Shown one piece after another: positions 1 to 64,000 of a DNA stretch of 64,000 nt (its first letter is position 1; every line of letters starts with the position of its first letter). The translations under genes were made by a program, and so were the position numbers. Under the pieces are notes generated by a model. It ran no database searches. It saw only the letters and a list, made by a program, of their open reading frames with translations, and was not told the origin of the DNA. This DNA is from Azospirillaceae bacterium (GTDB lineage Bacteria > Pseudomonadota > Alphaproteobacteria > Azospirillales > Azospirillaceae), in NCBI GenBank assembly GCA_035645145.1, contig DASQNC010000025.1, positions 372,001 to 436,000 of the forward strand, in the 5' to 3' direction.

Positions 1-1
1 C

Positions 2-214
2 GCCGGGCCGTTGGCGACTTCGGCGGCAATCACCTATCAGGACGAGTGCATCATCATCCAAGGCGTGGTGATGCAGAGCAACATCCGCCAGGCGGATTTG
101 AATTCCGGGACGTCCTTCTTCGTCCGCTTCGTGCTGCGCGACCTGGGCGAGATCGCGACGCCGAGCTTCGGGCTCGGCTCCCTGTTCGGCGGAGCGGACG
201 TCACGACACGCTGA
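2..214 (+). CDS. C-terminal fragment of an unrecognised protein (5' end outside window)
   Basis: The frame is open from the left edge to a TGA at 212-214, so only about the last 70 residues are visible. They contain a mixed beta-strand-like segment (YQDECIIIQGVVMQ, then FFVRFVLRDLG) and a glycine-rich tail. I do not recognise a family and see no signal peptide, membrane segment or cysteine motif in this piece. It converges on mmsA, with a GC-rich hairpin between them. A TTG at 11 is in frame, but the frame continues upstream of it, so it is not a convincing start. Confidence 0.5.
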   Translation, partial: AGPLATSAAITYQDECIIIQGVVMQSNIRQADLNSGTSFFVRFVLRDLGEIATPSFGLGSLFGGADVTTR

Positions 215-252
215 GACCGGCCGGGCCGGTGCCCGCCGCGGGCTTCCGCGAC

Positions 253-280
253 GGGCCGCCGCCCCTCCGGTCGGCGGCCC
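253..280. terminator. GC-rich hairpin between convergent genes
   Basis: A 9-bp perfect stem (GGGCCGCCG / CGGCGGCCC, 253-261 and 272-280) with a 10-nt loop lies in the 75-bp gap between the left-edge gene and the end of mmsA. No T-run follows on either strand, so it is a possible rather than a clear intrinsic terminator. Confidence 0.35.
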
Positions 281-289
281 GCCCGGTCC

Positions 290-1786
<1,497 letters not shown>

Positions 1787-1942
1787 GGCCGCTGTCCTCC
1801 CTGATTTGTGTTTTCCCGAACGCTAGCAGGGCTCATCCGCGCCCGCCACCCCGTCGGGCGCCACCCCGCCGGCCCGAACGCCCATTGCACTGCGGCACAG
1901 GTTTACCTAATTTGCCGGCGCCCACACCCATCGGCGGTACTC

Positions 1943-2674
1943 ATGACATTCGGCTACGATGATCGCGAGCGCCGGAAGCGTCGGCAGACGGTCTTCGGCT
2001 GGTTGAAGACCGTCGCCTACCTCTGCCTTCTCGGTGGAAGCGGCGCCTTCGCCTACCAGATGGGGGTCGAGATGACCCGGGCGCGGCTGGATGCGCTCAC
2101 CGCCGAGGCGGACCGGCTCCGGTCCGACAACCAGCAATTGACGGTCGCCGTCCAACAGCTTCAGGCGGTGGCACGAACGGCCGAAGCCCGCGCCCAGGAT
2201 ATGGAGCGCCGGTACGAGCAGACGGTGCCCCAGGGCGAATTGGGCCGGTTGCTCCAGATCGCGCGCGAACGGCTGGCCGCCGGCCAATCCGCCGACCGTC
2301 TTGCCTTCGTACTGGCCAACGCCTCGACCCCGCGGACCTGCGAGGCACCCGAGACGCGACGGGTCGCGGTCCAACTTCCGGAAACACAACCGAACCCGAA
2401 CAGCGCGGTCCGGCTCGCCAACGGCGTGATCACCGTGTCCAGCCTGGGACAGCCGTCCCGCACACGCGATGGCCGGCCGGAAGGGTGGTTCGACCCGGCC
2501 AAGCCGGTCACCGTGCGCTTCACGCCCATCGGCGGACGCAACGAGTCCGTGGCAACCGGCGTGCTGCCGTTGACGCACACGATGGTGGTCAACAACGTCG
2601 AATGGCGGTTCGCCGTCCACCCCGGCCCACGGTCGTTCGTGGACGTCACCGCCGACCGGTGCCCGCTGCCCTGA
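1943..2674 (+). CDS. Membrane-anchored coiled-coil protein of unknown function
   Basis: About 243 aa. An Arg/Lys-rich cytoplasmic N-terminus (residues 1-16) is followed by one hydrophobic segment (about 17-40), then a predicted coiled coil rich in Leu, Gln and Arg (about 43-95). The rest is a probable periplasmic globular domain with two Cys (TCEAPE and ADRCPLP) that could form a disulphide. The ATG at 1943 is preferred over an in-frame ATG 135 bp upstream because the upstream residues are Arg/Pro-rich and lie in the divergent promoter region with mmsA. I do not recognise the family. The topology suggests a bitopic envelope protein. Confidence 0.6.
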   Translation: MTFGYDDRERRKRRQTVFGWLKTVAYLCLLGGSGAFAYQMGVEMTRARLDALTAEADRLRSDNQQLTVAVQQLQAVARTAEARAQDMERRYEQTVPQGELGRLLQIARERLAAGQSADRLAFVLANASTPRTCEAPETRRVAVQLPETQPNPNSAVRLANGVITVSSLGQPSRTRDGRPEGWFDPAKPVTVRFTPIGGRNESVATGVLPLTHTMVVNNVEWRFAVHPGPRSFVDVTADRCPLP

Positions 2675-2835
2675 CGCCCATCCGGGCTGACGCCCGACCA
2701 ACCTGAAGCACAATTGGCCGGGCACCCGGTGCCGGCGGCCTCGCGGCATCCGGGCCCACACATCCCGGTTCCACCGCGCCTCGCCCTTGGGCTAAGGTCC
2801 GCCCACTTTGCAAACCGAAGTGCGGAGCGGGTCGG

Positions 2836-3405
2836 ATGCGACGCGCATTCTTGAAACGGATCGTCCTGGCAGCCCTGCTCGCCGGCACGGCGATCAATGG
2901 AAAGGCATTCGCCATGGACCTTGAGAACACCCTCTACCTGGATCTGAAGGACGGGCGCGTCGTCATCGAGATGCGCCCCGATCTGGCACCCAAGCATGTC
3001 GAGCAGATCAAGCGCCTGACCCGGTCGGGCTTCTACGACGGGGTCGTGTTCCACCGCGTCATCGAAGGTTTCATGGCCCAGACCGGGGACCCCACGGGGA
3101 CCGGAACGGGCGGCAGCGGCAACAAGCTGCCGGCGGAATTCTCCCGCCTGCCCCATGTGCGCGGCACCACGTCGATGGCGCGGACCCAGGACCCGAACAG
3201 CGCCGACAGCCAGTTCTTCATCGTGTTCGACCGCGCGCCCCACCTCGATGGCCAGTACACCGTTTGGGGCAAGGTGGTGTCGGGCATGGAGCATGTGGAC
3301 AAGATCAAGCGCGGTGCGCCGGGCAGCGGCGCGGTCCGCGACCCGGACAAGATCCTGCGCATGCGCGTGGCAGCCGACGTGCCCGAGGCCGAGCGGACGA
3401 ACTAG
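2836..3405 (+). CDS. Periplasmic cyclophilin-type peptidyl-prolyl cis-trans isomerase
   Basis: 189 aa. Residues 1-26 form a signal peptide (MRRAFLKRIV, hydrophobic core, GKAFA cleavage region). The rest is a single cyclophilin domain of about 160 residues. Cyclophilin signatures seen are FYDGVVFHRVIEGFMAQTGD, the active-site Arg in FHR, FSRLPHVRGTTSMAR and SQFFIVFD. The tryptophan of the cyclosporin-site region is present (YTVWGKVVSGM). It should catalyse prolyl isomerisation during folding of exported proteins. A GGAG lies upstream of the ATG. It converges on the amidotransferase gene, with which it shares a hairpin. Confidence 0.92.
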   Translation: MRRAFLKRIVLAALLAGTAINGKAFAMDLENTLYLDLKDGRVVIEMRPDLAPKHVEQIKRLTRSGFYDGVVFHRVIEGFMAQTGDPTGTGTGGSGNKLPAEFSRLPHVRGTTSMARTQDPNSADSQFFIVFDRAPHLDGQYTVWGKVVSGMEHVDKIKRGAPGSGAVRDPDKILRMRVAADVPEAERTN

Positions 3406-3411
3406 AAAAAG

Positions 3412-3443
3412 GGCGAGGGCGGCCCGGTCAGGCCGCCCTCGCC
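3412..3443. terminator. Intrinsic terminator shared by convergent genes
   Basis: A perfect 13-bp stem (GGCGAGGGCGGCC at 3412-3424, complement at 3431-3443) has a 6-nt loop. Reading the minus strand, the stem is followed by CCCTTTTTC, a good T-run, so it most clearly terminates the amidotransferase gene, whose stop codon it overlaps. It also sits 7 bp after the stop of the cyclophilin gene. Confidence 0.75.
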
Positions 3444-4255
3444 ACCACCTCCAGCGCCGAAACCGTAACCCTGCCGCCGTCGGCCACGAGGATGGTGCCC
3501 TCCGGGACCTCCATCCAGTCGCCATCGTGGCGGTCCAAAGGCTCCGAGACGATCAGCACCGTCCCCCGTCCGGGACAGAATGCGCAGTCCCCACCCTCGA
3601 CCTCCAGGCCCCCCCCGGTCGCGTAGTAGAGCGATGGGGATTGCCGGTCGCTGGAGTAGCGCACCGCCCAGATCCGCTCCCCGTCCGTCAGGGCGGCGGT
3701 GACCCGCAGCGGTTCATCGACCTTTTCGGCCGCCATGGCCTCCTCGATGTCCGCGAAGGTCCGCAGCATGGCCGCCGCCGGATTGCGCACCAAGCCATGG
3801 CTCAGCATTAGGTAGAACATCGCCTCGCTGTCGGTCGACCCTTCGCGGAACCGGTACATCTCGGGCGAGATGAGCTGCTCGATCCGGCGCCGCACCTCGA
3901 ACCAGCCGCCGATGCGGCCATTGTGCATGAACAGCCACCGGTCCCACCGGAACGGGTGGCAGTTCAGCCGCGCCGTCGCCGTGCCGGTGGACGCACGGAC
4001 ATGCGCGAAGAAGAGCCGCGAGCGGATCTGCTCGCTGAGCGAGCGGAGATTGATGTCGTTCCACGCCGGCATGGTGTCCCGGTACAGGCCGGGCTTGGGC
4101 AGCTCGCCGTACCAGCCAAGGCCGAAGCCGTCGCCCTGGGTGGGGACGTGGGCCCGTTGCGCGGATAAGGACTGGTGGATCAGCGAATTGCAGGGCTTGA
4201 AGAGCAGCGTGTCCACCGGGATCGGATCACCGGCGTAGGCGAGCCAACGACACAT
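3428..4255 (-). CDS. Class II glutamine amidotransferase family protein
   Basis: 275 aa. The protein begins MCRWLAYAGDP, so after Met removal Cys2 would be the N-terminal nucleophile of a class II (Ntn) glutaminase domain. Other family elements are HQSLSAQ, GDGFGLGWY, FFAHVRASTGTA, NCHPF and FMHNGRI. It resembles the stand-alone YafJ/EgtC-like group, in which the ammonia acceptor is often unknown. No synthetase domain is fused and no obvious partner is adjacent, so the substrate cannot be named. Confidence 0.85.
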   Translation of the reverse strand: MCRWLAYAGDPIPVDTLLFKPCNSLIHQSLSAQRAHVPTQGDGFGLGWYGELPKPGLYRDTMPAWNDINLRSLSEQIRSRLFFAHVRASTGTATARLNCHPFRWDRWLFMHNGRIGGWFEVRRRIEQLISPEMYRFREGSTDSEAMFYLMLSHGLVRNPAAAMLRTFADIEEAMAAEKVDEPLRVTAALTDGERIWAVRYSSDRQSPSLYYATGGGLEVEGGDCAFCPGRGTVLIVSEPLDRHDGDWMEVPEGTILVADGGRVTVSALEVVARAA

Positions 4256-4786
4256 CGGATCTTTCCCTCTTTTCCTTGCCTACGGTCCGATGGGATGAAC
4301 CCGCGCCGATTGTACATTCTTCCCGAAAGCTTGCAGCCTTTTGCTGCACCCGTGCGACGGCAAGCCCTCACCGCGCTTCTTGCGATTTCGATGCCCCGTC
4401 TTCCGCACCCCTTTCGGATGGGCCCTGGCGCGCACCCTCTATTTCGTTCATACTTTCGCTAAATGCGGTCGAAGCCGCAGTATCGACCGATTCGGATGCG
4501 AGCGGTGCATGTCCATTGCGGACGGCCCCCCACGGACAGGCGGTACCCCGCAGCATTCGTGCCAATCCGGTGCCGTGGCGCCCTCGCGCGGGCAGGCGAC
4601 GGGCAATGTCAACGGTTGCCTAACCTCCGTCGGCGCAGGATGCAAAGCGCGGATAGCCAATACCGCATTGGAATGGCACCACGGGATCCGGGCCGTGCAG
4701 GGCAACAGGAACAACGACCAACCGAATGATCGTGCGTCCATCGGGATGGGACCGGAGACGGGCCGCATCGACACGGAGGCGCTTTG
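4256..4786. other. Gene-free 530-bp interval
   Basis: Between the divergent amidotransferase gene and bpt I find no reading frame with recognisable protein features and no tRNA or known structured RNA. Two to three overlapping Arg/Pro-rich frames exist on both strands but look like chance frames in GC-rich DNA. It presumably holds the promoters of the two divergent genes. A small RNA cannot be excluded by eye. Confidence 0.5.
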
Positions 4787-5554
4787 ATGTCGGTCATACC
4801 CCCCGCCCCATTGCAGCGGCCGCTGCAGCAGTTCTTTCGCTCCCTGCCGACACCCTGCCCCTACCTGCCGGGGCGGACCGAAAGCAAGCTGTTCACACGC
4901 ATCACCGAAAGATCCGGGTCGGAGGTCAACTCCATCCTGTCGCGTGCCGGATTTCGGCGCAGCCATGACGTGGTCTACCGGCCGATCTGCGGATCATGCG
5001 CCGCGTGCGTCCCCGTCCGCATCCCGGTCGCGGCCTTCACACCGCAGCGGACCCAGCGGCGGATCAAGCGGGCCAACGAGGATCTGGCGATCAATCAGAC
5101 CCGTGCCATTGCGACGGCGGAACAGTACCGGCTCTTCAGCCGCTACCAGGCATCCCGCCATGGCGAGAGCGACATGGCCCGGATGACGTCGATGGACTAC
5201 GGCGCGATGGTCGAGGAGGGGCGGGCCGATACCTGCCTGATCGAGGCGCGGGACGGCAACGGCCGGCTTGTGGCCGCCATGCTGACCGACCGCCTCGACG
5301 ACGGGTTCTCGGCCGTCTACAGCTTCTTCGAACCCGAATTGGAGCGCCGGAGCCTGGGCACCTTCCTGATCCTGTCCCTGATCGACCGGGCGCGGGCGGA
5401 AGGATTGCCCTACGTCTACCTGGGCTACTGGATCTCGGGCAGCCGCAAGATGGCGTACAAGGCCCGGTTCCGCCCCTTGGAGGCGCTCGGCCCCCACGGC
5501 TGGGCCCCTCTGGCGGACACCGGGCAGGGTGCCTCCGCCCAGGCGGCCGACTGA
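4787..5554 (+). CDS. bpt: Aspartate/glutamate leucyltransferase (bacterial N-end rule)
   Basis: 255 aa, typical of Bpt/ATE proteins. It should transfer Leu from Leu-tRNA to N-terminal Asp or Glu of proteins, marking them for ClpS/ClpAP degradation. The N-terminal ATE cysteine motif is visible (PCPYLPGR, then PICGSCAACVPVR), followed by the GNAT-like C-terminal domain with FYSFFEPELE-like and YVYLGYWISGSRKMAYKARFRP sections. The ATG at 4787 (MSVIPPAP) is chosen over an in-frame TTG 3 bp upstream. clpS is not in the window. Confidence 0.93.
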   Translation: MSVIPPAPLQRPLQQFFRSLPTPCPYLPGRTESKLFTRITERSGSEVNSILSRAGFRRSHDVVYRPICGSCAACVPVRIPVAAFTPQRTQRRIKRANEDLAINQTRAIATAEQYRLFSRYQASRHGESDMARMTSMDYGAMVEEGRADTCLIEARDGNGRLVAAMLTDRLDDGFSAVYSFFEPELERRSLGTFLILSLIDRARAEGLPYVYLGYWISGSRKMAYKARFRPLEALGPHGWAPLADTGQGASAQAAD

Positions 5555-5687
5555 GGCCGCGCGAGGCTCACGCCGTCCGGATCCGGGTTGGCCCACACGG
5601 GCGATGAACGCCCCCCCGAACGTACCAGGGCGGTGCCTCACGGCGCGGTGTTAAATCACCGGACCAATTCCGTTCCGGACCCGCCCG

Positions 5688-6500
5688 ATGCCATCCCGCC
5701 GCCATGTCCTGATCGGTGCCGGCGTGCTGGCCGCCACCGGCACCCTGCCCGCCGCCGTTCACCCCACGGCGGTCGCTCCCGTCCTGGCGGTCCCGCCGGG
5801 CCGCGCGGACGGGGACGCCGTGGCGGCGAGACTGGGCGCGCACCTCCTCGTCCACGAGGATCCCATCGGTGCGGTCCAGGAGGGAAGCGCCGATGCCGCC
5901 TATGCGGGGCATGGCGCCTGGAGAGCCGCGCCGCCCGCATTCGCACTGTTCGGCGGGCTGCCCGCCGGCATGCCGGCGGCCGAACGCGACGCATGGCTGG
6001 CCGATCCGGCCGGCCGCGCGGCCTGGAACCTCGCCCACGCCGCATGCGGTCTCGCATCCCTTCCCCTGCCCGATCCGGCCCCCCTCGCCATCGTCGCGGA
6101 CAGGAATCTGGACAGTGTACCGGCCTTGTCATCGGCATCGATCGCAGCGCCCCCGTGCACCAACTCCTTCTGGTCCGTGTTCGGGACGACTTTGGTCGGG
6201 AGCGGCGGGCTGGGCAGCCGCCCGGTCCGTTACATTGACGACGCCGCAGCGGCACCGATTGCCCTGGTCTGGCGCGCGGACCGGCCGCCTCCCTTCGGCG
6301 AGGCGACACGGAACATTCCTCCACTCGGCGGTGGGGGCTGGAGTCCCGCTCCCGCCCTCCCCCTGGAGGCACGGATCGCCATTGGCAACGCGGCCGCCAC
6401 CTGGGTCGAGGCCCTTGCCGGTTCGGACGTGCCTTGGCAACGCATCGTCTGCGCGGCTTTCCGTCAAACCCGCACGCCGGCATTTCCCGGCACCGTGTGA
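5688..6500 (+). CDS. Diverged TRAP solute-binding-protein-like exported protein
   Basis: 270 aa. It begins MPSRRHVLIGAGVLAATG, a twin-arginine-like signal. Residues about 60-130 can be laid without gaps on the intact TRAP binding protein encoded next door: IGAVQEGSADAAY against FDAVSQGTVEMAH, then PAFALFGGLPAGM against EGFAFYTGFPWGF. The ligand-binding RxPG segment (KFRTPGN in the neighbour) and the PAGEVFAALQSG section are absent, and the protein is about 100 residues shorter. It may be a specialised paralogue or a decaying duplicate. The start lacks a good Shine-Dalgarno. The homology is my alignment by eye. Confidence 0.5.
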   Translation: MPSRRHVLIGAGVLAATGTLPAAVHPTAVAPVLAVPPGRADGDAVAARLGAHLLVHEDPIGAVQEGSADAAYAGHGAWRAAPPAFALFGGLPAGMPAAERDAWLADPAGRAAWNLAHAACGLASLPLPDPAPLAIVADRNLDSVPALSSASIAAPPCTNSFWSVFGTTLVGSGGLGSRPVRYIDDAAAAPIALVWRADRPPPFGEATRNIPPLGGGGWSPAPALPLEARIAIGNAAATWVEALAGSDVPWQRIVCAAFRQTRTPAFPGTV

Positions 6501-6671
6501 TCCCCCGAACGGCGGATCGGCACCCTGACCTGACGGATTCCACTTTCGTTGAATTTCAGGGGGGTGGCCGTATATTGCCCGTACTCGGACATGCAAGGTC
6601 GGGTGTCCGGCCATATCCGACGGAATGGGGCATCCCCATGGAGGGGTGCTCGAATAGGGAGAACGCTACGC

Positions 6672-7787
6672 ATGGAACGCCGTAAATTTCTGGGCACGGC
6701 CGCCGTTGGCCTGACGGGTGCCGCCGCAGCCGCGTCCAGCTTTCCCAAGCCCGCCATCAGCCAGAACATGCAGGAATGGCGGATGGTGACGTCCTGGCCG
6801 AAGGGCCTGCCCGGTGTCGGCAGCGGCGCCCAGCGTCTGGCCGACAACATCACCCGGATGACCAATGGCCGGATCACGGTCCGCCTGTTCGCCGCCGGCG
6901 AACTGGTCCCGGCCTTCGGCGGCTTCGACGCGGTGTCCCAGGGCACGGTCGAAATGGCGCACGATGCCGCTTACTACCACCTGGGCAAGTCCGAGGGTTT
7001 CGCGTTCTACACGGGCTTCCCGTGGGGCTTCACGGCCAGCGAGCTGACGGCGTGGATCCATCACGGCGGCGGGCAGCAGCTGTGGGACGAGTTGGCGGCG
7101 CCGTTCAACATCAAGGCGTTCATCGCCGGCAACACCGGCACCCAGATGTTCGGCTGGTTCCGTAAGGAAATCCGCACGGTCGACGACCTGAAGGGTCTGA
7201 AGTTCCGCACGCCGGGCAACCAGGCGCGCATTCTGACCAAGCTGGGCGCCACCGCCATCAACCTGCCGGCGGGCGAGGTGTTCGCCGCCCTGCAGTCGGG
7301 CGCCCTGGACGGGGCCGAGTTCACCGGCCCGGCCAACGACCTGGCGCTCGGCTTCTACCAGGTTGCGCAGTACTACTACTCGCCCGGCTTCTCCGAACCC
7401 GGCGTGGCGCTGCAGCTGATGGTCAACAAGCAGAAGTACGAAGCCCTGCCGGACGACCTGAAGGCCTGCGTCCGCATCGCGGCCCAGCAGGCGCACGACG
7501 ATGTTCTGGGCGAGTACATGGCGCTGAACGGCCCGGCCCTGGAAACCCTTGTCCAGCGCCACAACGTTCAGCTCCGGTCGCTCCCCCGCGACGTGCTGAT
7601 GGCCTGCGGCAACGCGGCGAACGAGGTGCTGACCGAACTTCGTGAGGGCGGCGACGCCATGACGAAGAAGATCATCGACAGCTACCTGGATTTCCGCGGC
7701 AAGGTTTCGCCGTGGAGCCGCGTGGCGGAATTCGCCTACATGCAGGCCCGCCTGCTGCCGTTCCCGCACACCGGCCGCCGCTCGTAA
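6672..7787 (+). CDS. TRAP transporter solute-binding protein (TakP/DctP-like), orphan
   Basis: 371 aa. The N-terminus MERRKFLGTAAVG has an RRxFL twin-arginine signal, so the protein should be exported folded to the periplasm. TRAP SBP hallmarks are VTSWPKG, the conserved arginine segment GLKFRTPGNQ, INLPAGEVFAALQSGALDGAEFTGP and the C-terminal QRHNVQLRSLP. The long-chain/keto-acid type (TakP-like) is the closest match I recall, but the ligand cannot be read from sequence. No DctQ or DctM membrane gene lies nearby, so transport needs permeases encoded elsewhere. The ATG at 6672 has a GGGAG about 10 bp upstream and is preferred to an in-frame ATG 123 bp earlier. Confidence 0.9.
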   Translation: MERRKFLGTAAVGLTGAAAAASSFPKPAISQNMQEWRMVTSWPKGLPGVGSGAQRLADNITRMTNGRITVRLFAAGELVPAFGGFDAVSQGTVEMAHDAAYYHLGKSEGFAFYTGFPWGFTASELTAWIHHGGGQQLWDELAAPFNIKAFIAGNTGTQMFGWFRKEIRTVDDLKGLKFRTPGNQARILTKLGATAINLPAGEVFAALQSGALDGAEFTGPANDLALGFYQVAQYYYSPGFSEPGVALQLMVNKQKYEALPDDLKACVRIAAQQAHDDVLGEYMALNGPALETLVQRHNVQLRSLPRDVLMACGNAANEVLTELREGGDAMTKKIIDSYLDFRGKVSPWSRVAEFAYMQARLLPFPHTGRRS

Positions 7788-7811
7788 TCCCACGGACGGT
7801 GTTCAAACGAA

Positions 7812-7839
7812 AAGGCCCGCGCCACCCGGCGCGGGCCTT
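7812..7839. terminator. Bidirectional intrinsic terminator
   Basis: A 12-bp stem (AAGGCCCGCGCC / GGCGCGGGCCTT) with loop ACCC is followed on the plus strand by CTTCTTT and on the minus strand by TTCGTTT. It separates the convergent TRAP binding-protein gene and bioY. Confidence 0.8.
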
Positions 7840-7912
7840 CTTCTTTGGCGGCCAGGGCCCAGCCCGGTCCATGGGACCGGGCCCTATTGGGCTCCTGGAA
7901 AGCGGCGTTCCG

Positions 7913-8512
7913 TCAGCCGGCGGCACGCGCCGTGTCAACGGCACGCCACGCGAGCGGAAGCGTCGCCGCGGCCAGGGCGGTCTTGAGCACAGTGGCAGCC
8001 CAGAACGGCGTCAGGCCGGCCGCAACGGCGTTTTCCACGCCCACCAGGGCCGAGAGCCAAGCCACCCCCAGACCGAGGATCAGCAGGTGCCCGACGGTCA
8101 TCGCCACCGCCATGCGCGGCAGCGAACGGGCCCAGCCGCGCTCGGCAACCCAGCCGATGAACACGGCGGATGCCACGAAGCCGACGAGATAACCGGCGGT
8201 CGGGCCGGCGAAATAGGCCGGACCGGCCGCAGGACCGGCAAACACCGGCAGACCGGCAAAGCCCTGGGCCAGGTACAGGAGAACGGTCGCCCCGCCGAGG
8301 CGCCAGCCGTAAGCCGCGCCAATGACCATGATGGCGTAGGTCTGCATGGTCATCGGCACCGGCCAGAACGGCACCTGGATCTTGGCGGACAGCCACAGGA
8401 GGAGGCTGCCGGCAAGCGCGAGCGCCGCGTTGCGGACGAGGGCGGCCGACCCGGTGGCAGGCCACAATGCGGAAGCAAGGGGGGCGGACGCGAGCTTGGC
8501 TGAAGGCATCAT
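7913..8512 (-). CDS. bioY: Biotin transporter S component BioY
   Basis: 199 aa integral membrane protein with about six hydrophobic segments. Family signatures are KIQVPFWPVPMTMQTYAIMVIGA, GWRLGGATVLLYLAQGFAGLPVFAG and GPTAGYLVGF. BioY binds biotin and works with an ECF energising module (BioM/BioN). Neither is adjacent, so this is a solitary BioY. Two Met codons open the frame (8512 and 8509) and the choice between them is arbitrary. Confidence 0.93.
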   Translation of the reverse strand: MMPSAKLASAPLASALWPATGSAALVRNAALALAGSLLLWLSAKIQVPFWPVPMTMQTYAIMVIGAAYGWRLGGATVLLYLAQGFAGLPVFAGPAAGPAYFAGPTAGYLVGFVASAVFIGWVAERGWARSLPRMAVAMTVGHLLILGLGVAWLSALVGVENAVAAGLTPFWAATVLKTALAAATLPLAWRAVDTARAAG

Positions 8513-8639
8513 CTAATCCTGCGCCTTTGAAAAGTCCTGATGTGACGGCTTATAGCCTCGCCTTCGGGCAAGGTCCACCGGGTCGGATGGGCGGTGCGCC
8601 GCCCACCCCGGTGAGCCCCGGCGCACCCACCCGAGTGGT

Positions 8640-10847
8640 TCAGCCGAAGCGGTTCTGCTTCGGGAACCCGTTGGGCGGAAGTTTGCCCACCGATCCCCGC
8701 GCCGACAGCCAGGGGCGCATGTCGGTCTCGGTCCGCGTCCGGTCGCCAAGCGCCCAGGACAGGCCCTCGGCCAGGTTGAAGGTTCGGATGTCCGCCAGAC
8801 GCGCATCGGCGTACTTTTGCAGCAGGACGCCCCGGCCGCGCGCCATCTCCGGCAGCTCGTCCAGCTTGAAGACCAGGAGCTTGCGGTTATTGCCGATGAC
8901 CGCGACCGTATCGCCTTCGATCGGAACGCAGGCGCGTGCCTCGACCGGAGAGGCCACGTTCAGCACCTGACGGCCGGCGCGGGTCTGCGCCAAGGCCTCG
9001 TCCTCCTTGAGCTGGAAGCCCCGGCCGTCGCTGGACGCCACGATGACCCGGCGCCCCGGCTGGTGCTTCAGCAGGGCCACGACCTCGGCACTGTCCAGAT
9101 CCACCATCAGGCGGACGGGCTCGCCGAAGCCCCGGCCGCGCGGCAGTTTCTCGGCGGACAGCGTGTACATGCGGCCATTGGTGGCGAACAGCAGCAGCTT
9201 GTCCGTCGTCTCCGCACGCAGCACGAACCGCTCGCGGTCGCCCTCCTTGTACTTCACATCCGACGTGTCCGCGGCGTGCCCCCGGACGGCCCGGATCCAG
9301 CCTTTCTCGGACAGGAAGACGGTGATGGGCTCGCGCTCCACGAACGCATCGACCGGCACCTCCACCTCGGGCGGCGGATCGGCGACGTCGGTTCGGCGGC
9401 GGCCCGGCTTGGTCGCCTTCCCGAACCGCTTCTTGATGTCGGCGATTTCGTGCCCGATCGCCTCGCGCCGCAGCTCGGGGTCGGCGAGAAGCGCGAGGAG
9501 GCCCGACCGCTCCAACGACAGGGCGTCGTGTTCGCGGCGGATTTCCATCTCCTCCAGCTTGCGCAGGGCACGCAGACGCATGTTGAGGATCGCTTCCGCC
9601 TGCACGTCGGTCAGCCCGAACCGGGTCATCAGGGCCGGCTTCGGCTCATCCTCCTCCCGGATGATGCGGATCACCTCGTCCAAATTCAGGTAGGCGACCA
9701 GATAGCCGCCGAGAACCTCCAGCCGATGGTCGATCTTGCCGAGCCGGTGGCGGCTGCGCCGTTCGAGCACCTCCAGCCGGTGATCAAGAAATGCCTGCAG
9801 CACCTCGGGCAGGGTCATGACGCGCGGGACGGTGTTCCGATCCAGCACGTTCATGTTCAGCGGAATGCGGACTTCGAGATCCGTCTGCCGGAACATCTGC
9901 TCCATCAGAACGCCGGCATCGACGTTGCGGCTCTTGGGCACCAGGACCAGCCGCACATCCTCGGCGGACTCGTCGCGCACATCCTCCAGAAGCGGCAGCT
10001 TGCGCTCGCCCAGCAGGTCCGCGATCCGCTCGATCAGGCGGGATTTCTGGATCTGGTACGGGATTTCGGTGACGACGATCTGCCAGGTGCCCTGCCCCAG
10101 CCGCTCGACCTCCCACCGGGCACGCAGGCGGAACGAGCCCCGGCCGGTGCGGTAGGCCTCGACCACGGACGCGCGCGACTCGACGAGCACGCCGCCGGTC
10201 GGGAAATCCGGGCCCGGCATCTTTTCGACCAGCGCCTCGATGGGCGCGTCGGGCCTCTTCAGCAAAAGCGTCAGCGCGTCGCAGACCTCGCCCACATTGT
10301 GCGGCGGGATCGACGTGGCCATGCCGACCGCGATGCCGGCGGCCCCGTTGGCGAGCAGGTTCGGGAACGCCGCCGGCATGACGACCGGCTCCTCACCGTC
10401 ACCGTCGTACGTGGCGCGGAAATCCACCGCGTCCTCGTCCAACCCATCCAGCAGGGCGAGTGCCACCTCGGTCAGCCGCGCTTCGGTGTAGCGCATGGCC
10501 GCGGCGTTATCGCCGTCGATGTTGCCGAAGTTGCCCTGCCCGTCCACCAGCGGGTAGCGCTGCGCGAAATCCTGGGCCAAGCGGACGAGCGTCTCGTAAA
10601 CGGCCGAATCCCCGTGGGGATGGAACTTGCCGATGACGTCGCCCACGACGCGGGCGGACTTCTTCGGCGGCAGGTCCGGGTTCAGCCGCAACTCGGCCAT
10701 CGCATAAAGCAGGCGGCGGTGGACGGGCTTCAACCCGTCGCGCACATCCGGCAGCGATCGCGACACAATGGTCGACAGCGCATAGGCCAGATACCGCTCG
10801 CCCAAAGCTTCGGCGAGCGGCTTGTCGAGTTCCTTGGAAACAGTCAT
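8640..10847 (-). CDS. parC: DNA topoisomerase IV subunit A
   Basis: 735 aa. It is the DNA breakage-reunion subunit that decatenates chromosomes together with ParE. The N-terminal domain shows [23 protein letters not shown] and the catalytic Tyr120 in AMRYTEARL. Ser81 and Glu85 fill the quinolone-determining positions, the sensitive-type residues. The C-terminal beta-propeller is shorter than in GyrA and lacks a clear GyrA box, favouring ParC. Its ATG overlaps the recO stop by 4 bp (ATGA), so it is the last gene of the rpoZ-to-parC run. parE is not in the window. Confidence 0.94.
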
Positions 10848-11593
10848 GACGCGTCCAGGCTACCGGATTTAGTAGATATATGGAAACGCTCAACCAACCT
10901 TTGGCGTGCGGCGGGAAGTCCGACCCCTGCCTGCCGCTCGAGGAACCAGCCGGTCAAGGCCAACCCGTCCAGCACGTCACGGACGGTGGCGCCGGGCCGG
11001 CCGACCAGGAACCCGGGCAGCCTCAGCAACCGGTCGGCATAGGGTTTTCCCGCCGCCACCGACACGGCACGCCCCGTCCGCGGGCTGACATAGGCCAGCT
11101 CGTCGGCCACGCCCGAAACCGCGCAGGCCGACAGGTCCAGCCCGAACCCGAGTTCGCCGAGAAGCCCCAGTTCCCAGCGCACATAGGCCGGCCCCCAGGC
11201 CGCCCCGTCGTGTGTGTCCGTGCCCTCCAACTGGTCCAACAGCGCCAGACATCCGCGAAAGACGGCGGGATGTGGCTCGCGCTCGGGCAACGCGGCTTCG
11301 GCGACGGCGCACATGGAGACGAGCCCGGCCAAGCGGAGCGGGTCATCCAGCAGCACGGCCGCGGCCTGCCGCAGGGGCTCCACGGTCAGGGTCCCCAGAT
11401 GCTCCGCCAGACGCGCCCGCCAACGGACGTTGACCACGGATCCGGGCTCCAGCGCGGCGCGGCGCCGGGCGGACCGGCCACCCGGCATCAGGCCCGAGTG
11501 CCGCCCGTGCCCGGCCGTCAGCAGGGAGAGGACCGCCCCCGTCTCGCCGTGCGGACGGGCCGAGAGGACGATCGCCTCGCCGGTCCACTCCAT
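10844..11593 (-). CDS. recO: DNA repair protein RecO
   Basis: 249 aa. It begins [41 protein letters not shown], the N-terminal OB fold of RecO. The helical C-terminal region contains [16 protein letters not shown]. RecO loads RecA at SSB-coated gaps with RecR. It lies 4 bp downstream of the MFS gene and overlaps parC by 4 bp. The era-recO neighbourhood is conserved in many proteobacteria. Confidence 0.92.
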
Positions 11594-11597
11594 GCGC

Positions 11598-12788
11598 CTA
11601 ACGCCGCCTCCACATCAATGCCAGGCCGAAGACCACGAACGCCAGGAACAGTGCGGCCAGAAGTGCCGGCAGCCCGTGCGGGCGCCACGCGTCCAGCGCA
11701 CCCCCGCCCAGGGCAGGGCCGGCAATACCGCCCGCCATGTAGGCGATGACGAAGATCACATTGCCGGCGGCCAGATCCTCCTTCGGGAAACGTTGCCCCA
11801 GGACGGTCAGGCCCAGCGTGTAGAACCCCATCACCGCACTTCCCGCCAGGAACAACACCGGCCACATCAGAATGGGCACGTCGATCAGGACGGGCAGAAG
11901 CGCCGGGCCGAGGAACGCGACGGCGCCGCAGGCCAGCAGCAGCTTTTCCCGATCCACGCGGTCGGCAAGCCAACCAATGGGCAACTGCATCAGGAGCCCG
12001 CCGATCGAGAAGACCGACAGCATCCCGACGGCGCCGTCCTCTCCGATGCCCACCGCGACCGCCCATATGGGGAACAGCGCAAAGGCGCCCAGTTCGGCGA
12101 AGCCGCCGACGAACGCCGCGGTCAGGGCGACCGGCGCCACCCGCCACAGCCGGCCGATGTGGCGGGCTTCGAAGGATTCCTGCTCGGCCATGGGCGGGGC
12201 CAGGCGGTGCGCCAGCAGGATCGGCAGCATGGCCAGGGCCAGAAGCCCGGCCGCGGCCCCGAACGGCTGCCAGCCCTCCGTCCCGGTCACGCGCAGGAGC
12301 TGCGGTCCGCATGCGATGCCCGCGCTCCACAAGGCGGCATAGGTGGCCACCATGCGCCCACGCGTCTTCTCGGTCGCGATGCGATTGATCCAGGTCTCGC
12401 TGACCACCCACGCGATGGCAATGCCGTAGCCGAGGCCAAACCGCAGCACGAACCAGGCCGCGATGTGGTCCAGGACGGGGAACAGGAGCAGGAACGCGGC
12501 GGCCAGCAACACGCCCATGGCCATGGTCTGCACGGTGCCGACCCGCGCCACCAGCGACGGAATGGAGCGGCCGAGCAGCAGCACGGCCACCGCCGGCATG
12601 GCGGCATTGGCACCGTTGACGGTGGCGCTCCAGCCGCGGGCCTCGATGGCCAGCGACAGCAGGGGGATGGTCAGCCCGATGCTGAACCCGGCCCCCATGG
12701 CCGCGGAAACGACGGCGGCCAGGCTTAACCAGCGGCGCCGGTCGTCCAGCGTGTCGGACGCCGCGTGCGCGACGGATGATCCGGTCAA
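11598..12788 (-). CDS. Major facilitator superfamily transporter (YcaD-like)
   Basis: 396 aa with about 12 hydrophobic segments. MFS signatures include the loop GRSIPSLVARVGTVQ between TM2 and TM3 and GWLADRVDREKLL in the second half. ATEKTRGRMVATYAALWSAGIACGP resembles the YcaD group. The substrate is unknown. It sits between era and recO, 10 bp after era and 4 bp before recO, so it is cotranscribed with the housekeeping run. The likely start is TTG at 12788, with GAGGG about 8 bp upstream. Confidence 0.85.
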   Translation of the reverse strand: MTGSSVAHAASDTLDDRRRWLSLAAVVSAAMGAGFSIGLTIPLLSLAIEARGWSATVNGANAAMPAVAVLLLGRSIPSLVARVGTVQTMAMGVLLAAAFLLLFPVLDHIAAWFVLRFGLGYGIAIAWVVSETWINRIATEKTRGRMVATYAALWSAGIACGPQLLRVTGTEGWQPFGAAAGLLALAMLPILLAHRLAPPMAEQESFEARHIGRLWRVAPVALTAAFVGGFAELGAFALFPIWAVAVGIGEDGAVGMLSVFSIGGLLMQLPIGWLADRVDREKLLLACGAVAFLGPALLPVLIDVPILMWPVLFLAGSAVMGFYTLGLTVLGQRFPKEDLAAGNVIFVIAYMAGGIAGPALGGGALDAWRPHGLPALLAALFLAFVVFGLALMWRRR

Positions 12789-12798
12789 AACCCGACCC

Positions 12799-13746
12799 TC
12801 ACGCGTTGTAGTCCAAGCCCCAGGGCCGGTAGTGGTCCGGGTCGTCCTGCCAGCTTTCGCGCACCTTCACGAACAGCTTGAGGTGAACCCGGCGCTCCAG
12901 AAGCTTTTCGATCTCCTGCCGGGCCGCCTGGCCGATCGCCTTGATCCGGCTGCCCCCCTTGCCCAGCACGATGGCCTTCTGGCCTTCACGCTCGACGGTG
13001 ATGGCCTGGCCGATGCGCACCGAGCCGTCGTCGAACTCCTCCCACTCCTCGGTCTCCACGGCCACCGCGTAGGGCAGTTCCTGGTAGAGCTGGAGGAACA
13101 CCTGTTCGCGCGTCATCTCCGCCGCGATCAGACGCATGGGCATGTCGGAAAGCTGGTCCTCCTCGAACAGCCAGGGTCCTTCGGGCATGCGGCCGGCCAG
13201 GACCTTGCGCAGCTCGGGCAGGCCGCTGCCGGTCACGGCGGAAATCATGAAGGTGTCCGTGAAATCGCCCAGCTCGTTCATTTCCTGGGCGAGGGCCAGG
13301 AGCTTCTGCCGCCGGATCAGGTCGATCTTGGTCAGGGCCAGGATCGCCCGCCGGCCAGCGGCCTTCAGCTTGTCGACGATGGCGCGGGTGTCGTCGTCGA
13401 TCCGGCTGTGGCTGCTGTCGAACAGCAGGACGGTCAGATCCGCGTCTTCGGTGCCTTGCCACGCCGCCGCGACCATGGCCCGGTCGAGCCGCCGCTTCGG
13501 CCGGAATATTCCGGGCGTGTCGACGAACACCAGTTGGCTGGTGCCCTCGATGGTGATGCCGAGAACACGGGACCGCGTGGTCTGGACCCGTGGGCTGACG
13601 ATCGAGATCTTGGCGCCCACCAGGGCATTCAGCAGCGTCGACTTGCCCGCGTTCGGCGCACCGACCAGGGCGACGAAGCCGCACCGGGTCCCGGCGCCAT
13701 CGTCCGTGCCGCCCGCGTCGCCGGCTTGATTTACGTTTTCAACCAT
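12799..13746 (-). CDS. era: GTPase Era
   Basis: About 315 aa. This ribosome-biogenesis GTPase binds the 3' end of 16S rRNA. G motifs seen are G1 GAPNAGKS (about 29-36), G3 DTPG and G4 TKID. The C-terminal KH domain contains VLGKGGSRIKAIGQAARQEIEKLL. The ATG at 13746 (MVENVNQ) is favoured over an ATG 6 bp upstream because GGGACGG is then correctly spaced. The start overlaps the end of rnc by 8 bp, indicating translational coupling. Confidence 0.95.
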   Translation of the reverse strand: MVENVNQAGDAGGTDDGAGTRCGFVALVGAPNAGKSTLLNALVGAKISIVSPRVQTTRSRVLGITIEGTSQLVFVDTPGIFRPKRRLDRAMVAAAWQGTEDADLTVLLFDSSHSRIDDDTRAIVDKLKAAGRRAILALTKIDLIRRQKLLALAQEMNELGDFTDTFMISAVTGSGLPELRKVLAGRMPEGPWLFEEDQLSDMPMRLIAAEMTREQVFLQLYQELPYAVAVETEEWEEFDDGSVRIGQAITVEREGQKAIVLGKGGSRIKAIGQAARQEIEKLLERRVHLKLFVKVRESWQDDPDHYRPWGLDYNA

Positions 13747-14473
13747 TCCCATCCGTCCCGATCCTGTCCAGCAGGGCCTGGGCCGCCGCCTTTTCCGCCG
13801 CGCGCTTTGTCCGCCCGGATCCCGAGGCAGGCTCCAGGCCACGCACGGTTACACGTACTTCGAACACCGGGTCGTGCGCCGCCCCGGTGCGCCCGACCAT
13901 TTCATAAATTGGCAGGGGCCGGCCACGTCCCTGGGCCCACTCCTGCAGGCGGGTCTTGGGATCCTGCGGCGGCGCCAGCCCCTGCTCGACCATTCCGGCC
14001 CAGCAGCGGCGGATGAACGCCCGCGCCGGTGCGAGACCGGCATCCTTGTAGATGGCACCGATCACGGCTTCCATGGCGTCGGCGAGCAGCGTCGCGTTGG
14101 TGCGTCCGCCGATCTCCTCCTCCCCCGGGGAAAGCCGGAGGTAGGCGCCGAGCCCGATCTCGCGGGCAACGCGGCCCAGCGCGTCGCGCTGGACCAAGCC
14201 CGCGTGCCGCTTGGCAAGGTCGCCCTCGCGCTCGTCCGGGTAGCGCTCGAGCAGCCACTCGGCCACCACCAGCCCCAGCACGCGGTCGCCCAGGAACTCC
14301 AGCCGCTCGTACGCCACTCCCTCCCCACGGGCGGCCGCGGCCGTTCCGGCGAAGCTGGGGTGCGTCAACGCCTGCCGCAGCAGGTCCTTGTCGGCGAAGA
14401 CATGGCCGAGGGCATCTTCCAATGCCGCGGCGTTCCGTTGGCCACCGGGCCCGGATACATCACTGGATGTCAT
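13739..14473 (-). CDS. rnc: Ribonuclease III
   Basis: 244 aa. It cleaves double-stranded RNA in rRNA processing and mRNA turnover. The RNase III signature ERLEFLGDRVLG lies at about 56-67, with the second acidic cluster in LLADAMEAVIGAIYKDAG. A dsRNA-binding domain follows (about 165-240, ending SGRTKRAAEKAAAQALLDRI). The ATG at 14473 (MTSSDVSG) overlaps the lepB stop by 14 bp and was chosen over a longer frame that would run deep into lepB. Confidence 0.95.
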   Translation of the reverse strand: MTSSDVSGPGGQRNAAALEDALGHVFADKDLLRQALTHPSFAGTAAAARGEGVAYERLEFLGDRVLGLVVAEWLLERYPDEREGDLAKRHAGLVQRDALGRVAREIGLGAYLRLSPGEEEIGGRTNATLLADAMEAVIGAIYKDAGLAPARAFIRRCWAGMVEQGLAPPQDPKTRLQEWAQGRGRPLPIYEMVGRTGAAHDPVFEVRVTVRGLEPASGSGRTKRAAEKAAAQALLDRIGTDGNG

Positions 14474-15254
14474 CGAACAGCCGGCTCCCGCGCACGGCCC
14501 ACGGCCACTTCCAGAATTCCCAGAAGCGCGTGCTGTCGTCCAAAGAGAAGAAAATGAATTCCGCACGCCCCACAAGATTTTCGCTCGGGATGAAACCGAC
14601 CGCCGCCATCACCCGGCTATCCTGGGAGTTGTCGCGATTGTCCCCCATGGCGAAGAAGTGGCCGGGCGGGACCACATACACCTGGGTGTTGTCGAGCGGG
14701 CCGTGGTCGGCCAGTTCGAAGATCCGGTGTTCGCGCCCATTGGGAAGCGTTTCGATGAATTGCTGATAGCGGATCGGCAGCCCGTGGTCCGCCACCACCA
14801 GATCATCGATGCGCTCGCGCTTCACGGGTTGACCGTTGATGTGCAGAAGGCCCCCGATCATCTGGACGCGATCGCCGGGCAGGCCGACGATGCGCTTGAT
14901 GTAGTCGGTCGAATTGTCGGTCGGCAGCTTGAACACCACCACGTCGCCGCGCTGCGGCTCTGTGTAGGCGAAGCGCCCCTTGAACAGCGGCAAGCTGAAA
15001 GGGAAGGAGTAACGGCTGTAGCCGTACGAATATTTCGAAACGAACAGGTAGTCGCCCACGAGCAGGGTCGGCAGCATCGACCCCGATGGGATGTTGAACG
15101 GCTCGAAGGCGAAGGTCCGCACACCGAAGGCGATCAGCACGGCATACAGAACGGTGCGCACGGTTTCGCCGAAGCCGCCCGTGGTGTCCTTTTTCATGCG
15201 TTTGCTCTGGGCGTCGGCTCCCGCGCCGGCAGCGGATGGATTGGTGTCGGGCAT
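14460..15254 (-). CDS. lepB: Signal peptidase I
   Basis: 264 aa. This membrane-bound serine protease removes Sec and Tat signal peptides. One N-terminal transmembrane segment (about 32-50) is followed by the catalytic motif IPSGSMLPTL with nucleophile Ser59. The general base is Lys119 in YIKRIVGLPGDRV, and the C-terminal box GDNRDNSQDSR is present. The start overlaps the acpS stop by 1 bp. The usual lepB-rnc-era order is kept. Confidence 0.95.
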   Translation of the reverse strand: MPDTNPSAAGAGADAQSKRMKKDTTGGFGETVRTVLYAVLIAFGVRTFAFEPFNIPSGSMLPTLLVGDYLFVSKYSYGYSRYSFPFSLPLFKGRFAYTEPQRGDVVVFKLPTDNSTDYIKRIVGLPGDRVQMIGGLLHINGQPVKRERIDDLVVADHGLPIRYQQFIETLPNGREHRIFELADHGPLDNTQVYVVPPGHFFAMGDNRDNSQDSRVMAAVGFIPSENLVGRAEFIFFSLDDSTRFWEFWKWPWAVRGSRLFDDIQ

Positions 15255-15664
15255 CAGGAGGATTTGATCTCTGGAACGGCCGAAATGATCACGAACGCTT
15301 CGGCCAATGGGTACTCATCGGTCAGCGTCAGGTGGATATGGGGGCGCATGCCTGCCGGTACCATCCGGTGGAGATGATCAAGCGCGCCACCCGACAATTC
15401 GATTGTGGGTTGCCCCGTCGGAAGATTCACCACACCCATGTCGCGCCAGTACACGCCGTCGCGAAAACCCGTGCCCAGTGCCTTCGAGCAAGCCTCCTTT
15501 GCGGCGAAACGTTTGGCATAGGTGGCGGCGGGGTTCGCCCGCCCCCCGGCCTTGGCCCGCTCCACGGAGGTGAAGACCCGTTCGAGGAACCGATCACCGA
15601 AGCGGTCGATCGTCCTCTCGATGCGCCGAATGTCGACCAGATCGTTGCCGATGCCGATGATCAT
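15254..15664 (-). CDS. acpS: Holo-[acyl-carrier-protein] synthase
   Basis: 136 aa. It transfers 4'-phosphopantetheine from CoA to apo-ACP. The Mg-binding motif [13 protein letters not shown] is at the N-terminus and the second motif is [15 protein letters not shown]. It overlaps lepB by 1 bp. In many alphaproteobacteria pdxJ lies just upstream between rsh and acpS; here it is missing and 72 bp separate acpS from rsh. Confidence 0.95.
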
Positions 15665-15736
15665 GAGCCCAGTCCAGGGAAACGTGCGCCCTTATAACGT
15701 TCGCATCCGCGCACGTCACCCGCGCTCTCGGGCCCG

Positions 15737-17899
15737 TCACCGCCCGCGCGCGCGCTCCACGGAATTGATGACCGGGGACGCACGCAGGGCGGCGACGATG
15801 TTGGTCAGGTGCTTCAAATCCTTCACGTCGATGTCGATCAGGATTTCGAAATAGTCCTGCGTGCGGTTGGTGATCTTCAGATTGTTGATGTTGCCGCCGT
15901 TCTTGCCGATGACGGTGGACACCGTCCCCAGCGCCCCCGGCTCGTTCATCAGCACCACGCCGATCCGGCCCACATGGTTTTCGGGCGCGGCTGGACCGAC
16001 ATCCCACGCCACGTCGATCCAGCGTTCCGGCGTGTCGTTGAAGCTCTCCAAGGTTTCGCAGTCGATCGTATGGATCGTGACACCCTTGCCGGTGGTCACG
16101 ATGCCGACGATGCGATCGCCCGGGAGCGGGTGACAGCACCCGGCGTAATGGACGGCCATGCCCGGGATCAGCCCCCGGATGGGAACGGGCTGGTCCTTGC
16201 CCTTCGCCTTCGGTTTGGGCCGGGCCAACGGCACCACGTTCCCGTCGCCCGCCGGGGTTTGGGTCGCCTGTTGCCGGTGCCCCGGAAAGACGGCGTGGAA
16301 CACCTCGCGCGGGGACACGGTGCCGGCCCCCGCCGCCGCCATCACATCCTCGGCATTCTGTGCCTGGAAGGACTTGGCGACGTTGTCCAACGCCTTTTCG
16401 GCGAAGTCGTACCCTTCCTGGCGCCACACCTTCTCCAGGAGCGCCCGGCCAAGGCTCACATATTGCTGACGCTGCTGGGCGCGGACGAACCGGCGGATGC
16501 GCGCACGGGCGCGCGCCGTGACGACGAACCGCTCCCATTCCGGGGATGGGGTTTGGGCCTTGGAGGTGACGATCTCGACCTGGTCGCCGTTGTGCAACTG
16601 GGCACGCAGCGGCATCATCCGGCCGTTCACCTTTGCGCCGACGCAGGTATCGCCGACCTGGCTGTGGACGGCATAGGCGAAATCCACCGGGGTCGCGCCG
16701 CGGGGCAGGGCAATCAGGTCGCCCTTCGGGGTGAAGCAGAAGACCTGGTCCTGGTAGAGCGCAAGCTTGGTGTGTTCGAGGAATTCCTCGGGCTTCTGCG
16801 CGTGCTCCAGGACGTCCAGAAGATCGCGCAGCCAGCGGAACTGCCGTCCCTCGGTCCGCGCGCCCTGCTTGTACGCCCAGTGTGCGGCCACGCCCAGGTC
16901 GGCCACCTCGTGCATGTCCTTGGTGCGGATCTGCACTTCGATGCGCTGCCGCTCCGGGCCGATGACGCCGGTGTGCAGCGAACGGTAACCGTTCGGCTTG
17001 GGCGTCGAGATGTAGTCCTTGAACCGGCCGGGGACCACCGGATAGCGGCTGTGGAGAACGCCGAGCGCCTGATAGCACTGGCCGATGTCCTCCACGACGA
17101 TGCGGAACGCCATGATGTCCGAGAGCTGCTCGAACGTGACGTTCTTGCGCTCCATCTTGCGCCAGATCGAGTGGGGCGTCTTCTCGCGCCCGGAAACCAC
17201 CGGTTTCGGCAATCCGCCGTCCGACAGCACCCCCCTCAGTTCCTCGATGACGCGGTCGACGATGCTGCCGCCTTCCCGGCGCAAAAAGGCCAACCGGGCC
17301 AGGATGCTGTCCCGGGCGTCGGGATTGATCTCGGCGAAGGACAAATCTTCCAACTCGTCCTTCATCCGCTGGATGCCGATGCGCTCGGCCAGCGGCGCAT
17401 AGATGTCCAGGGTCTCGCGGGCGATGCGCTTACGCTTTTCCGGCTTTTGCAGGAAATGCAGCGTCCGCATGTTGTGCAGCCGGTCCGCAAGCTTCACCAG
17501 CAGGACGCGGATGTCGTCCGACATGGCGAGCACGAGCTTGCGGAAATTTTCCGCCTGCTTCGCCTGGTCGTTTTGGAACTCGATCCGCGACAGCTTGGTG
17601 ACGCCGTCCACCAGACGGGCCACCTCGCCCCCGAACAGCCGCTCGATCTCGGACAGCGGCGTGCCGGTGTCCTCGACGACGTCGTGGAGCAGGGCCGTGA
17701 TGATGGACGCCCCATCCAGCTTCATGCTGGTGAGGATGCCGGCAACCTCGAGTGGATGAGCAAAATAGGGGTCGCCCGAGGCGCGCGTCTGCGTCCCGTG
17801 CGCCTTCATGGCGAACACGTAGGCGCGGTTCAGCGCGTCCTCGTCGACCGTCGGGTCGTACGCCTTGACCCGCTCGACCAACTCGTATTGCCGGATCAT
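15737..17899 (-). CDS. rsh: Bifunctional (p)ppGpp synthetase/hydrolase (RelA/SpoT homologue)
   Basis: 720 aa. It is the stringent-response alarmone enzyme. The hydrolase HD domain is intact (LLHDVVEDTG, His72-Asp73 and Glu76-Asp77). The synthetase motif GRFKDYISTPKPNGYRSLHT is present, then TGS (VFCFTPKGDLIALPRGATPVDFAY), a zinc-finger/helical region with AGCCHPLPGD, and a C-terminal ACT/RRM domain. Both activities should therefore be possible, as is usual for the single Rsh of alphaproteobacteria. The ATG at 17899 (MIRQYELVERV) is chosen; residues encoded upstream in frame come from the rpoZ tail. Confidence 0.95.
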   Translation of the reverse strand: MIRQYELVERVKAYDPTVDEDALNRAYVFAMKAHGTQTRASGDPYFAHPLEVAGILTSMKLDGASIITALLHDVVEDTGTPLSEIERLFGGEVARLVDGVTKLSRIEFQNDQAKQAENFRKLVLAMSDDIRVLLVKLADRLHNMRTLHFLQKPEKRKRIARETLDIYAPLAERIGIQRMKDELEDLSFAEINPDARDSILARLAFLRREGGSIVDRVIEELRGVLSDGGLPKPVVSGREKTPHSIWRKMERKNVTFEQLSDIMAFRIVVEDIGQCYQALGVLHSRYPVVPGRFKDYISTPKPNGYRSLHTGVIGPERQRIEVQIRTKDMHEVADLGVAAHWAYKQGARTEGRQFRWLRDLLDVLEHAQKPEEFLEHTKLALYQDQVFCFTPKGDLIALPRGATPVDFAYAVHSQVGDTCVGAKVNGRMMPLRAQLHNGDQVEIVTSKAQTPSPEWERFVVTARARARIRRFVRAQQRQQYVSLGRALLEKVWRQEGYDFAEKALDNVAKSFQAQNAEDVMAAAGAGTVSPREVFHAVFPGHRQQATQTPAGDGNVVPLARPKPKAKGKDQPVPIRGLIPGMAVHYAGCCHPLPGDRIVGIVTTGKGVTIHTIDCETLESFNDTPERWIDVAWDVGPAAPENHVGRIGVVLMNEPGALGTVSTVIGKNGGNINNLKITNRTQDYFEILIDIDVKDLKHLTNIVAALRASPVINSVERARGR

Positions 17900-17969
17900 G
17901 ACCGGCCTCGCTTGGCTTGAAGTCCGCGCAATGTGCGGAGTGCTAATGGTCCGCGCGGTGCGCGGAGGA

Positions 17970-18374
17970 TCACTCCAGGTCGCCGAAATCGTCCCCGGCA
18001 GCCCCCACCAACTCGTCGTCACCCACCGGATCGTCCTCGCCGAAGCCACCGGCGTCGACCTCCGCCTCGTCGGCGGTCTGGGCACCCCATGCCTGCTCGC
18101 CGGCCATCAGCTCGGCGATTTCGTCCGTCGGCTCGGGCTCGTCGGACTCCACCATCTTCTGGTGCCCCTTGATCAGGCCGTCCCGGAGGGCGTCGAGCAC
18201 GACCGTCTCGTCCGCGATTTCGCGCAGGGCGACAACCGGATTCTTGTCGTTGTCGCGCTCGATCGTGAGCGTGGCGCCGGAGGCGAGTTCGCGCGCGCGG
18301 TGTGCGGCCATCATGACCAGCTCAAACCGGTTCGGGATCTTCTGTACGCAATCTTCGACGGTAACGCGCGCCAT
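17970..18374 (-). CDS. rpoZ: DNA-directed RNA polymerase omega subunit
   Basis: 134 aa. The first ~65 residues are the omega domain ([34 protein letters not shown]). A long acidic Asp/Glu/Gly-rich tail makes it longer than E. coli omega (91 aa), as is common in this group. The start at 18374 is preferred over a frame beginning 18 bp upstream. rsh starts 70 bp downstream, the conserved rpoZ-rsh pairing. Confidence 0.94.
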
Positions 18375-18379
18375 ACCCG

Positions 18380-18425
18380 GGCTTCTCCACAATACAATTC
18401 AATACAGTAATAGTATCGGATCGCG
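18380..18425 (-). promoter_or_regulatory. AT-rich probable promoter region of the rpoZ-rsh run
   Basis: Immediately upstream of rpoZ is the only AT-rich patch in this neighbourhood, containing a near-repeat of AATACAATTCAATACAG and a run of TA steps. TATTGT-like -10 boxes are present on the minus strand, but no well-spaced -35 can be assigned. It is a positional inference. Confidence 0.3.
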
Positions 18426-18521
18426 TCCGACGGGCGCAAGTGCGGTGCGGCAGCGGACGCATGCGACACGTGCATGCCGGCTGGCGCCCCCTCCCGTCAG
18501 CATCCCCCCCGCCCGCCGGTG

Positions 18522-19031
18522 TCAGCCCGCCGGCCCGGGGTCGGGCTCGATGCCCTGACCGGGCGGCAGCCGGGCAATGAGCGCGTCGACATCGAGGCCG
18601 AGGACCGGATGCCGCCACGCGGGCGCCACGTCACGCAAAGGATACAGCACGAACGCACGATCCTGCATGCGGGGATGGGGCAGCACCGGCCCAACCGTTC
18701 CCTCCAGCACCCGCCCGTCGTAATCGACCAGATCGAGGTCCAGCACACGCGCCTCGTTGCGGTGGATGCGCATCCGGCCGAATGCCGCCTCGATCCCGTG
18801 CAGGCGGGCGAGCAGCCCGCCCGGATCCAACCCGGTCTCCAGCACAACCACCCCGTTCACGAACCAGGGCTGATCGGAGACCGGCACCGGCGCGGTCCTG
18901 TACCAGCGGGAGCGGGCGACCACGCGCCCGGCGCCCTCGGCTTCCAGGGCACGCACCGCCGCTTCGCAGACGGCCAGGGGGGTCGGGTGCGCGGAAGAGG
19001 GGAGATTCGAGCCGATGGCGACGAGAATCAT
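18522..19031 (-). CDS. folK: 2-amino-4-hydroxy-6-hydroxymethyldihydropteridine diphosphokinase (HPPK)
   Basis: 169 aa. It transfers pyrophosphate from ATP to 6-hydroxymethyl-7,8-dihydropterin in folate synthesis. Visible motifs are ILVAIGSNL at the start, SRWYRTAPVP, QPWFVNGVVVLET, the signature RNEARVLDLDLVDYDG and LPHPRMQDRAFVLYPL. It lacks folP or folB partners here. The ATG at 19031 (MILVAIGSN) is chosen because residues encoded upstream do not match the family. Confidence 0.93.
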   Translation of the reverse strand: MILVAIGSNLPSSAHPTPLAVCEAAVRALEAEGAGRVVARSRWYRTAPVPVSDQPWFVNGVVVLETGLDPGGLLARLHGIEAAFGRMRIHRNEARVLDLDLVDYDGRVLEGTVGPVLPHPRMQDRAFVLYPLRDVAPAWRHPVLGLDVDALIARLPPGQGIEPDPGPAG

Positions 19032-19185
19032 GAGTGGACAGGCCTTCGACAACGCACTTGAGGGACGGAAGGGTCTGGCATAGGGTCCAACGTCCCGCAC
19101 AGAAAAATAAAATTCTGCACACTGGAAACTTTGCCACACGGACTGCGGGCATCCGGATCCGGCGTTTCATTTACGGGGATTGCAA

Positions 19186-19752
19186 ATGCTTTTCTACAAG
19201 GAAGAACGCATTGCCTTGTTCATCGATGGTTCGAACCTCTACAACACCGCCAAGGCGCTAGGCTTCGACATCGACTACAAGCGCCTTTTGGAAATGGTGG
19301 CCGGCCGAGGGCGCCTGCTGCGGGCCTTCTACTACACGACGCTGGTCGAGGATCAGGAATACTCCCCGCTCCGCCCGCTGGTGGATTGGCTGGACTACAA
19401 CGGCTATACGCTGGTGACCAAGCCCGCCAAGGAATTCACCGACGCCGCGGGCCGGCGGCGCGTCAAGGGCAGCATGGATGTGGAGCTGGCCGTCGACATG
19501 CTGGAGATGTCCGACCACATCGACCACGCCGTCCTGTTCTCCGGCGACGGCGACTTCGTCCGACTGGTCGAAGCGGTGCAGCGCAAGGGCGTCCGCGTGA
19601 GCGTCGTCAGCAGCCTGCGAACCCAGCCGGCCATGGTCGCCGACGATCTGCGGCGGCGGGCGGACCAGTTTGTCGAGTTGCAGGACCTGGCCGGGCAGAT
19701 CGCCCGCACCCATTCGCAACGGGACGGAAACCTGGGCGGCTACGGCGACTGA
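19186..19752 (+). CDS. NYN-domain (LabA/DUF88-like) protein
   Basis: 188 aa. The NYN fold is a PIN-like nuclease domain. Acidic residues expected in the active site are seen in ALFIDGSNLYN (Asp near residue 13), KGSMDVELAVDML and VLFSGDGDFVRLVEAV. Family members include cyanobacterial LabA and presumed RNA-processing nucleases, but a specific target cannot be assigned. The ATG at 19186 has GGGGAT 6 bp upstream. The 3' end overlaps the convergent CDP-alcohol transferase gene by 13 bp. Confidence 0.85.
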   Translation: MLFYKEERIALFIDGSNLYNTAKALGFDIDYKRLLEMVAGRGRLLRAFYYTTLVEDQEYSPLRPLVDWLDYNGYTLVTKPAKEFTDAAGRRRVKGSMDVELAVDMLEMSDHIDHAVLFSGDGDFVRLVEAVQRKGVRVSVVSSLRTQPAMVADDLRRRADQFVELQDLAGQIARTHSQRDGNLGGYGD

Positions 19753-20378
19753 TCCGCGTTCCGGGGCGGAGGCTGCGCCCGGAACGCCGACAAGCCGGCG
19801 GCGGTTCGGACGCCCGTGGTCAACCAGCACAGGGCGCCGAACCCCCAGGCGAACCAGGCGAACCAATCGGGCAGCAGGCAGATCAGAACGAACAGGGCGA
19901 TCGTTTCCGTGCCCTCGGTCAGACCGCCGATGTAGTACAGGGACTTGCGGCCGCGGATCGACGTGTCCAGGCCGCGCTTGGCCGCGAAGACGGCGTAGGC
20001 GAGGAAGCTGGAGCCGGTTCCGACGAAGCTGAACACCAGGAAGGCCGCCGGCAAGGCCGCCTCGGGCCGCCCGACGGCGAAGAAAAAGGCGACGCCGCTG
20101 TAGAAGACGAAATCGCAAACGATGTCGAGGAAGCCGCCGGCATCCGTCGGCGCCCCCCGCCGGGCAACCGCACCGTCAAGGCCGTCCAAAATCCGGTTCG
20201 CCAGGATCAGGCCCAGGGCGGCCCCATAGGCCTGGAACGCCAGGGCAACCCAAGCGACCGTACCGACCAGGAATCCGGCCGCCGTGACGTAATCCGGTCG
20301 GACGCCCCGAGCGGCCAGGATGGTCCCGATCCGGTCGAGTGGCGGATCGACCACACGGCGGAGCCGGGCATCCAGCAT
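19740..20378 (-). CDS. CDP-alcohol phosphatidyltransferase family membrane protein
   Basis: 212 aa, about six hydrophobic segments. The family motif DGx2ARx8Gx3Dx3D reads DGLDGAVARRGAPTDAGGF followed by LDIVCD, with all acidic ligands present. It should join a CDP-linked lipid and an alcohol at the inner membrane, but the acceptor is uncertain. It lies 15 bp downstream of pssA, so it may belong to the psd-pssA unit as a second phospholipid head-group enzyme. PgsA-like and archaetidyl-type roles are possible alternatives. Confidence 0.8.
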   Translation of the reverse strand: MLDARLRRVVDPPLDRIGTILAARGVRPDYVTAAGFLVGTVAWVALAFQAYGAALGLILANRILDGLDGAVARRGAPTDAGGFLDIVCDFVFYSGVAFFFAVGRPEAALPAAFLVFSFVGTGSSFLAYAVFAAKRGLDTSIRGRKSLYYIGGLTEGTETIALFVLICLLPDWFAWFAWGFGALCWLTTGVRTAAGLSAFRAQPPPRNADQSP

Positions 20379-20393
20379 TCGGGGCGCCCGGTT

Positions 20394-21272
20394 CTAGCGT
20401 TCGTGCGGCAGGCCCGCGGAATTGTGCCGGTCGGTGTCGTACACGCCCGGCAGGTCGGGCATCACCTCTTCGACCGGAGCCGCGAACTCGTACGCGCGAC
20501 GCGCCGACCAATAGCTGTAGAGACTGACCGGAATGGTGAACAGGTAGGCCAGGCCGAGAGCCGCCAGCGTCGGCCATGGCGCGGTGGTCATTGCCATCCC
20601 GACCACGCCAATGCCCAGCAGCACCGGCGCCACCGCCCACTGCGGCACCCGCACCTTCTTGAACGAATAGGTCGGAATCCGGCTGATCAAGAGGAAGGCG
20701 ATCGTCACCGTCCATGCGGCGACGAACAACGGCCTGTCGAGCCAACCCTCGCCCAACTCGAAACTCCCGACCATCGGAAGAAGCACCAACCCCGCCCCGG
20801 CCGGGGCCGGAACACCGGTGAAAAAGCTCTTCGCATAGGCGGGGGGTTCGATGTCCAGGGCGCTGTTGAAGCGTGCAAGCCGCAACGCCATGCACACGGC
20901 GAAAATGAGCGCGGCCCCCCATCCGAGATTGCCGGCCCCCGCCATGACCCAGAGATACAAGACCACCGCGGGTGCCACGCCGAAGCTGATCACGTCGGAC
21001 AGGCTGTCCAGTTCCGCTCCGAACCGGGACTGGGCATTCAGAAGGCGGGCAATGCGGCCGTCGAGGGAGTCCAGAATCGCCGCCACGACGATGGAGATCA
21101 CCGCGGGCCGCCACTCCCCGTTCAGGCCGAACCGCATGGCGGTGAGCCCCGCGCACAGCGCCAGCACCGTCAGCGCGTTCGGCAACAGATGGTTCGGCGT
21201 GAACGTGCGCAGCCGCGGCTTCGTCAACCGCAGCCGACGGGGCCGGCGGCGCAACGCCAGCGGCCGGTTCAT
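20394..21272 (-). CDS. pssA: CDP-diacylglycerol-serine O-phosphatidyltransferase
   Basis: 292 aa membrane enzyme making phosphatidylserine. The CDP-alcohol motif is seen as DSLDGRIARLLNAQSRFGAE followed by LDSLSD. NHLLPNALTVLALCAGLTAMRF at the N-terminus and GVPAPAGAGLVLLP are typical of PssA. The ATG at 21272 shares one base with the psd stop codon (TGATG). The operon order psd-pssA supports the call: Psd decarboxylates the product to phosphatidylethanolamine. Confidence 0.93.
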   Translation of the reverse strand: MNRPLALRRRPRRLRLTKPRLRTFTPNHLLPNALTVLALCAGLTAMRFGLNGEWRPAVISIVVAAILDSLDGRIARLLNAQSRFGAELDSLSDVISFGVAPAVVLYLWVMAGAGNLGWGAALIFAVCMALRLARFNSALDIEPPAYAKSFFTGVPAPAGAGLVLLPMVGSFELGEGWLDRPLFVAAWTVTIAFLLISRIPTYSFKKVRVPQWAVAPVLLGIGVVGMAMTTAPWPTLAALGLAYLFTIPVSLYSYWSARRAYEFAAPVEEVMPDLPGVYDTDRHNSAGLPHER

Positions 21273-22006
21273 CAACGCACCTCGCCCTGGCGCGGCGCCT
21301 CGGAACCATGGAGGTCGGCCAGCACCGTTTCGCCCGCGACGGCACGCTGGCCGACGGCGACCAGGGGCGCCACCCCGTCCGGCAGGTAGACGTCGCAGCG
21401 GCTGCCGAAGCGGATCAGGCCGTACCGTTCCCCGCCGCGCACCGCCGCCCCTTCCTTCGCCCAGCACAGGATCCGCCGCGCCACCAGGCCGGCGATCTGC
21501 ACGACGGCGACGGCGCGGCCGTCGTTCGCGCGGATCAGGGCGGACATGCGTTCGTTCTCGTCGCTCGCCTTGTCGAGCGCCGCATTCACGAACAGGCCGG
21601 GCCGGTAGGCCAAGCGCTCGACGACCCCGTCAACGGGCATGCGGTTCACATGCACGTCGAAAACATTGAGGAAAACGCTGATGCGGGTCAGCGGCTTGTC
21701 GCCCAGCCCGAGTTCGGGCGGCGGTACGGCCGTGGCGATCAGCTGAACCACCCCGTCGGCAGGACTGACGACAAGACCGGGCTTGGTCGGTGTGATCCGG
21801 TCCGGATCACGGAAGAAGAAGGCGCACCAGGCGGTCAGCATGAAGCCGACCCATCCCAGCGGCTGCGCCACAAGGGCCAGCAGTGCGGACACGACCGCGA
21901 AGCCGGCGATGAACGGCCAACCTTCGCGGTGGATGGGGGGAATCGTGCTGCGGATGGTGTCGAGCAGCGTCTGGGATGCGTGGGTCTGGTATGTCATTGT
22001 CACCAT
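21272..22006 (-). CDS. psd: Phosphatidylserine decarboxylase proenzyme
   Basis: 244 aa, the short bacterial form. It is a pyruvoyl enzyme that self-cleaves before a serine near the C-terminus. The cleavage region reads [12 protein letters not shown], a GSR variant of the LGST motif typical of short-form Psd. [23 protein letters not shown] and ILCWAKEG-like segments fit the family. Start is either 22006 (MVTMTYQ) or 21997 (MTYQ); neither has a clear Shine-Dalgarno. Confidence 0.93.
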
Positions 22007-22033
22007 GCGTCGGGCGCCGGGAAACCGGCCGCG

Positions 22034-23158
22034 TCACCGCTGCGGCAGCGTGAAGATCTGGCCGGGGTAGATGCGGTTCGGATCCTGGATCTGGCCCTGG
22101 TTCGCCTCGTAGATGACCGTATATAGGACACCGCGCCCGTATGCGCGACGGGCGATGCGCCACAAACTCGCACCCGGCTGCACGACGGCGGCCTCTCCGG
22201 CCGGCAGGTCGGCGGGCGGCGCGGTGACCTGGAGCGGGATCTCCGAACGCGCAAGCACCCTGCCCTGCCCGCCGACATGGTCAACGCGGACGGTGTAGAC
22301 GCCGGGCGGGACCGGCGTGGCCGGATGCAGGCGCCAGCGGCCGTTCGCATCCGCCTGCACACGGCCGAGAAGCGCCCCGTCCAGGTACACCTGCAAGGTG
22401 GCACCGGGCTGGGCGCGCCCACTCAGGACGACGTTGCCGGACGGGTCGTAGTCCACGACCTCGATGGCCACTGCCCCCGGCGGAAGCCGCGGGGGTGCCG
22501 ACGCGGCGGTACGTCCCCCCTCCTGCCCCGTCTCCGGGAGGGATGCGGTCGCGGGAACCTGCAACACGGTCGAGGGGCCGGATCCCTCCCGCGGGACGAT
22601 CAGCGCCAAGGCTCCGGCCGGTGCCCCCCGGGCGTCCGGGGTGTGCGGTTGTCCGGCAACATCGCGGGTACGCTCCGGCACGACGACCACGACGCTCTCG
22701 GACGAGGGCACGGGTGCGGCCCCGCCGGGATTGCGGGCGTCGAGGCTCAGTTCCCGGCCGCCGGGTCGAAGCGGTTGTCCGGGCACCAGCATCCATTCGC
22801 CACGGGCATCGGCGGTGGCTTCCCCGACCACGGACGTTCCGTCGCGGATGATGATGCGGGCGTCCGGTGCCGCACGTCCGGCCAGAACGGCCCGCCCGTC
22901 CGGTTCCACACGGACGATGTCGAAGCTGGGTTCAACCGCTGCCGGCCCGGCCGGCCCGGTCATCGGGTCCGCTGGGGATGCGGAGGTGCCGGGAGCCGGC
23001 GGCGCAGTGGTGACGGATGCGGGGGGGCCGGATGCGGGGAGCGCGACCGTCGCGGCCACCTGAACGGTTGGTTCGGGCGACTGCGCATACCAGCCCACGG
23101 CAATTCCGCCGGCCGCGACGAGGACGCCCACCCCTGTGAGCAACACCGTACGCTTCAC
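22034..23158 (-). CDS. LysM-domain envelope protein with Ig-like repeats
   Basis: 374 aa. Residues 1-26 form an N-terminal membrane anchor or signal (MKRTVLLTGVGVLVAAGGIAVGW). A Pro/Ala-rich linker follows. Two copies of a bacterial Ig-like unit are visible: VLAGRAAPDARIIIRDG, then ATADARGEWMLVPG; and VLSGRAQPGATLQVYLDG, then VQADANGRWRLHP. A C-terminal LysM domain (about 325-373, GASLWRIARRAYGRGVLYTVIYEANQ) should bind peptidoglycan. This architecture recurs in alphaproteobacteria without a defined role. It lies 28 bp upstream of psd on the same strand. Confidence 0.85.
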   Translation of the reverse strand: MKRTVLLTGVGVLVAAGGIAVGWYAQSPEPTVQVAATVALPASGPPASVTTAPPAPGTSASPADPMTGPAGPAAVEPSFDIVRVEPDGRAVLAGRAAPDARIIIRDGTSVVGEATADARGEWMLVPGQPLRPGGRELSLDARNPGGAAPVPSSESVVVVVPERTRDVAGQPHTPDARGAPAGALALIVPREGSGPSTVLQVPATASLPETGQEGGRTAASAPPRLPPGAVAIEVVDYDPSGNVVLSGRAQPGATLQVYLDGALLGRVQADANGRWRLHPATPVPPGVYTVRVDHVGGQGRVLARSEIPLQVTAPPADLPAGEAAVVQPGASLWRIARRAYGRGVLYTVIYEANQGQIQDPNRIYPGQIFTLPQR

Positions 23159-23278
23159 ACCAACCGCCTTCCCGTCAGGAACACTCCATTACGAGTCAAT
23201 CAAGTATGCGGGCAAAGCCCCGCGTCAAACGGGGCTACCACTGTCGCGCCACCCGGTACCCGACCTTGACCGGCCAAT

Positions 23279-24184
23279 TCACGGCAGGGGACCAACGCCC
23301 TTCAGGTAGACCGCGATGGCGTTCCGATCCTCCGCCGTCAACTTGGAGGTGCTGTTGCGCACAACCTCGGCCATCGGGCCTCCAATGGAGTCCCCATCGG
23401 GGGTCAGACCGGTTTCCAGCATGAACACGATGTCATCCGCGCTCCAGTCACCGAGGCCACCGTCCGATGGCGTGATGTTCGGGACCTTTTCGCCTTCGGG
23501 ACCGGCTTCGTTCCCGGCGAGATAGCGGTCCGACTGCAGACCGCCCAGCCGGTTGCGCGGCGTATGGCACTCCCCGCAATGGCCCAGCACGTCCACAAGA
23601 TAGCGCCCGCGGTTCCACTCCCGGCTTTGCCCCGGCTCGTCCGGAAGAGGGCCGGTTTCGAGATGGAGCAGTTGCCACACGGGCAGCAGGAAACGCCAGC
23701 CGAACGGCGGCGGAACCTCGTGGGGGCGGTTGGCTTGGGCAGAGGCCGGCTGTACCCGCAGATAGGCCCATAGGTCACGGGCATCCTGGTCCGTCATGCG
23801 GGCATAGGAGGTGTAGGGAAACGCCGGGAAATAGCGGTGTCCCTGGGGAGAGACGCCGGCCCGCAGCGCCCGCATGAAGTCCTGCTCGCTCCACGCGCCG
23901 ATCCCGTGGATTGGATCCGGCGTGATGTTGGGGCTGTGGAACGCACCAAAAGGCGTGCCGAGCCGGCGCCCGCCGGCAAGGCGCTCGCCCCCTTCCATCG
24001 TATGGCAACCAAGGCAACCAGCGGCGTTGAAGACGTATTCGCCACGCCGGACCGCCTGAGAGTCGGGCGGAGCGGCGCCGGGGACGACGGCCGACTGCCC
24101 CCCGCCATCGTGCGCACCCTGCCCGCAGGCGGCCACCAGGACCCCCAGCAGCAGTGCGCAAAGGCGGAGGCCCGGCCCTGTCAT
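23279..24184 (-). CDS. Dihaem cytochrome c lipoprotein
   Basis: 301 aa. A lipobox-like LLLGVLVAAC near residue 20 suggests a lipid-anchored periplasmic protein. Two c-type haem motifs are visible: CLGCH (about residue 57) and CGECH (about residue 200). Each is followed by the PNITPD/PNITPS motif seen in cytochrome subunits of membrane alcohol and aldehyde dehydrogenases. No dehydrogenase subunit is adjacent, so the electron donor is unknown. Its ATG overlaps the stop of the cytochrome c' gene by 4 bp, showing cotranscription. Confidence 0.88.
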   Translation of the reverse strand: MTGPGLRLCALLLGVLVAACGQGAHDGGGQSAVVPGAAPPDSQAVRRGEYVFNAAGCLGCHTMEGGERLAGGRRLGTPFGAFHSPNITPDPIHGIGAWSEQDFMRALRAGVSPQGHRYFPAFPYTSYARMTDQDARDLWAYLRVQPASAQANRPHEVPPPFGWRFLLPVWQLLHLETGPLPDEPGQSREWNRGRYLVDVLGHCGECHTPRNRLGGLQSDRYLAGNEAGPEGEKVPNITPSDGGLGDWSADDIVFMLETGLTPDGDSIGGPMAEVVRNSTSKLTAEDRNAIAVYLKGVGPLP

Positions 24185-24654
24185 TTCGCGCGGAACGCTT
24201 CGTGGCAGGCGCCGCAGGCCTGGCCGACGCCACCGAACGCGGCCTTGATCTGCTCGGGATCGTTGGATGCGGCCGCCTTGGAAAGGGTGGCACTGGCCGT
24301 CTGCATGCCTTTCACGACGTCCTCGAGCTTGGCGGGCTGCTGCCAGATCTCGGGCTTTGCCTTGCTGTTGCCCACTCCCTGCTGACTTCCGGGAGGGAAC
24401 AGCTGGGTGAGATTCCTCGAAACCTCCTCAATGGTCGCCGACGCGGCCTGGACCTCCTGCACCGACCCTTGGTTCTGGCGCACATACTGCGTCAGGACGC
24501 GGACGGCGCTGCCATAGCGCTTCATCTGCGTCTGGCGCTGCTCGACCTGCTGTTCGAGCGCGGACTGGGCACCGGCCGGAACAGGGGCGCCAAAAGTGCC
24601 CGCCGCCAGAACGGCGGCGACCCCCGATGCGAAAAGGATCCGTGACAACCGCAT
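24181..24654 (-). CDS. Cytochrome c' (c-prime)
   Basis: 157 aa. Signal peptide about 1-29 (MRLSRILFASGVAAVLAAG, ending PAGAQS). The mature part is an all-helical four-helix bundle with a single C-terminal haem motif CGACHEAFRAK. C-terminal CxxCH and low complexity of helices match cytochrome c', a high-spin protein that binds NO and CO. The ATG at 24654 is chosen over an upstream in-frame Met because it starts the signal peptide. Confidence 0.9.
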   Translation of the reverse strand: MRLSRILFASGVAAVLAAGTFGAPVPAGAQSALEQQVEQRQTQMKRYGSAVRVLTQYVRQNQGSVQEVQAASATIEEVSRNLTQLFPPGSQQGVGNSKAKPEIWQQPAKLEDVVKGMQTASATLSKAAASNDPEQIKAAFGGVGQACGACHEAFRAK

Positions 24655-24824
24655 GTGATGCCCCCTCCTGGTTTGTGCCGCGAGTACTATCCCGCGTTCG
24701 CCCGTGTTACCCGAGCATGGATACTCTACGTTCGAGGCGAGTGGTTTTCGAGCATGCATCTGTGAAAATTGCCGACCGCGCGTTGCCCTGCGGCAACGAT
24801 CCGATCACCGACAGGCGACAATCC

Positions 24825-25409
24825 ATGAGCAGCATTCGTTCCGTCTGCGTGTACTGCGGTTCGTCAAGCCGTGTGAGCGACACCTACAAGGAGGCCGCCC
24901 ATGACCTCGGCACGTTGCTGGGGCGCGCGGGATTGCAGGTTGTCTACGGAGGCGGACGGGTCGGCCTGATGGGCATCGTCGCCGACGCGGCACTGGCCCA
25001 AGGCACCCAGGTGGTCGGCATCATCCCCGAGCACATCCAGGTGCTGGAGGTCGAGCATACCGGCTTGAGCGAACTGCATGTCGTCGACAGCATGCATACC
25101 CGCAAGCGCATGATGGTGGAGCGGTCCGATGCCTTCGTGATCCTGCCCGGGGGGCTCGGTACGTTGGACGAGATGTTCGAGATCCTCACATGGAAGCAGC
25201 TCCACCTGCACGACAAGCCCGTGGTGGTGGTGGACGTCGGCGGCTATTGGCGTCCGCTGGTGGACATGGTGCGGCACATCATTTCCGAAGGGTTCGCCCG
25301 ACCGGGGCACCTCGATCTGTTCCATGTCGTCAGTGGGCCGGACGAGGTGCTGGACGCCTTCTCGCGCGCGCCGGAATCCGTCATCGAACCCGAAACCAAG
25401 TGGCTTTAG
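24825..25409 (+). CDS. LOG-family nucleotide 5'-monophosphate phosphoribohydrolase
   Basis: 194 aa. The motif PGGLGTLDE (108-116) and the upstream MHTRKRMM (90-97) define the LOG (TIGR00730) family. These enzymes release free base from nucleotide monophosphates, including cytokinin riboside 5'-phosphates. CVYCGSSSR and VVYGGGRVGLMG form the Rossmann-like nucleotide site. Whether cytokinin is a physiological product cannot be told. The ATG at 24825 (MSSIRSVCVY) is preferred over a much longer frame overlapping the divergent cytochrome promoter region. Confidence 0.9.
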   Translation: MSSIRSVCVYCGSSSRVSDTYKEAAHDLGTLLGRAGLQVVYGGGRVGLMGIVADAALAQGTQVVGIIPEHIQVLEVEHTGLSELHVVDSMHTRKRMMVERSDAFVILPGGLGTLDEMFEILTWKQLHLHDKPVVVVDVGGYWRPLVDMVRHIISEGFARPGHLDLFHVVSGPDEVLDAFSRAPESVIEPETKWL

Positions 25410-25416
25410 GGCTCCT

Positions 25417-25444
25417 TTGACCCGCGCGGCCCCGGTGCTATAAG
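25417..25444 (+). promoter_or_regulatory. Sigma-70-type promoter of icd
   Basis: TTGACC (25417-25422) and TATAAG (25439-25444) are separated by 16 bp. A start point near 25451 would give a short leader to the icd ATG at 25479. Confidence 0.65.
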
Positions 25445-25478
25445 GCCAGCCTTCGAAATTCGAACCAGGGCGCGTATC

Positions 25479-26693
25479 ATGCCGAAGATCAAGGTCCAAA
25501 ACCCCGTCGTCGAGATCGACGGCGACGAGATGACCCGCATCATCTGGCAGTGGATCAAGGACAAGCTGATCCTGCCGCACCTGGACATTGAGCTGAAGTA
25601 CTTCGACCTCGGGATCGAGCACCGCGACAAGACCGAGGACAAGGTCACCGTCGAGGCGGCCGAGGCGATCAAGACCTACGGCGTGGGCGTCAAGTGCGCC
25701 ACCATCACGCCGGACGAGGCCCGGGTTGCCGAATTCAATCTGAAGAAGATGTGGAAGTCCCCGAATGGGACGATCCGCAACATCCTGGGCGGAACCGTCT
25801 TCCGCGAGCCGATCATCTGCAAGAACGTGCCGCGGCTGGTTCCCGGCTGGACCAAGCCCATCGTGATCGGGCGCCACGCATTCGGCGACCAGTACCGTGC
25901 GACCGATTTCAAGGTGCCCGGTCCCGGCAAGCTGACGATGACCTTCACGCCGGCTGGCGGCGGCCAGCCCCAGACCTTCGAGGTGTTCGACTTCCCGGGC
26001 GCCGGCGTCGCCATGGGCATGTACAACCTCGACGAATCCATCACGGGGTTCGCGCGCGCCTGCTTCAACTACGCGCTGTCGCGGAAGTACCCGCTGTACC
26101 TGTCGACCAAGAACACGATCCTCAAGGGCTACGACGGGCGCTTCAAGGACATCTTCGCCGAGGTCTACGAGAGCGAGTTCAAGGGCCGGTTCCAGGCCGC
26201 CGGGCTGACCTACGAGCACCGCCTGATCGACGACATGGTCGCCGCCGCCCTGAAGTGGGAGGGCGGGTTCGTCTGGGCGTGCAAGAACTACGACGGCGAC
26301 GTGCAGTCCGACACGGTGGCCCAGGGCTTCGGTTCGCTCGGCCTGATGACCTCGGTGCTGCTGACGCCCGACGGCCGGACCGTCGAGGCCGAGGCCGCCC
26401 ACGGCACGGTCACGCGCCACTACCGCGAGTACCAGAAGGGCCGCGAAACCTCGACCAACCCCATCGCGTCGATCTTCGCCTGGACGCAGGGCCTGCGCTA
26501 CCGCGGCAAGTTCGACGGCACGCCGGATGTCGTCCGCTTCGCCGACACGCTGGAGCGGGTCTGCGTCGAGACGGTCGAAAGCGGCAAGATGACCAAGGAT
26601 CTGGCCATCCTGATCGGCCCCGACCAGCCCTGGCAGACCACCAACCAGTTCCTGGAAACCCTGGCGGCGAACCTGGACAAGGCCCTCGCCTGA
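25479..26693 (+). CDS. icd: NADP-dependent isocitrate dehydrogenase (eukaryote-like type)
   Basis: 404 aa. TCA-cycle enzyme converting isocitrate to 2-oxoglutarate. It belongs to the homodimeric subfamily shared with eukaryotes: [14 protein letters not shown] at the start, [19 protein letters not shown] for isocitrate binding, [24 protein letters not shown] with metal-binding Asp, and [11 protein letters not shown] for NADP specificity. It stands alone downstream of a clear promoter, and the ammonia-lyase gene follows on the same strand. Confidence 0.96.
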
Positions 26694-26705
26694 AAACAGC
26701 AAGTC

Positions 26706-26731
26706 GGCGCCCGGTCGGACGGCCGGGCGCC
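26706..26731 (+). terminator. GC-rich hairpin between icd and the ammonia-lyase gene
   Basis: A 9-bp stem (GGCGCCCGG / CCGGGCGCC) with an 8-nt loop begins 12 bp after the icd stop. No T-run follows, so it may stabilise the icd mRNA end or partly terminate transcription. Confidence 0.35.
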
Positions 26732-26749
26732 CGCCCACCGGAGCGCCGA

Positions 26750-27961
26750 ATGATCGATCTCGACGACATCCGCAGGGCGCGGGAAGCGCTCGCGGGCGAG
26801 TTGCCCGTGACACCGACCGTGCCGGCCCCACGCCTGTCCCGCCAACTCGGGGCGGATCTCTGGCTGAAGCTGGAGAACCAGCACTACACGGGCTCCTTCA
26901 AGGAGCGCGGTGCGCTGAACAAGCTGAAGCACCTGCCGGCCAGCGAGGCAAAGGCGGGCGTGATCGCGATGTCGGCCGGAAACCACGCCCAGGGCGTGGC
27001 GTTCCATGCCAATCGTCTGGGCATCCCGGCCACGATCGTGATGCCGAAGGGCACCCCCTTCACGAAGGTCGAGCGGACCGAAGCCTATGGCGCCCGCGTG
27101 CTGCTGCATGGCGAGAACCTGAGCGAGGCCGAGGCGTTCGCCCGTGAAACCGCGTCCAAGGAAGGGCTCGGGTTCGTCCACCCCTATGACGATCCCCTGA
27201 TCATTGCCGGCCAGGGCACCGCAGGCCTCGAGATTTTGGACGCCCTGCCCGACGTGGATACCGTCGTGGTCCCCATCGGCGGTGGCGGGCTGATTTCCGG
27301 CATTGCGACGGCGGTCAAGGCGTTGCGCCCGGGGATTCGGGTGATCGGGGTCCAATCCGCCCTCTATCCTTCGATGTACCAGGCTCTGCGGGGCGAGGAG
27401 CCGAAGTGCGGCGGCGCGTCGGTGGCGGAGGGCATCGCCGTGAAGGCGCCCGGCCGGATCGCGCGGGAGATCATCGGCCACCTCGTGGACGAGATCCTGC
27501 TTGTGGACGAGACGGCCTTGGAAAAGGCGGTCGATGTCCTCGCAACCGTCCAGAAGCAGGTGGTCGAAGGCGCGGGTGCGGCGGGTGTCGCCGCCATGAT
27601 CGCCCATCCGGACCGGTTTGCGGGGCGCAAGGTCGCCGCGGTCCTGTGCGGGGGTAATATCGACCCGCGCGTGCTGGCCTCGATCCTGATGCGCGGACTG
27701 GTGCGCGAGCGCCGAGTCGTGCAGCTCCGCATCGAGATCACCGATTCCCCCGGCGTGCTGGGAAAGGTTGCCGCCCTGCTGGGCGAGGCCGGCGCCAACA
27801 TCATCGAGGTCTATCACAAGCGCCTGTTCCACAATGTCCCGGTCAAGATGGCCGAGATCGACGTGGTGCTGGAGACCCGCGACCGGACCCATGTGGATGC
27901 GGTCATTGCCAAATTGGCCGCAGCCGGGTTCCCGACCTCTCTTCTGTCCGAAGTGTCCTGA
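26750..27961 (+). CDS. Threonine ammonia-lyase (biosynthetic or catabolic, ACT-containing)
   Basis: 403 aa PLP enzyme converting threonine (or serine) to 2-oxobutyrate (or pyruvate) and ammonia. The PLP lysine is Lys51 in TGSFKERGA. The glycine loop PIGGGGLISGIATAV and serine site CGGNIDPR are present. One C-terminal ACT domain (about 328-403, LRIEITDSPGVLGKVAALL) makes it the single-ACT type, longer than TdcB and shorter than two-ACT IlvA. Candidate names are ilvA or tdcB; I leave the symbol empty. The ATG at 26750 starts MIDLDDIRRAREA. Confidence 0.92.
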   Translation: MIDLDDIRRAREALAGELPVTPTVPAPRLSRQLGADLWLKLENQHYTGSFKERGALNKLKHLPASEAKAGVIAMSAGNHAQGVAFHANRLGIPATIVMPKGTPFTKVERTEAYGARVLLHGENLSEAEAFARETASKEGLGFVHPYDDPLIIAGQGTAGLEILDALPDVDTVVVPIGGGGLISGIATAVKALRPGIRVIGVQSALYPSMYQALRGEEPKCGGASVAEGIAVKAPGRIAREIIGHLVDEILLVDETALEKAVDVLATVQKQVVEGAGAAGVAAMIAHPDRFAGRKVAAVLCGGNIDPRVLASILMRGLVRERRVVQLRIEITDSPGVLGKVAALLGEAGANIIEVYHKRLFHNVPVKMAEIDVVLETRDRTHVDAVIAKLAAAGFPTSLLSEVS

Positions 27962-27982
27962 AGCGGGCGCCGCCCGCTGCGA

Positions 27983-28471
27983 TCAGGCGGTTGCCGGGCC
28001 GAGTTCGGCGTAGGCGCCGCGGAAATAGAGCAGCGGGCGGCCGCCACCGGCGTGGGCAAGCCGCACCACTTCGCCCACCAGGATCACGTGGTCGCCACCG
28101 TCGTGCACGGCGCGCAGCTCGCATTCCAGCGTGCTCAGGCACCCCGCGAGCAATGGGCAGCCGCCCAGCCCGGGGGTGTATTCGACGCGGTCGAAACGGT
28201 CGGCAACCGGCGACGCGAACCGTGCCGAGATGGCGCGCTGCCCCTCCTCAAGGATGTTGACCGCAAATCGCCCGGTCTGCGCGAACGCCTCCAGACACTG
28301 TGTTCCGCGGTCGATGCAGAACAGCACCAGTGGCGGATCCAGCGACACGGAGGTGAAGGAGTTGACGGTCAGGCCGATGGGCGCGCCCGTCCCATCGGTC
28401 GTGGTGACGACGGCTATCCCTGTCGCGAAGAATCCCAGGGCATCGCGGAACATCCGCTGATCGATTGTCAT
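27983..28471 (-). CDS. Flavin reductase-like (FMN-binding split-barrel) protein
   Basis: 162 aa. The domain carries MFRDALGFFATGIAVVTTTDGTGAPIGLTVNSFTSVSLDPP, typical of the short flavin reductases that supply reduced flavin to two-component monooxygenases. GDHVILVGEVVRL and YFRGAYAELG near the end fit. No oxygenase partner is adjacent, so the physiological partner is unknown. The ATG at 28471 (MTIDQRMFRDAL) is preferred to a 48-bp longer frame. Confidence 0.88.
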   Translation of the reverse strand: MTIDQRMFRDALGFFATGIAVVTTTDGTGAPIGLTVNSFTSVSLDPPLVLFCIDRGTQCLEAFAQTGRFAVNILEEGQRAISARFASPVADRFDRVEYTPGLGGCPLLAGCLSTLECELRAVHDGGDHVILVGEVVRLAHAGGGRPLLYFRGAYAELGPATA

Positions 28472-28651
28472 GGGGGCGGAATCAACCGGGCAATCGGAAC
28501 CACAGCAAAGTGGACCCATCCCCCACCGGCTTCAAGCCTGCGTGTTCGAAAGAAAGGGCCAAGGGTCCTTGCCGCCTTTTTTGGAGGTAACCAAACCGGC
28601 TAGGCTGTATAGTGCGCCGCAACGCTCGCGCGTACCAGGAGCCTTTCCCCC

Positions 28652-29512
28652 ATGATGTTGATCGTCGGTTTGCTCGTCGTGGTCGTGTGCACCCTTGGCG
28701 GCTATGCCGCCATGGGTGGCAAGCTCCTCGTGCTTTGGCAGCCGTTCGAGCTGGTGATCATCGGCGGCGCCGCTGTGGGAGCGTTCCTCATCGCCAACCC
28801 GCGCGACGTGGCCATCGCTGCGGCCCGTGGATTCGGCCGTGCCATGCGGGGCGCCAAATTCAAGCGTGAACACTACTTGGAACTGCTCACCATGCAGTAC
28901 CAGGTGTTCAAGGTCGCCAAGACCCGCGGCCTGCTGGCGCTCGAACAGCATATCGAGAAGCCGCGCGAAAGCACCCTGTTCGCCCAGTTCCCCCTGTTCT
29001 TCAACGAAACGCACGCGGTCACCTTCCTCACCGACTACCTCCGCCTGATGACGCTCGGGTCCGACAACCCGCACGAGATCGAGGCGCTGATGGACGAGGA
29101 GATCGAGACCCACCACCACGAGGCCACACAGGTGGCGCATGCGCTCCAGATCATGTCCGACGGCCTGCCGGCGCTCGGCATCGTGGCGGCGGTGCTGGGC
29201 GTCATCAAGACCATGGGCTCCATTACGGAACCGCCGGAAATCCTGGGCAAGCTGATCGGCGGCGCGCTGGTCGGCACGTTCCTGGGCGTGTGGCTCTCCT
29301 ACGGCTTCATCGGACCGATCGCGTCGATCCTGAAGCAGATCGCCGACGCCGAACTGAAGTATCTGCAGTGCATGAAGGCGGGGCTCCTGGCTCACCTGCA
29401 CGGATCCGCCCCCGCCATCTCGGTCGAGTATGCCCGCAAGGCGCTCGCGTCCGAGGTGCGCCCCTCGTTCTACGAGGTCGAAGAGGCCTGCGCGGCCCTG
29501 CCGCCGGCCTGA
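28652..29512 (+). CDS. motA: Flagellar motor stator protein MotA
   Basis: 286 aa with four hydrophobic segments: two at the N-terminus, then a large cytoplasmic loop, then ALGIVAAVLGVIKTMG and GALVGTFLGVWLSYGFIGPI. The latter two line the ion channel with MotB. PPEILGKLIGGALVGTF is the MotA signature. It forms an operon with motB, 30 bp apart. Other flagellar genes are not in the window. Confidence 0.94.
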   Translation: MMLIVGLLVVVVCTLGGYAAMGGKLLVLWQPFELVIIGGAAVGAFLIANPRDVAIAAARGFGRAMRGAKFKREHYLELLTMQYQVFKVAKTRGLLALEQHIEKPRESTLFAQFPLFFNETHAVTFLTDYLRLMTLGSDNPHEIEALMDEEIETHHHEATQVAHALQIMSDGLPALGIVAAVLGVIKTMGSITEPPEILGKLIGGALVGTFLGVWLSYGFIGPIASILKQIADAELKYLQCMKAGLLAHLHGSAPAISVEYARKALASEVRPSFYEVEEACAALPPA

Positions 29513-29542
29513 TACCGGCCTTACGAAGACAAGGGGGGCATC

Positions 29543-30901
29543 GTGGCGACGCTCAAGGACTCCAACCAGCCAATCATCATCGTCAGGAAGCGCAAGAAGC
29601 GCGCCGAGCCGCACCATAGCGGCGCCTGGAAGGTGGCCTACGCCGACTTCGTGACGGCGATGATGGCCTTCTTCCTTTTGCTCTGGCTCCTGAACGTCAC
29701 CACGGCCGACCAGCGGCAGGGGATCGCCGACTATTTCACACCGGTCAGCGTCTCCAAGATGAACAGCGGCAGCGGGAGTGTCCTGGGCGGCCTGTCCATC
29801 ACCGTCCCCGGGGCCCAGACCAGCCCCTCGGCCCCCATCGTGGTCGTGGAGATCCCCTCGCAGGGCCGTCCCGGCTATGCCAGCGAGGCGGCCGAGGATG
29901 CGGAAGAGGCGACGGCGCCCAAGGGCGGGACCGAAGGCGACCATGGCGGCCTCGGGCGCGAGGGCGATGCCAGGGGTAGCGGCCGCGCCGGCGACGAGGA
30001 TGGCAAGGGGCGGGCCGGGGACCAGGACGGAACCGGCCCGGCCGGCAACCGCAACGGCACCGGCGTGCGCTTCGCGACGCAGATGGCCACGCCTGGCGCT
30101 CCCCCCGCCGTTCCGGCCGGGGCACAGGCGGGGGCGAGGGCCGGCGATCCGGCGACCCTGGAGCGGCAGCTCGCCGATCAGGAGCAGGCCCAGTTCAAGC
30201 AGGCCGAGGAACTGCTCCGGCAGGCCATCCAATCCACACCCGAGTTGCAACCGCTTCAACAGAACCTGGTCATCGACCAGACCCCGGAAGGCCTGCGCAT
30301 CCAGATCGTCGACCGCGAAGGCTATTCCATGTTCCCGAGCGGCAGCGCGCATATGTTCCCGCAGACGCGGCAACTGCTCGCCCTCGTCGGTCAGGCCGTG
30401 CGCCAGATGCCGAACCGGCTCAGCATCAGCGGGCACACCGACTCGGCCCCGTACACCCGGGCCGTCGCCTACGACAACTGGGACCTGTCGACCGACCGCG
30501 CGAACGCCAGCCGCCGCGCCCTCGTGCAGGCCGGCATCCAGGACACGCGGATTGCCACGGTGGTCGGCCGCGCCGACCGCGAGCATCTCTTCCCCAACGA
30601 CCCTCAATCGCCGCGCAACCGCCGCATCTCGATCGTACTGCTGAGCGAACGCCGCGCGTTGGCGCAGCAGGCGACGGAGCCGGCCCAGCCCCGTTCCGCC
30701 GCCCCGGCCAATGGGACGGAGCCGGCTGGGCGGCAGGTCCCTGTGACCCCGGCGGCCGTTCCGGCGCTGGCGGCCCCCGCTGTTCCCGCCACGACACCGT
30801 TCCGGTCTCCGCCGCTCCCGGCGGTCGCACCTGCGGCTCCGGCCGTTCCGGCGCCGGCCGCCGCGGCCGGCTCACCCCCGGCTGCCACAGCCACCAACTG
30901 A
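29543..30901 (+). CDS. motB: Flagellar motor stator protein MotB with nonapeptide repeats in the linker
   Basis: 452 aa, long for MotB (about 310 in E. coli). A basic N-terminus and one transmembrane helix carry the ion-binding Asp35 (AYADFVTAMMAFFLLLWLL). Residues 129-173 are five tandem 9-residue units of the form GxxG[DN]xxGx: GTEGDHGGL, GREGDARGS, GRAGDEDGK, GRAGDQDGT, GPAGNRNGT. An OmpA-type peptidoglycan-binding domain follows (about 253-395, with SISGHTDSAPY and RNRRISIVLL). Residues about 400-452 are a Pro/Ala-rich tail. The start is GTG at 29543 with AAGGGGGG upstream. Confidence 0.93.
   Translation: MATLKDSNQPIIIVRKRKKRAEPHHSGAWKVAYADFVTAMMAFFLLLWLLNVTTADQRQGIADYFTPVSVSKMNSGSGSVLGGLSITVPGAQTSPSAPIVVVEIPSQGRPGYASEAAEDAEEATAPKGGTEGDHGGLGREGDARGSGRAGDEDGKGRAGDQDGTGPAGNRNGTGVRFATQMATPGAPPAVPAGAQAGARAGDPATLERQLADQEQAQFKQAEELLRQAIQSTPELQPLQQNLVIDQTPEGLRIQIVDREGYSMFPSGSAHMFPQTRQLLALVGQAVRQMPNRLSISGHTDSAPYTRAVAYDNWDLSTDRANASRRALVQAGIQDTRIATVVGRADREHLFPNDPQSPRNRRISIVLLSERRALAQQATEPAQPRSAAPANGTEPAGRQVPVTPAAVPALAAPAVPATTPFRSPPLPAVAPAAPAVPAPAAAAGSPPAATATN
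29927..30061 (+). repeat. Five tandem 27-bp units encoding Gly/Asp nonapeptides in motB
   Basis: The repeat has an exact 9-codon register from residue 129 to 173 of MotB. The three central and last units carry [DN]x[DN]G, the pattern of calcium-binding loops. DNA identity is imperfect and protein periodicity is clearer. Confidence 0.75.
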
Positions 30902-31000
30902 CCAACCCGTCCCGTCCGAACGGCGCGGCCTCAATCCGCACCGTCGTGACGGGACATCGGTTTCCGCGAGGGATGAAAGGCGGCTCCGGCCGCCAAGCAT

Positions 31001-31030
31001 CGCCCCGTCGAGTATCGCCCCGTCGAGTAT
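31001..31030. repeat. 15-bp perfect tandem duplication
   Basis: The unit CGCCCCGTCGAGTAT occurs twice in direct succession, and its first four bases follow again. It lies in intergenic DNA and looks like a slippage duplication. Confidence 0.85.
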
Positions 31031-31184
31031 CGCCATGAGTCCATGGCGCCGTTCCCCTTGCCCGCCGCGATCACACAGGCGGTCCGGGGCCGGCCGAGCG
31101 GCGCCTGTTGGATGGCCACGAGAGGCCGCCCATCGGTTGCCGGGGCGGGCCCCCTCCCGATGGCAAGATGCCGGGTGAGCATGC

Positions 31185-31208
31185 CCGAAGGGCCGGAAGG
31201 CCCTTCGG
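31185..31208 (-). terminator. Hairpin downstream of prfC
   Basis: A perfect 10-bp stem (CCGAAGGGCC / GGCCCTTCGG) with a 4-nt loop lies 13 bp beyond the prfC stop. There is no T-run, so termination there is only likely. Confidence 0.45.
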
Positions 31209-31220
31209 CGGTTCATAGAA

Positions 31221-32834
31221 TCAGGACGCCACCGCCTGCACCGACCTGTTCTGCTCGCGGGTCTTCAGGAACCGCAGCTTGGGCCAATCCTCCTGCGTGC
31301 GGTTCAAGTGCCAGGCGTTGCGGGCCAGGAAAACCAGCGCCCCGTCATGATCCTCGGCGAGGGCCGAGCGGTTGTTGTCGACGAAACGCTTCAGCTCGGC
31401 GGGATCGTCGCATTCCACCCAACGGGCGGCGTCAAGCCCCGCGCTCTCGAACCGTGCGGCGATGCCGTACTCGGCCTCGATGCGGGCGGACAGCACCTCG
31501 AACTGCAGTTGGCCGACGACGCCCACGATCCAGTCCGCGCCGATCAAGGGCTTGAAGACCTGGCTCGCCCCCTCCTCGGCGAAATGCTCCAGCGCTTTGC
31601 GCAGGTGCTTCACCCGCATCGGGTCGTCCAACCGCACACGCTGGAGCAGTTCCGGAGCAAAGGACGGAACGCCGGTGAAGCGGAGCTCCTCGCCCTCGGT
31701 CAGGGTGTCGCCGATGCGCAGCGATCCGTGGTTGGGGATGCCCATGATGTCGCCGGGCCAGGCGTCCTCGGCCAGTTCCCGGTCGCGGGCCAGGAACAGG
31801 ACGGCGTTGTTGACCGCGATCATCTTGCCCGACCGCACGTGCTTCAGCTTCATGCCGCGCTTGAAATGGCCCGAGCACAGCCGCACGAAGGCGATGCGGT
31901 CGCGGTGGTTCGGGTCCATGTTGGCCTGGACCTTGAAGACGAATCCGGACACCTTGCCTTCCGACGGTTGCACGGCCCGCTGTTCGGCCGGCTGCGGCCG
32001 CGGCGCGGGAGCGAGTTCCGCCAAACCCTGCAGCAGTTCCTGGACACCGAAATTGTTGACCGCGCTGCCGAAGTAGATCGGCGTCATGTTGCCTGCGCGG
32101 TATGCGTCGAGGTCGAAGGCCGGCATCAGGCCCCGTGCCATCTCGACCTCCTCGCGGAGCTTCGACACCGCGTCCCTGGGGAGCAGCTCGTCGAGCTTCG
32201 GATCGTCCAAACCCTTGCATTCGACGGCGCCGGCGATCCGGTCGCCACGGGCACGGTCGAACATCAGGAGACGGTCGCGCAGCAGGTCGTAACAGCCCAG
32301 GAAGTCACGACCGGACCCGATCGGCCAGCTCGCCGGCGACACCTCGATTTGAAGCGTCTGCTCGATTTCGTCGATCAATTCGAACGGATCGCGTGCTTCG
32401 CGGTCCATCTTGTTCACGAAGGTGACGATGGGGACGTCGCGCAGCCGGCAGACCTCGAACAGTTTGCGGGTCTGGCTTTCGATGCCCTTCGCCCCGTCGA
32501 TCACCATCACCGCGCTGTCGACGGCCGTGAGCGTCCGGTAGGTGTCCTCCGAAAAGTCCTCGTGGCCCGGCGTGTCCAGAAGGTTGAAGGTGCGTTCGGC
32601 ATAATCGAAGGTCATCACCGACGCGGTGACCGAAATGCCGCGTTCGCGCTCCACCTTCATCCAGTCCGATCGGGCGCGCCGCTGCTCCCCGCGCGCCTTC
32701 ACAGCCCCGGCCATCTGGATGGCGCCTCCGAACAACAGCAGCTTTTCGGTCAGGGTGGTCTTGCCGGCGTCCGGGTGCGCGATGATCGCGAAGGTGCGCC
32801 GGCGCGAGACTTGCTCAGGCAGTTGGGCAGACAC
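31221..32834 (-). CDS. prfC: Peptide chain release factor 3
   Basis: 537 aa translational GTPase that recycles RF1/RF2. G motifs are AHPDAGKTTLTEKLL (G1), ERGISVTASVM (G2), LLDTPGHEDFSEDTYR (G3) and FVNKMDREARDP (G4). It has the RF3-specific C-terminal part with QLQFEVLSARIEAEYG. The start is GTG at 32834 (MSAQLPEQV) with a weak Shine-Dalgarno. The gene lies downstream of the polysaccharide synthase operon on the same strand, 81 bp away. Confidence 0.94.
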   Translation of the reverse strand: MSAQLPEQVSRRRTFAIIAHPDAGKTTLTEKLLLFGGAIQMAGAVKARGEQRRARSDWMKVERERGISVTASVMTFDYAERTFNLLDTPGHEDFSEDTYRTLTAVDSAVMVIDGAKGIESQTRKLFEVCRLRDVPIVTFVNKMDREARDPFELIDEIEQTLQIEVSPASWPIGSGRDFLGCYDLLRDRLLMFDRARGDRIAGAVECKGLDDPKLDELLPRDAVSKLREEVEMARGLMPAFDLDAYRAGNMTPIYFGSAVNNFGVQELLQGLAELAPAPRPQPAEQRAVQPSEGKVSGFVFKVQANMDPNHRDRIAFVRLCSGHFKRGMKLKHVRSGKMIAVNNAVLFLARDRELAEDAWPGDIMGIPNHGSLRIGDTLTEGEELRFTGVPSFAPELLQRVRLDDPMRVKHLRKALEHFAEEGASQVFKPLIGADWIVGVVGQLQFEVLSARIEAEYGIAARFESAGLDAARWVECDDPAELKRFVDNNRSALAEDHDGALVFLARNAWHLNRTQEDWPKLRFLKTREQNRSVQAVAS

Positions 32835-32915
32835 GAGACGAGATATCCGGTGGAGGGCACAGCGGGGCCACGCGGGGCCCAGGATGGTCTACATAGCGAC
32901 TCCAGCGCCAAATCG

Positions 32916-34862
32916 CTACCGGAACAAGGCGCCGATCGCGTGCCTCAGCACCTTCGTCATGCTGACCTCGTCGACACGGTTGTCGTAGCGGCCGGTGAAC
33001 AGGTGGGCGATCAGGGCCCGCCGGACCGCCGTCTCGTCGGGGAAGCGGATGGCCAGATCGGTGCCGATATTGCGGATGGTGGAGAAGGGCACGGAGGGGC
33101 CGTCCGCAAGGCGCAGGGTCCCGTCCCCACGGAAAGACATGATATCCATGCCGCTCAGCCGTGCCCCCCCGAGCGAGATATCCCGCACCAAGCAGGAAAT
33201 TTCCTCGCCGTCCGGCGTACCGACCACCGCCATCTCCCCCGAGCCGAACCGCTCGTCCCGCCGGCGCCTTGGAAGCTCCACGCAGACCGCGGCGGCCAAC
33301 AGCAGGACGAGGACGTTGAAGAGGCTCCAGAACACATTCACGGCATGGCCGGACGAACCGTAGCTCCAGCCGTAGGGGGACGTGCCGACCACCACGCCGC
33401 CGATGGTGCCCGCCGCCAGACCGACGAATGGCAGCATCAACCGCCACTGCACGACGACACGGTCGCTTGAAATGCCTTTGCCGGTCACCTTGAACGGATG
33501 CCCCCAAGGCTTCACCAGTGCGGTCGCCACGGTCCGGCACACGACGAAGCCGGACAACAACTGGCTCACGTCCGTCATGACGGGCAGCACACGGTTGTTC
33601 GCGACCGCGCTCATGTAGATCAGGCTGCCGATGATGTGCGGCGCCAGCCATTGGACCAGGTCCGCGAACCCGCTGTTGATCACCACGGTCCCGGTCCACC
33701 AGTAGACCAGGGGCGCGGAAATCATCATCAGCCGGAACGGGAAGGTCGTCCCCCAGTAGAGCGTGCTGTCCAGGTGGGAAATCCGGTTGATCAGTCGAAT
33801 ACGCGACCAGCCGGCAAAGCTCCAACGGGTGTAGATCTGCTGCATGTTCCCCAGGCACCAACGGGAGCGCTGGGTGATGTATTCCTGGAGGCCCTCGGGC
33901 GCGAGGCCGCGGCTCAGTGTCTCGTTCAGGTAGATCGTCCGATAGCCGACCTCCTCCATTTTGAAGGTGGTCAGCATGTCCTCTGTGACGGTCTCGGTCG
34001 CCATGCCATTGGTCGCCCGCAATGCCGCAACCCGGAACACGGCACTGGTTCCGCAACAGAACGCAGCCCCCCAGGCGTCCTTGCACGGCATGAACGCATT
34101 GAAGAAGAACCTCTGCTCATCCGGCCAGACCGAGGCGCACAGCAGGTTCGATTGGATCGGGTCCGAGTTGAAGAATTGCTGGGGGGTCTGGACGATGCCG
34201 ACGTTCGGTTCCTCGAACAGTCCGAGTGTGCGTTCCAGGATGTTGCGGCTGGGCACGAAGTCCGCGTCGAGCAGAAGCACGAACTCGGGAGGCCGGCCGG
34301 TCGACAGGGCGACCTCCAGGCCGGCGTTCACGTTCCCGGCCTTGGCATGCCGCCCCTTCACCCGGCGGGTGTAGTGGACCCCCAGTTCGGCCGCCAGATC
34401 GCGCAGCCAGTCGCGGGCGCCGTCGTCCAAAATCCAAACGCGAAGGTCGGAATGGGTGATGCTCAACGCACCCACCATGGTGCGTTCCAGCACTTCCCGG
34501 CTCTCGTTGTACGTCGCGATGAACACGTCCACCGGTGCCGACAACAGGGGCGAGCCGCGCCGGGCGTCCGCTTGGGCGGACCGGTCGACGTGGCGGGACA
34601 TGAACAAGTACACCAGCATCGACGATGCGATGGAGCCGGCCTCGAATACGAAGAAGATCCCCGCCCAGGCCTGCTGCCACCACTCCTGGTCGAGGGGGAA
34701 CGACACCGTCCAACGCCACCACAGGTACCGCGCCGCCAAGCCGGCGCATAAGGCGGAAGCCGCAATCCGTGCGATGGGCACCTGCGGCCCGAGGCCCCAG
34801 AACAGGACGAGCAGCGTCCCCGTACTCAACAGCAGCGGGCCGAAGGTGGTGAAGTCGAACAT
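32916..34862 (-). CDS. c-di-GMP-type processive glycosyltransferase (BcsA/BgsA-like, GT2 + PilZ)
   Basis: 648 aa inner-membrane polysaccharide synthase. Three N-terminal membrane segments (about 8-90) precede a GT2 domain with the processive D, D, D, QxxRW set: DD146-147, DAD199-201, TED293-295, QRSRW331-335. Several more membrane segments follow (about 370-528). The C-terminal PilZ-type domain has RRDER (534-538) and DISLGG (561-566), the c-di-GMP-binding RxxxR and D-x-S-x-x-G. The gene follows an HlyD-like gene, the arrangement of bgsBA for mixed-linkage beta-glucan; no bcsB, bcsZ or bcsC is nearby, so classical cellulose synthesis is less likely. ATG 34862 has GGGGGCGG upstream; a TTG at 34883 overlapping the previous stop is the alternative. 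Confidence 0.88.
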   Translation of the reverse strand: MFDFTTFGPLLLSTGTLLVLFWGLGPQVPIARIAASALCAGLAARYLWWRWTVSFPLDQEWWQQAWAGIFFVFEAGSIASSMLVYLFMSRHVDRSAQADARRGSPLLSAPVDVFIATYNESREVLERTMVGALSITHSDLRVWILDDGARDWLRDLAAELGVHYTRRVKGRHAKAGNVNAGLEVALSTGRPPEFVLLLDADFVPSRNILERTLGLFEEPNVGIVQTPQQFFNSDPIQSNLLCASVWPDEQRFFFNAFMPCKDAWGAAFCCGTSAVFRVAALRATNGMATETVTEDMLTTFKMEEVGYRTIYLNETLSRGLAPEGLQEYITQRSRWCLGNMQQIYTRWSFAGWSRIRLINRISHLDSTLYWGTTFPFRLMMISAPLVYWWTGTVVINSGFADLVQWLAPHIIGSLIYMSAVANNRVLPVMTDVSQLLSGFVVCRTVATALVKPWGHPFKVTGKGISSDRVVVQWRLMLPFVGLAAGTIGGVVVGTSPYGWSYGSSGHAVNVFWSLFNVLVLLLAAAVCVELPRRRRDERFGSGEMAVVGTPDGEEISCLVRDISLGGARLSGMDIMSFRGDGTLRLADGPSVPFSTIRNIGTDLAIRFPDETAVRRALIAHLFTGRYDNRVDEVSMTKVLRHAIGALFR

Positions 34863-34879
34863 CGCGGCGCCGCCCCCGT

Positions 34880-36484
34880 TCAAACGAAGCGCTGCGACAC
34901 CCGGTCGAACCAGTCACTGCCCGTCGCCACCGCCCAGTCAACCCAGGCGCGCCCCGCCGCCCCCGCGTGGTCGATCCAAGGGCGGCCTGTCGTCACCACC
35001 CGGTCAATCCAGGCGCCGCCCACCACCAACGCCCATTCGGTCCAGGCCCTACCCCTCGCCGCCCACTCGGCCCATGGGACGCCCGTCCACACCGAGTCGG
35101 CCCAGGCGCGGACCGTCGCCACGACCCGCCCGACCCACTCGGTGCCCACCGACACCCAACCCGGTCCGTCGCCACCTGCCGGCACCCAGTCCAACCGGCC
35201 GCCCGCCGTCAGCACCCATTCCAACCAGCCGCCGCCCGTCGCCGGCAGCAGCACACGCGCCGTGCGGCCCACCAGGCATCCATCGGCGGCGTTGCGCGAC
35301 ATCGGAACATCGATCCGAACGGTGGCCATCGCGCTGCGCTCGGCCGCCGGCACCGCCGCGAGATGCCTGTCCCCCTCCCCCGGCCGGCCACCGGTCACAT
35401 TCATGACCCGCCCTTGGAGTTCGGTGCGCTCCCCTGCCAGGCGGAAGCGTGCCATCGCGCCGACCTCGACGTCCGGCACCCGGTCCTGGGGAATCGCAGC
35501 GACGATGAATGCGGCGGTGCAATCCACGATTTGCACCGCCATGTCGCCGGCACTCAGGCGTTCGCCGTTCGATGCGCCGTATTTCCAAACCAAGCCGTCG
35601 GACGGCGCCACGATGGCCGCTTCGCGCAGCAGGGCAATACGCCCCGTTTCGACGTCGAGCCGTTCGCTCGTCACCGCCTCGTCCGCTGCGAGCGCGGAAA
35701 TGGTCCGGCCGAGCTCGGCCAAGCGGATGGAAATCTCGTCCGCCCGCTGCCGGGAATAGGCGACATCGTTGGCGCCGGGCTCGGCGATCACGCCCAAAGC
35801 CACCGACTCCGCCTGGGTGCGAACGGAGGCGAGCCGGGCGGCCTGGGCCGCGGCCTCCTTCTCGGCCACGTCCAACGCCGAGCGGGCCCGCTCGACCTCC
35901 GCGCGGGTCACGGCCTCACCCATGCCAAGCGCAAGTTTGCGTTCGAAATCCCGGCGCGCGAGATCCCGACGGGCATTCAGCGCGGCGAGTTCCCGTTCCT
36001 CCGCCGTTTCGAGCGCCATGAGACGCGCCCTCGATGCCACGGCATGCGCCTCGGCCCGCGCGGTCAGGTCTTCGCGCAGCTTCGTCAACTCAGCCGCGAG
36101 CGCCGTCACCGCCTCACGGTCCGCCCGGATCTTCGCGAGTTGCGCCCGTAAATCGGCCAGTCGCTGGCCGTCCACGCGGGGATTGTCCACCTTTGCGAGT
36201 GTGGAGCCCTTGGGCACGACGCCGCCGACGTCGCGCTGCAATGCGGACACATAGCCTTCGATCGGCGTCCGCAGTTCCACGAGATAGGCCGAAACAACCG
36301 CGTTGTCCGACGCAATGGAGCCGGCGTCGACGAGCATGGCGTAGACGCCAAGCCCCAGCATGCCGAATGCGGCGCTGAGTTTGGCCGCACGGCGGATGCG
36401 GCTGGGTGCCCCCGAGGATGCCCCCGCCCCGAGCCCGGAAGCCCCTACGCTTGTGCGGTGTTGCGCATCCAAGGAGAGCGTCAT
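34880..36484 (-). CDS. HlyD-like membrane-fusion protein with Trp-rich repeat tail (BgsB-like position)
   Basis: About 534 aa. One membrane segment (about 31-53) is followed by a biotinyl-lipoyl-like half (LRTPIEGYVSALQRDVGGVVPKG), a long coiled coil (about 105-235) and the second lipoyl half (IVAPSDGLVWKYGASNGERL). A beta-barrel region follows. The last ~115 residues are unusual: 16 Trp between residues 420 and 525, against one in the rest. Trp481, 492, 503, 514 and 525 are spaced exactly 11 residues apart, in the pattern GxxW[ITVF][DE]. The protein presumably helps pass or assemble the polysaccharide made by the next gene. ATG at 36484 (MTLSLDAQHR) is used; an ATG 27 bp upstream is possible. 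Confidence 0.8.
   Translation of the reverse strand: MTLSLDAQHRTSVGASGLGAGASSGAPSRIRRAAKLSAAFGMLGLGVYAMLVDAGSIASDNAVVSAYLVELRTPIEGYVSALQRDVGGVVPKGSTLAKVDNPRVDGQRLADLRAQLAKIRADREAVTALAAELTKLREDLTARAEAHAVASRARLMALETAEERELAALNARRDLARRDFERKLALGMGEAVTRAEVERARSALDVAEKEAAAQAARLASVRTQAESVALGVIAEPGANDVAYSRQRADEISIRLAELGRTISALAADEAVTSERLDVETGRIALLREAAIVAPSDGLVWKYGASNGERLSAGDMAVQIVDCTAAFIVAAIPQDRVPDVEVGAMARFRLAGERTELQGRVMNVTGGRPGEGDRHLAAVPAAERSAMATVRIDVPMSRNAADGCLVGRTARVLLPATGGGWLEWVLTAGGRLDWVPAGGDGPGWVSVGTEWVGRVVATVRAWADSVWTGVPWAEWAARGRAWTEWALVVGGAWIDRVVTTGRPWIDHAGAAGRAWVDWAVATGSDWFDRVSQRFV
34910..35227 (-). repeat. Imperfect ~33-bp repeats encoding Trp-rich 11-residue units
   Basis: The segment encodes the tail of the HlyD-like protein. 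The clearest units are AWTEWALVVGG, AWIDRVVTTGR, PWIDHAGAAGR and AWVDWAVATGS, followed by DWFDRVSQRFV. Earlier units are more degenerate, with spacing of 10-11. Confidence 0.8.
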
Positions 36485-36544
36485 CACGGCACCGTGTGCG
36501 GGGTTTCCCATTAGTAGGCTGCTAATTCAGAACGGAGGCCCCTT

Positions 36545-36557
36545 TTGGGTATCCCAA
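36545..36557. promoter_or_regulatory. Operator-like palindrome at the start point of the polysaccharide operon
   Basis: The 13-bp sequence TTGGGTATCCCAA has two perfect 5-bp arms around TAT. It begins directly downstream of the -10 box of the inferred promoter, the usual place for a repressor site. No regulator gene is adjacent. Confidence 0.4.
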
Positions 36558-36586
36558 TATATATAATACGGCAATCCTAACGACAA
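36558..36586 (-). promoter_or_regulatory. Sigma-70-type promoter of the HlyD-GT2 operon
   Basis: On the minus strand, TTGTCG (36581-36586) and TATATA (36558-36563) are separated by exactly 17 bp. This is the only strongly AT-rich stretch in the 245-bp gap between glgP and the operon. A transcript would start near 36550, about 65 bp before the HlyD-like ATG. Confidence 0.65.
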
Positions 36587-36729
36587 GTTTCGTCGGCGGC
36601 CCCGGCTGCATCCGGTCCGGTCTTCGGTCGATGGGAAAACCGGCTGCGGCGGCAAAGGCCGAACGGGCCGGCAAGCGCGCCAGCCCGTGCCAGATCGGCG
36701 GCCCCTGTGGCGTCGTCAGCCGCTGCCCT

Positions 36730-39234
<2,505 letters not shown>

Positions 39235-39304
39235 CGGCCACTCGCTGCAAAAATCAAGGGGAACTTGCCGGTGCCAGGACCGGCGGCGATACCGACATTA
39301 ACCT

Positions 39305-39312
39305 AAAGGAGG
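39305..39312 (+). promoter_or_regulatory. Strong Shine-Dalgarno that defines an uncalled small ORF
   Basis: AAAGGAGG is a near-perfect ribosome-binding site, 11 bp before the ATG at 39324. It lies about 150 bp before the SET-domain start, so it cannot serve that gene directly. Confidence 0.6.
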
Positions 39313-39323
39313 CATTTGGTTCC

Positions 39324-39464
39324 ATGGCGCATGCGGAGACAAATCGTGGTCGGGCCCTTGGCGCTTGCAACGGCGAATCGATCGTGCATGCTGCAAGGAG
39401 AGGTCGCCAATCCCCGGCCCGCATGCCCGCGGGCCCGCCGAAGCGGAGTTGCCGCTGCCCATGA
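39324..39464 (+). CDS. Small Arg/Cys-containing ORF coupled to the SET-domain gene
   Basis: 46 codons, ATG 39324 to TGA 39462-39464, preceded by AAAGGAGG. The product begins MAHAETNRGRALGACNGE and ends PPKRSCRCP, with about 8 Arg, 3 Cys and no hydrophobic segment. Its TGA overlaps the ATG of the SET gene in an ATGA, the classical coupling arrangement. The SET ATG itself has only a weak, distant GGAG. It could be a leader that sets translation of the operon, a peptide substrate of the downstream enzymes, or a chance frame. Function is not known. Confidence 0.45.
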   Translation: MAHAETNRGRALGACNGESIVHAARRGRQSPARMPAGPPKRSCRCP

Positions 39465-39832
39465 TGCTGGTGCCCACTTATCTGAAGCAAAGCCCGATCC
39501 ACGGCCTCGGACTGTTTGCCGCGGAGCCGATCCCCAAAGGCACGGCCATGTGGCGTTACCAGGAAGGGGTCGACATCATGATCCCCCTGCCCCTCGTGGC
39601 CACGCTTCCCGACCTGGCGCAGGCCTACCTGCGCCGCTACGCCTATGAGACGCCGCAGTTCCCGGGCGGCCTTATTCTGAATTTCGACAATTCCCGGTTC
39701 ATCAATCACTCGACCGATCCGAATACCGACAACACGGGTGAGGTGACCGTCGCCAGGCGCGATATCGCCAAGGACGAGGAAATCACCTGCGACTACGGCG
39801 AGTTCTGCAAGGAGTTCGATCTCAGGGATTGA
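39461..39832 (+). CDS. SET-domain protein (putative protein-lysine methyltransferase)
   Basis: 123 aa, a minimal SET domain. SET motifs seen are GLGLFAAEPIPKGT (about 16-29), the pseudoknot FINHS (80-84) and CDYGEFCKEF (110-119), which should carry the catalytic Tyr of the DYG-type end. No chromatin or targeting domain is fused. Bacterial SET proteins of this size methylate lysines of unknown proteins. It is followed 91 bp later by the GNAT gene and then by the ATP-grasp ligase. Two adjacent ATG codons (39461 and 39464) open the frame. Confidence 0.85.
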   Translation: MMLVPTYLKQSPIHGLGLFAAEPIPKGTAMWRYQEGVDIMIPLPLVATLPDLAQAYLRRYAYETPQFPGGLILNFDNSRFINHSTDPNTDNTGEVTVARRDIAKDEEITCDYGEFCKEFDLRD

Positions 39833-39923
39833 GCATCCGCCCCGCCCCCATCGTTGCGCCCGTGCCGTGACCTGCCAGGCCTCCCCTTGGACGGGCTCCG
39901 GGACCGCCGCCGAGGAAGGCGCC

Positions 39924-40439
39924 ATGGCGCAGCCGACGCTGCGCCAGGCGCATGCGGGGGATCTCGACGCCCTGCTTGAGATCGAGGCGGCTTCCTTTCC
40001 TTCGGACCAGCTCAGTCGGCGGGCGATGCGCCGCCTGATCGCGGACGGCGGAAAGATGATCGTCGCCCAGCAGGACGGCCGCGTCGTCGGCTACTGCTGC
40101 GTCCTGCGACGGCGGACCAGCCGGTCGGCGCGGCTGTATTCGATCGCGGTGCGGGCGGACACCGGCGGACGCGGCGTCGGCCGCGCATTGCTGGCGGCCG
40201 CCGAAGCCCTGTCGGTCGGCGCCGGCTGCACGTCGCTTCGGCTGGAGGTGCGGACCCATGAGACCCGCGCCGTCCGGTTCTACGAGGCGGCCGGCTACCG
40301 CCGCATCGCCGATCTGCCCGGATATTATGCCGACGGCGCCCCGGCACTCCGCATGTGCAAGGCGCTGATTCCGCCGACGGAGCCCTTCGACCAGACAGCG
40401 GTCCCGGCCGCGCCATCCCGAAAGGCCGCCCATGCCTGA
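39924..40439 (+). CDS. GNAT-family N-acetyltransferase
   Basis: 171 aa. The acetyl-CoA-binding segment reads AVRADTGGRGVGRALLAAAEAL, followed by SLRLEVRTHETRAVRFYEAAGYRRI, a RimI-like pattern. The ATG at 39924 (MAQPTLRQ) has GAGGAAGG upstream and is chosen over a frame starting 57 bp earlier. It overlaps the ATP-grasp gene by 8 bp. GNAT genes paired with this class of ATP-grasp ligase are known from comparative genomics; in many of them a C39-like peptidase is fused to the GNAT domain, and that part is absent here. Confidence 0.88.
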   Translation: MAQPTLRQAHAGDLDALLEIEAASFPSDQLSRRAMRRLIADGGKMIVAQQDGRVVGYCCVLRRRTSRSARLYSIAVRADTGGRGVGRALLAAAEALSVGAGCTSLRLEVRTHETRAVRFYEAAGYRRIADLPGYYADGAPALRMCKALIPPTEPFDQTAVPAAPSRKAAHA

Positions 40440-42075
40440 AGGTTTTCGCGCCCATACCCGGTATCGGAATCAGGATCTGCGCACGCAGGAGCCGGACGAG
40501 CGGGAAGGACCCGAGCAGCCCCCTCCCGGCCCTGCGGCGGAGGGTACGCCGCGCCCCGGCACCCCCGGGGCGGTCCAGAAGGGCGGAGCCGCCAAACCCG
40601 GGACCTCGACGCATGTGGTGATCGTCGACAAGCGGTCCGATTTCCGCTGGCCCGAAGACGGTTTGAGCATCATCACGGCCAAGGAGTACATCACCAGCCC
40701 CGATGCCGTGCGCCCCCGCAACGCGCGGGTGATCAACCTCAGCCGCAATGCGTACGAATACCTGGGCATCGGCTATTACTGCTCGTTGCTCGCCGAGGCG
40801 CGCGAGCACCGGGTGATCCCGTCCGTCAAAACCATCCTCGACCTGAGCCTGAAGACCCTCTACCGCCCCGCCCTGCCGGAGCTGGAGGAGCTTTTGCGCA
40901 AGCGCATCCGCCGGATGGCGAACCCGCCGGAAACCTCGTTCCACCTCTACGTCTTCTTCGGCACGGCCGAAGACCGGCGGTTCCAGGATGTGGCACGTCG
41001 AACCTTCGACCTGTTCCGGGCCCCACTGCTGAAGCTGTCGATCCGGTGGAAGGAGGATTGGATCATCCATGCGGTCGAGCCGCTGTCCGTGGATGCGCTG
41101 CGGCCCGACCAGATCGAGGCCGTGGGACAGGCCATGGATGCGTACACGCGGGCATCCTGGCGTGCGCCCAAGATCAAGGCGGCCGCCCGCTACACCCTGG
41201 CCGTTCTGCACAATCCGAAGGAGAAAATCCCCCCGTCCGATCCCCGGGCATTGCAAAAATTCATCAAGGCCGGCGAGGCGCTGGGCATCGATGTCGAGCT
41301 GATCGAGAAGAAGGACTACCTGCGGCTGGCCGAATACGACGGCCTGTTCATCCGGGAAACAACCGCTCTCGACGACCACACCTACCGTTTCGCCAAAAAG
41401 GCGGAAAAGGAAGGAATGCCGGTCATCGATGACCCCAATTCCATTCTGAAGTGCACGAACAAGGTCTATCTGGCGGAGCTGTTGAAGGCCAACAAGCTCC
41501 CCGCCCCGCGGACCGTGATCCTGGACAAGAGCCGGCTCGCCAGCTTGGAACAGGAATTCGAATATCCAATCGTGCTCAAGATCCCGGACGGATCCTCGTC
41601 GCGCGGCGTTTTCCGCGTCCGCACGCCGGACGAACTGCAGGCCACGGCCGCCATGCTGTTCGACGAGTCCGACGTGATCCTTGCCCAGGAATACATGTAC
41701 ACGGAATTCGACTGGCGGGTCGGCGTGCTGAACCGCCAGCCCATTTTCGTCTGCCAATACGAAATGGCCAAAAAGCATTGGCAGATTCTGCGCCACACCG
41801 CCAACGGCGGGGTCGAGGAAGGTGGCGTGAAGACCTTCCTGGTCGAGGACGCCCCCAAGGAGGTGGTGCAGCTTGCCGTCGCCGCGGCCGGCATGATCGG
41901 GGACGGCCTCTACGGGGTGGACCTGAAGCAGAACGAGAAGGGCCTGTTCGTCATCGAGATCAACGACAACCCGACAATCGACGTCGGCGTTGAGGATCAA
42001 AAGCTGAAGGACGACCTTTACCGCATCGTAATGCGGGAATTTCTCCGCAGGATGGACGCGCGCGCCGGAAGCTGA
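40432..42075 (+). CDS. RimK-like ATP-grasp ligase with N-terminal RLAN domain
   Basis: 547 aa. Residues 1-58 are a Pro/Gly-rich, likely disordered extension. Residues about 60-215 match the RimK-like ATP-grasp N-terminal (RLAN) domain. An ATP-grasp ligase domain fills about 265-540, with VLKIPDGSSSRGVF (Lys383, glycine loop 386-392), ILAQEYMYTEFDWRVGV and the metal-binding EINDNP (509-514). RimK relatives add amino acids such as Glu to proteins or small molecules; the substrate here is unknown. The 8-bp overlap with the GNAT gene and the SET gene before it suggest one modification or peptide-synthesis pathway in the cytoplasm. Confidence 0.88.
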   Translation: MPEGFRAHTRYRNQDLRTQEPDEREGPEQPPPGPAAEGTPRPGTPGAVQKGGAAKPGTSTHVVIVDKRSDFRWPEDGLSIITAKEYITSPDAVRPRNARVINLSRNAYEYLGIGYYCSLLAEAREHRVIPSVKTILDLSLKTLYRPALPELEELLRKRIRRMANPPETSFHLYVFFGTAEDRRFQDVARRTFDLFRAPLLKLSIRWKEDWIIHAVEPLSVDALRPDQIEAVGQAMDAYTRASWRAPKIKAAARYTLAVLHNPKEKIPPSDPRALQKFIKAGEALGIDVELIEKKDYLRLAEYDGLFIRETTALDDHTYRFAKKAEKEGMPVIDDPNSILKCTNKVYLAELLKANKLPAPRTVILDKSRLASLEQEFEYPIVLKIPDGSSSRGVFRVRTPDELQATAAMLFDESDVILAQEYMYTEFDWRVGVLNRQPIFVCQYEMAKKHWQILRHTANGGVEEGGVKTFLVEDAPKEVVQLAVAAAGMIGDGLYGVDLKQNEKGLFVIEINDNPTIDVGVEDQKLKDDLYRIVMREFLRRMDARAGS

Positions 42076-42079
42076 AATA

Positions 42080-42170
42080 AAGGTACTTACCTTATCTGCA
42101 ATTCTGTACGTTTTCCGATCAAGTCGTTAGAAAATATTATTTTATCCAGACCACGGAATCGTTCGTTCAT
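42080..42170. other. AT-rich intergenic segment after the ATP-grasp gene
   Basis: This stretch is far richer in A+T than its surroundings. It begins with an inverted repeat AAGGTA-CT-TACCTT (42080-42093) just after the ligase stop and contains GAAAATATTATTTTATCC. It may hold a terminator or promoter elements; no gene is visible. Confidence 0.4.
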
Positions 42171-42173
42171 CTT

Positions 42174-42199
42174 GGAACACCATTCCGATTGACCGCGTT
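42174..42199 (+). promoter_or_regulatory. EcfG-type (general stress) promoter upstream of the sigma gene
   Basis: GGAAC (42174-42178) and CGTT (42196-42199) are 17 bp apart, matching the alphaproteobacterial general-stress consensus GGAAC-N16/17-CGTT exactly. It would drive the ECF sigma gene through a leader of about 250 nt, suggesting autoregulation. Confidence 0.65.
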
Positions 42200-42454
42200 C
42201 TCCGGGCAACATGACAGGGACGGCGCGGGGTCTGATGGCCGCAACGGTCCCGGTGCTCCGCGAACCCTGTTCTCCATACGCGGGGGTCGTCCATGACGCC
42301 GAGACGCACGTCGAAGACGTTCTGAACACTCCCGCTGGCCCGACGCGACCCAGCGGCGGCCGGATCCAATCCCGAGGCGATGCCCGACGCGCGCACCTCA
42401 TGGGCGCGTAGGCCCCACAGCTTATCCGGCGCCATATCGGAGGAAGAGGTACAG

Positions 42455-42928
42455 ATGACCTATTCGTTCACGAAAGAGCTTGTCACCTGCATCCCCAGCC
42501 TCACCCGATACGCCTGCAAACTGACCCGCGATGCCGCCGCGGCGGAGGATCTCGTGCAGGATTGCTTGGCGCGCGCCCTTTCGCGTCAGCACCGGTTCGA
42601 ACCCGGCACCAACATGCAGGCCTGGCTGACCACCATGCTGAAGAACCTGCATTTCAACAATCTCCAGCGCGAGAAGCACATGACCAAGGTCGAGCTGTGG
42701 GACAGCGCGGCTTCGGTCGAGGCCTCGCAGATGTCCCGCCTGATGTTCCGGGACGTCGACCGTGCCTTCCGGAGACTGACGGTTTCCCAGCGCAAGGTGG
42801 TGAAGCTGGTCGCCATCGAGGGCCGCCCCTACCAGGAGGCGGCGGACACCCTCAACGTTTCCATCGGCACCATCCGCTCCCGGCTGTGCCGCGCCCGCGA
42901 ACGGCTGAACAATCTCGTGGCCGCATGA
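42455..42928 (+). CDS. ECF sigma factor (EcfG-like)
   Basis: 157 aa, only sigma2 and sigma4 regions. Sigma2 shows SLTRYACKLTRDAAAAEDLVQDCLARAL and FEPGTNMQAWL, the latter typical of EcfG/RpoE2 proteins. Sigma4 has RPYQEAADTLNVSIGTIRSRLCRARERL. An EcfG-type promoter lies upstream. NepR and PhyR genes, the usual neighbours of a primary EcfG, are not seen, so this may be a secondary EcfG. The ATG at 42455 has AGGAAGAGG upstream; in-frame codons before it belong to the leader. Confidence 0.88.
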   Translation: MTYSFTKELVTCIPSLTRYACKLTRDAAAAEDLVQDCLARALSRQHRFEPGTNMQAWLTTMLKNLHFNNLQREKHMTKVELWDSAASVEASQMSRLMFRDVDRAFRRLTVSQRKVVKLVAIEGRPYQEAADTLNVSIGTIRSRLCRARERLNNLVAA

Positions 42929-43033
42929 AGCCAGGGAGTACCGGTCCGGCGCGGAAGGGGGCGGCTTCGCAAACGATCCGCACCACCCATCCGCCGCCGG
43001 GTCGTTCACTCTCCTATTGAATGTGCCGCGGCC

Positions 43034-43891
43034 TTAGCCGTTGACCACCGTGCCCCCATTGGGATGCAGCACCTGCCCCGACATGTAGGAGCTGTCGTCT
43101 GACGCCAGGAAGACGTAGGCGGGCGCGACCTCCTCGGGTTGGCCGGGCCGCCCCATGGGTACGTCGCTGCCGAATTCCTTCACCTTGTCGTCCGTGAAGG
43201 TCGACGGGATGAGCGGGGTCCAGATCGGGCCGGGAGCGACCGCGTTCACCCGGATGCCGCGCTCGGCGAGGTTCATCGACAGCGACCGCGTGAAGGCCAC
43301 GATGGCCCCCTTCGTTGCGGAATAGTCCAGCAGCATCGGGCTGCCCTTGTAAGCGGTCACCGACGTCGTGTTGATGATGCTGGCCCCTTCCTTCATATGG
43401 GGGAGTGCCGCCTGGGTCAGGAAGAACATGGCGAAGATGTTGGTGCGGAACGTGCGCTCCAACTGCTCCGGGGTGATGTCTTCCAGATTCTGCTGCGGAT
43501 GCTGCTCGGCCGCATTGTTCACCAGCAGGTCCAGCCGGCCATGGGCATCCAGCATCTGCCGGACGGCGTTCCGGCACACCTCCGGATCGCCTGCATCGCC
43601 ACGGAAGGTTTGGCAGGTCTGGCCTTCGGCCTCGACCATGCGCCTGGTCTCGTCGGCATCCTCGTCCTCGTTCAAATAGAGGATGCCGACCTTCGCCCCC
43701 TCGCGGGCGAACAGGACCGCCACCGCCCGGCCGATCCCGCTGTCGCCCCCGGTGATCAGGGCCACCTTGTCCTGGAGCTTTCCGCTGCCGCGGTACTGCG
43801 GCCGCGACGACTGGGGCTTTGGACTCATCCGGTCCTCGCGACCGGGCTGCACATCCTGGTGCTGGGGAGGCAGGGTCTGGTCCTGCGGCAT
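43034..43891 (-). CDS. Stress-type short-chain dehydrogenase/reductase
   Basis: 285 aa. A hydrophilic N-terminal extension (about 1-40) precedes the SDR Rossmann motif LITGGDSGIGRAVAVLFAREGA, the NNAAEQHP segment and the catalytic YSATK with upstream Ser (NTTSV). The extended N-terminus and GGDSGIG are typical of YghA/YhdF-like SDRs often found in general-stress regulons. The substrate is unknown. An EcfG-like promoter lies 37 bp upstream of the start chosen at 43891 (MPQDQTLPPQHQ). Confidence 0.88.
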   Translation of the reverse strand: MPQDQTLPPQHQDVQPGREDRMSPKPQSSRPQYRGSGKLQDKVALITGGDSGIGRAVAVLFAREGAKVGILYLNEDEDADETRRMVEAEGQTCQTFRGDAGDPEVCRNAVRQMLDAHGRLDLLVNNAAEQHPQQNLEDITPEQLERTFRTNIFAMFFLTQAALPHMKEGASIINTTSVTAYKGSPMLLDYSATKGAIVAFTRSLSMNLAERGIRVNAVAPGPIWTPLIPSTFTDDKVKEFGSDVPMGRPGQPEEVAPAYVFLASDDSSYMSGQVLHPNGGTVVNG

Positions 43892-43927
43892 GGCTGGCAC
43901 CTCGCGTGTCGAGTGGAAGCTGCCTTC

Positions 43928-43952
43928 AACACCAAGCCGCGCGGCCCGTTCC
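43928..43952 (-). promoter_or_regulatory. EcfG-like promoter of the SDR gene
   Basis: On the minus strand GGAAC (43948-43952) and TGTT (43928-43931) are 16 bp apart, one mismatch from GGAAC-N16-CGTT. It is 37 bp from the SDR start codon. Confidence 0.55.
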
Positions 43953-43967
43953 GGTGTGCAGGGTATG

Positions 43968-43993
43968 GGAACCCGGGCCATGGAGCCCCTGTT
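43968..43993 (+). promoter_or_regulatory. Possible second EcfG-like promoter, divergent
   Basis: GGAAC (43968-43972) and TGTT (43990-43993) are 17 bp apart on the plus strand. It points toward the anti-sigma-like gene 155 bp away. The weaker -10 makes it less certain than the other two. Confidence 0.35.
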
Positions 43994-44148
43994 GAGGGGA
44001 GCAGATCACCACTGGCTGCCGGCCCGCTCCGGCACACGCGGTGAGAGAAAGACGGCACGGTTCCCATCGACAGTCGGTCGCGCTCGGCTCCACCATCATG
44101 TATCATGACGGGAACTCAGATAGCCAAATGCGGCTGGATCCGGGATCG

Positions 44149-44397
44149 ATGACCAAAGTGCGCATCAGGATAAGCGATTTGAGCGCCTATCTGGATGGCG
44201 CCAACCACCCCGAAACCACACCGGTCATCGAGGCCGCACTGAGCGTTGATCCGGATGCGGCCGCCAAGCTGCGCCTGTACCGCCAACAGGTGCAGGAGCT
44301 CCACAAACTTTATGACGGGGTCCTGAACGAGCCCATTCCGGCACGGCTGATGGACGTCCTCACCCGCAGCCGCACCAACGGCACCAAGAAGCCCTGA
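44149..44397 (+). CDS. Small soluble anti-sigma-factor-like protein
   Basis: 82 aa. The sequence ISDLSAYLDGANHPE followed by LSVDPDAAAKLRLYRQQ and LHKLYDGVLNEPIPARL matches the N-terminal sigma-binding domain of ECF anti-sigma factors. No HxxxCxxC zinc motif is present and there is no transmembrane helix, so the usual membrane-sensor half is missing. The EPIPARL end also resembles NepR, the general-stress anti-sigma factor. It may inhibit the nearby EcfG-like sigma. The ATG at 44149 (MTKVRIRISDL) is chosen; in-frame ATGs at 44128 and 44098 are possible. Confidence 0.65.
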   Translation: MTKVRIRISDLSAYLDGANHPETTPVIEAALSVDPDAAAKLRLYRQQVQELHKLYDGVLNEPIPARLMDVLTRSRTNGTKKP

Positions 44398-44559
44398 CAC
44401 GCCACCTCCTCCCCGAGCCGGGGCGACCTGCAACGCGTCCCGCCAGCGCGTGTGGCGTGGCTTAATCCACCCAATCATAAGAACAGCCCGGAAGGGATGC
44501 ACCGATGGGTGCGGATCGGCGGATGATGCTATAAGCCCGCGCCGAATTGCCGATCGGCG

Positions 44560-46074
44560 GTGAAGAACCCGAGCAAGCCGTTGCCCGTCGTTGTCTCAAA
44601 ACCCCGCATCGCGCGGGCCGTGCCGGTCGATGCCGGACCGATCCTGGTGTTTCGTGGGCGCCAGGCGGACCGCTGGCGCCTGTCGGTCGTCTTCATCCTG
44701 CGCGACGAAGCGGAACCACCCGACCTGCGCGTGGATGGCATCCGGTTGGCTGTGCCGCCGCGGTTCCTGTCCCGCATTCCCGAGCGAACGGTCTGGCGTT
44801 ACGACTTCGCAGTGGCGCGAGGCGCCGGGGACCAGCGCATCTCGTACGGCTTCGAGGACCAGATCGAGCGCTGGTGGCTGACCGTGCCGGCGTCGAACGC
44901 CGTACCGCGGCTTGCCTATGCCACATGCAACGGCACCGAGGACGTGGGGGCTTTCGCAACCAGGGGTTTGGTTCGCAATGCCCTTTGGTCCGATCTTCTC
45001 CGCACCCACCGCAGCGATCCCTTCCACCTGTTGATGATGGGCGGGGACCAAGTCTATGCGGACGGCGTCTGGGCCAGCCATCCCGACCTGGCTGTCTGGC
45101 GCGATCTGCCGTCACGCCGCAAGCGCCAGGCCCCCTTCACCGAGGAGATGGCCGCCGCGGCGGACCGGTTCTACGCGGACCTGTACACCGGCCTGTGGCG
45201 TCAGGCCGAGATGGCCGCGGTGCTGGCGTCGCTCCCGTGCGTGATGATGTGGGACGACCACGACATCTTCGACGGCTACGGGTCGCATCCGGACGAAATC
45301 CGCGAGGCCCCCGTATACCGGGGCCTCTACGGGATTGCCCGCCGGTACTGCGCCCTGATGCAGCTTGGCACGGCCCTGGACGAGCAGCCGGACTGCATCT
45401 GGGGTCGCGACCATGGCAGTTTCACCCAGGGCTTCGCCCTCGACGGTCTCGGAATCCTGGCGCTCGACCTGCGCACCGAGCGCACCCCCGGGCGCGTGCT
45501 GGGCGAGGAGACCTGGGCTGCGATGCCCGGCTGGCTGGCACGCTTCGAAGGTTGCCGGCACCTGCTGGTGATGTCGAGCACTCCGGTCGCGTTCCCGTCG
45601 GTCGCGTGGGCCGAGCGGCTGCTGACCTTTTGGCCGGGCCAGGCCGAGCTGGAAGACGATCTGCGGGACCAGTGGACCAGCGCCCATCACAGGATGGAGC
45701 ACCGCCGCCTTCTGGAGCTTCTGTTCGCCCACGCCGGGCGGACCGGCACCCACATCACCGTCGTGTCGGGCGAGGTGCACTTGGCCCATACCGGGATCAT
45801 GCGGTCGGGCGGGCATCGTATCGTGCAACTCACCTCGTCGGGCATCACCCATCCGCCCCCACCCCAGGCATGGGCGAACCTGCTGGAGCGGCTGGCAGGC
45901 TGGACCTCGTCGCTCCCGGGCGGCGTGGCCGTGGAGTTCCCGCCCTTGCCGGGGCGCGAAACCCGCTTCCACACCGTCCGCAACTGGCTGTCGCTGTCAC
46001 CAACGGGCGACGGCGGCATGGCGGCCCGCTGGCATATGGAAGGCGACGGGCAGTCCGATCCCTTGGCGCTTTGA
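44560..46074 (+). CDS. PhoD-like metallophosphatase family protein
   Basis: 504 aa. Metal-ligand motifs of the PhoD/metallophosphatase family are seen in LMMGGDQVYADGVW, MMWDDHDIFDGYGSHPDE and VSGEVHLAHTG. The N-terminal ~110 residues form a separate beta-rich domain. Unlike PhoD alkaline phosphatases there is no Tat or Sec signal, so it is probably cytoplasmic, and the phosphodiester substrate is unknown. The start is GTG at 44560 with CGGCGG before it. It converges on the TPR-methyltransferase gene. Confidence 0.85.
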   Translation: MKNPSKPLPVVVSKPRIARAVPVDAGPILVFRGRQADRWRLSVVFILRDEAEPPDLRVDGIRLAVPPRFLSRIPERTVWRYDFAVARGAGDQRISYGFEDQIERWWLTVPASNAVPRLAYATCNGTEDVGAFATRGLVRNALWSDLLRTHRSDPFHLLMMGGDQVYADGVWASHPDLAVWRDLPSRRKRQAPFTEEMAAAADRFYADLYTGLWRQAEMAAVLASLPCVMMWDDHDIFDGYGSHPDEIREAPVYRGLYGIARRYCALMQLGTALDEQPDCIWGRDHGSFTQGFALDGLGILALDLRTERTPGRVLGEETWAAMPGWLARFEGCRHLLVMSSTPVAFPSVAWAERLLTFWPGQAELEDDLRDQWTSAHHRMEHRRLLELLFAHAGRTGTHITVVSGEVHLAHTGIMRSGGHRIVQLTSSGITHPPPPQAWANLLERLAGWTSSLPGGVAVEFPPLPGRETRFHTVRNWLSLSPTGDGGMAARWHMEGDGQSDPLAL

Positions 46075-46084
46075 TGCGCAGCGG

Positions 46085-47287
46085 CTATTCCACCGGCGCG
46101 GAAGAACTCACGGGCCGGCGCAGGACGCACAACAACCCCTCCACCGGCTGGCCACGGTCATGCCTGGGCACGCAGGGCCGTAGCAGCTCGACGGCCAGCC
46201 CCGCTTCCGCGGCCGAGCGGCGGACGTAGGTCTCGCCGTGCCGGAATCTCCGTCCGGGACCGAGCACCGGTGCCTCCTCCCCCCGCTCGACCGTGAATGC
46301 GAACAGGCCGCCCGGTCGCAGCGCCGTCGCGGCTGCCGTGAAACAAGGCACCAGATCGCCGACATAGACGAGCACATCGGCGGCCACCACAAGATCCCAA
46401 TGCCCCGGCCGCGCCGCCAGGGCCTGCACGGCTTCGGCCTCGGCCAGCTCGTCGTAGATGCGGCGGTCCGCCGCCTTCCCCAGCATCCGCGGGGACAGAT
46501 CGACGCCCGCCATGAACCGCGCGAACGGGCGGAACGCCAAACCGGCCAAACCGGTCCCGCACCCCAGGTCCAAAACGTCCAGCCCCCCGGCGCCGACGAA
46601 CGGCGCCACGGCAGCTCGGAGCTGCTCCGGGGCACGGTAGCGAAGCGTTCCGGTCAACTCGGCATCGAACCGGTCGGCGTACCGATCGAAAAGCGCCCGC
46701 ACGAAGGCCGGCGGCAGCTCGTCCCCGGCTTGGTCGAGGTGGGCCAGCCCGTCACGTGCGCCGGCCGCATCCGCATCCCGGGCCAGGGCGCGGTGGAACG
46801 CCGCCCGCGCCTTCCCGTACTCTCCCAGCGCCGCCCACGCCCGTCCTTCCGCGGTCGGGATCGCCGGATCCTCCGGGAAGCGGCGGGCCGCCGCCTGCAG
46901 AACCTCGGCCGCATCCGCCGGTTCGCCCGCGGCCTCGAGGGCGGCGGCCAGACCCAGCGCGGTTTCCGCCGCCGGGTCGAGGGACCATGCCTCACGCCAT
47001 TCGTGCACCGCCTCCGAAGCCCGTCCCGCGGCGCCGAGGGCGAGCCCCCGTAGACACCGGGCCGCCGCGCGGCCCGGCCGCCGGGCGACCTCGGCATCCG
47101 TCACCGAAAGCGCACCGTCGATGTCGCCGGCGGCGATCAGCGCCGCCACCTGCCGCTCCCGCCAGCCGAAATGCCATGGTTCCGCGTCGGCCGCGTCGGC
47201 GAAGGCAAGGGCCGCTTCGGCAGCGCGCCCTTGGGCGAGCAGAATCTCGCCGGGATGCTCCGGATCAGGGCGGGTCTCGTCCGTCAT
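46085..47287 (-). CDS. TPR-repeat SAM-dependent methyltransferase
   Basis: 400 aa. The N-terminal half (about 10-190) consists of TPR-like helical pairs (AEAALAFADAADAEPWHFGW, then ALGEYGKARAAFHRALARD). The C-terminal half is a class I methyltransferase with the SAM motif VLDLGCGTGLAG, the acidic motif MAGVDLSPRML and DLVVAADVLVYVGDL. This fusion is known in proteobacteria, but the methyl acceptor is not. It stands alone, with a 540-bp gap on its upstream side. Confidence 0.85.
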   Translation of the reverse strand: MTDETRPDPEHPGEILLAQGRAAEAALAFADAADAEPWHFGWRERQVAALIAAGDIDGALSVTDAEVARRPGRAAARCLRGLALGAAGRASEAVHEWREAWSLDPAAETALGLAAALEAAGEPADAAEVLQAAARRFPEDPAIPTAEGRAWAALGEYGKARAAFHRALARDADAAGARDGLAHLDQAGDELPPAFVRALFDRYADRFDAELTGTLRYRAPEQLRAAVAPFVGAGGLDVLDLGCGTGLAGLAFRPFARFMAGVDLSPRMLGKAADRRIYDELAEAEAVQALAARPGHWDLVVAADVLVYVGDLVPCFTAAATALRPGGLFAFTVERGEEAPVLGPGRRFRHGETYVRRSAAEAGLAVELLRPCVPRHDRGQPVEGLLCVLRRPVSSSAPVE

Positions 47288-47831
47288 GGCGACGTCACTC
47301 GTCCAAGGGGGTCACAATGCCTGTATGGGCGATAGCGGTCCGGCCTTCAATGTCCGGCCCGGCGAACGCCGGGCCAACGGTTCCACGCGTATCCGCGACC
47401 ACCGGATGGGTCCGGACAAAACCACCTGTCCGGCAGCGGTAATCCCGGACGGATGATTGACTTAATTCGATCGAATTCCGGGAAGCAAAGACTCGGCACT
47501 GGTACGTCCAAAGAACAGGCGCAATCCACAGCGACCGGCTTCGCAATCAGGATTTCCCACAGCTCCACCGCCGGTTCGTTACCTCTCCGGCACCGGGCCG
47601 AGCCCGTCCTGGAAACTGCGCCGAAACAACCACGGATCGTTAGGGGTAGGAGAAGGAGGTTGACTCACCGGTCGTATTCTGGAAAACAGACCGCCGGCCA
47701 CGGGAATTCCTCCCATGGCTGTGCAACCGAGGGAGCGGCTGCCGGACACGTCACGGCGCCGACATGAAGACCGGGCCCGGCCTGGTCCTGACCCGCCGCC
47801 ACTGGCGGCATCGGCCTGGGAGGGCTGCCTC
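47288..47831. other. Divergent regulatory gap with a palindrome
   Basis: About 540 bp between the divergent methyltransferase and transglycosylase genes. I see no supported gene. It contains a perfect 14-bp palindrome (47464-47477) in a less GC-rich part, and GGGAGGG just before the transglycosylase ATG. An AGGAGG near 47655 has no suitably spaced start codon. Confidence 0.5.
47464..47477. promoter_or_regulatory. Perfect 14-bp palindrome, possible operator
   Basis: AATTCGATCGAATT is fully self-complementary and sits 2 bp after a TTGACT (47457-47462). It lies within the divergent intergenic region and could bind a dimeric regulator. No -10 box at correct spacing from the TTGACT is evident. 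Confidence 0.35.
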
Positions 47832-48497
47832 ATGACTGGATCGCTTCGGCGCATGCTTCGGCAGAGCGCACTCGGCTTCGCCTTCGGGACCACGGCATTG
47901 GCAGCCATGGTCGCGGGTGCGCCGGCCGCGAAGGCCCAGAGCTGTGTGGAGCCGGCCTTGAAGGCGGAACAGGACCATGACCTGCCCCCGGGGCTTTTGC
48001 TGGCCATGTCCCTGGTGGAAAGCGGCAGCCAGGGGGAACCCTACGCTTACGCCATGAACGTCAATGGTCGGGCGGTCTACCCCCGGTCCGCCGACGAGGC
48101 GAGCCGCCAATTGGTTGATCGGCGCGGCCGCCTGCGTTCCTTTGCGACCGTGGGCTGCGTACAGCTTTCGGTGAAGCACCACCGCGGCAAGTTCGACAGC
48201 GTGGAAAGCATGTTCAATCCGTGGGCGAACACGGCCTATGCCGCCGCCTACCTGCGTCAGCATTACAACGAGCAGAAGTCCTGGGCCGCCGCCGTGCAGC
48301 GCTATCAGGGCGGCAGCCCCGCGCAGCGCCTCGAATACCAGTGCAAGATCCACAGCGTCCTGCAGAAGCTCGACCCGGTGAGTGCCGAGCAGCTTGCATC
48401 CAGCCGCTGCCGCGGCACGACGTCGAAGGTCGTGATCGCCGAGCATGTTCAGCGCGAATTCCTGGAAAATCTCGACAGCCTGATGGCGGCGCGCTGA
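47832..48497 (+). CDS. Lytic transglycosylase, SLT domain
   Basis: 221 aa. Signal peptide about 1-37 (MTGSLRRMLRQ ... AAKAQS). The catalytic Glu is in LLLAMSLVESGSQGEPYAY, and VGCVQLSVKHHRGKF matches the GCMQ-like motif of family 1 transglycosylases. It cleaves peptidoglycan between MurNAc and GlcNAc. The compact form resembles enzymes associated with secretion systems or pili, but no such genes are near. The ATG at 47832 has GGGAGGG about 8 bp upstream. Confidence 0.88.
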   Translation: MTGSLRRMLRQSALGFAFGTTALAAMVAGAPAAKAQSCVEPALKAEQDHDLPPGLLLAMSLVESGSQGEPYAYAMNVNGRAVYPRSADEASRQLVDRRGRLRSFATVGCVQLSVKHHRGKFDSVESMFNPWANTAYAAAYLRQHYNEQKSWAAAVQRYQGGSPAQRLEYQCKIHSVLQKLDPVSAEQLASSRCRGTTSKVVIAEHVQREFLENLDSLMAAR

Positions 48498-48621
48498 ACG
48501 CGGCGTATGGGTGGGTTGCGCCGTCCGGGCCAACGGGGCGCTTGGCACGCAGTGGAAATTCGGCGTTGATGGGGGGGCCCGTACCCCTCCGTACCCGCCC
48601 CGCCCTCCCCTCGGCGTCCTC

Positions 48622-49554
48622 ATGGCCACGACGTTCATTCCCGCCGCGACCAACATTCCGCGCGCCATCCTGAGCGCGTGTGTTGCGACCGCGCTGTTCA
48701 CGGTCATGGGCGCCATCATCAAGTGGCTGTCGCCGACCTACCCGCTGGCCGAAATCATCTTCGCCCGCAACCTGTTCGCCCTCGTCCCCTTGGCGCCGCT
48801 CCTGCTGCGGGCGGGTCCGGCCGCGTTCAAGACCCGGCGCCCGGTCGGGCACGCCCTGCGCTGCGGGATAGGCCTCGCGTCCATGGCCTGCTCGTTCACG
48901 GCGCTGGACCACCTGCCGTTGCCCAACCATGTGGCAATCAGTTTCACCGCCCCGCTGTTCGTCACCGCCCTCGCCATCCCGCTGCTGGGCGAGGCGGTCG
49001 GCTGGCGGCGCTGGCTCGCCACGGCCGTCGGCTTCGCCGGCGTGCTGATCATGGTGCGTCCCGATGGTGCCGCGTTCCTGGACAACACCTTGTTCATCGG
49101 GACCCTATGGGGCCTGGCAGCGAGCTTCACCTATGCCCTGGTCACGATCGTCATCCGCCAACTGTCCAGCACCGAAGCAAGCCTGACCACGGTCGTCTAT
49201 TTCACCTTGGCAGGCATCCTGGTCAGCGGCGCCTTCCTGCCCTTTTCCTTCGTCATGCCGACGCCGCGGGACGCCGTGCTGCTGGCCCTCGTGGGCCTGC
49301 TGGGCGGCGTGGCGCAGGTCCTGATCACGGACGCCTTCCGCTACGGGCCGGCGTCGATCGTGGCCCCATTCGACTACACGGGCATGCTGTATGCCTTGGT
49401 GATCGGCTGGATGGTCTGGAGCGATGTCCCATCCAGCGAAGTGTTGATCGGCGCGGCGGTGATCGCGGCCAGCGGCCTCTTCATCCTGTATCGCGAGACC
49501 ACCCTGGGCATCGCACGGACCCGGCCGGCCAAGCCGCGGACGCTGACCCATTGA
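48622..49554 (+). CDS. EamA/DMT-family transporter
   Basis: 310 aa with ten hydrophobic segments in two EamA repeats (about 15-150 and 160-300). TYPLAEIIFARNLFALVPL and the second-repeat ADAFRYGPASIVAPFDYTGMLYALVIGW-like region (seen as TDAFRYGPASIVAPFDYTG) are typical of the RhaT/YdcZ-like EamA group. The exported metabolite is unknown. The ATG at 48622 is preferred because the upstream frame is Pro/Arg-rich and lacks membrane character. Confidence 0.85.
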   Translation: MATTFIPAATNIPRAILSACVATALFTVMGAIIKWLSPTYPLAEIIFARNLFALVPLAPLLLRAGPAAFKTRRPVGHALRCGIGLASMACSFTALDHLPLPNHVAISFTAPLFVTALAIPLLGEAVGWRRWLATAVGFAGVLIMVRPDGAAFLDNTLFIGTLWGLAASFTYALVTIVIRQLSSTEASLTTVVYFTLAGILVSGAFLPFSFVMPTPRDAVLLALVGLLGGVAQVLITDAFRYGPASIVAPFDYTGMLYALVIGWMVWSDVPSSEVLIGAAVIAASGLFILYRETTLGIARTRPAKPRTLTH

Positions 49555-49581
49555 GGGTGTCGGGCTTATGAGGAGCGGGGC

Positions 49582-50430
49582 ATGAACTACCGGCACGCGT
49601 TCCATGCCGGCAATTTCGCCGACGTCGTGAAGCATGCCGTTCTCACCCTTGTGGTCGAGCGGCTGAAGGCGAAGCCCAAACCATTCTGCGTGCTGGACAC
49701 CCATGCCGGAATCGGACGCTACGACCTGACGTCGGATGCGGCCCGCCGCACAGGCGAGCACGCGGGCGGCATCGGCCGGGTGCTGCATGCGGATCTGCCG
49801 GCGGACCTCTCCCCCTATCTGGACGCCGTCCGCTCCTTGAACCCGGCCGACGCATCCGGCGGGGACGGGGCGCGCTGGTATCCCGGCTCGCCGTGTCTGG
49901 TGCGTGCGTTGATGCGGCCCGGCGACCGTCTGGTCCTGGCCGAGTTGCATCCCGACGACGCAGCGACCCTGAAACGCGAGTTCCGGGGTGATGACCAGGT
50001 GGCGGTTCACCACATGGACGGGTGGCTGGCGCTCAAGGCGCATCTTCCGCCCCGCGAGCGCCGCGGCCTCGTCCTGATCGACCCGGCGTTCGAAGTCCCG
50101 GACGAGTACGACCGGCTGGCCGAGGGCCTGCGCACCGGCCATGCCCGTTTCCCGTCCGGAATCTTCCTGCTTTGGCACCCCATCAAGGAGCGCCCGGCAG
50201 TCTGGCGTCTGCACGATGCGATCGAACGCAGCGGCATCCGGGATGTGCTGACGGTCGAGGTCACGATTTGGCCGGAAGACACGCACCAGCGCCTGAACGG
50301 CTGCGGGCTGGTCATCGTCAACCCGCCCTGGGGGCTTGAGGAGCAATTGGCCCGAACGCTTCCCGGAGTGCACACCGCCTTCGGCACGGGTACCGGCGGC
50401 GTCCGCGTCAACAGGCTTGTTCCGGAATAG
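49582..50430 (+). CDS. rlmJ: 23S rRNA (adenine(2030)-N6)-methyltransferase RlmJ
   Basis: 282 aa. It begins MNYRHAFHAGNFADVVKH, diagnostic of RlmJ/YhiR. VLDTHAGIGRYDL is the SAM motif. The catalytic motif usually written DPPY/FE reads DPAFE here (LIDPAFEVPDEY), with the second proline replaced by Ala. KERPAVWRLHD and WPEDTHQRLNGCGLVIVNPPWGL fit the family. A terminator follows at once. Confidence 0.93.
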   Translation: MNYRHAFHAGNFADVVKHAVLTLVVERLKAKPKPFCVLDTHAGIGRYDLTSDAARRTGEHAGGIGRVLHADLPADLSPYLDAVRSLNPADASGGDGARWYPGSPCLVRALMRPGDRLVLAELHPDDAATLKREFRGDDQVAVHHMDGWLALKAHLPPRERRGLVLIDPAFEVPDEYDRLAEGLRTGHARFPSGIFLLWHPIKERPAVWRLHDAIERSGIRDVLTVEVTIWPEDTHQRLNGCGLVIVNPPWGLEEQLARTLPGVHTAFGTGTGGVRVNRLVPE

Positions 50431-50434
50431 AAAA

Positions 50435-50461
50435 AGGCCCCGGCGGGTTGGACCGGGGCCT
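50435..50461. terminator. Intrinsic terminator shared by rlmJ and the phasin gene
   Basis: A 9-bp stem (AGGCCCCGG / CCGGGGCCT) with a 9-nt loop. On the minus strand it is followed by TTTTT, so it terminates the phasin gene strongly; on the plus strand only CCGTCTT follows. Confidence 0.75.
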
Positions 50462-50508
50462 CCGTCTTCCATTGGCCGCAGTCGCGGGCAGAGCCGCAGG
50501 CTTTTCCG

Positions 50509-51135
50509 TCAGGACTGCGAGGACTGCGAAGGGGCGAGTTGGCTCGCGGCGTTATTGGCGACCTCGACGGTCAGCTCCGAGAGGCGGCGTCCGGATCCCC
50601 ACGCGAATTCCACCTCCTCCCGCATGAGTTGGCACTGCGCATCCACCAGATCCGGAAGGGTACGGGCGCGCATCATCTGCGAAACCCGGTCCATCCGGCG
50701 TTGGAATGCATCCTGCGAGGAGGTCGTCATTTCACGCATGATCGTACGCCACCCGTCGGCAATCGCCGACGAGCACCGCATCATTGCGTCCATGCTCTGC
50801 GAAGCTTGTCCAGCCAGGGCCTCGGCATCGCGCGAGGACATCGAGAACAGGCGGCCGGCCCCTTCCGATACCCGTTCGGCTCCGGCCCGTGCCGCACGCC
50901 TTGCCGCATCGGCTGTCTCACCGGCCGCGGCGGTCCCGGCACGGGCGGCCTCCTGCTGTGCGGCGGCGACACTGTCGGCCGCGGCATGAACGGACCGGCG
51001 CAAGGCTTCCGCCGCCTGTTCGGTCGTCGAGCGGATCGGGCGTCCCGCTTCGTCCAGCAACTCCTTGGGTACTTCGTTCGACTTGCGACCACCCGCCTCG
51101 CGGAGAGCGTTGGCGGCATCCTTCTCCGTTGCCAT
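50509..51135 (-). CDS. Phasin-family protein
   Basis: 208 aa, Ala/Arg/Glu-rich, all-helical, without membrane segment. The C-terminal domain (about 90-195), with AGQASQSMDAMMRCSSAIADG and LVDAQCQLMREEVEFAW, matches phasin_2-type proteins that coat polyhydroxyalkanoate granules. No PHA synthase or depolymerase is adjacent. The ATG at 51135 (MATEKDAANAL) has GGGGGA 5 bp upstream and is chosen over an ATG 18 bp earlier. Confidence 0.82.
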   Translation of the reverse strand: MATEKDAANALREAGGRKSNEVPKELLDEAGRPIRSTTEQAAEALRRSVHAAADSVAAAQQEAARAGTAAAGETADAARRAARAGAERVSEGAGRLFSMSSRDAEALAGQASQSMDAMMRCSSAIADGWRTIMREMTTSSQDAFQRRMDRVSQMMRARTLPDLVDAQCQLMREEVEFAWGSGRRLSELTVEVANNAASQLAPSQSSQS

Positions 51136-51429
51136 ATTTTCCCCCGGCATCACGAAATCAAACCCAAACCAAAACTTGCGATTTAATTTTATTTTTCTTT
51201 TTGCAGTTCATCCTTGGGCGCGCGAGTTCTAACATAATCACCCCGCCACCTGACCAGACCTTCCACATCCCTCTGAAGTACGTACACGGTGGAGGTGGGC
51301 GCGCATCCACCTACCCGTTCATGCGAGGCAGACCGCCTACCATGGCGCGACAGACGCACCGGTTCTGGTAAGATGCTCGGCATTCCCGCATTCCGATGCG
51401 CGGGGACAACTGGAGAGGAATCGGACGAA
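51136..51429. other. Divergent control region between phasin and ald
   Basis: About 290 bp with an AT-rich core at 51165-51205 (ATTTAATTTTATTTTTC) unlike the surrounding GC-rich DNA. It presumably contains both divergent promoters; no specific boxes can be fixed with confidence. Confidence 0.4.
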
Positions 51430-52548
51430 ATGCTCGTCGGCGTACCGAAGGAAATCAAAAACCACGAATACCGCGTCGGCCTGACGCCGCCGGCCGTGCG
51501 GGAACTGGTCCACCACGGCCACAAGGTGATGGTGCAACGCGGCGCCGGCACGTCGATCGGGCTGGAGGACGAGCAGTACGCCGCCGCTGGTGCCGAACTC
51601 GTGGGCAGCGCCGCCGAGATCTGGTCCCGCGCCGAAATGGTCGTGAAGGTGAAGGAGCCGCAGCCGACCGAATACGCGCAGCTGCGCCAGGGTCAGATTC
51701 TGTTCACCTATCTGCATCTGGCGCCCGACGCCGAGCAGACGCACGGGTTGGTGAAGTCGGGCGCGGTCTGCATCGCGTACGAGACGGTCACCGATGCGCG
51801 CGGAGGCCTGCCGCTGCTTGCCCCGATGAGCGAAGTCGCCGGGCGCATGTCGATCCAGGCCGGCGCCCATTGCCTTGAGCGCTCCCAGGGCGGACGCGGC
51901 GTTCTGCTGGGCGGCGTTCCGGGCGTTCCGGCGGCCAAGGTCGTCATCCTGGGCGGCGGCGTGGTCGGCACGAACGCGGCACGGATGGCCATGGGCCTGG
52001 AAGCCCACGTGGTGATCCTGGACCGCTCGCTCCAGCGCCTGAAGGAGTTGGACCTGCAGTTCGGCGGCAAGCTGCACACCCTGTATTCGACGCGTGACGC
52101 CATCGAAGAGCAGGTGTCGCAGGCCGACCTCGTGATCGGCGCCGTCCTGCTGCCTGGCGCCGCCGCGCCGAAGCTGGTGACCCGTGACCTGCTGAAGAAG
52201 ATGAAGCGCGGTGCGGTCGTCGTCGATGTGGCCATCGACCAGGGCGGCTGCTTCGAGACCTCGCGCCCGACCACGCACGCCGAGCCGACCTATGTGGTGG
52301 ACGACATTGTCCACTACTGCGTGGCGAACATGCCCGGCGGCGTGGCCCGTACCTCCACCTTCGCCCTCAACAATGCCACGCTCCCCTTCGTGCTGGATCT
52401 CGCCGACAAGGGCTACAAGCGCGCACTGGCGGAGGACAAGCACCTGCGCGAGGGCCTGAACGTCCTGGGCGGAAAGGTCACCTACAAGGCCGTTGCCGAA
52501 GCGCACGGCCTTCCCTTTGTGACCCCGGAAGAGGCCCTAGGTCTCTGA
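51430..52548 (+). CDS. ald: Alanine dehydrogenase
   Basis: 372 aa. NAD-dependent interconversion of alanine and pyruvate plus ammonia. It begins MLVGVPKEIKNHEYRVGLTP. The active-site elements MVVKVKEPQPTEY and LFTYLHLAPD (His) are present, and the Rossmann motif is VILGGGVVGTNAARMA. The C-terminal NMPGGVARTSTFALNNATLPF is diagnostic. GGAGAGG lies upstream of ATG 51430. Its end overlaps the convergent DUF2892 gene by 12 bp. Confidence 0.95.
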   Translation: MLVGVPKEIKNHEYRVGLTPPAVRELVHHGHKVMVQRGAGTSIGLEDEQYAAAGAELVGSAAEIWSRAEMVVKVKEPQPTEYAQLRQGQILFTYLHLAPDAEQTHGLVKSGAVCIAYETVTDARGGLPLLAPMSEVAGRMSIQAGAHCLERSQGGRGVLLGGVPGVPAAKVVILGGGVVGTNAARMAMGLEAHVVILDRSLQRLKELDLQFGGKLHTLYSTRDAIEEQVSQADLVIGAVLLPGAAAPKLVTRDLLKKMKRGAVVVDVAIDQGGCFETSRPTTHAEPTYVVDDIVHYCVANMPGGVARTSTFALNNATLPFVLDLADKGYKRALAEDKHLREGLNVLGGKVTYKAVAEAHGLPFVTPEEALGL

Positions 52549-52983
52549 CGAGCGTTCCGGCGCGGCACCGGCGTGGGCCGTACTGCCCATAAAAGCCGGT
52601 GCATCGCTGGCCGGAAATGTCTGGGCCAGACTCTGGTCACCCTTGTCGGGTGTGCGGGTCTGGCCCAGCACCGCCCCGGCCGGGCCACCCGGTACCAGAC
52701 TGCTTGAGGTGTGCCAGCGGTCCGCACCGCGCCGAGCATGCCGGGGCACACGATTCGCCGTATTCACGTTCAAGGCGCTGTAGGCCGCGCAATGCCCGGT
52801 GAGACCGCGGTGGATCAATGCCGCGCCCGCAAGCGACACCAGGGCTCCCCCCAGCGTTCCACGCATGACGCCGGCAAGCGCAAGCCCGGTCCCGGCCAGC
52901 GTCGAGACCCAGCGTTCGGTGCCGCCAACATTCTCCCGGATCTCCGGCTCCGGTTCGCGGAGCACCTGTGCCACATCGGTCAT
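52537..52983 (-). CDS. DUF2892-type membrane protein with a stress-protein-like tail
   Basis: 148 aa. Residues about 14-75 match the DUF2892/YgaP-like membrane unit: NVGGTERWVSTLAGTGLALAG, then GGALVSLAGAALIHRGLTGHC, then YSALNVNTANR, with two short membrane helices. The C-terminal hydrophilic tail ends with TFPASDAPAF, a short motif found at the ends of many proteobacterial stress-related proteins. Function is unknown. The ATG at 52983 (MTDVAQVLREPEPE) is preferred over a 99-bp longer frame; AAAGGAGA lies upstream. Confidence 0.75.
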   Translation of the reverse strand: MTDVAQVLREPEPEIRENVGGTERWVSTLAGTGLALAGVMRGTLGGALVSLAGAALIHRGLTGHCAAYSALNVNTANRVPRHARRGADRWHTSSSLVPGGPAGAVLGQTRTPDKGDQSLAQTFPASDAPAFMGSTAHAGAAPERSSET

Positions 52984-53133
52984 GTCGGATTGTCTCCTTT
53001 CTTTGGCCCTCATCCGGCACCCAGGGCACCCAGCCATGCGCCCACCGGCCCCGGCGTCCGATCGGACCCACCAATCGGTCACCCGACTAACACCGCAGCG
53101 CGCATCCTCGTTTCGACGAAACCGGAATTTGGC

Positions 53134-53451
53134 TTAATCCCCACCCAGGGCCGACAGCCATGCAAGATAGCCGGCGTCACCGCGACCGACCGGGATCTCG
53201 ACGACACATGGGGTCTCATAGGGATGCAGCTCCCGAACCCGCGCCGCCAAAAGGGTGAAGATGTCGGCACGGGTCTTGGCAATCAGGACGGCCTCCTGCG
53301 TCGCCTCGACAGCCCCTTTCCAGCGGTAGATCGACGTCATGCCGTCCAGGACGTTGACGCAGGCGGCCAGACGCTCGTCCACCAGCGTCCGCCCGATCCG
53401 CTCGGCCCCGTCCCGGTCGGGAGCTGTCACATAGGCGAATACGATCGACAT
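53134..53451 (-). CDS. cutA: Divalent-cation tolerance protein CutA
   Basis: 105 aa trimeric ferredoxin-like protein. Family signature: RLAACVNVLDGMTSIYRWKGAVE, then EAVLIAKTRADIF and the C-terminal LHPYETPCVVEIPV. CutA is linked to copper tolerance, but its molecular role is unsettled. The ATG at 53451 (MSIVFAYVTAPDRD) is used rather than a Met nine codons upstream. Confidence 0.93.
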   Translation of the reverse strand: MSIVFAYVTAPDRDGAERIGRTLVDERLAACVNVLDGMTSIYRWKGAVEATQEAVLIAKTRADIFTLLAARVRELHPYETPCVVEIPVGRGDAGYLAWLSALGGD

Positions 53452-54109
53452 TTGGATCTCCGTATTCCGATTCCCCAACGTTCATTCCCGGGACACCCCG
53501 GCCAGCCAATCGAGTTGCAACCCCCGCGGGTGGCGCCCGCCGGGATCCGCGGGAACATCCGACCGGCAAGCTGCCGCGTTTGAATGTGCAGGGTCAACGC
53601 ATCGACCCGCGCATGGCGCCGCAGTGCGCCGCAATCGGCTGGGTCGGGCGATGGTGCCAGGGACACCGGCCGGCGGCCCCTGGCCACAGCCACCTTGTCG
53701 GTCGGGCTAACTCCGAAGAAATGCCGTTCAAATCACCCCTAATCACCTTGACAATGCTGCGCTCCCTCGGCGAAATGTTCGACATAAGCAACGGCCTGAG
53801 TTTGGGGAGGCAGCGCCAAAAAAGCCGGTACAGCGACTCGCACAGAGATTTGCTGCGCCGCACAAAAGCCAACATCCAGGCAGACCCGACGAACCGGGCA
53901 CAGACCGGACTTGTTGGCAATTTGATGGGATCGGCGATAACGGCGCCGGTCCCTTTTCTTTTATTTACGACCTGAATTCATCATTTTCCAGCAACAAAGC
54001 ACCTTATGAGGATGGTCCTACCACTATCGCAGGAATTGCCACTTAGGCGGTGAAGGCGCTAATTGCTGACCTAGGTTAGCACGCAACAGAAACTAACCCC
54101 GCCCAGCCG
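53452..54109. other. 650-bp interval with lower G+C and no supported gene
   Basis: The left third is GC-rich; from about 53700 to 54109 base composition is clearly less GC-rich than the surrounding genes. A plus-strand frame at 53721-53975 (84 codons, starting MPFKSPLITL) has only a weak GAAG upstream and no recognisable domain, so I do not call it as a gene. The interval separates cutA from the receiver-domain gene and may hold the latter's promoter. Confidence 0.4.
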
Positions 54110-54565
54110 ATGTCGAAATTGCGACTTTTAGTTGCCGAAGACGAAGCGATCATCGCCTTATCTCTTGTCGATATCTTGCTGGATGCGGGCCACGCCGTTG
54201 CGGGCATTGCCTCCACAGCCGAAGAGGCCATCGCCCTCGCTGCCCGACACAAACCGGATCTGGCGTTGCTGGACGTGTTCCTGGCCCGGGGCAGCGACGG
54301 CCGGACCGCCGCCAAGCACCTGCAGAGCGATATGGGCATACCGTCCATTCTGGTCACCGCCCATCTGGGTGCCCAGGAGGCGAAGGCCACAGGGGCCCTC
54401 GGCTTGGTGCCGAAACCCTATACCCAGGACGCAATTCTCACCATCGTCGCCCAGGCGCACGCGCTGCTGCGCAATCCCGATGGCGGCACCCGGGCGACTT
54501 TCATCACCAGCGGCCTGCGGCCGGGGGAAATGCTGGATCGCAGCAGGCCGCAATCGACGGTTTGA
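54110..54565 (+). CDS. Single-domain response regulator (receiver only)
   Basis: 151 aa. A CheY-like receiver occupies about 4-120. The acidic pocket is E10-D11-E12, the phospho-acceptor is Asp55 (LALLDVFLARG), the switch Thr is Thr83 (LVTAH) and the conserved Lys is Lys102 (PKPY). There is no output domain; the last ~30 residues look disordered. No histidine kinase is adjacent. The start at 54110 lacks a strong Shine-Dalgarno. Confidence 0.88.
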   Translation: MSKLRLLVAEDEAIIALSLVDILLDAGHAVAGIASTAEEAIALAARHKPDLALLDVFLARGSDGRTAAKHLQSDMGIPSILVTAHLGAQEAKATGALGLVPKPYTQDAILTIVAQAHALLRNPDGGTRATFITSGLRPGEMLDRSRPQSTV

Positions 54566-55023
54566 TGCCGCCCACCAAGCGCAGCCCACCCAACCTCGCC
54601 GATGAAGCCGGAGCCAACGCGCACGTGGTCACGGGGACCTAGCAGGGCACCCAGACCACCCGCGGACGGCATCACCCGTCGTCGACCGGCCGATTTGCAC
54701 GGCTTCACGCCATCATCGCGGCAGGATCCCGCAAGGGCCCAGGGCCAGTTGAGAATTTCCGGTCGGGTTCCGGGACCCTGCATTGGCAAGACGCGGGCGC
54801 GGCATACCGGCGAAGGTGCCTGACGGCTTGCACGCCCCCCCACCGGACCTGCCCCGCAACCTCCTCAAACCACATTGGCGCTTGGCGCCGTGTTCACCAC
54901 GGCAGGCGGGAACGAGGCTGCGTCGCTTCGGCCGCCGTCGTAAAGCCGTATGGTCAATGTTCTTGGAAGACGAGCGCGGAGCGGGATACGCGAAATCGCG
55001 GCGGTCCCAGGCTCCTGCAAGAA
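54566..55023. other. 458-bp gene-free interval before tRNA-Pro
   Basis: Several short Arg/Pro-rich frames occur on both strands, one of them ending GPAGFEPTTP because it reads through the tRNA complement. None has domain features or a good ribosome-binding site. The interval lies beyond the 3' end of the minus-strand tRNA. No att-like repeat or integrase is visible next to the tRNA. Confidence 0.5.
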
Positions 55024-55100
<77 letters not shown>

Positions 55101-55170
55101 ACCTGCCCCGCCACGCGGGTCGGGGTTATATAGCCGTCGCACTTCCTCCGTGCAACAGCCGCATTGCTCA

Positions 55171-55803
55171 TCAGCCCAATACCTGACGCAGCACCTCGCG
55201 CAGAGCCCGCAATTCCGTAAGAACCGTCTGAATCCGGCCCCGCTGCTGCGGCGACAAGCGTACGGGTGGCGGTGGTGCGTCAGGTGCCGGCACCGCTGGC
55301 GCCGGGACCACCGCGGGCTCAGCCGGCACCCCGGATGCCGGCACCGGCGGTGATACAGGCTCGCGTACCTCCGGAGCCGCAACCGGCACAGGTTCCTGCG
55401 GGATCAAATCGGCGACCGGCTCGGGCGGTTCCGCTTCTGTGGCCTCGTCCGCCGACTCGAGCAGATCCGGCGTCCGTTCCGGCAGGTCGCGCAATGCCCC
55501 ACGCTGCTCCCGGAGCAGACGCTGGACACCTTTGATCGTATAGCCCTGCTGATACAGGAGATTCTGGATGCGCCGGAGGAGATCCACATCCTCCGGCCGG
55601 TAGTAGCGCCGCCCCCCACCTCGCTTCAACGGCTTGACCTGCGGGAACTTGGTTTCCCAGAACCGCAGCACATGCTGCGGCACATTCAGTTCCGCGGAGA
55701 CTTCGCTGATGGTCCGGAACGCGGTCGCCGATTTTGCGACGGCACGCGCCTTCCGTTCATCCTGGGTGTCAGGGTCGGGCATTCGCTCGGTGACAACGGT
55801 CAT
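55171..55803 (-). CDS. MerR-family regulator with Pro/Ala-rich C-terminal extension
   Basis: 210 aa. A MerR winged-helix domain occupies about 29-100 ([52 protein letters not shown]). Residues about 115-180 are a Pro/Ala/Val/Glu-rich linker. A short helix ([15 protein letters not shown]) at the end may dimerise. This long form downstream of ihfA is common in alphaproteobacteria; its target is unknown. The ATG at 55803 is 5 bp from the ihfA stop. Confidence 0.88.
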
Positions 55804-55808
55804 AACGG

Positions 55809-56135
55809 TCAGGACGCGGCACGGACGGGTCGGTCGGCCGCAAGCGAGCGGTTGATCCTGCTTTTCAGAACATGGCTCGCACGGAACACCAACACGCGGC
55901 GTGGCAGGATCGGCACCTCCTCGCCGGTTTTGGGATTGCGGCCGATCCGCTGTCCCTTCTGGCGGACGGCGAAGCTGCCGAACGACGAGATCTTCACCAT
56001 CTCGCCCCGGGCCAGCGCCTCCTCAATTTCCTTGAGGACGGTTTCCACAAGTTCCGCGGACTCGTTGCGCGACAAGCCGACCTCCTGGAAGACGGCCTCG
56101 CTCAGCTGGGCACGTGTGACGGTGTTCTGCACCAT
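55809..56135 (-). CDS. ihfA: Integration host factor subunit alpha
   Basis: 108 aa DNA-bending HU/IHF-family protein. [32 protein letters not shown] is the helical dimerisation part, [30 protein letters not shown] the arm and [14 protein letters not shown] the end. The order fabH-ihfA-merR is conserved in the group. ATG 56135 ([11 protein letters not shown]) is preferred over a 63-bp longer frame. ihfB is not in the window. Confidence 0.94.
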
Positions 56136-56258
56136 GACGGAGGGCTCCGGAGGACCGGCGATCCCGGCAACGGTACTGCGCGGCGGTAATCGCGTCAATT
56201 CAGCAGGTTGGAAGGCGTCGTTAAAGCACCGCCGCTTGACGGCAAACGACGCCGACGA

Positions 56259-57233
56259 TCACCAGCGGATGATCGCCGATCCCCACGACAGGCCGCCGCC
56301 AATGCCTTCCAGCGCGACGAGTTGCCCGCGCCGGATCCGCCCATCGGCCACCGCCTCGGCCAGCGCCAGGGGAATGGAGGCCGCCGACGTGTTGCCATGA
56401 TGGTCAACGGTGGTGACGACCCGCTCGGGCGGCAGGCCCATTTTGCGCGCCGTCCCGTCGATGATGCGCTTGTTGGCCTGGTGCGGTACGAGCCAATCGA
56501 TGTCGGACGCCGAAAGCCCATTGGCCTCCAGCGCCTCCTCAAGGACTTCCGACAGGCGCAGGACGGCCTGCTTGAAGACCTCCTGCCCGTGCATGCGGAC
56601 ATGCCCCGTCGTCTGGGTGGCCGACGGGCCGCCGTCCACATACAGAAGGTCGTAGTGGCGGCCGTCGGAATGCAGATGGACCGACAGCAGGCCCCGGTCG
56701 GCATTGGCCCCCGAGCTCTCGGCCGCCTGAAGGATCACGGCACCGGCCCCGTCACCGAACAGGACGCAGGTCGTCCGGTCCTGCCAATCCAGAATCCGGG
56801 TAAAGGTCTCGGCACCGATGACGAGCGCAGTCCGCACCTGCCCGCTGCGGATCATCCCGTCCGCCACACCCAAGGCGTAGATGAACCCGGCGCAAACGGC
56901 CTGGATGTCGAAAGCGGCCCCGCGGGTCATGCCGAGTGCGGCCTGGACCTTCGTCGCGGTGGCCGGGAACGTGTTGTCGGGCGTGGTTGTGGCCAACACG
57001 ATGAGGTCGAGTTCGCCAGCGCCGATGCCGGCGTTGTCCAACGCCGCGAGGGCCGCCTTCAGGGCCAGATCGGACGTCTTCTCGCCGGGGGCCGCGACAT
57101 GGCGGGACCGGATACCCGTCCGCTGGACGATCCACTCGTCCGAGGTGTCGACCCGCCGGGACAGATCCTCGTTTGTGACGATGCGTTCCGGCAGGTACGC
57201 ACCGCAACCGAGTACAATCGAACGACGGGCCAT
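56259..57233 (-). CDS. fabH: Beta-ketoacyl-[ACP] synthase III
   Basis: 324 aa. It initiates fatty-acid synthesis by condensing acetyl-CoA with malonyl-ACP. The catalytic triad is Cys114 (DIQAVCAGF), His in VPHQANKRI and Asn in [23 protein letters not shown] closes the protein. Its ATG shares a base with the plsX stop (TGATG), so plsX-fabH are coupled. Confidence 0.95.
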
Positions 57234-58279
57234 CAGACGGCGGCCTCCTGGCTGGGCATGGATGCGGGCCCAAGCTTTTCGAGCTCGGTCTTGATACGCT
57301 CATTGAAGCCGTTACGCACCAGGTCCACCGCGACGCCGATGGCGTTCGCGAATCCGACGGCATCGGTCCCGCCATGGCTCTTCACACAGACGCCCTGCAG
57401 GCCGAGGAACATGGCACCGTTGTACCGCCGCGGATCGGTCCGGTGGCGCAGCTTCTTGAACGCCCCGCGTGCGAGCAGGTAGCCGGCGCGCGCCAGAATC
57501 GAAGACTCGAACGTACGCCGAAGGAACTCGGCATAGAGCTTGGCCGTGCCCTCGGCCGTTTTCAGTGCGACGTTACCCGTGAATCCATCGGTGACGACCA
57601 CATCCACCGTACCGGCCGCGATGTCGTCGCCCTCGACGAAGCCGTGGAAGCGTCCGGGCAGGGGCTGCGTGCGTAGAAGCTGAGCCGCCGTCCGGACGGT
57701 CTCGTTGCCCTTGATGTCCTCGGACCCGATGTTCAGCAGTCCGATGGTCGGTTCCATCACGCCCAGTACTAGGCGCGAGAACAGGGCGCCCATGACGGCG
57801 AACTGGGCCAGGTTTTCGGGCGTGCATTCGACATTGGCGCCGAGGTCGAGCATCACGCTCTCGCCCTTCAGCGTCGGGAAGAACGACGCGATTGCCGGCC
57901 GGTCGATCGCCGGCAACGACTTCAGCACGATCTTCGCCATCGCCATGAGCACGCCGGTGTTGCCGGCGGACACGACGCACGATGCCCGGCCATCGGCCAC
58001 GGCATCGATGGCAAGCCGCATGCTGGAGTTACGCCCGGTCCGCAGGGCTTGTGCGACCTTGGCATCGCCAGCGATCGCACCTTCCGTGTGGAAGACCGTG
58101 CAGACGTCCTCCAGGGCCTTGTCCGCACCCAACAGAGGCCGGATGCGGCGCTCGTCCCCAAAGATGAGGAACGACACGTCCGGGAAGCGATTACGCGCGA
58201 TCCCGGCGCCGGAAATCACCGACGCCGGCGCATGATCGCCACCCATCGCGTCAAGCGCGACAATCAGCCGGCCGCTCAT
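57233..58279 (-). CDS. plsX: Phosphate acyltransferase PlsX
   Basis: 348 aa. It makes acyl-phosphate from acyl-ACP for phospholipid synthesis. Signatures are [13 protein letters not shown] at the start, [59 protein letters not shown] and [17 protein letters not shown]. The ATG at 58279 is chosen; the frame open upstream merely overlaps rpmF. The conserved order rpmF-plsX-fabH is intact. Confidence 0.95.
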
Positions 58280-58335
58280 GTGCGGCAGCTCCACTGACGG
58301 ATGGACATGCGTGCCCTGCCAGGGACGAACCTGCC

Positions 58336-58521
58336 TTAGGCCTCCCGAGCCTGCGCCACGACCTCGCGGCCGTCGTAGTGGCCACACGCCCCGCAGACGT
58401 TGTGCGGCCGCTTCAGCTCGCCGCAGTTCGCGCACTCGTGGTAGGCGCCGGCCTGGATCGCGTGGTGAGAACGCCGCATGTTGCGCCGCGACTTGGACGT
58501 TTTCTTCTTGGGGACGGCCAT
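58336..58521 (-). CDS. rpmF: 50S ribosomal protein L32 (zinc-ribbon form)
   Basis: 61 aa. [20 protein letters not shown] is the conserved N-terminus. Two CxxC pairs (CANC and CGAC) form the zinc ribbon, so this is the C+ form. The start at 58521 gives [10 protein letters not shown]. It lies 56 bp upstream of plsX and 174 bp downstream of the DUF177 gene, its usual partner. Confidence 0.96.
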
Positions 58522-58695
58522 CTCTCGGTACTCTCGCTCTGGGTGTTCTCGCAGCCACGCCGGTCCGGCGGCACGACAAAAAATCGCGGCCGACAGACGC
58601 CGCCCGCGGGTGAAGAGACGCGAACGGCCGGGGCCGCCCGCGAAGAGCAGCTTGACTAGCGCAAAAGTCGTCAAGCGGCAAGAGGAACCATCCAA

Positions 58696-59244
58696 CTAAT
58701 GCGGCTTGTTCAGCCGCGCAAGTTTGGCAAAGGGGTTTTCCACGGGCTCCTCCTCCGGCTCTTCGGGATCGTGCACGGGCTCGAACGCGACCCCGGGTGC
58801 GCGGGGATACGGATCGAGGGCCAGCGAGAGATGCTGTGTGGCCACCTCTCCCAGGTCGATGACCCCCCCCTCGAGGGGCTCGGGGTCGTCCTCCTCCACA
58901 TTCAACTCGATCTCGCCCGATGGGCGGATCATCGACGGCGGCGCGAAAAGCGAGACGAACCGGTCGGAAACGTGGTTCGACACAGGTTCCAAGGTCACCA
59001 CGCAGGTCTGCACGACGTCGGCCGAGAGATCCCCCGCCACGCGGATCATCCCGCCGGCCTGCCGCCGCACCTCGAACTCCACGCGGAAACGTCCGAGATC
59101 CTGCAACTCCAGCCGCTCGGCCAAGGCATTCCGCTCCTTCTCGTTCGCGTCGAAAGACCGACGCTCGGGCTCATGCCCCAGCGTGTCCACGACGAAAGGA
59201 CGCGAGAATTCGGGGGCGGCCCCCTTCCGGGCGTTGTTTGTCAT
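58696..59244 (-). CDS. DUF177 (YceD-like) protein
   Basis: 182 aa. FRVEFEVRRQAGGMIRVAGDLSADVVQTCVVTLEPVSNHVSDRF and VIDLGEVATQHLSLALDPYPR match the family, with the single Cys of the conserved CxxT-like motif. YceD-type proteins are encoded beside rpmF and are linked to 23S rRNA levels in plants and bacteria. The C-terminus is Glu-rich (DPEEPEEEPVENPF) before the conserved FAKLARL end. Confidence 0.9.
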   Translation of the reverse strand: MTNNARKGAAPEFSRPFVVDTLGHEPERRSFDANEKERNALAERLELQDLGRFRVEFEVRRQAGGMIRVAGDLSADVVQTCVVTLEPVSNHVSDRFVSLFAPPSMIRPSGEIELNVEEDDPEPLEGGVIDLGEVATQHLSLALDPYPRAPGVAFEPVHDPEEPEEEPVENPFAKLARLNKPH

Positions 59245-59299
59245 GGCATGCGTTCCCTCAAATCAAATCCCTGCGCGGGACCAGGTGCGGACTCATACC

Positions 59300-59327
59300 G
59301 CCGGGCACATGGATCCATGTGCCCGGC
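59300..59327. repeat. Perfect 28-bp palindrome without loop
   Basis: The half-site GCCGGGCACATGGA is followed at once by its exact complement, giving 14-bp arms with no spacer. It lies 56 bp upstream of the DUF177 start, between that gene and the CBP3-like gene. It could form a cruciform or RNA hairpin, or bind a regulator. Confidence 0.8.
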
Positions 59328-59446
59328 CAGGTTCCTCAAGCGCCGGCGCTCCGGTGGAGCTTGGCTCGCGCGCCCGTTGGCCCCCGATTTGTGGCCGCGC
59401 CCCCTGTTGGTACCTTGGCGGCGCCGGGGTGCGGTCGCACCCTCCG

Positions 59447-59474
59447 CCATGCAAAGGTCAAGACCTTTGCATGG
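59447..59474. repeat. Second 28-bp palindrome (13-bp arms, AA centre)
   Basis: CCATGCAAAGGTC and its exact complement flank a central AA. It ends 5 bp before the CBP3-like stop codon, so on the minus strand the hairpin could end that transcript, but no T-run follows. A further 7-bp stem (GGGTGCG/CGCACCC) lies at 59427-59442. Confidence 0.8.
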
Positions 59475-59478
59475 GGCA

Positions 59479-60042
59479 TCAGCCCGCGGCAGGCGGCGGG
59501 CCGAAAGCAAACCTCCCGCCCAGCAGCTCGGACACCGGCAGGGCCGCCAACCGGCCTTCCTCCCGACGCACGTAGTCCGCCAACACAGCCGCCCCCTGCG
59601 GGTCGGCTTCGACCGACCCGAACACGTTGCGGTCGATGGCCTCGGCCAGTCCGGCCATGCCGGGACCGGCCAGGGCGGCATCGTAGACCTTCGCACGCCC
59701 GTAAAAGGCGCCCAGGATCTCGTAGACGCGCTTCGGCACCGCCAGATCGCCGATCCCGATTTCGCGCAGGTTCGCATCCATATCCGCGGCCATGCGGTCG
59801 ATCAAAGCCTGCGCCGCGGAGTCGGCCTGCCCTCCGGCTCCCCGCATCCGGCGGAGCAGAAGATAGACATGAAGCGCCACCATTTCGAACCGACCGTCAA
59901 TCGTGTCGGGAACCCTGGCATTGGCGTAGAATTCAGGCCGACGCGCCTGTGCAACGGCAAGGTCGTACAAGGCGACGCCAAAATCCTGCCGGGACCGGTG
60001 ACCGAAAAGACGGCGCAACAACTTCCGAAACCTCAAAGGCAA
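59479..60042 (-). CDS. CBP3-like ubiquinol-cytochrome c chaperone family protein
   Basis: 187 aa. LYDLAVAQARRPEFYANARVPDTIDGRFEMVALHVYLLLRRM and ILGAFYGRAKVYDAAL match the CBP3/UQCC1-like family that helps assemble cytochrome bc1. In alphaproteobacteria it commonly precedes the DUF177 gene, as here. No signal or membrane segment is evident. It is divergent from bamE. Confidence 0.88.
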   Translation of the reverse strand: MPLRFRKLLRRLFGHRSRQDFGVALYDLAVAQARRPEFYANARVPDTIDGRFEMVALHVYLLLRRMRGAGGQADSAAQALIDRMAADMDANLREIGIGDLAVPKRVYEILGAFYGRAKVYDAALAGPGMAGLAEAIDRNVFGSVEADPQGAAVLADYVRREEGRLAALPVSELLGGRFAFGPPPAAG

Positions 60043-60131
60043 ACGTTGACACGAAACGGCGGCGAAGGCATCTACATCCCGCAGATGGGCGCGGAGTCGG
60101 CGCTCGTCAATCCGGTCGGGGAACCGCCTGC

Positions 60132-60620
60132 ATGTCCACCACTTTCCGTTCCACCATCCTTGCCCTTGCGCTCGCCACGACCCTCGGCGGGTGCGCGGAC
60201 CGCGTGGCGACGCACGGGAACCTGGTGAAGAACGACCGGCTGAGCGAAGTGAAGGTTGGAACCTCCAACCGCGAGGAGGTCGCCGTGGTCCTCGGCACGC
60301 CCACGGCCATTTCGACCTTCGATGCGAACACTTGGTACTACATCGGCGAGGTCACCAGGCGCACGGCGTTCTTCCGGCCGGAACCCGTGGAACGGCGCGT
60401 GCTGACGGTGAAATTCGACGAGGAGGGCGTGCTGCGCTCGGTCGAGGAGAAAACCCTGGACGACGGAAACGCCGTGCAGCTTGTCGAGCGCGCGACCCCG
60501 ACGCCCGGCCGTGACCTCAGCGTCATTCAGCAGCTCGTCGGCAACGTCGGCCGTTTCTCGCCAGCGCCCAGCGCCCCCCGGCGCCCGACCATCCCGGGCC
60601 GCGAGGGTCTGGGCCGCTGA
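60132..60620 (+). CDS. bamE: Outer-membrane assembly lipoprotein BamE/SmpA
   Basis: 162 aa. Signal peptide with lipobox LATTLGGC (Cys about 21). The BamE domain shows VKVGTSNREEVAVVLGTPTAISTFDANTWYYIG and VLTVKFDEEGVLRSVEE. It should be a subunit of the BAM complex inserting beta-barrel proteins. The ATG at 60132 is used. It is convergent with hppA, 60 bp away. Confidence 0.92.
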   Translation: MSTTFRSTILALALATTLGGCADRVATHGNLVKNDRLSEVKVGTSNREEVAVVLGTPTAISTFDANTWYYIGEVTRRTAFFRPEPVERRVLTVKFDEEGVLRSVEEKTLDDGNAVQLVERATPTPGRDLSVIQQLVGNVGRFSPAPSAPRRPTIPGREGLGR

Positions 60621-60680
60621 CGGCACCCTCGCCGGCACCAACGAGCACGACCATCCGAGCCGCCGTCCCCGGCGCACGCG

Positions 60681-62795
60681 TCAGACGCCGAAGCGAATCA
60701 CCGTGGCGGTCAGAAGGCTGGCCACGATCCCGAGGATCTTGATCATCGGACCGATGGCAGGGCCGGCCGTGTCCTTGTAGGGATCGCCGACGGTGTCGCC
60801 CGTGATGGCGGCCATGTGCGCGGGGGATCCAGGGCCGCCGTGGTGGCCGGCTTCGATGTACCTTTTGGCGTTGTCCCAGGCGCTGCCGCCGGATGTCATC
60901 GCAATCGCGACGAACAGCCCCGCCACGGTGGCCCCCAGGAGCATGCCCCCCACCGCCGAGAAGGCCTGCGCTGTCCCGGCCAGGGCCAGGACCGCGCCAA
61001 AGAGAACAAGCGGCGCCGCCACCGGCATCAGGGACGGCAAGACCGTCCGGCGGATCGCGGCGCGGGCCAGCACGTCCACCGCACGTCGGTAGTCCGGCCG
61101 GGCCGTGCCCACCATGATGCCCGGAATTTCACGGAACTGGCGGCGGACCTCCACCACCACCACCCCGGCCGCACGCCCGACCGCGGTCATGGCCGCAGCA
61201 CCGAAGATGTAGGGCAGCAGACCGCCGGCGAGGATTCCGACCGTGACATACGGGTTCCCGAGGTCGAACGCCGCCCCCAGGTGCGGAAACGCCCGGCTGA
61301 CCCCCTCCATGTAGGCCGCCAGCAGAACCAGACCGGCCAGCCCGGCGGTCCCGACGGCATAGCCCTTGGTCGCCGCCTTGATCGTCCCGCCGACCGCGTC
61401 CAGAACATTGATGACCGACCGCGCCGGCTCGGAAAGGCCGGCCATCTCCACCATGCCGCCAGCGGTGTCCGTGACCGGGCCGACGGCATGGATGGCCGCG
61501 ACCATCCCGGTCAGTGCCGTCATGGCCGTTGCGGCGATGCCGATGCCGTAGATGCCGGCGGCGTGGTACGCCACGATGATGCCGGCACCGAGCCCCACAA
61601 CCGGCAGGACCGTCGCCTCCATCGAGACGGCCAGCCCCTGAATCACGTTTGTGCCGTGGCCGGTCTCGGAAGCCCGCGACACGCTGCGGACCGGCCGGAA
61701 GCGGGCCGAGGTGTAGTAGGTCGTCGCCAAGACCAGCTGCCCGGCCATACCGATCCCGGCAATTGCGCACACGAAAAGCGAACCCCATCCGATGGGGGCC
61801 GCGGCCGTGCGGAGGGGGACCGGAAACAAGGCGAGTGACACCAGCAGGATGGCGCCTGCGGAAAAGAGGGCGGTGAAGGCGAGGCCCTTGGCGAGTGCGG
61901 GCAGGATCCGCCCCGAGCGTCCCGGCACCATGAAGAACATGCCCGCGATGGACGCCGGAATGCAGGCTGCGCAGACCAGCAGCGGGTACAACATGGCGCG
62001 CAGCGTGTCCGCCGAGGCTCCCCCGTTCGGACCGGCGAAGAAGAGTCCGCCGAGCAGCATGGCGGCAACGGCCACCACGACGTAGCTCTCGAACAAGTCG
62101 GCGGCCATGCCGGTGCAGTCACCGACATTGTCGCCCACATTGTCGGCGATCACCGCGGGATTGCGCGGATCGTCCTCCGGGATCCCGGCCTCCACCCTGC
62201 CCACCAGGTCGGCCCCCACATCCGCGCCCTTGGTGAAGATACCGCCCGCCAATCGCCCGAAAATTGAGACGACCGAAGCACCGAACCCGAGCGCAACAAG
62301 CGCCTCCAGCACGGTGCGGAGACCGGCGGACGACCCCGTTTCGGCAATCAGGAGCAGAACCCAATAGTATCCGCCGACGCCCAGCAACCCCAGGCCGACC
62401 ACCAGCATCCCGGTGACCGTGCCCGCCTTCAGGGCCACATCGAGGACGGCGGCCAAACTGCGGCCCGCCGCAGCGGCCGCGCGCCCATTGGCCCGGACCG
62501 AGATCTCGGTGCCCACATGGCCGGCCAATGCCGACAGGACCGCACCGAGAGCGAAGCCGACCGCGACCTGCCATCCGAACACCGGCCAGAGGACGGCAAG
62601 GATGACGGCACCGACGATGGCGATGGTGACCGATTGGCGGCTCAGATAGGCCTTGGCGCCCTCCAGGATCGCGCCGGAAATCTCCAGCATGCGCGGGGTC
62701 CCCGCATCCGCCGCCATTCCGCGCCGAGCGGCATGGGCACCGAAAACCAGTGCGCAAAGGCCACAGCTGACGACCAGGATATAGCCAAGCGTCAT
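60681..62795 (-). CDS. hppA: Membrane pyrophosphatase (HppA-like), signature residues altered
   Basis: 704 aa with about 16 membrane segments, the size of H+-translocating pyrophosphatases. ADNVGDNVGDCTGMAADLFE, TGHGTNVIQGLAVSMEAT and TGDTVGDPYKDTAGPA are intact. GGTIKAATKGYAVG has the Lys of K+-independent enzymes. However several normally invariant positions differ: Arg200 for Lys in DX7KxE; Thr359 for Glu in the EYYT segment; His436 and Thr444 in the DAYGPxxDNAGG segment; Gly470 for Asn in GNTTK; Pro658 and Met661 for Asp/Glu and Lys in GSDxHKAA. It may be a non-canonical or inactive pump. ATG 62795 (MTLGYILVVSC) is used. Confidence 0.85.
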   Translation of the reverse strand: MTLGYILVVSCGLCALVFGAHAARRGMAADAGTPRMLEISGAILEGAKAYLSRQSVTIAIVGAVILAVLWPVFGWQVAVGFALGAVLSALAGHVGTEISVRANGRAAAAAGRSLAAVLDVALKAGTVTGMLVVGLGLLGVGGYYWVLLLIAETGSSAGLRTVLEALVALGFGASVVSIFGRLAGGIFTKGADVGADLVGRVEAGIPEDDPRNPAVIADNVGDNVGDCTGMAADLFESYVVVAVAAMLLGGLFFAGPNGGASADTLRAMLYPLLVCAACIPASIAGMFFMVPGRSGRILPALAKGLAFTALFSAGAILLVSLALFPVPLRTAAAPIGWGSLFVCAIAGIGMAGQLVLATTYYTSARFRPVRSVSRASETGHGTNVIQGLAVSMEATVLPVVGLGAGIIVAYHAAGIYGIGIAATAMTALTGMVAAIHAVGPVTDTAGGMVEMAGLSEPARSVINVLDAVGGTIKAATKGYAVGTAGLAGLVLLAAYMEGVSRAFPHLGAAFDLGNPYVTVGILAGGLLPYIFGAAAMTAVGRAAGVVVVEVRRQFREIPGIMVGTARPDYRRAVDVLARAAIRRTVLPSLMPVAAPLVLFGAVLALAGTAQAFSAVGGMLLGATVAGLFVAIAMTSGGSAWDNAKRYIEAGHHGGPGSPAHMAAITGDTVGDPYKDTAGPAIGPMIKILGIVASLLTATVIRFGV

Positions 62796-62982
62796 CAGCT
62801 CTCCCCGCCCCTTCCCGCCCCCCGGACGCCATATCGGTCCGGCATGCCCGGCGCTGCAGCCGCCGGTTCCGGCGCCGCACGTCCCGCCTGGAGCCCACAA
62901 TTGGGACGTAACACGCGCCCAGGCCCGGTGGTGCCTCAACGAACGGAAGGAGGCGGGTGCCCTGGGCGCCCGGAGGCGGGGG

Positions 62983-64000
62983 TCAGGCGGTCCGCACGGC
63001 GCGGCGGGTGCCCAGCCAGACGGTGGCACCCAGGGCCGCGGCCACGAGAGGTGCCACGGCCAAGTTGACGGCCTGCCATCCGAAAGCCGAGTGCAGAGCA
63101 CCGGACAGGAAGGATGCCGCGGAAACCGTCGTGAACACGATGAAGTCGTTCGCCGCCTGCACCTTGGCGCGTTCCGCCGGACGCTCGCATTCCGTCAGCA
63201 GCGTGGTTGCGCCGATGTACATGAAGTTCCAGCCGACCCCGAGCAGGACGAGCCCGCCCCAGAAGTTCAGCACCGCCGCGCCCGACAGGTTGACGATCAG
63301 GCAGCAGAAGTTCAGCAGGGCCCCCGCCGTGATGATGCGGGTGCAGCCGAAGCGGCGGATCAGGCCCCCGGTGAAGAAGGACGGCGCGTACATGCCCAGC
63401 ACGTGCCACTGAATGACGAAGGCGGCGTCCGCGAAGTGATGGCCGCCTGCGAGGATGGCGAGCGGAGTGGCGGTCATGACCAGCGTCATGGTGCCGAAAC
63501 CGACCGCGCCGGTGAACACGGCCACGGCGAAAGTCGGCTGCCGGAGGATTTCGCCGAGCGGGCGGCCACCTTCCCGCCGCATCTCCGCAGTGGGCGTGGG
63601 AATGCGCAGGAACCGCAGTATCGCCAGCGTCAGCCCTTGCAGTCCGGCGATGACGATGTAGGCGCCGGCGAACAGGGCCGGGGCGAACAGATCGCGCGTC
63701 AGTTTGGCCAGTTCCGGACCGGCAATCGCGGCGACCACGGCACCGGTCAGCACAAGGGAGATCGCCCGGCTCTTGAAATCCGGCCGGGCGGTGTCCGCCG
63801 CGGCGAAGCGGTAGAAGTTGATGAACGCCATCTGGAAGCCGAGCAGCACATGGCCGGCCAGGAACGTCCAGAAGTCCGCGGAGAAAATGGCCCAGGCGGA
63901 GAGCAGCGCACCCGCAATGCCGATGCCGGCCCCGATGGTGAACCCGTTCCGCCGCCCGATGCGCCCCATCAGCAGCGATGCCGGGATGGTGGACAGCATG
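62983..64000 (-). CDS. MFS transporter, 5' end beyond window
   Basis: About 338 C-terminal residues are visible, with about ten hydrophobic segments. The frame continues past the right edge, so the N-terminal segments are missing. MGRIGRRNGFTIGAGIGIAGALL is the TM2-TM3 MFS loop. FGCTRIITAGALLNFCCL and WNFMYIGATTLLTECERPAERAKVQAANDF in the second half resemble the YfcJ/YnfM-like MFS group. The substrate is unknown. Confidence 0.82.
   Translation of the reverse strand, partial: MLSTIPASLLMGRIGRRNGFTIGAGIGIAGALLSAWAIFSADFWTFLAGHVLLGFQMAFINFYRFAAADTARPDFKSRAISLVLTGAVVAAIAGPELAKLTRDLFAPALFAGAYIVIAGLQGLTLAILRFLRIPTPTAEMRREGGRPLGEILRQPTFAVAVFTGAVGFGTMTLVMTATPLAILAGGHHFADAAFVIQWHVLGMYAPSFFTGGLIRRFGCTRIITAGALLNFCCLIVNLSGAAVLNFWGGLVLLGVGWNFMYIGATTLLTECERPAERAKVQAANDFIVFTTVSAASFLSGALHSAFGWQAVNLAVAPLVAAALGATVWLGTRRAVRTA

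Follow-up and report, generated by a model that had tools for sequence, protein, structure and literature searches.

The closest described relative of this locus is a gene pair that Iyer et al. reportedly recognised by comparative genomics in 2009, in which a GNAT-DUF3335 protein (the DUF3335 part being a C39/papain-like peptidase) is paired with an RLAN/RimK-like ATP-grasp ligase. ATP-grasp ligases of these families form an acyl phosphate and then an amide, and a GNAT enzyme caps an amino group. The GNAT-RLAN pair is predicted to make small amide-linked molecules or to cap them; we found no experimental function for it in the open-licence papers of PubMed Central. An excerpt of PMC10318531, which cites Iyer et al. 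2009, states that members of DUF3335 (PF11814) are often fused to GNAT domains.

We found a pair of this kind in the window, by which we mean the whole 64,000-nucleotide stretch of an Azospirillaceae bacterium genome that we analysed. We think it fairly probable that the locus represents the conserved GNAT-RLAN/RimK amidoligase pair in a form without the peptidase, standing behind a rare SET-domain gene, with a mechanism that we infer.

Gene layout and surroundings

The preliminary description of this DNA had read four tightly arranged plus-strand frames here. Three of them, the SET, GNAT and RLAN genes, hold up as genes, and all are on the plus strand; the first, a 46-codon ORF (39324-39464, +), does not, and we judge it to be non-coding from its composition, its codon score and a homology search. 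The spacing that had been given for the enzyme genes is correct: there are 91 bp between SET and GNAT, GNAT and RLAN overlap by 8 bp, and an ATGA stands at 39461-39464. We found no terminator-like site in the 91-bp gap, and a sigma-70 scan of 39000-42600 gave no promoter-like site. A gap of this length does not prove an operon; we believe that SET is probably co-transcribed with GNAT-RLAN.

The SET gene (39461-39832, +) encodes a minimal putative protein-lysine methyltransferase of 123 aa. Its PF00856 match is above the cut-off (E 6.2e-14), and the protein carries RFINH, EEITCDY and GxG, which we take to be SET-domain motifs; N82, H83 and Y112 are invariant in the orthologue alignment, and the post-SET cysteine cluster is absent. 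Judged by sequence, this is a SET domain with its catalytic motifs and a predicted methyltransferase. The start that we use fits the M-M/L-L start common to the orthologues, with M1 and L3 invariant across nine aligned orthologues, three of which were trimmed to that start. The stand-alone GNAT acetyltransferase (39924-40439, +) has 171 aa from its ATG at 39924, just 5' of which lies GAGGAAGG (39912-39919); its PF00583 E-value of 5e-17 is for the frame read from 39867. In the ligase (40432-42075, +; 547 aa) an RLAN domain is N-terminal to a RimK-like ATP-grasp domain, both above the cut-off (PF14401, E 3.4e-41; PF08443, E 1.9e-9). At its N-terminus the ligase has a Pro-rich extension of ~58 residues, which lies outside the region common to most homologues; the BLAST matches of relatives start near residue 59.

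The locus lies between glgP, upstream on the minus strand, and an ECF sigma gene downstream. A GGAAC-N17-CGTT at 42174-42199 (+), which fits the pattern of EcfG-type stress promoters, stands ~255 bp before the probable start of the sigma gene (ATG 42455), and a weak NepR-like anti-sigma gene is found at 44041-44397. A second site, GGAAC-N16-GTT at 39300-39323 (-), overlaps the AAAGGAGG (39305-39312) that stands upstream of the 46-codon ORF. We considered this site as a stress-sigma promoter driving SET and rejected it because it is on the minus strand and faces glgP. The window has 12 matches to GGAAC-N15-18-GTT where 6.2 are expected, a number reached in 4 of 100 shuffles.

The GNAT-RLAN pair and its peptidase

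RLAN was found in 36 of the 82 genomes of the family, in 45 of 385 genomes of a class draw and in 72 of 398 genomes of a phylum draw. We pooled RLAN loci from these three sources with those from relatives and from a scan of named genomes (32 loci), and scanned the flanks with profiles that we built for GNAT, C39, RLAN and SET. Removing identical proteins and loci with fewer than 380 aligned residues of RLAN left 159 non-redundant loci, which are a pooled set and no random sample; 20 loci collected later stand outside this count. Of the 159, 150 have a GNAT no more than 2 kb from RLAN, and several of the nine that do not are truncated by the end of a contig; 100 have C39 within 2.5 kb, and 5 have a SET, whatever its type. 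These counts bear out two statements of the preliminary description, that GNAT and RLAN form a recurrent pair and that a peptidase is usually fused to the GNAT; in one alphaproteobacterial MAG (L069:6921-9536) GNAT, C39 and RLAN-RimK share a single frame of 872 aa. The window GNAT belongs to the same lineage as 25 other RLAN-linked GNATs in our alignment, with 31-57% identity to them. The GNAT-RLAN/RimK pair is widespread and already known, and the pair in the window is ordinary for its kind.

The 11 aligned copies of the C39 domain retain the motifs FTCGP (FTCGA in one), PHW and, in most, HDP. In the window no C39/DUF3335 peptidase is fused in the GNAT frame, and a PF11814 match is absent from the whole 3.9-Mb genome. 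The missing peptidase had been presented as a peculiarity of this locus; the absence is real, both here and genome-wide, but it is not special because peptidase-less pairs are common (51 of the 150 GNAT-bearing loci). For the same reason we treat the C39 fusion as usual for the pair and not as a strict criterion. Within the family, all 28 genomes whose RLAN has 65-70% identity have a GNAT-C39 gene directly upstream (Azospirillum soli, A. oleiclasticum and two Skermanella among them), and the other seven RLAN-positive genomes (RLAN at ~45% identity) have a divergent stand-alone GNAT. On the RLAN tree (FastTree) peptidase-less pairs are scattered, and parsimony gives 21-23 changes in C39 (21 with the GNAT-less rows left out), 18 of them forced by starred branches.

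The window RLAN is one of 20 rows that make up a starred clade on that tree. Of these, 17 have C39; the sister of the window RLAN, L055, is like the window without it. L055 is also the closest relative that we found, at 74% identity over the RLAN core, and it has a stand-alone GNAT plus an RLAN ligase with a Pro-rich extension of its own. There is no SET within 7.7-8 kb on either side of the L055 pair. The record is named as a Myxococcota MAG, yet its pair is the closest to this alphaproteobacterial one, which could mean misbinning or transfer. A peptidase-free pair in a 3.9-Mb genome with no PF11814 match makes the window a simple test case.

The SET gene beside the pair

If SET worked with the pair, as the preliminary description proposed, it should be kept beside GNAT and the ATP-grasp gene in related genomes, and this largely failed: among the 82 genomes of the family, with flanks of 1.5-8 kb, none of the 35 other RLAN-positive genomes has a SET near RLAN. 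For seven of these (G002, G014, G019, G023, G026, G028 and G033) the RLAN flanks were 1.5 kb and the genomes were searched whole for SET, and in G494 the RLAN is on an 8.8-kb contig. Searching 80 genomes, of which 78 are RLAN-positive, with PF00856 brought up SET in 22; the window aside, none has a SET within 90 kb of RLAN on one contig, and the nearest on an RLAN contig was ~93 kb away, in G127.

In the class draw the window SET subfamily is present in 20 of the 385 genomes (E up to 1e-10). With p values that are uncorrected for kinship and genome size throughout, SET and RLAN are found together in 7 of the 385 genomes against 2.3 expected (Fisher p 0.0045), and 4 of the nine strongest SET genomes have RLAN (p 0.013); leaving out the window, since it was chosen for holding both, the first count becomes 6, with 2.2 expected (p 0.014), and the second 3 of 8 (p 0.052). 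Two of the seven co-occurring genomes have the genes linked, the window and G526. In the other five SET is on another contig, and no SET was found within 3.3-6 kb on either side of RLAN. The proposed search for the three domains together gives a split result: within the family only the window has them side by side, and outside it a distant genome does too, with SET and RLAN co-occurring above expectation.

G526 is a distant alphaproteobacterium with the order GNAT-RLAN-8 bp-SET (L186), against SET-GNAT-RLAN in the window, and its pair is peptidase-less. The two SETs are of the same subfamily and 49% identical, and the RLANs are 53% identical. The RLANs are far apart on the FastTree phylogeny, where the G526 RLAN is on a long branch, and the two SETs were grouped in 8% of 200 bootstrap trees, the deep branches of the SET tree being unresolved. 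Within the order of G526 (7 genomes) the subfamily is found in G526 alone. These comparisons of sequences suggest that the linkage likely arose independently in the window and in G526.

The alternative to which we gave most weight is that SET is an unrelated accessory gene which came to stand beside GNAT-RLAN in two genomes by chance, SET and the pair both being patchy and gathering in the same accessory regions. We are evenly divided on this. The empty RLAN flanks in the family and the separate contigs in five of seven co-occurring genomes favour it, and so do the varied neighbours of the SET orthologues (a homoserine-kinase-like gene in G048, for example, read by eye) and of distant plasmid homologues, which stand beside diguanylate cyclases. 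It has to account, however, for the excess of co-occurrence and for the same SET subfamily 8 bp after RLAN in G526. We estimate the chance of that linkage at ~0.8% from 6 neighbour slots, about 4,500 genes and six other co-occurring genomes, a rough figure that may be higher inside accessory regions.

Several other neighbourhoods were noted along the way. In the order of G739 the SET subfamily is found in 7 of 18 genomes, with no GNAT or RLAN within the 1.5-kb flanks of the SET loci. On Paracoccus and Palleronia plasmids (L201, L202) a related SET is directly before a diguanylate cyclase/phosphodiesterase gene. By eye, a short-chain dehydrogenase near the window RLAN (43034-43981, -) resembles one near the SET orthologue of G607 (L180:5020-5877). 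Three gammaproteobacterial, Lysobacterales-like MAGs (L063, L066, L067) have a convergent SET 30-430 bp downstream of RLAN. We did not count these as support, because their SETs belong to a different type, ending in a post-SET CxC cluster, and no GNAT was seen in the sequence around RLAN. A Sphingomonas plasmid where SET adjoins a gene annotated as ATP-grasp was likewise discarded as a parallel, since the two genes overlap convergently and the annotation is for a phosphoribosylglycinamide synthetase domain.

A further reading, in which SET functionally replaces the C39-like peptidase in a pathway that methylates, acetylates and ligates, we regard as unlikely. Both SET-linked loci are without C39, and the two linkages differ in gene order. 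Among 44 scorable RLAN-positive genomes of the class draw (G657 was dropped because its contig ends at RLAN), C39 is missing in 6 of 7 SET-positive and in 13 of 37 SET-negative genomes, a post hoc comparison with p 0.019. This p rises to 0.038 without the window and to 0.077 when each genus is also reduced to one row. Moreover, the genomes of 13 of the 19 C39-less pairs lack the SET subfamily, and the sister locus L055 has neither C39 nor SET. Unlikely, too, in our opinion, is an undescribed three-enzyme system that arose when SET joined a peptidase-less pair in two or more alphaproteobacterial lineages, probably on separate occasions, so that methylation would mark the protein acceptor where proteolysis acts elsewhere.

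We return to the reading that we favour, a known pair behind a rare SET. The SET would be a recent, possibly functional accessory of the pair. It may be a real third partner: as a neighbour it is rare, not conserved in the family and recurs once at a distance, which is a lead and no proof. We found no paper on the SET, GNAT and RLAN combination in the open-licence PubMed Central literature.

Predicted chemistry and known systems

Structural searches bear on all three enzymes. The AlphaFold model of SET is of moderate quality (pLDDT 81, pTM 0.64) and matches MLL/SET1-type SET domains weakly (best Foldseek E 5e-6, TM ~0.4-0.5). The ligase was modelled over residues 59-547 with a mean pLDDT of 90. 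Its ATP-grasp half (model residues 193-487) matches LysX (Z 28.8), ArgX (28.4) and RimK (27.3) best, and the sequence profile agrees, with 3vpd as its top hit (E 3e-13); structural matches (VIA-align rows) barely cover the RLAN half (model residues 1-192). Searched against solved structures, the GNAT family profile ranks N-terminal acetyltransferases highest, and RimI follows closely.

With RimI and RimK as near neighbours in profile and fold searches, one could read the locus as a ribosomal-protein modification unit with a RimI-like GNAT and a RimK-like ligase. We consider this improbable. The GNAT scores 76.2 bits against TIGR01575 rimI (cut-off 86.4) and the ligase 91.4 bits against TIGR00768 rimK_fam (cut-off 143.4), so the ligase does not classify as a RimK S6-glutamate ligase. 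To our knowledge, neither RimI nor RimK has a counterpart of the RLAN half or of the usual peptidase fusion.

The 46-codon ORF had been described as a short Arg/Cys peptide gene whose frame might be conserved, and neither part is supported. GC at its three codon positions is 0.67/0.72/0.65, against 0.59/0.40/0.82 in SET and 0.63/0.38/0.85 in the RLAN core. At -0.37 its codon score is lower than that of every one of 960 pieces of the same length from 16 window genes, the same genes on which the score was trained, whereas 23% of 1,920 off-frame pieces reach or exceed it. The ORF matched no family in Pfam or NCBIfam, tblastn of its protein against the other loci collected by then gave a best E of only 0.12, and in G048 and G526, where we read the DNA upstream of the SET orthologue, other genes occupy that place. 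On this sequence evidence the ORF is almost certainly no gene, and a leader at most. That it is a precursor peptide which gets modified, for which its ATGA overlap with SET and the AAAGGAGG upstream could be cited, is hardly credible in view of the non-coding composition, the codon score, the missing homologues and the other genes in G048 and G526, and we dropped it as the substrate.

In the mechanism that we propose, the ATP-grasp protein would activate a carboxylate as an acyl phosphate and attach an amino acid, like LysX, ArgX and RimK, and its RLAN half would choose the acceptor. A free alpha-amino group of the substrate or product would then be acetylated by the GNAT. According to an excerpt of PMC4431377, ligation in another ATP-grasp group is perhaps capped by an acyl group from a linked GNAT, and capping after ligation may follow the same logic here. 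The target of SET, if it acts with the pair, would be a lysine in that acceptor protein, in the GNAT or in the ligase, which SET would methylate; were SET truly part of the system, a lysine-bearing protein acceptor would be favoured over a free small metabolite. The substrate, the product, the order of the steps and any role of SET are what we infer. Sharing an ATP-grasp fold does not fix the substrate, and the GNAT fold is promiscuous, which counts against the mechanism, as does the rimI match below its cut-off.

Among known systems, N-acetylglutaminylglutamine synthetase (TIGR03103) likewise combines GNAT with ATP-grasp, but the window proteins do not qualify as this enzyme: the GNAT scores 20.6 bits against a cut-off of 569, and the 25 top-ranked families listed for the ligase do not include TIGR03103. 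RimK of the RimABK system for ribosomal S6 polyglutamylation, as presented in an excerpt of PMC12239564, shares the RimK-like ATP-grasp domain; the window ligase differs in falling below the rimK family cut-off. LysX and ArgX, which work with the carrier LysW, share the ATP-grasp half, which aligns at Z 28-29, whereas the window ligase has an extra RLAN half and a GNAT partner. The window SET resembles the bacterial SET-domain methyltransferases in being a complete minimal SET domain, and differs in belonging to an alphaproteobacterial subfamily without post-SET cysteines, unlike the post-SET type beside RLAN in L063, L066 and L067. The nearest likeness is to the pair of Iyer et al. 2009, where a GNAT is likewise directly beside an RLAN-RimK ligase of the same family. 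From that pair the window differs in having no peptidase at the locus or in the genome, in the SET gene upstream, and in the Pro-rich N-terminal extension of its ligase, which it shares with L055.
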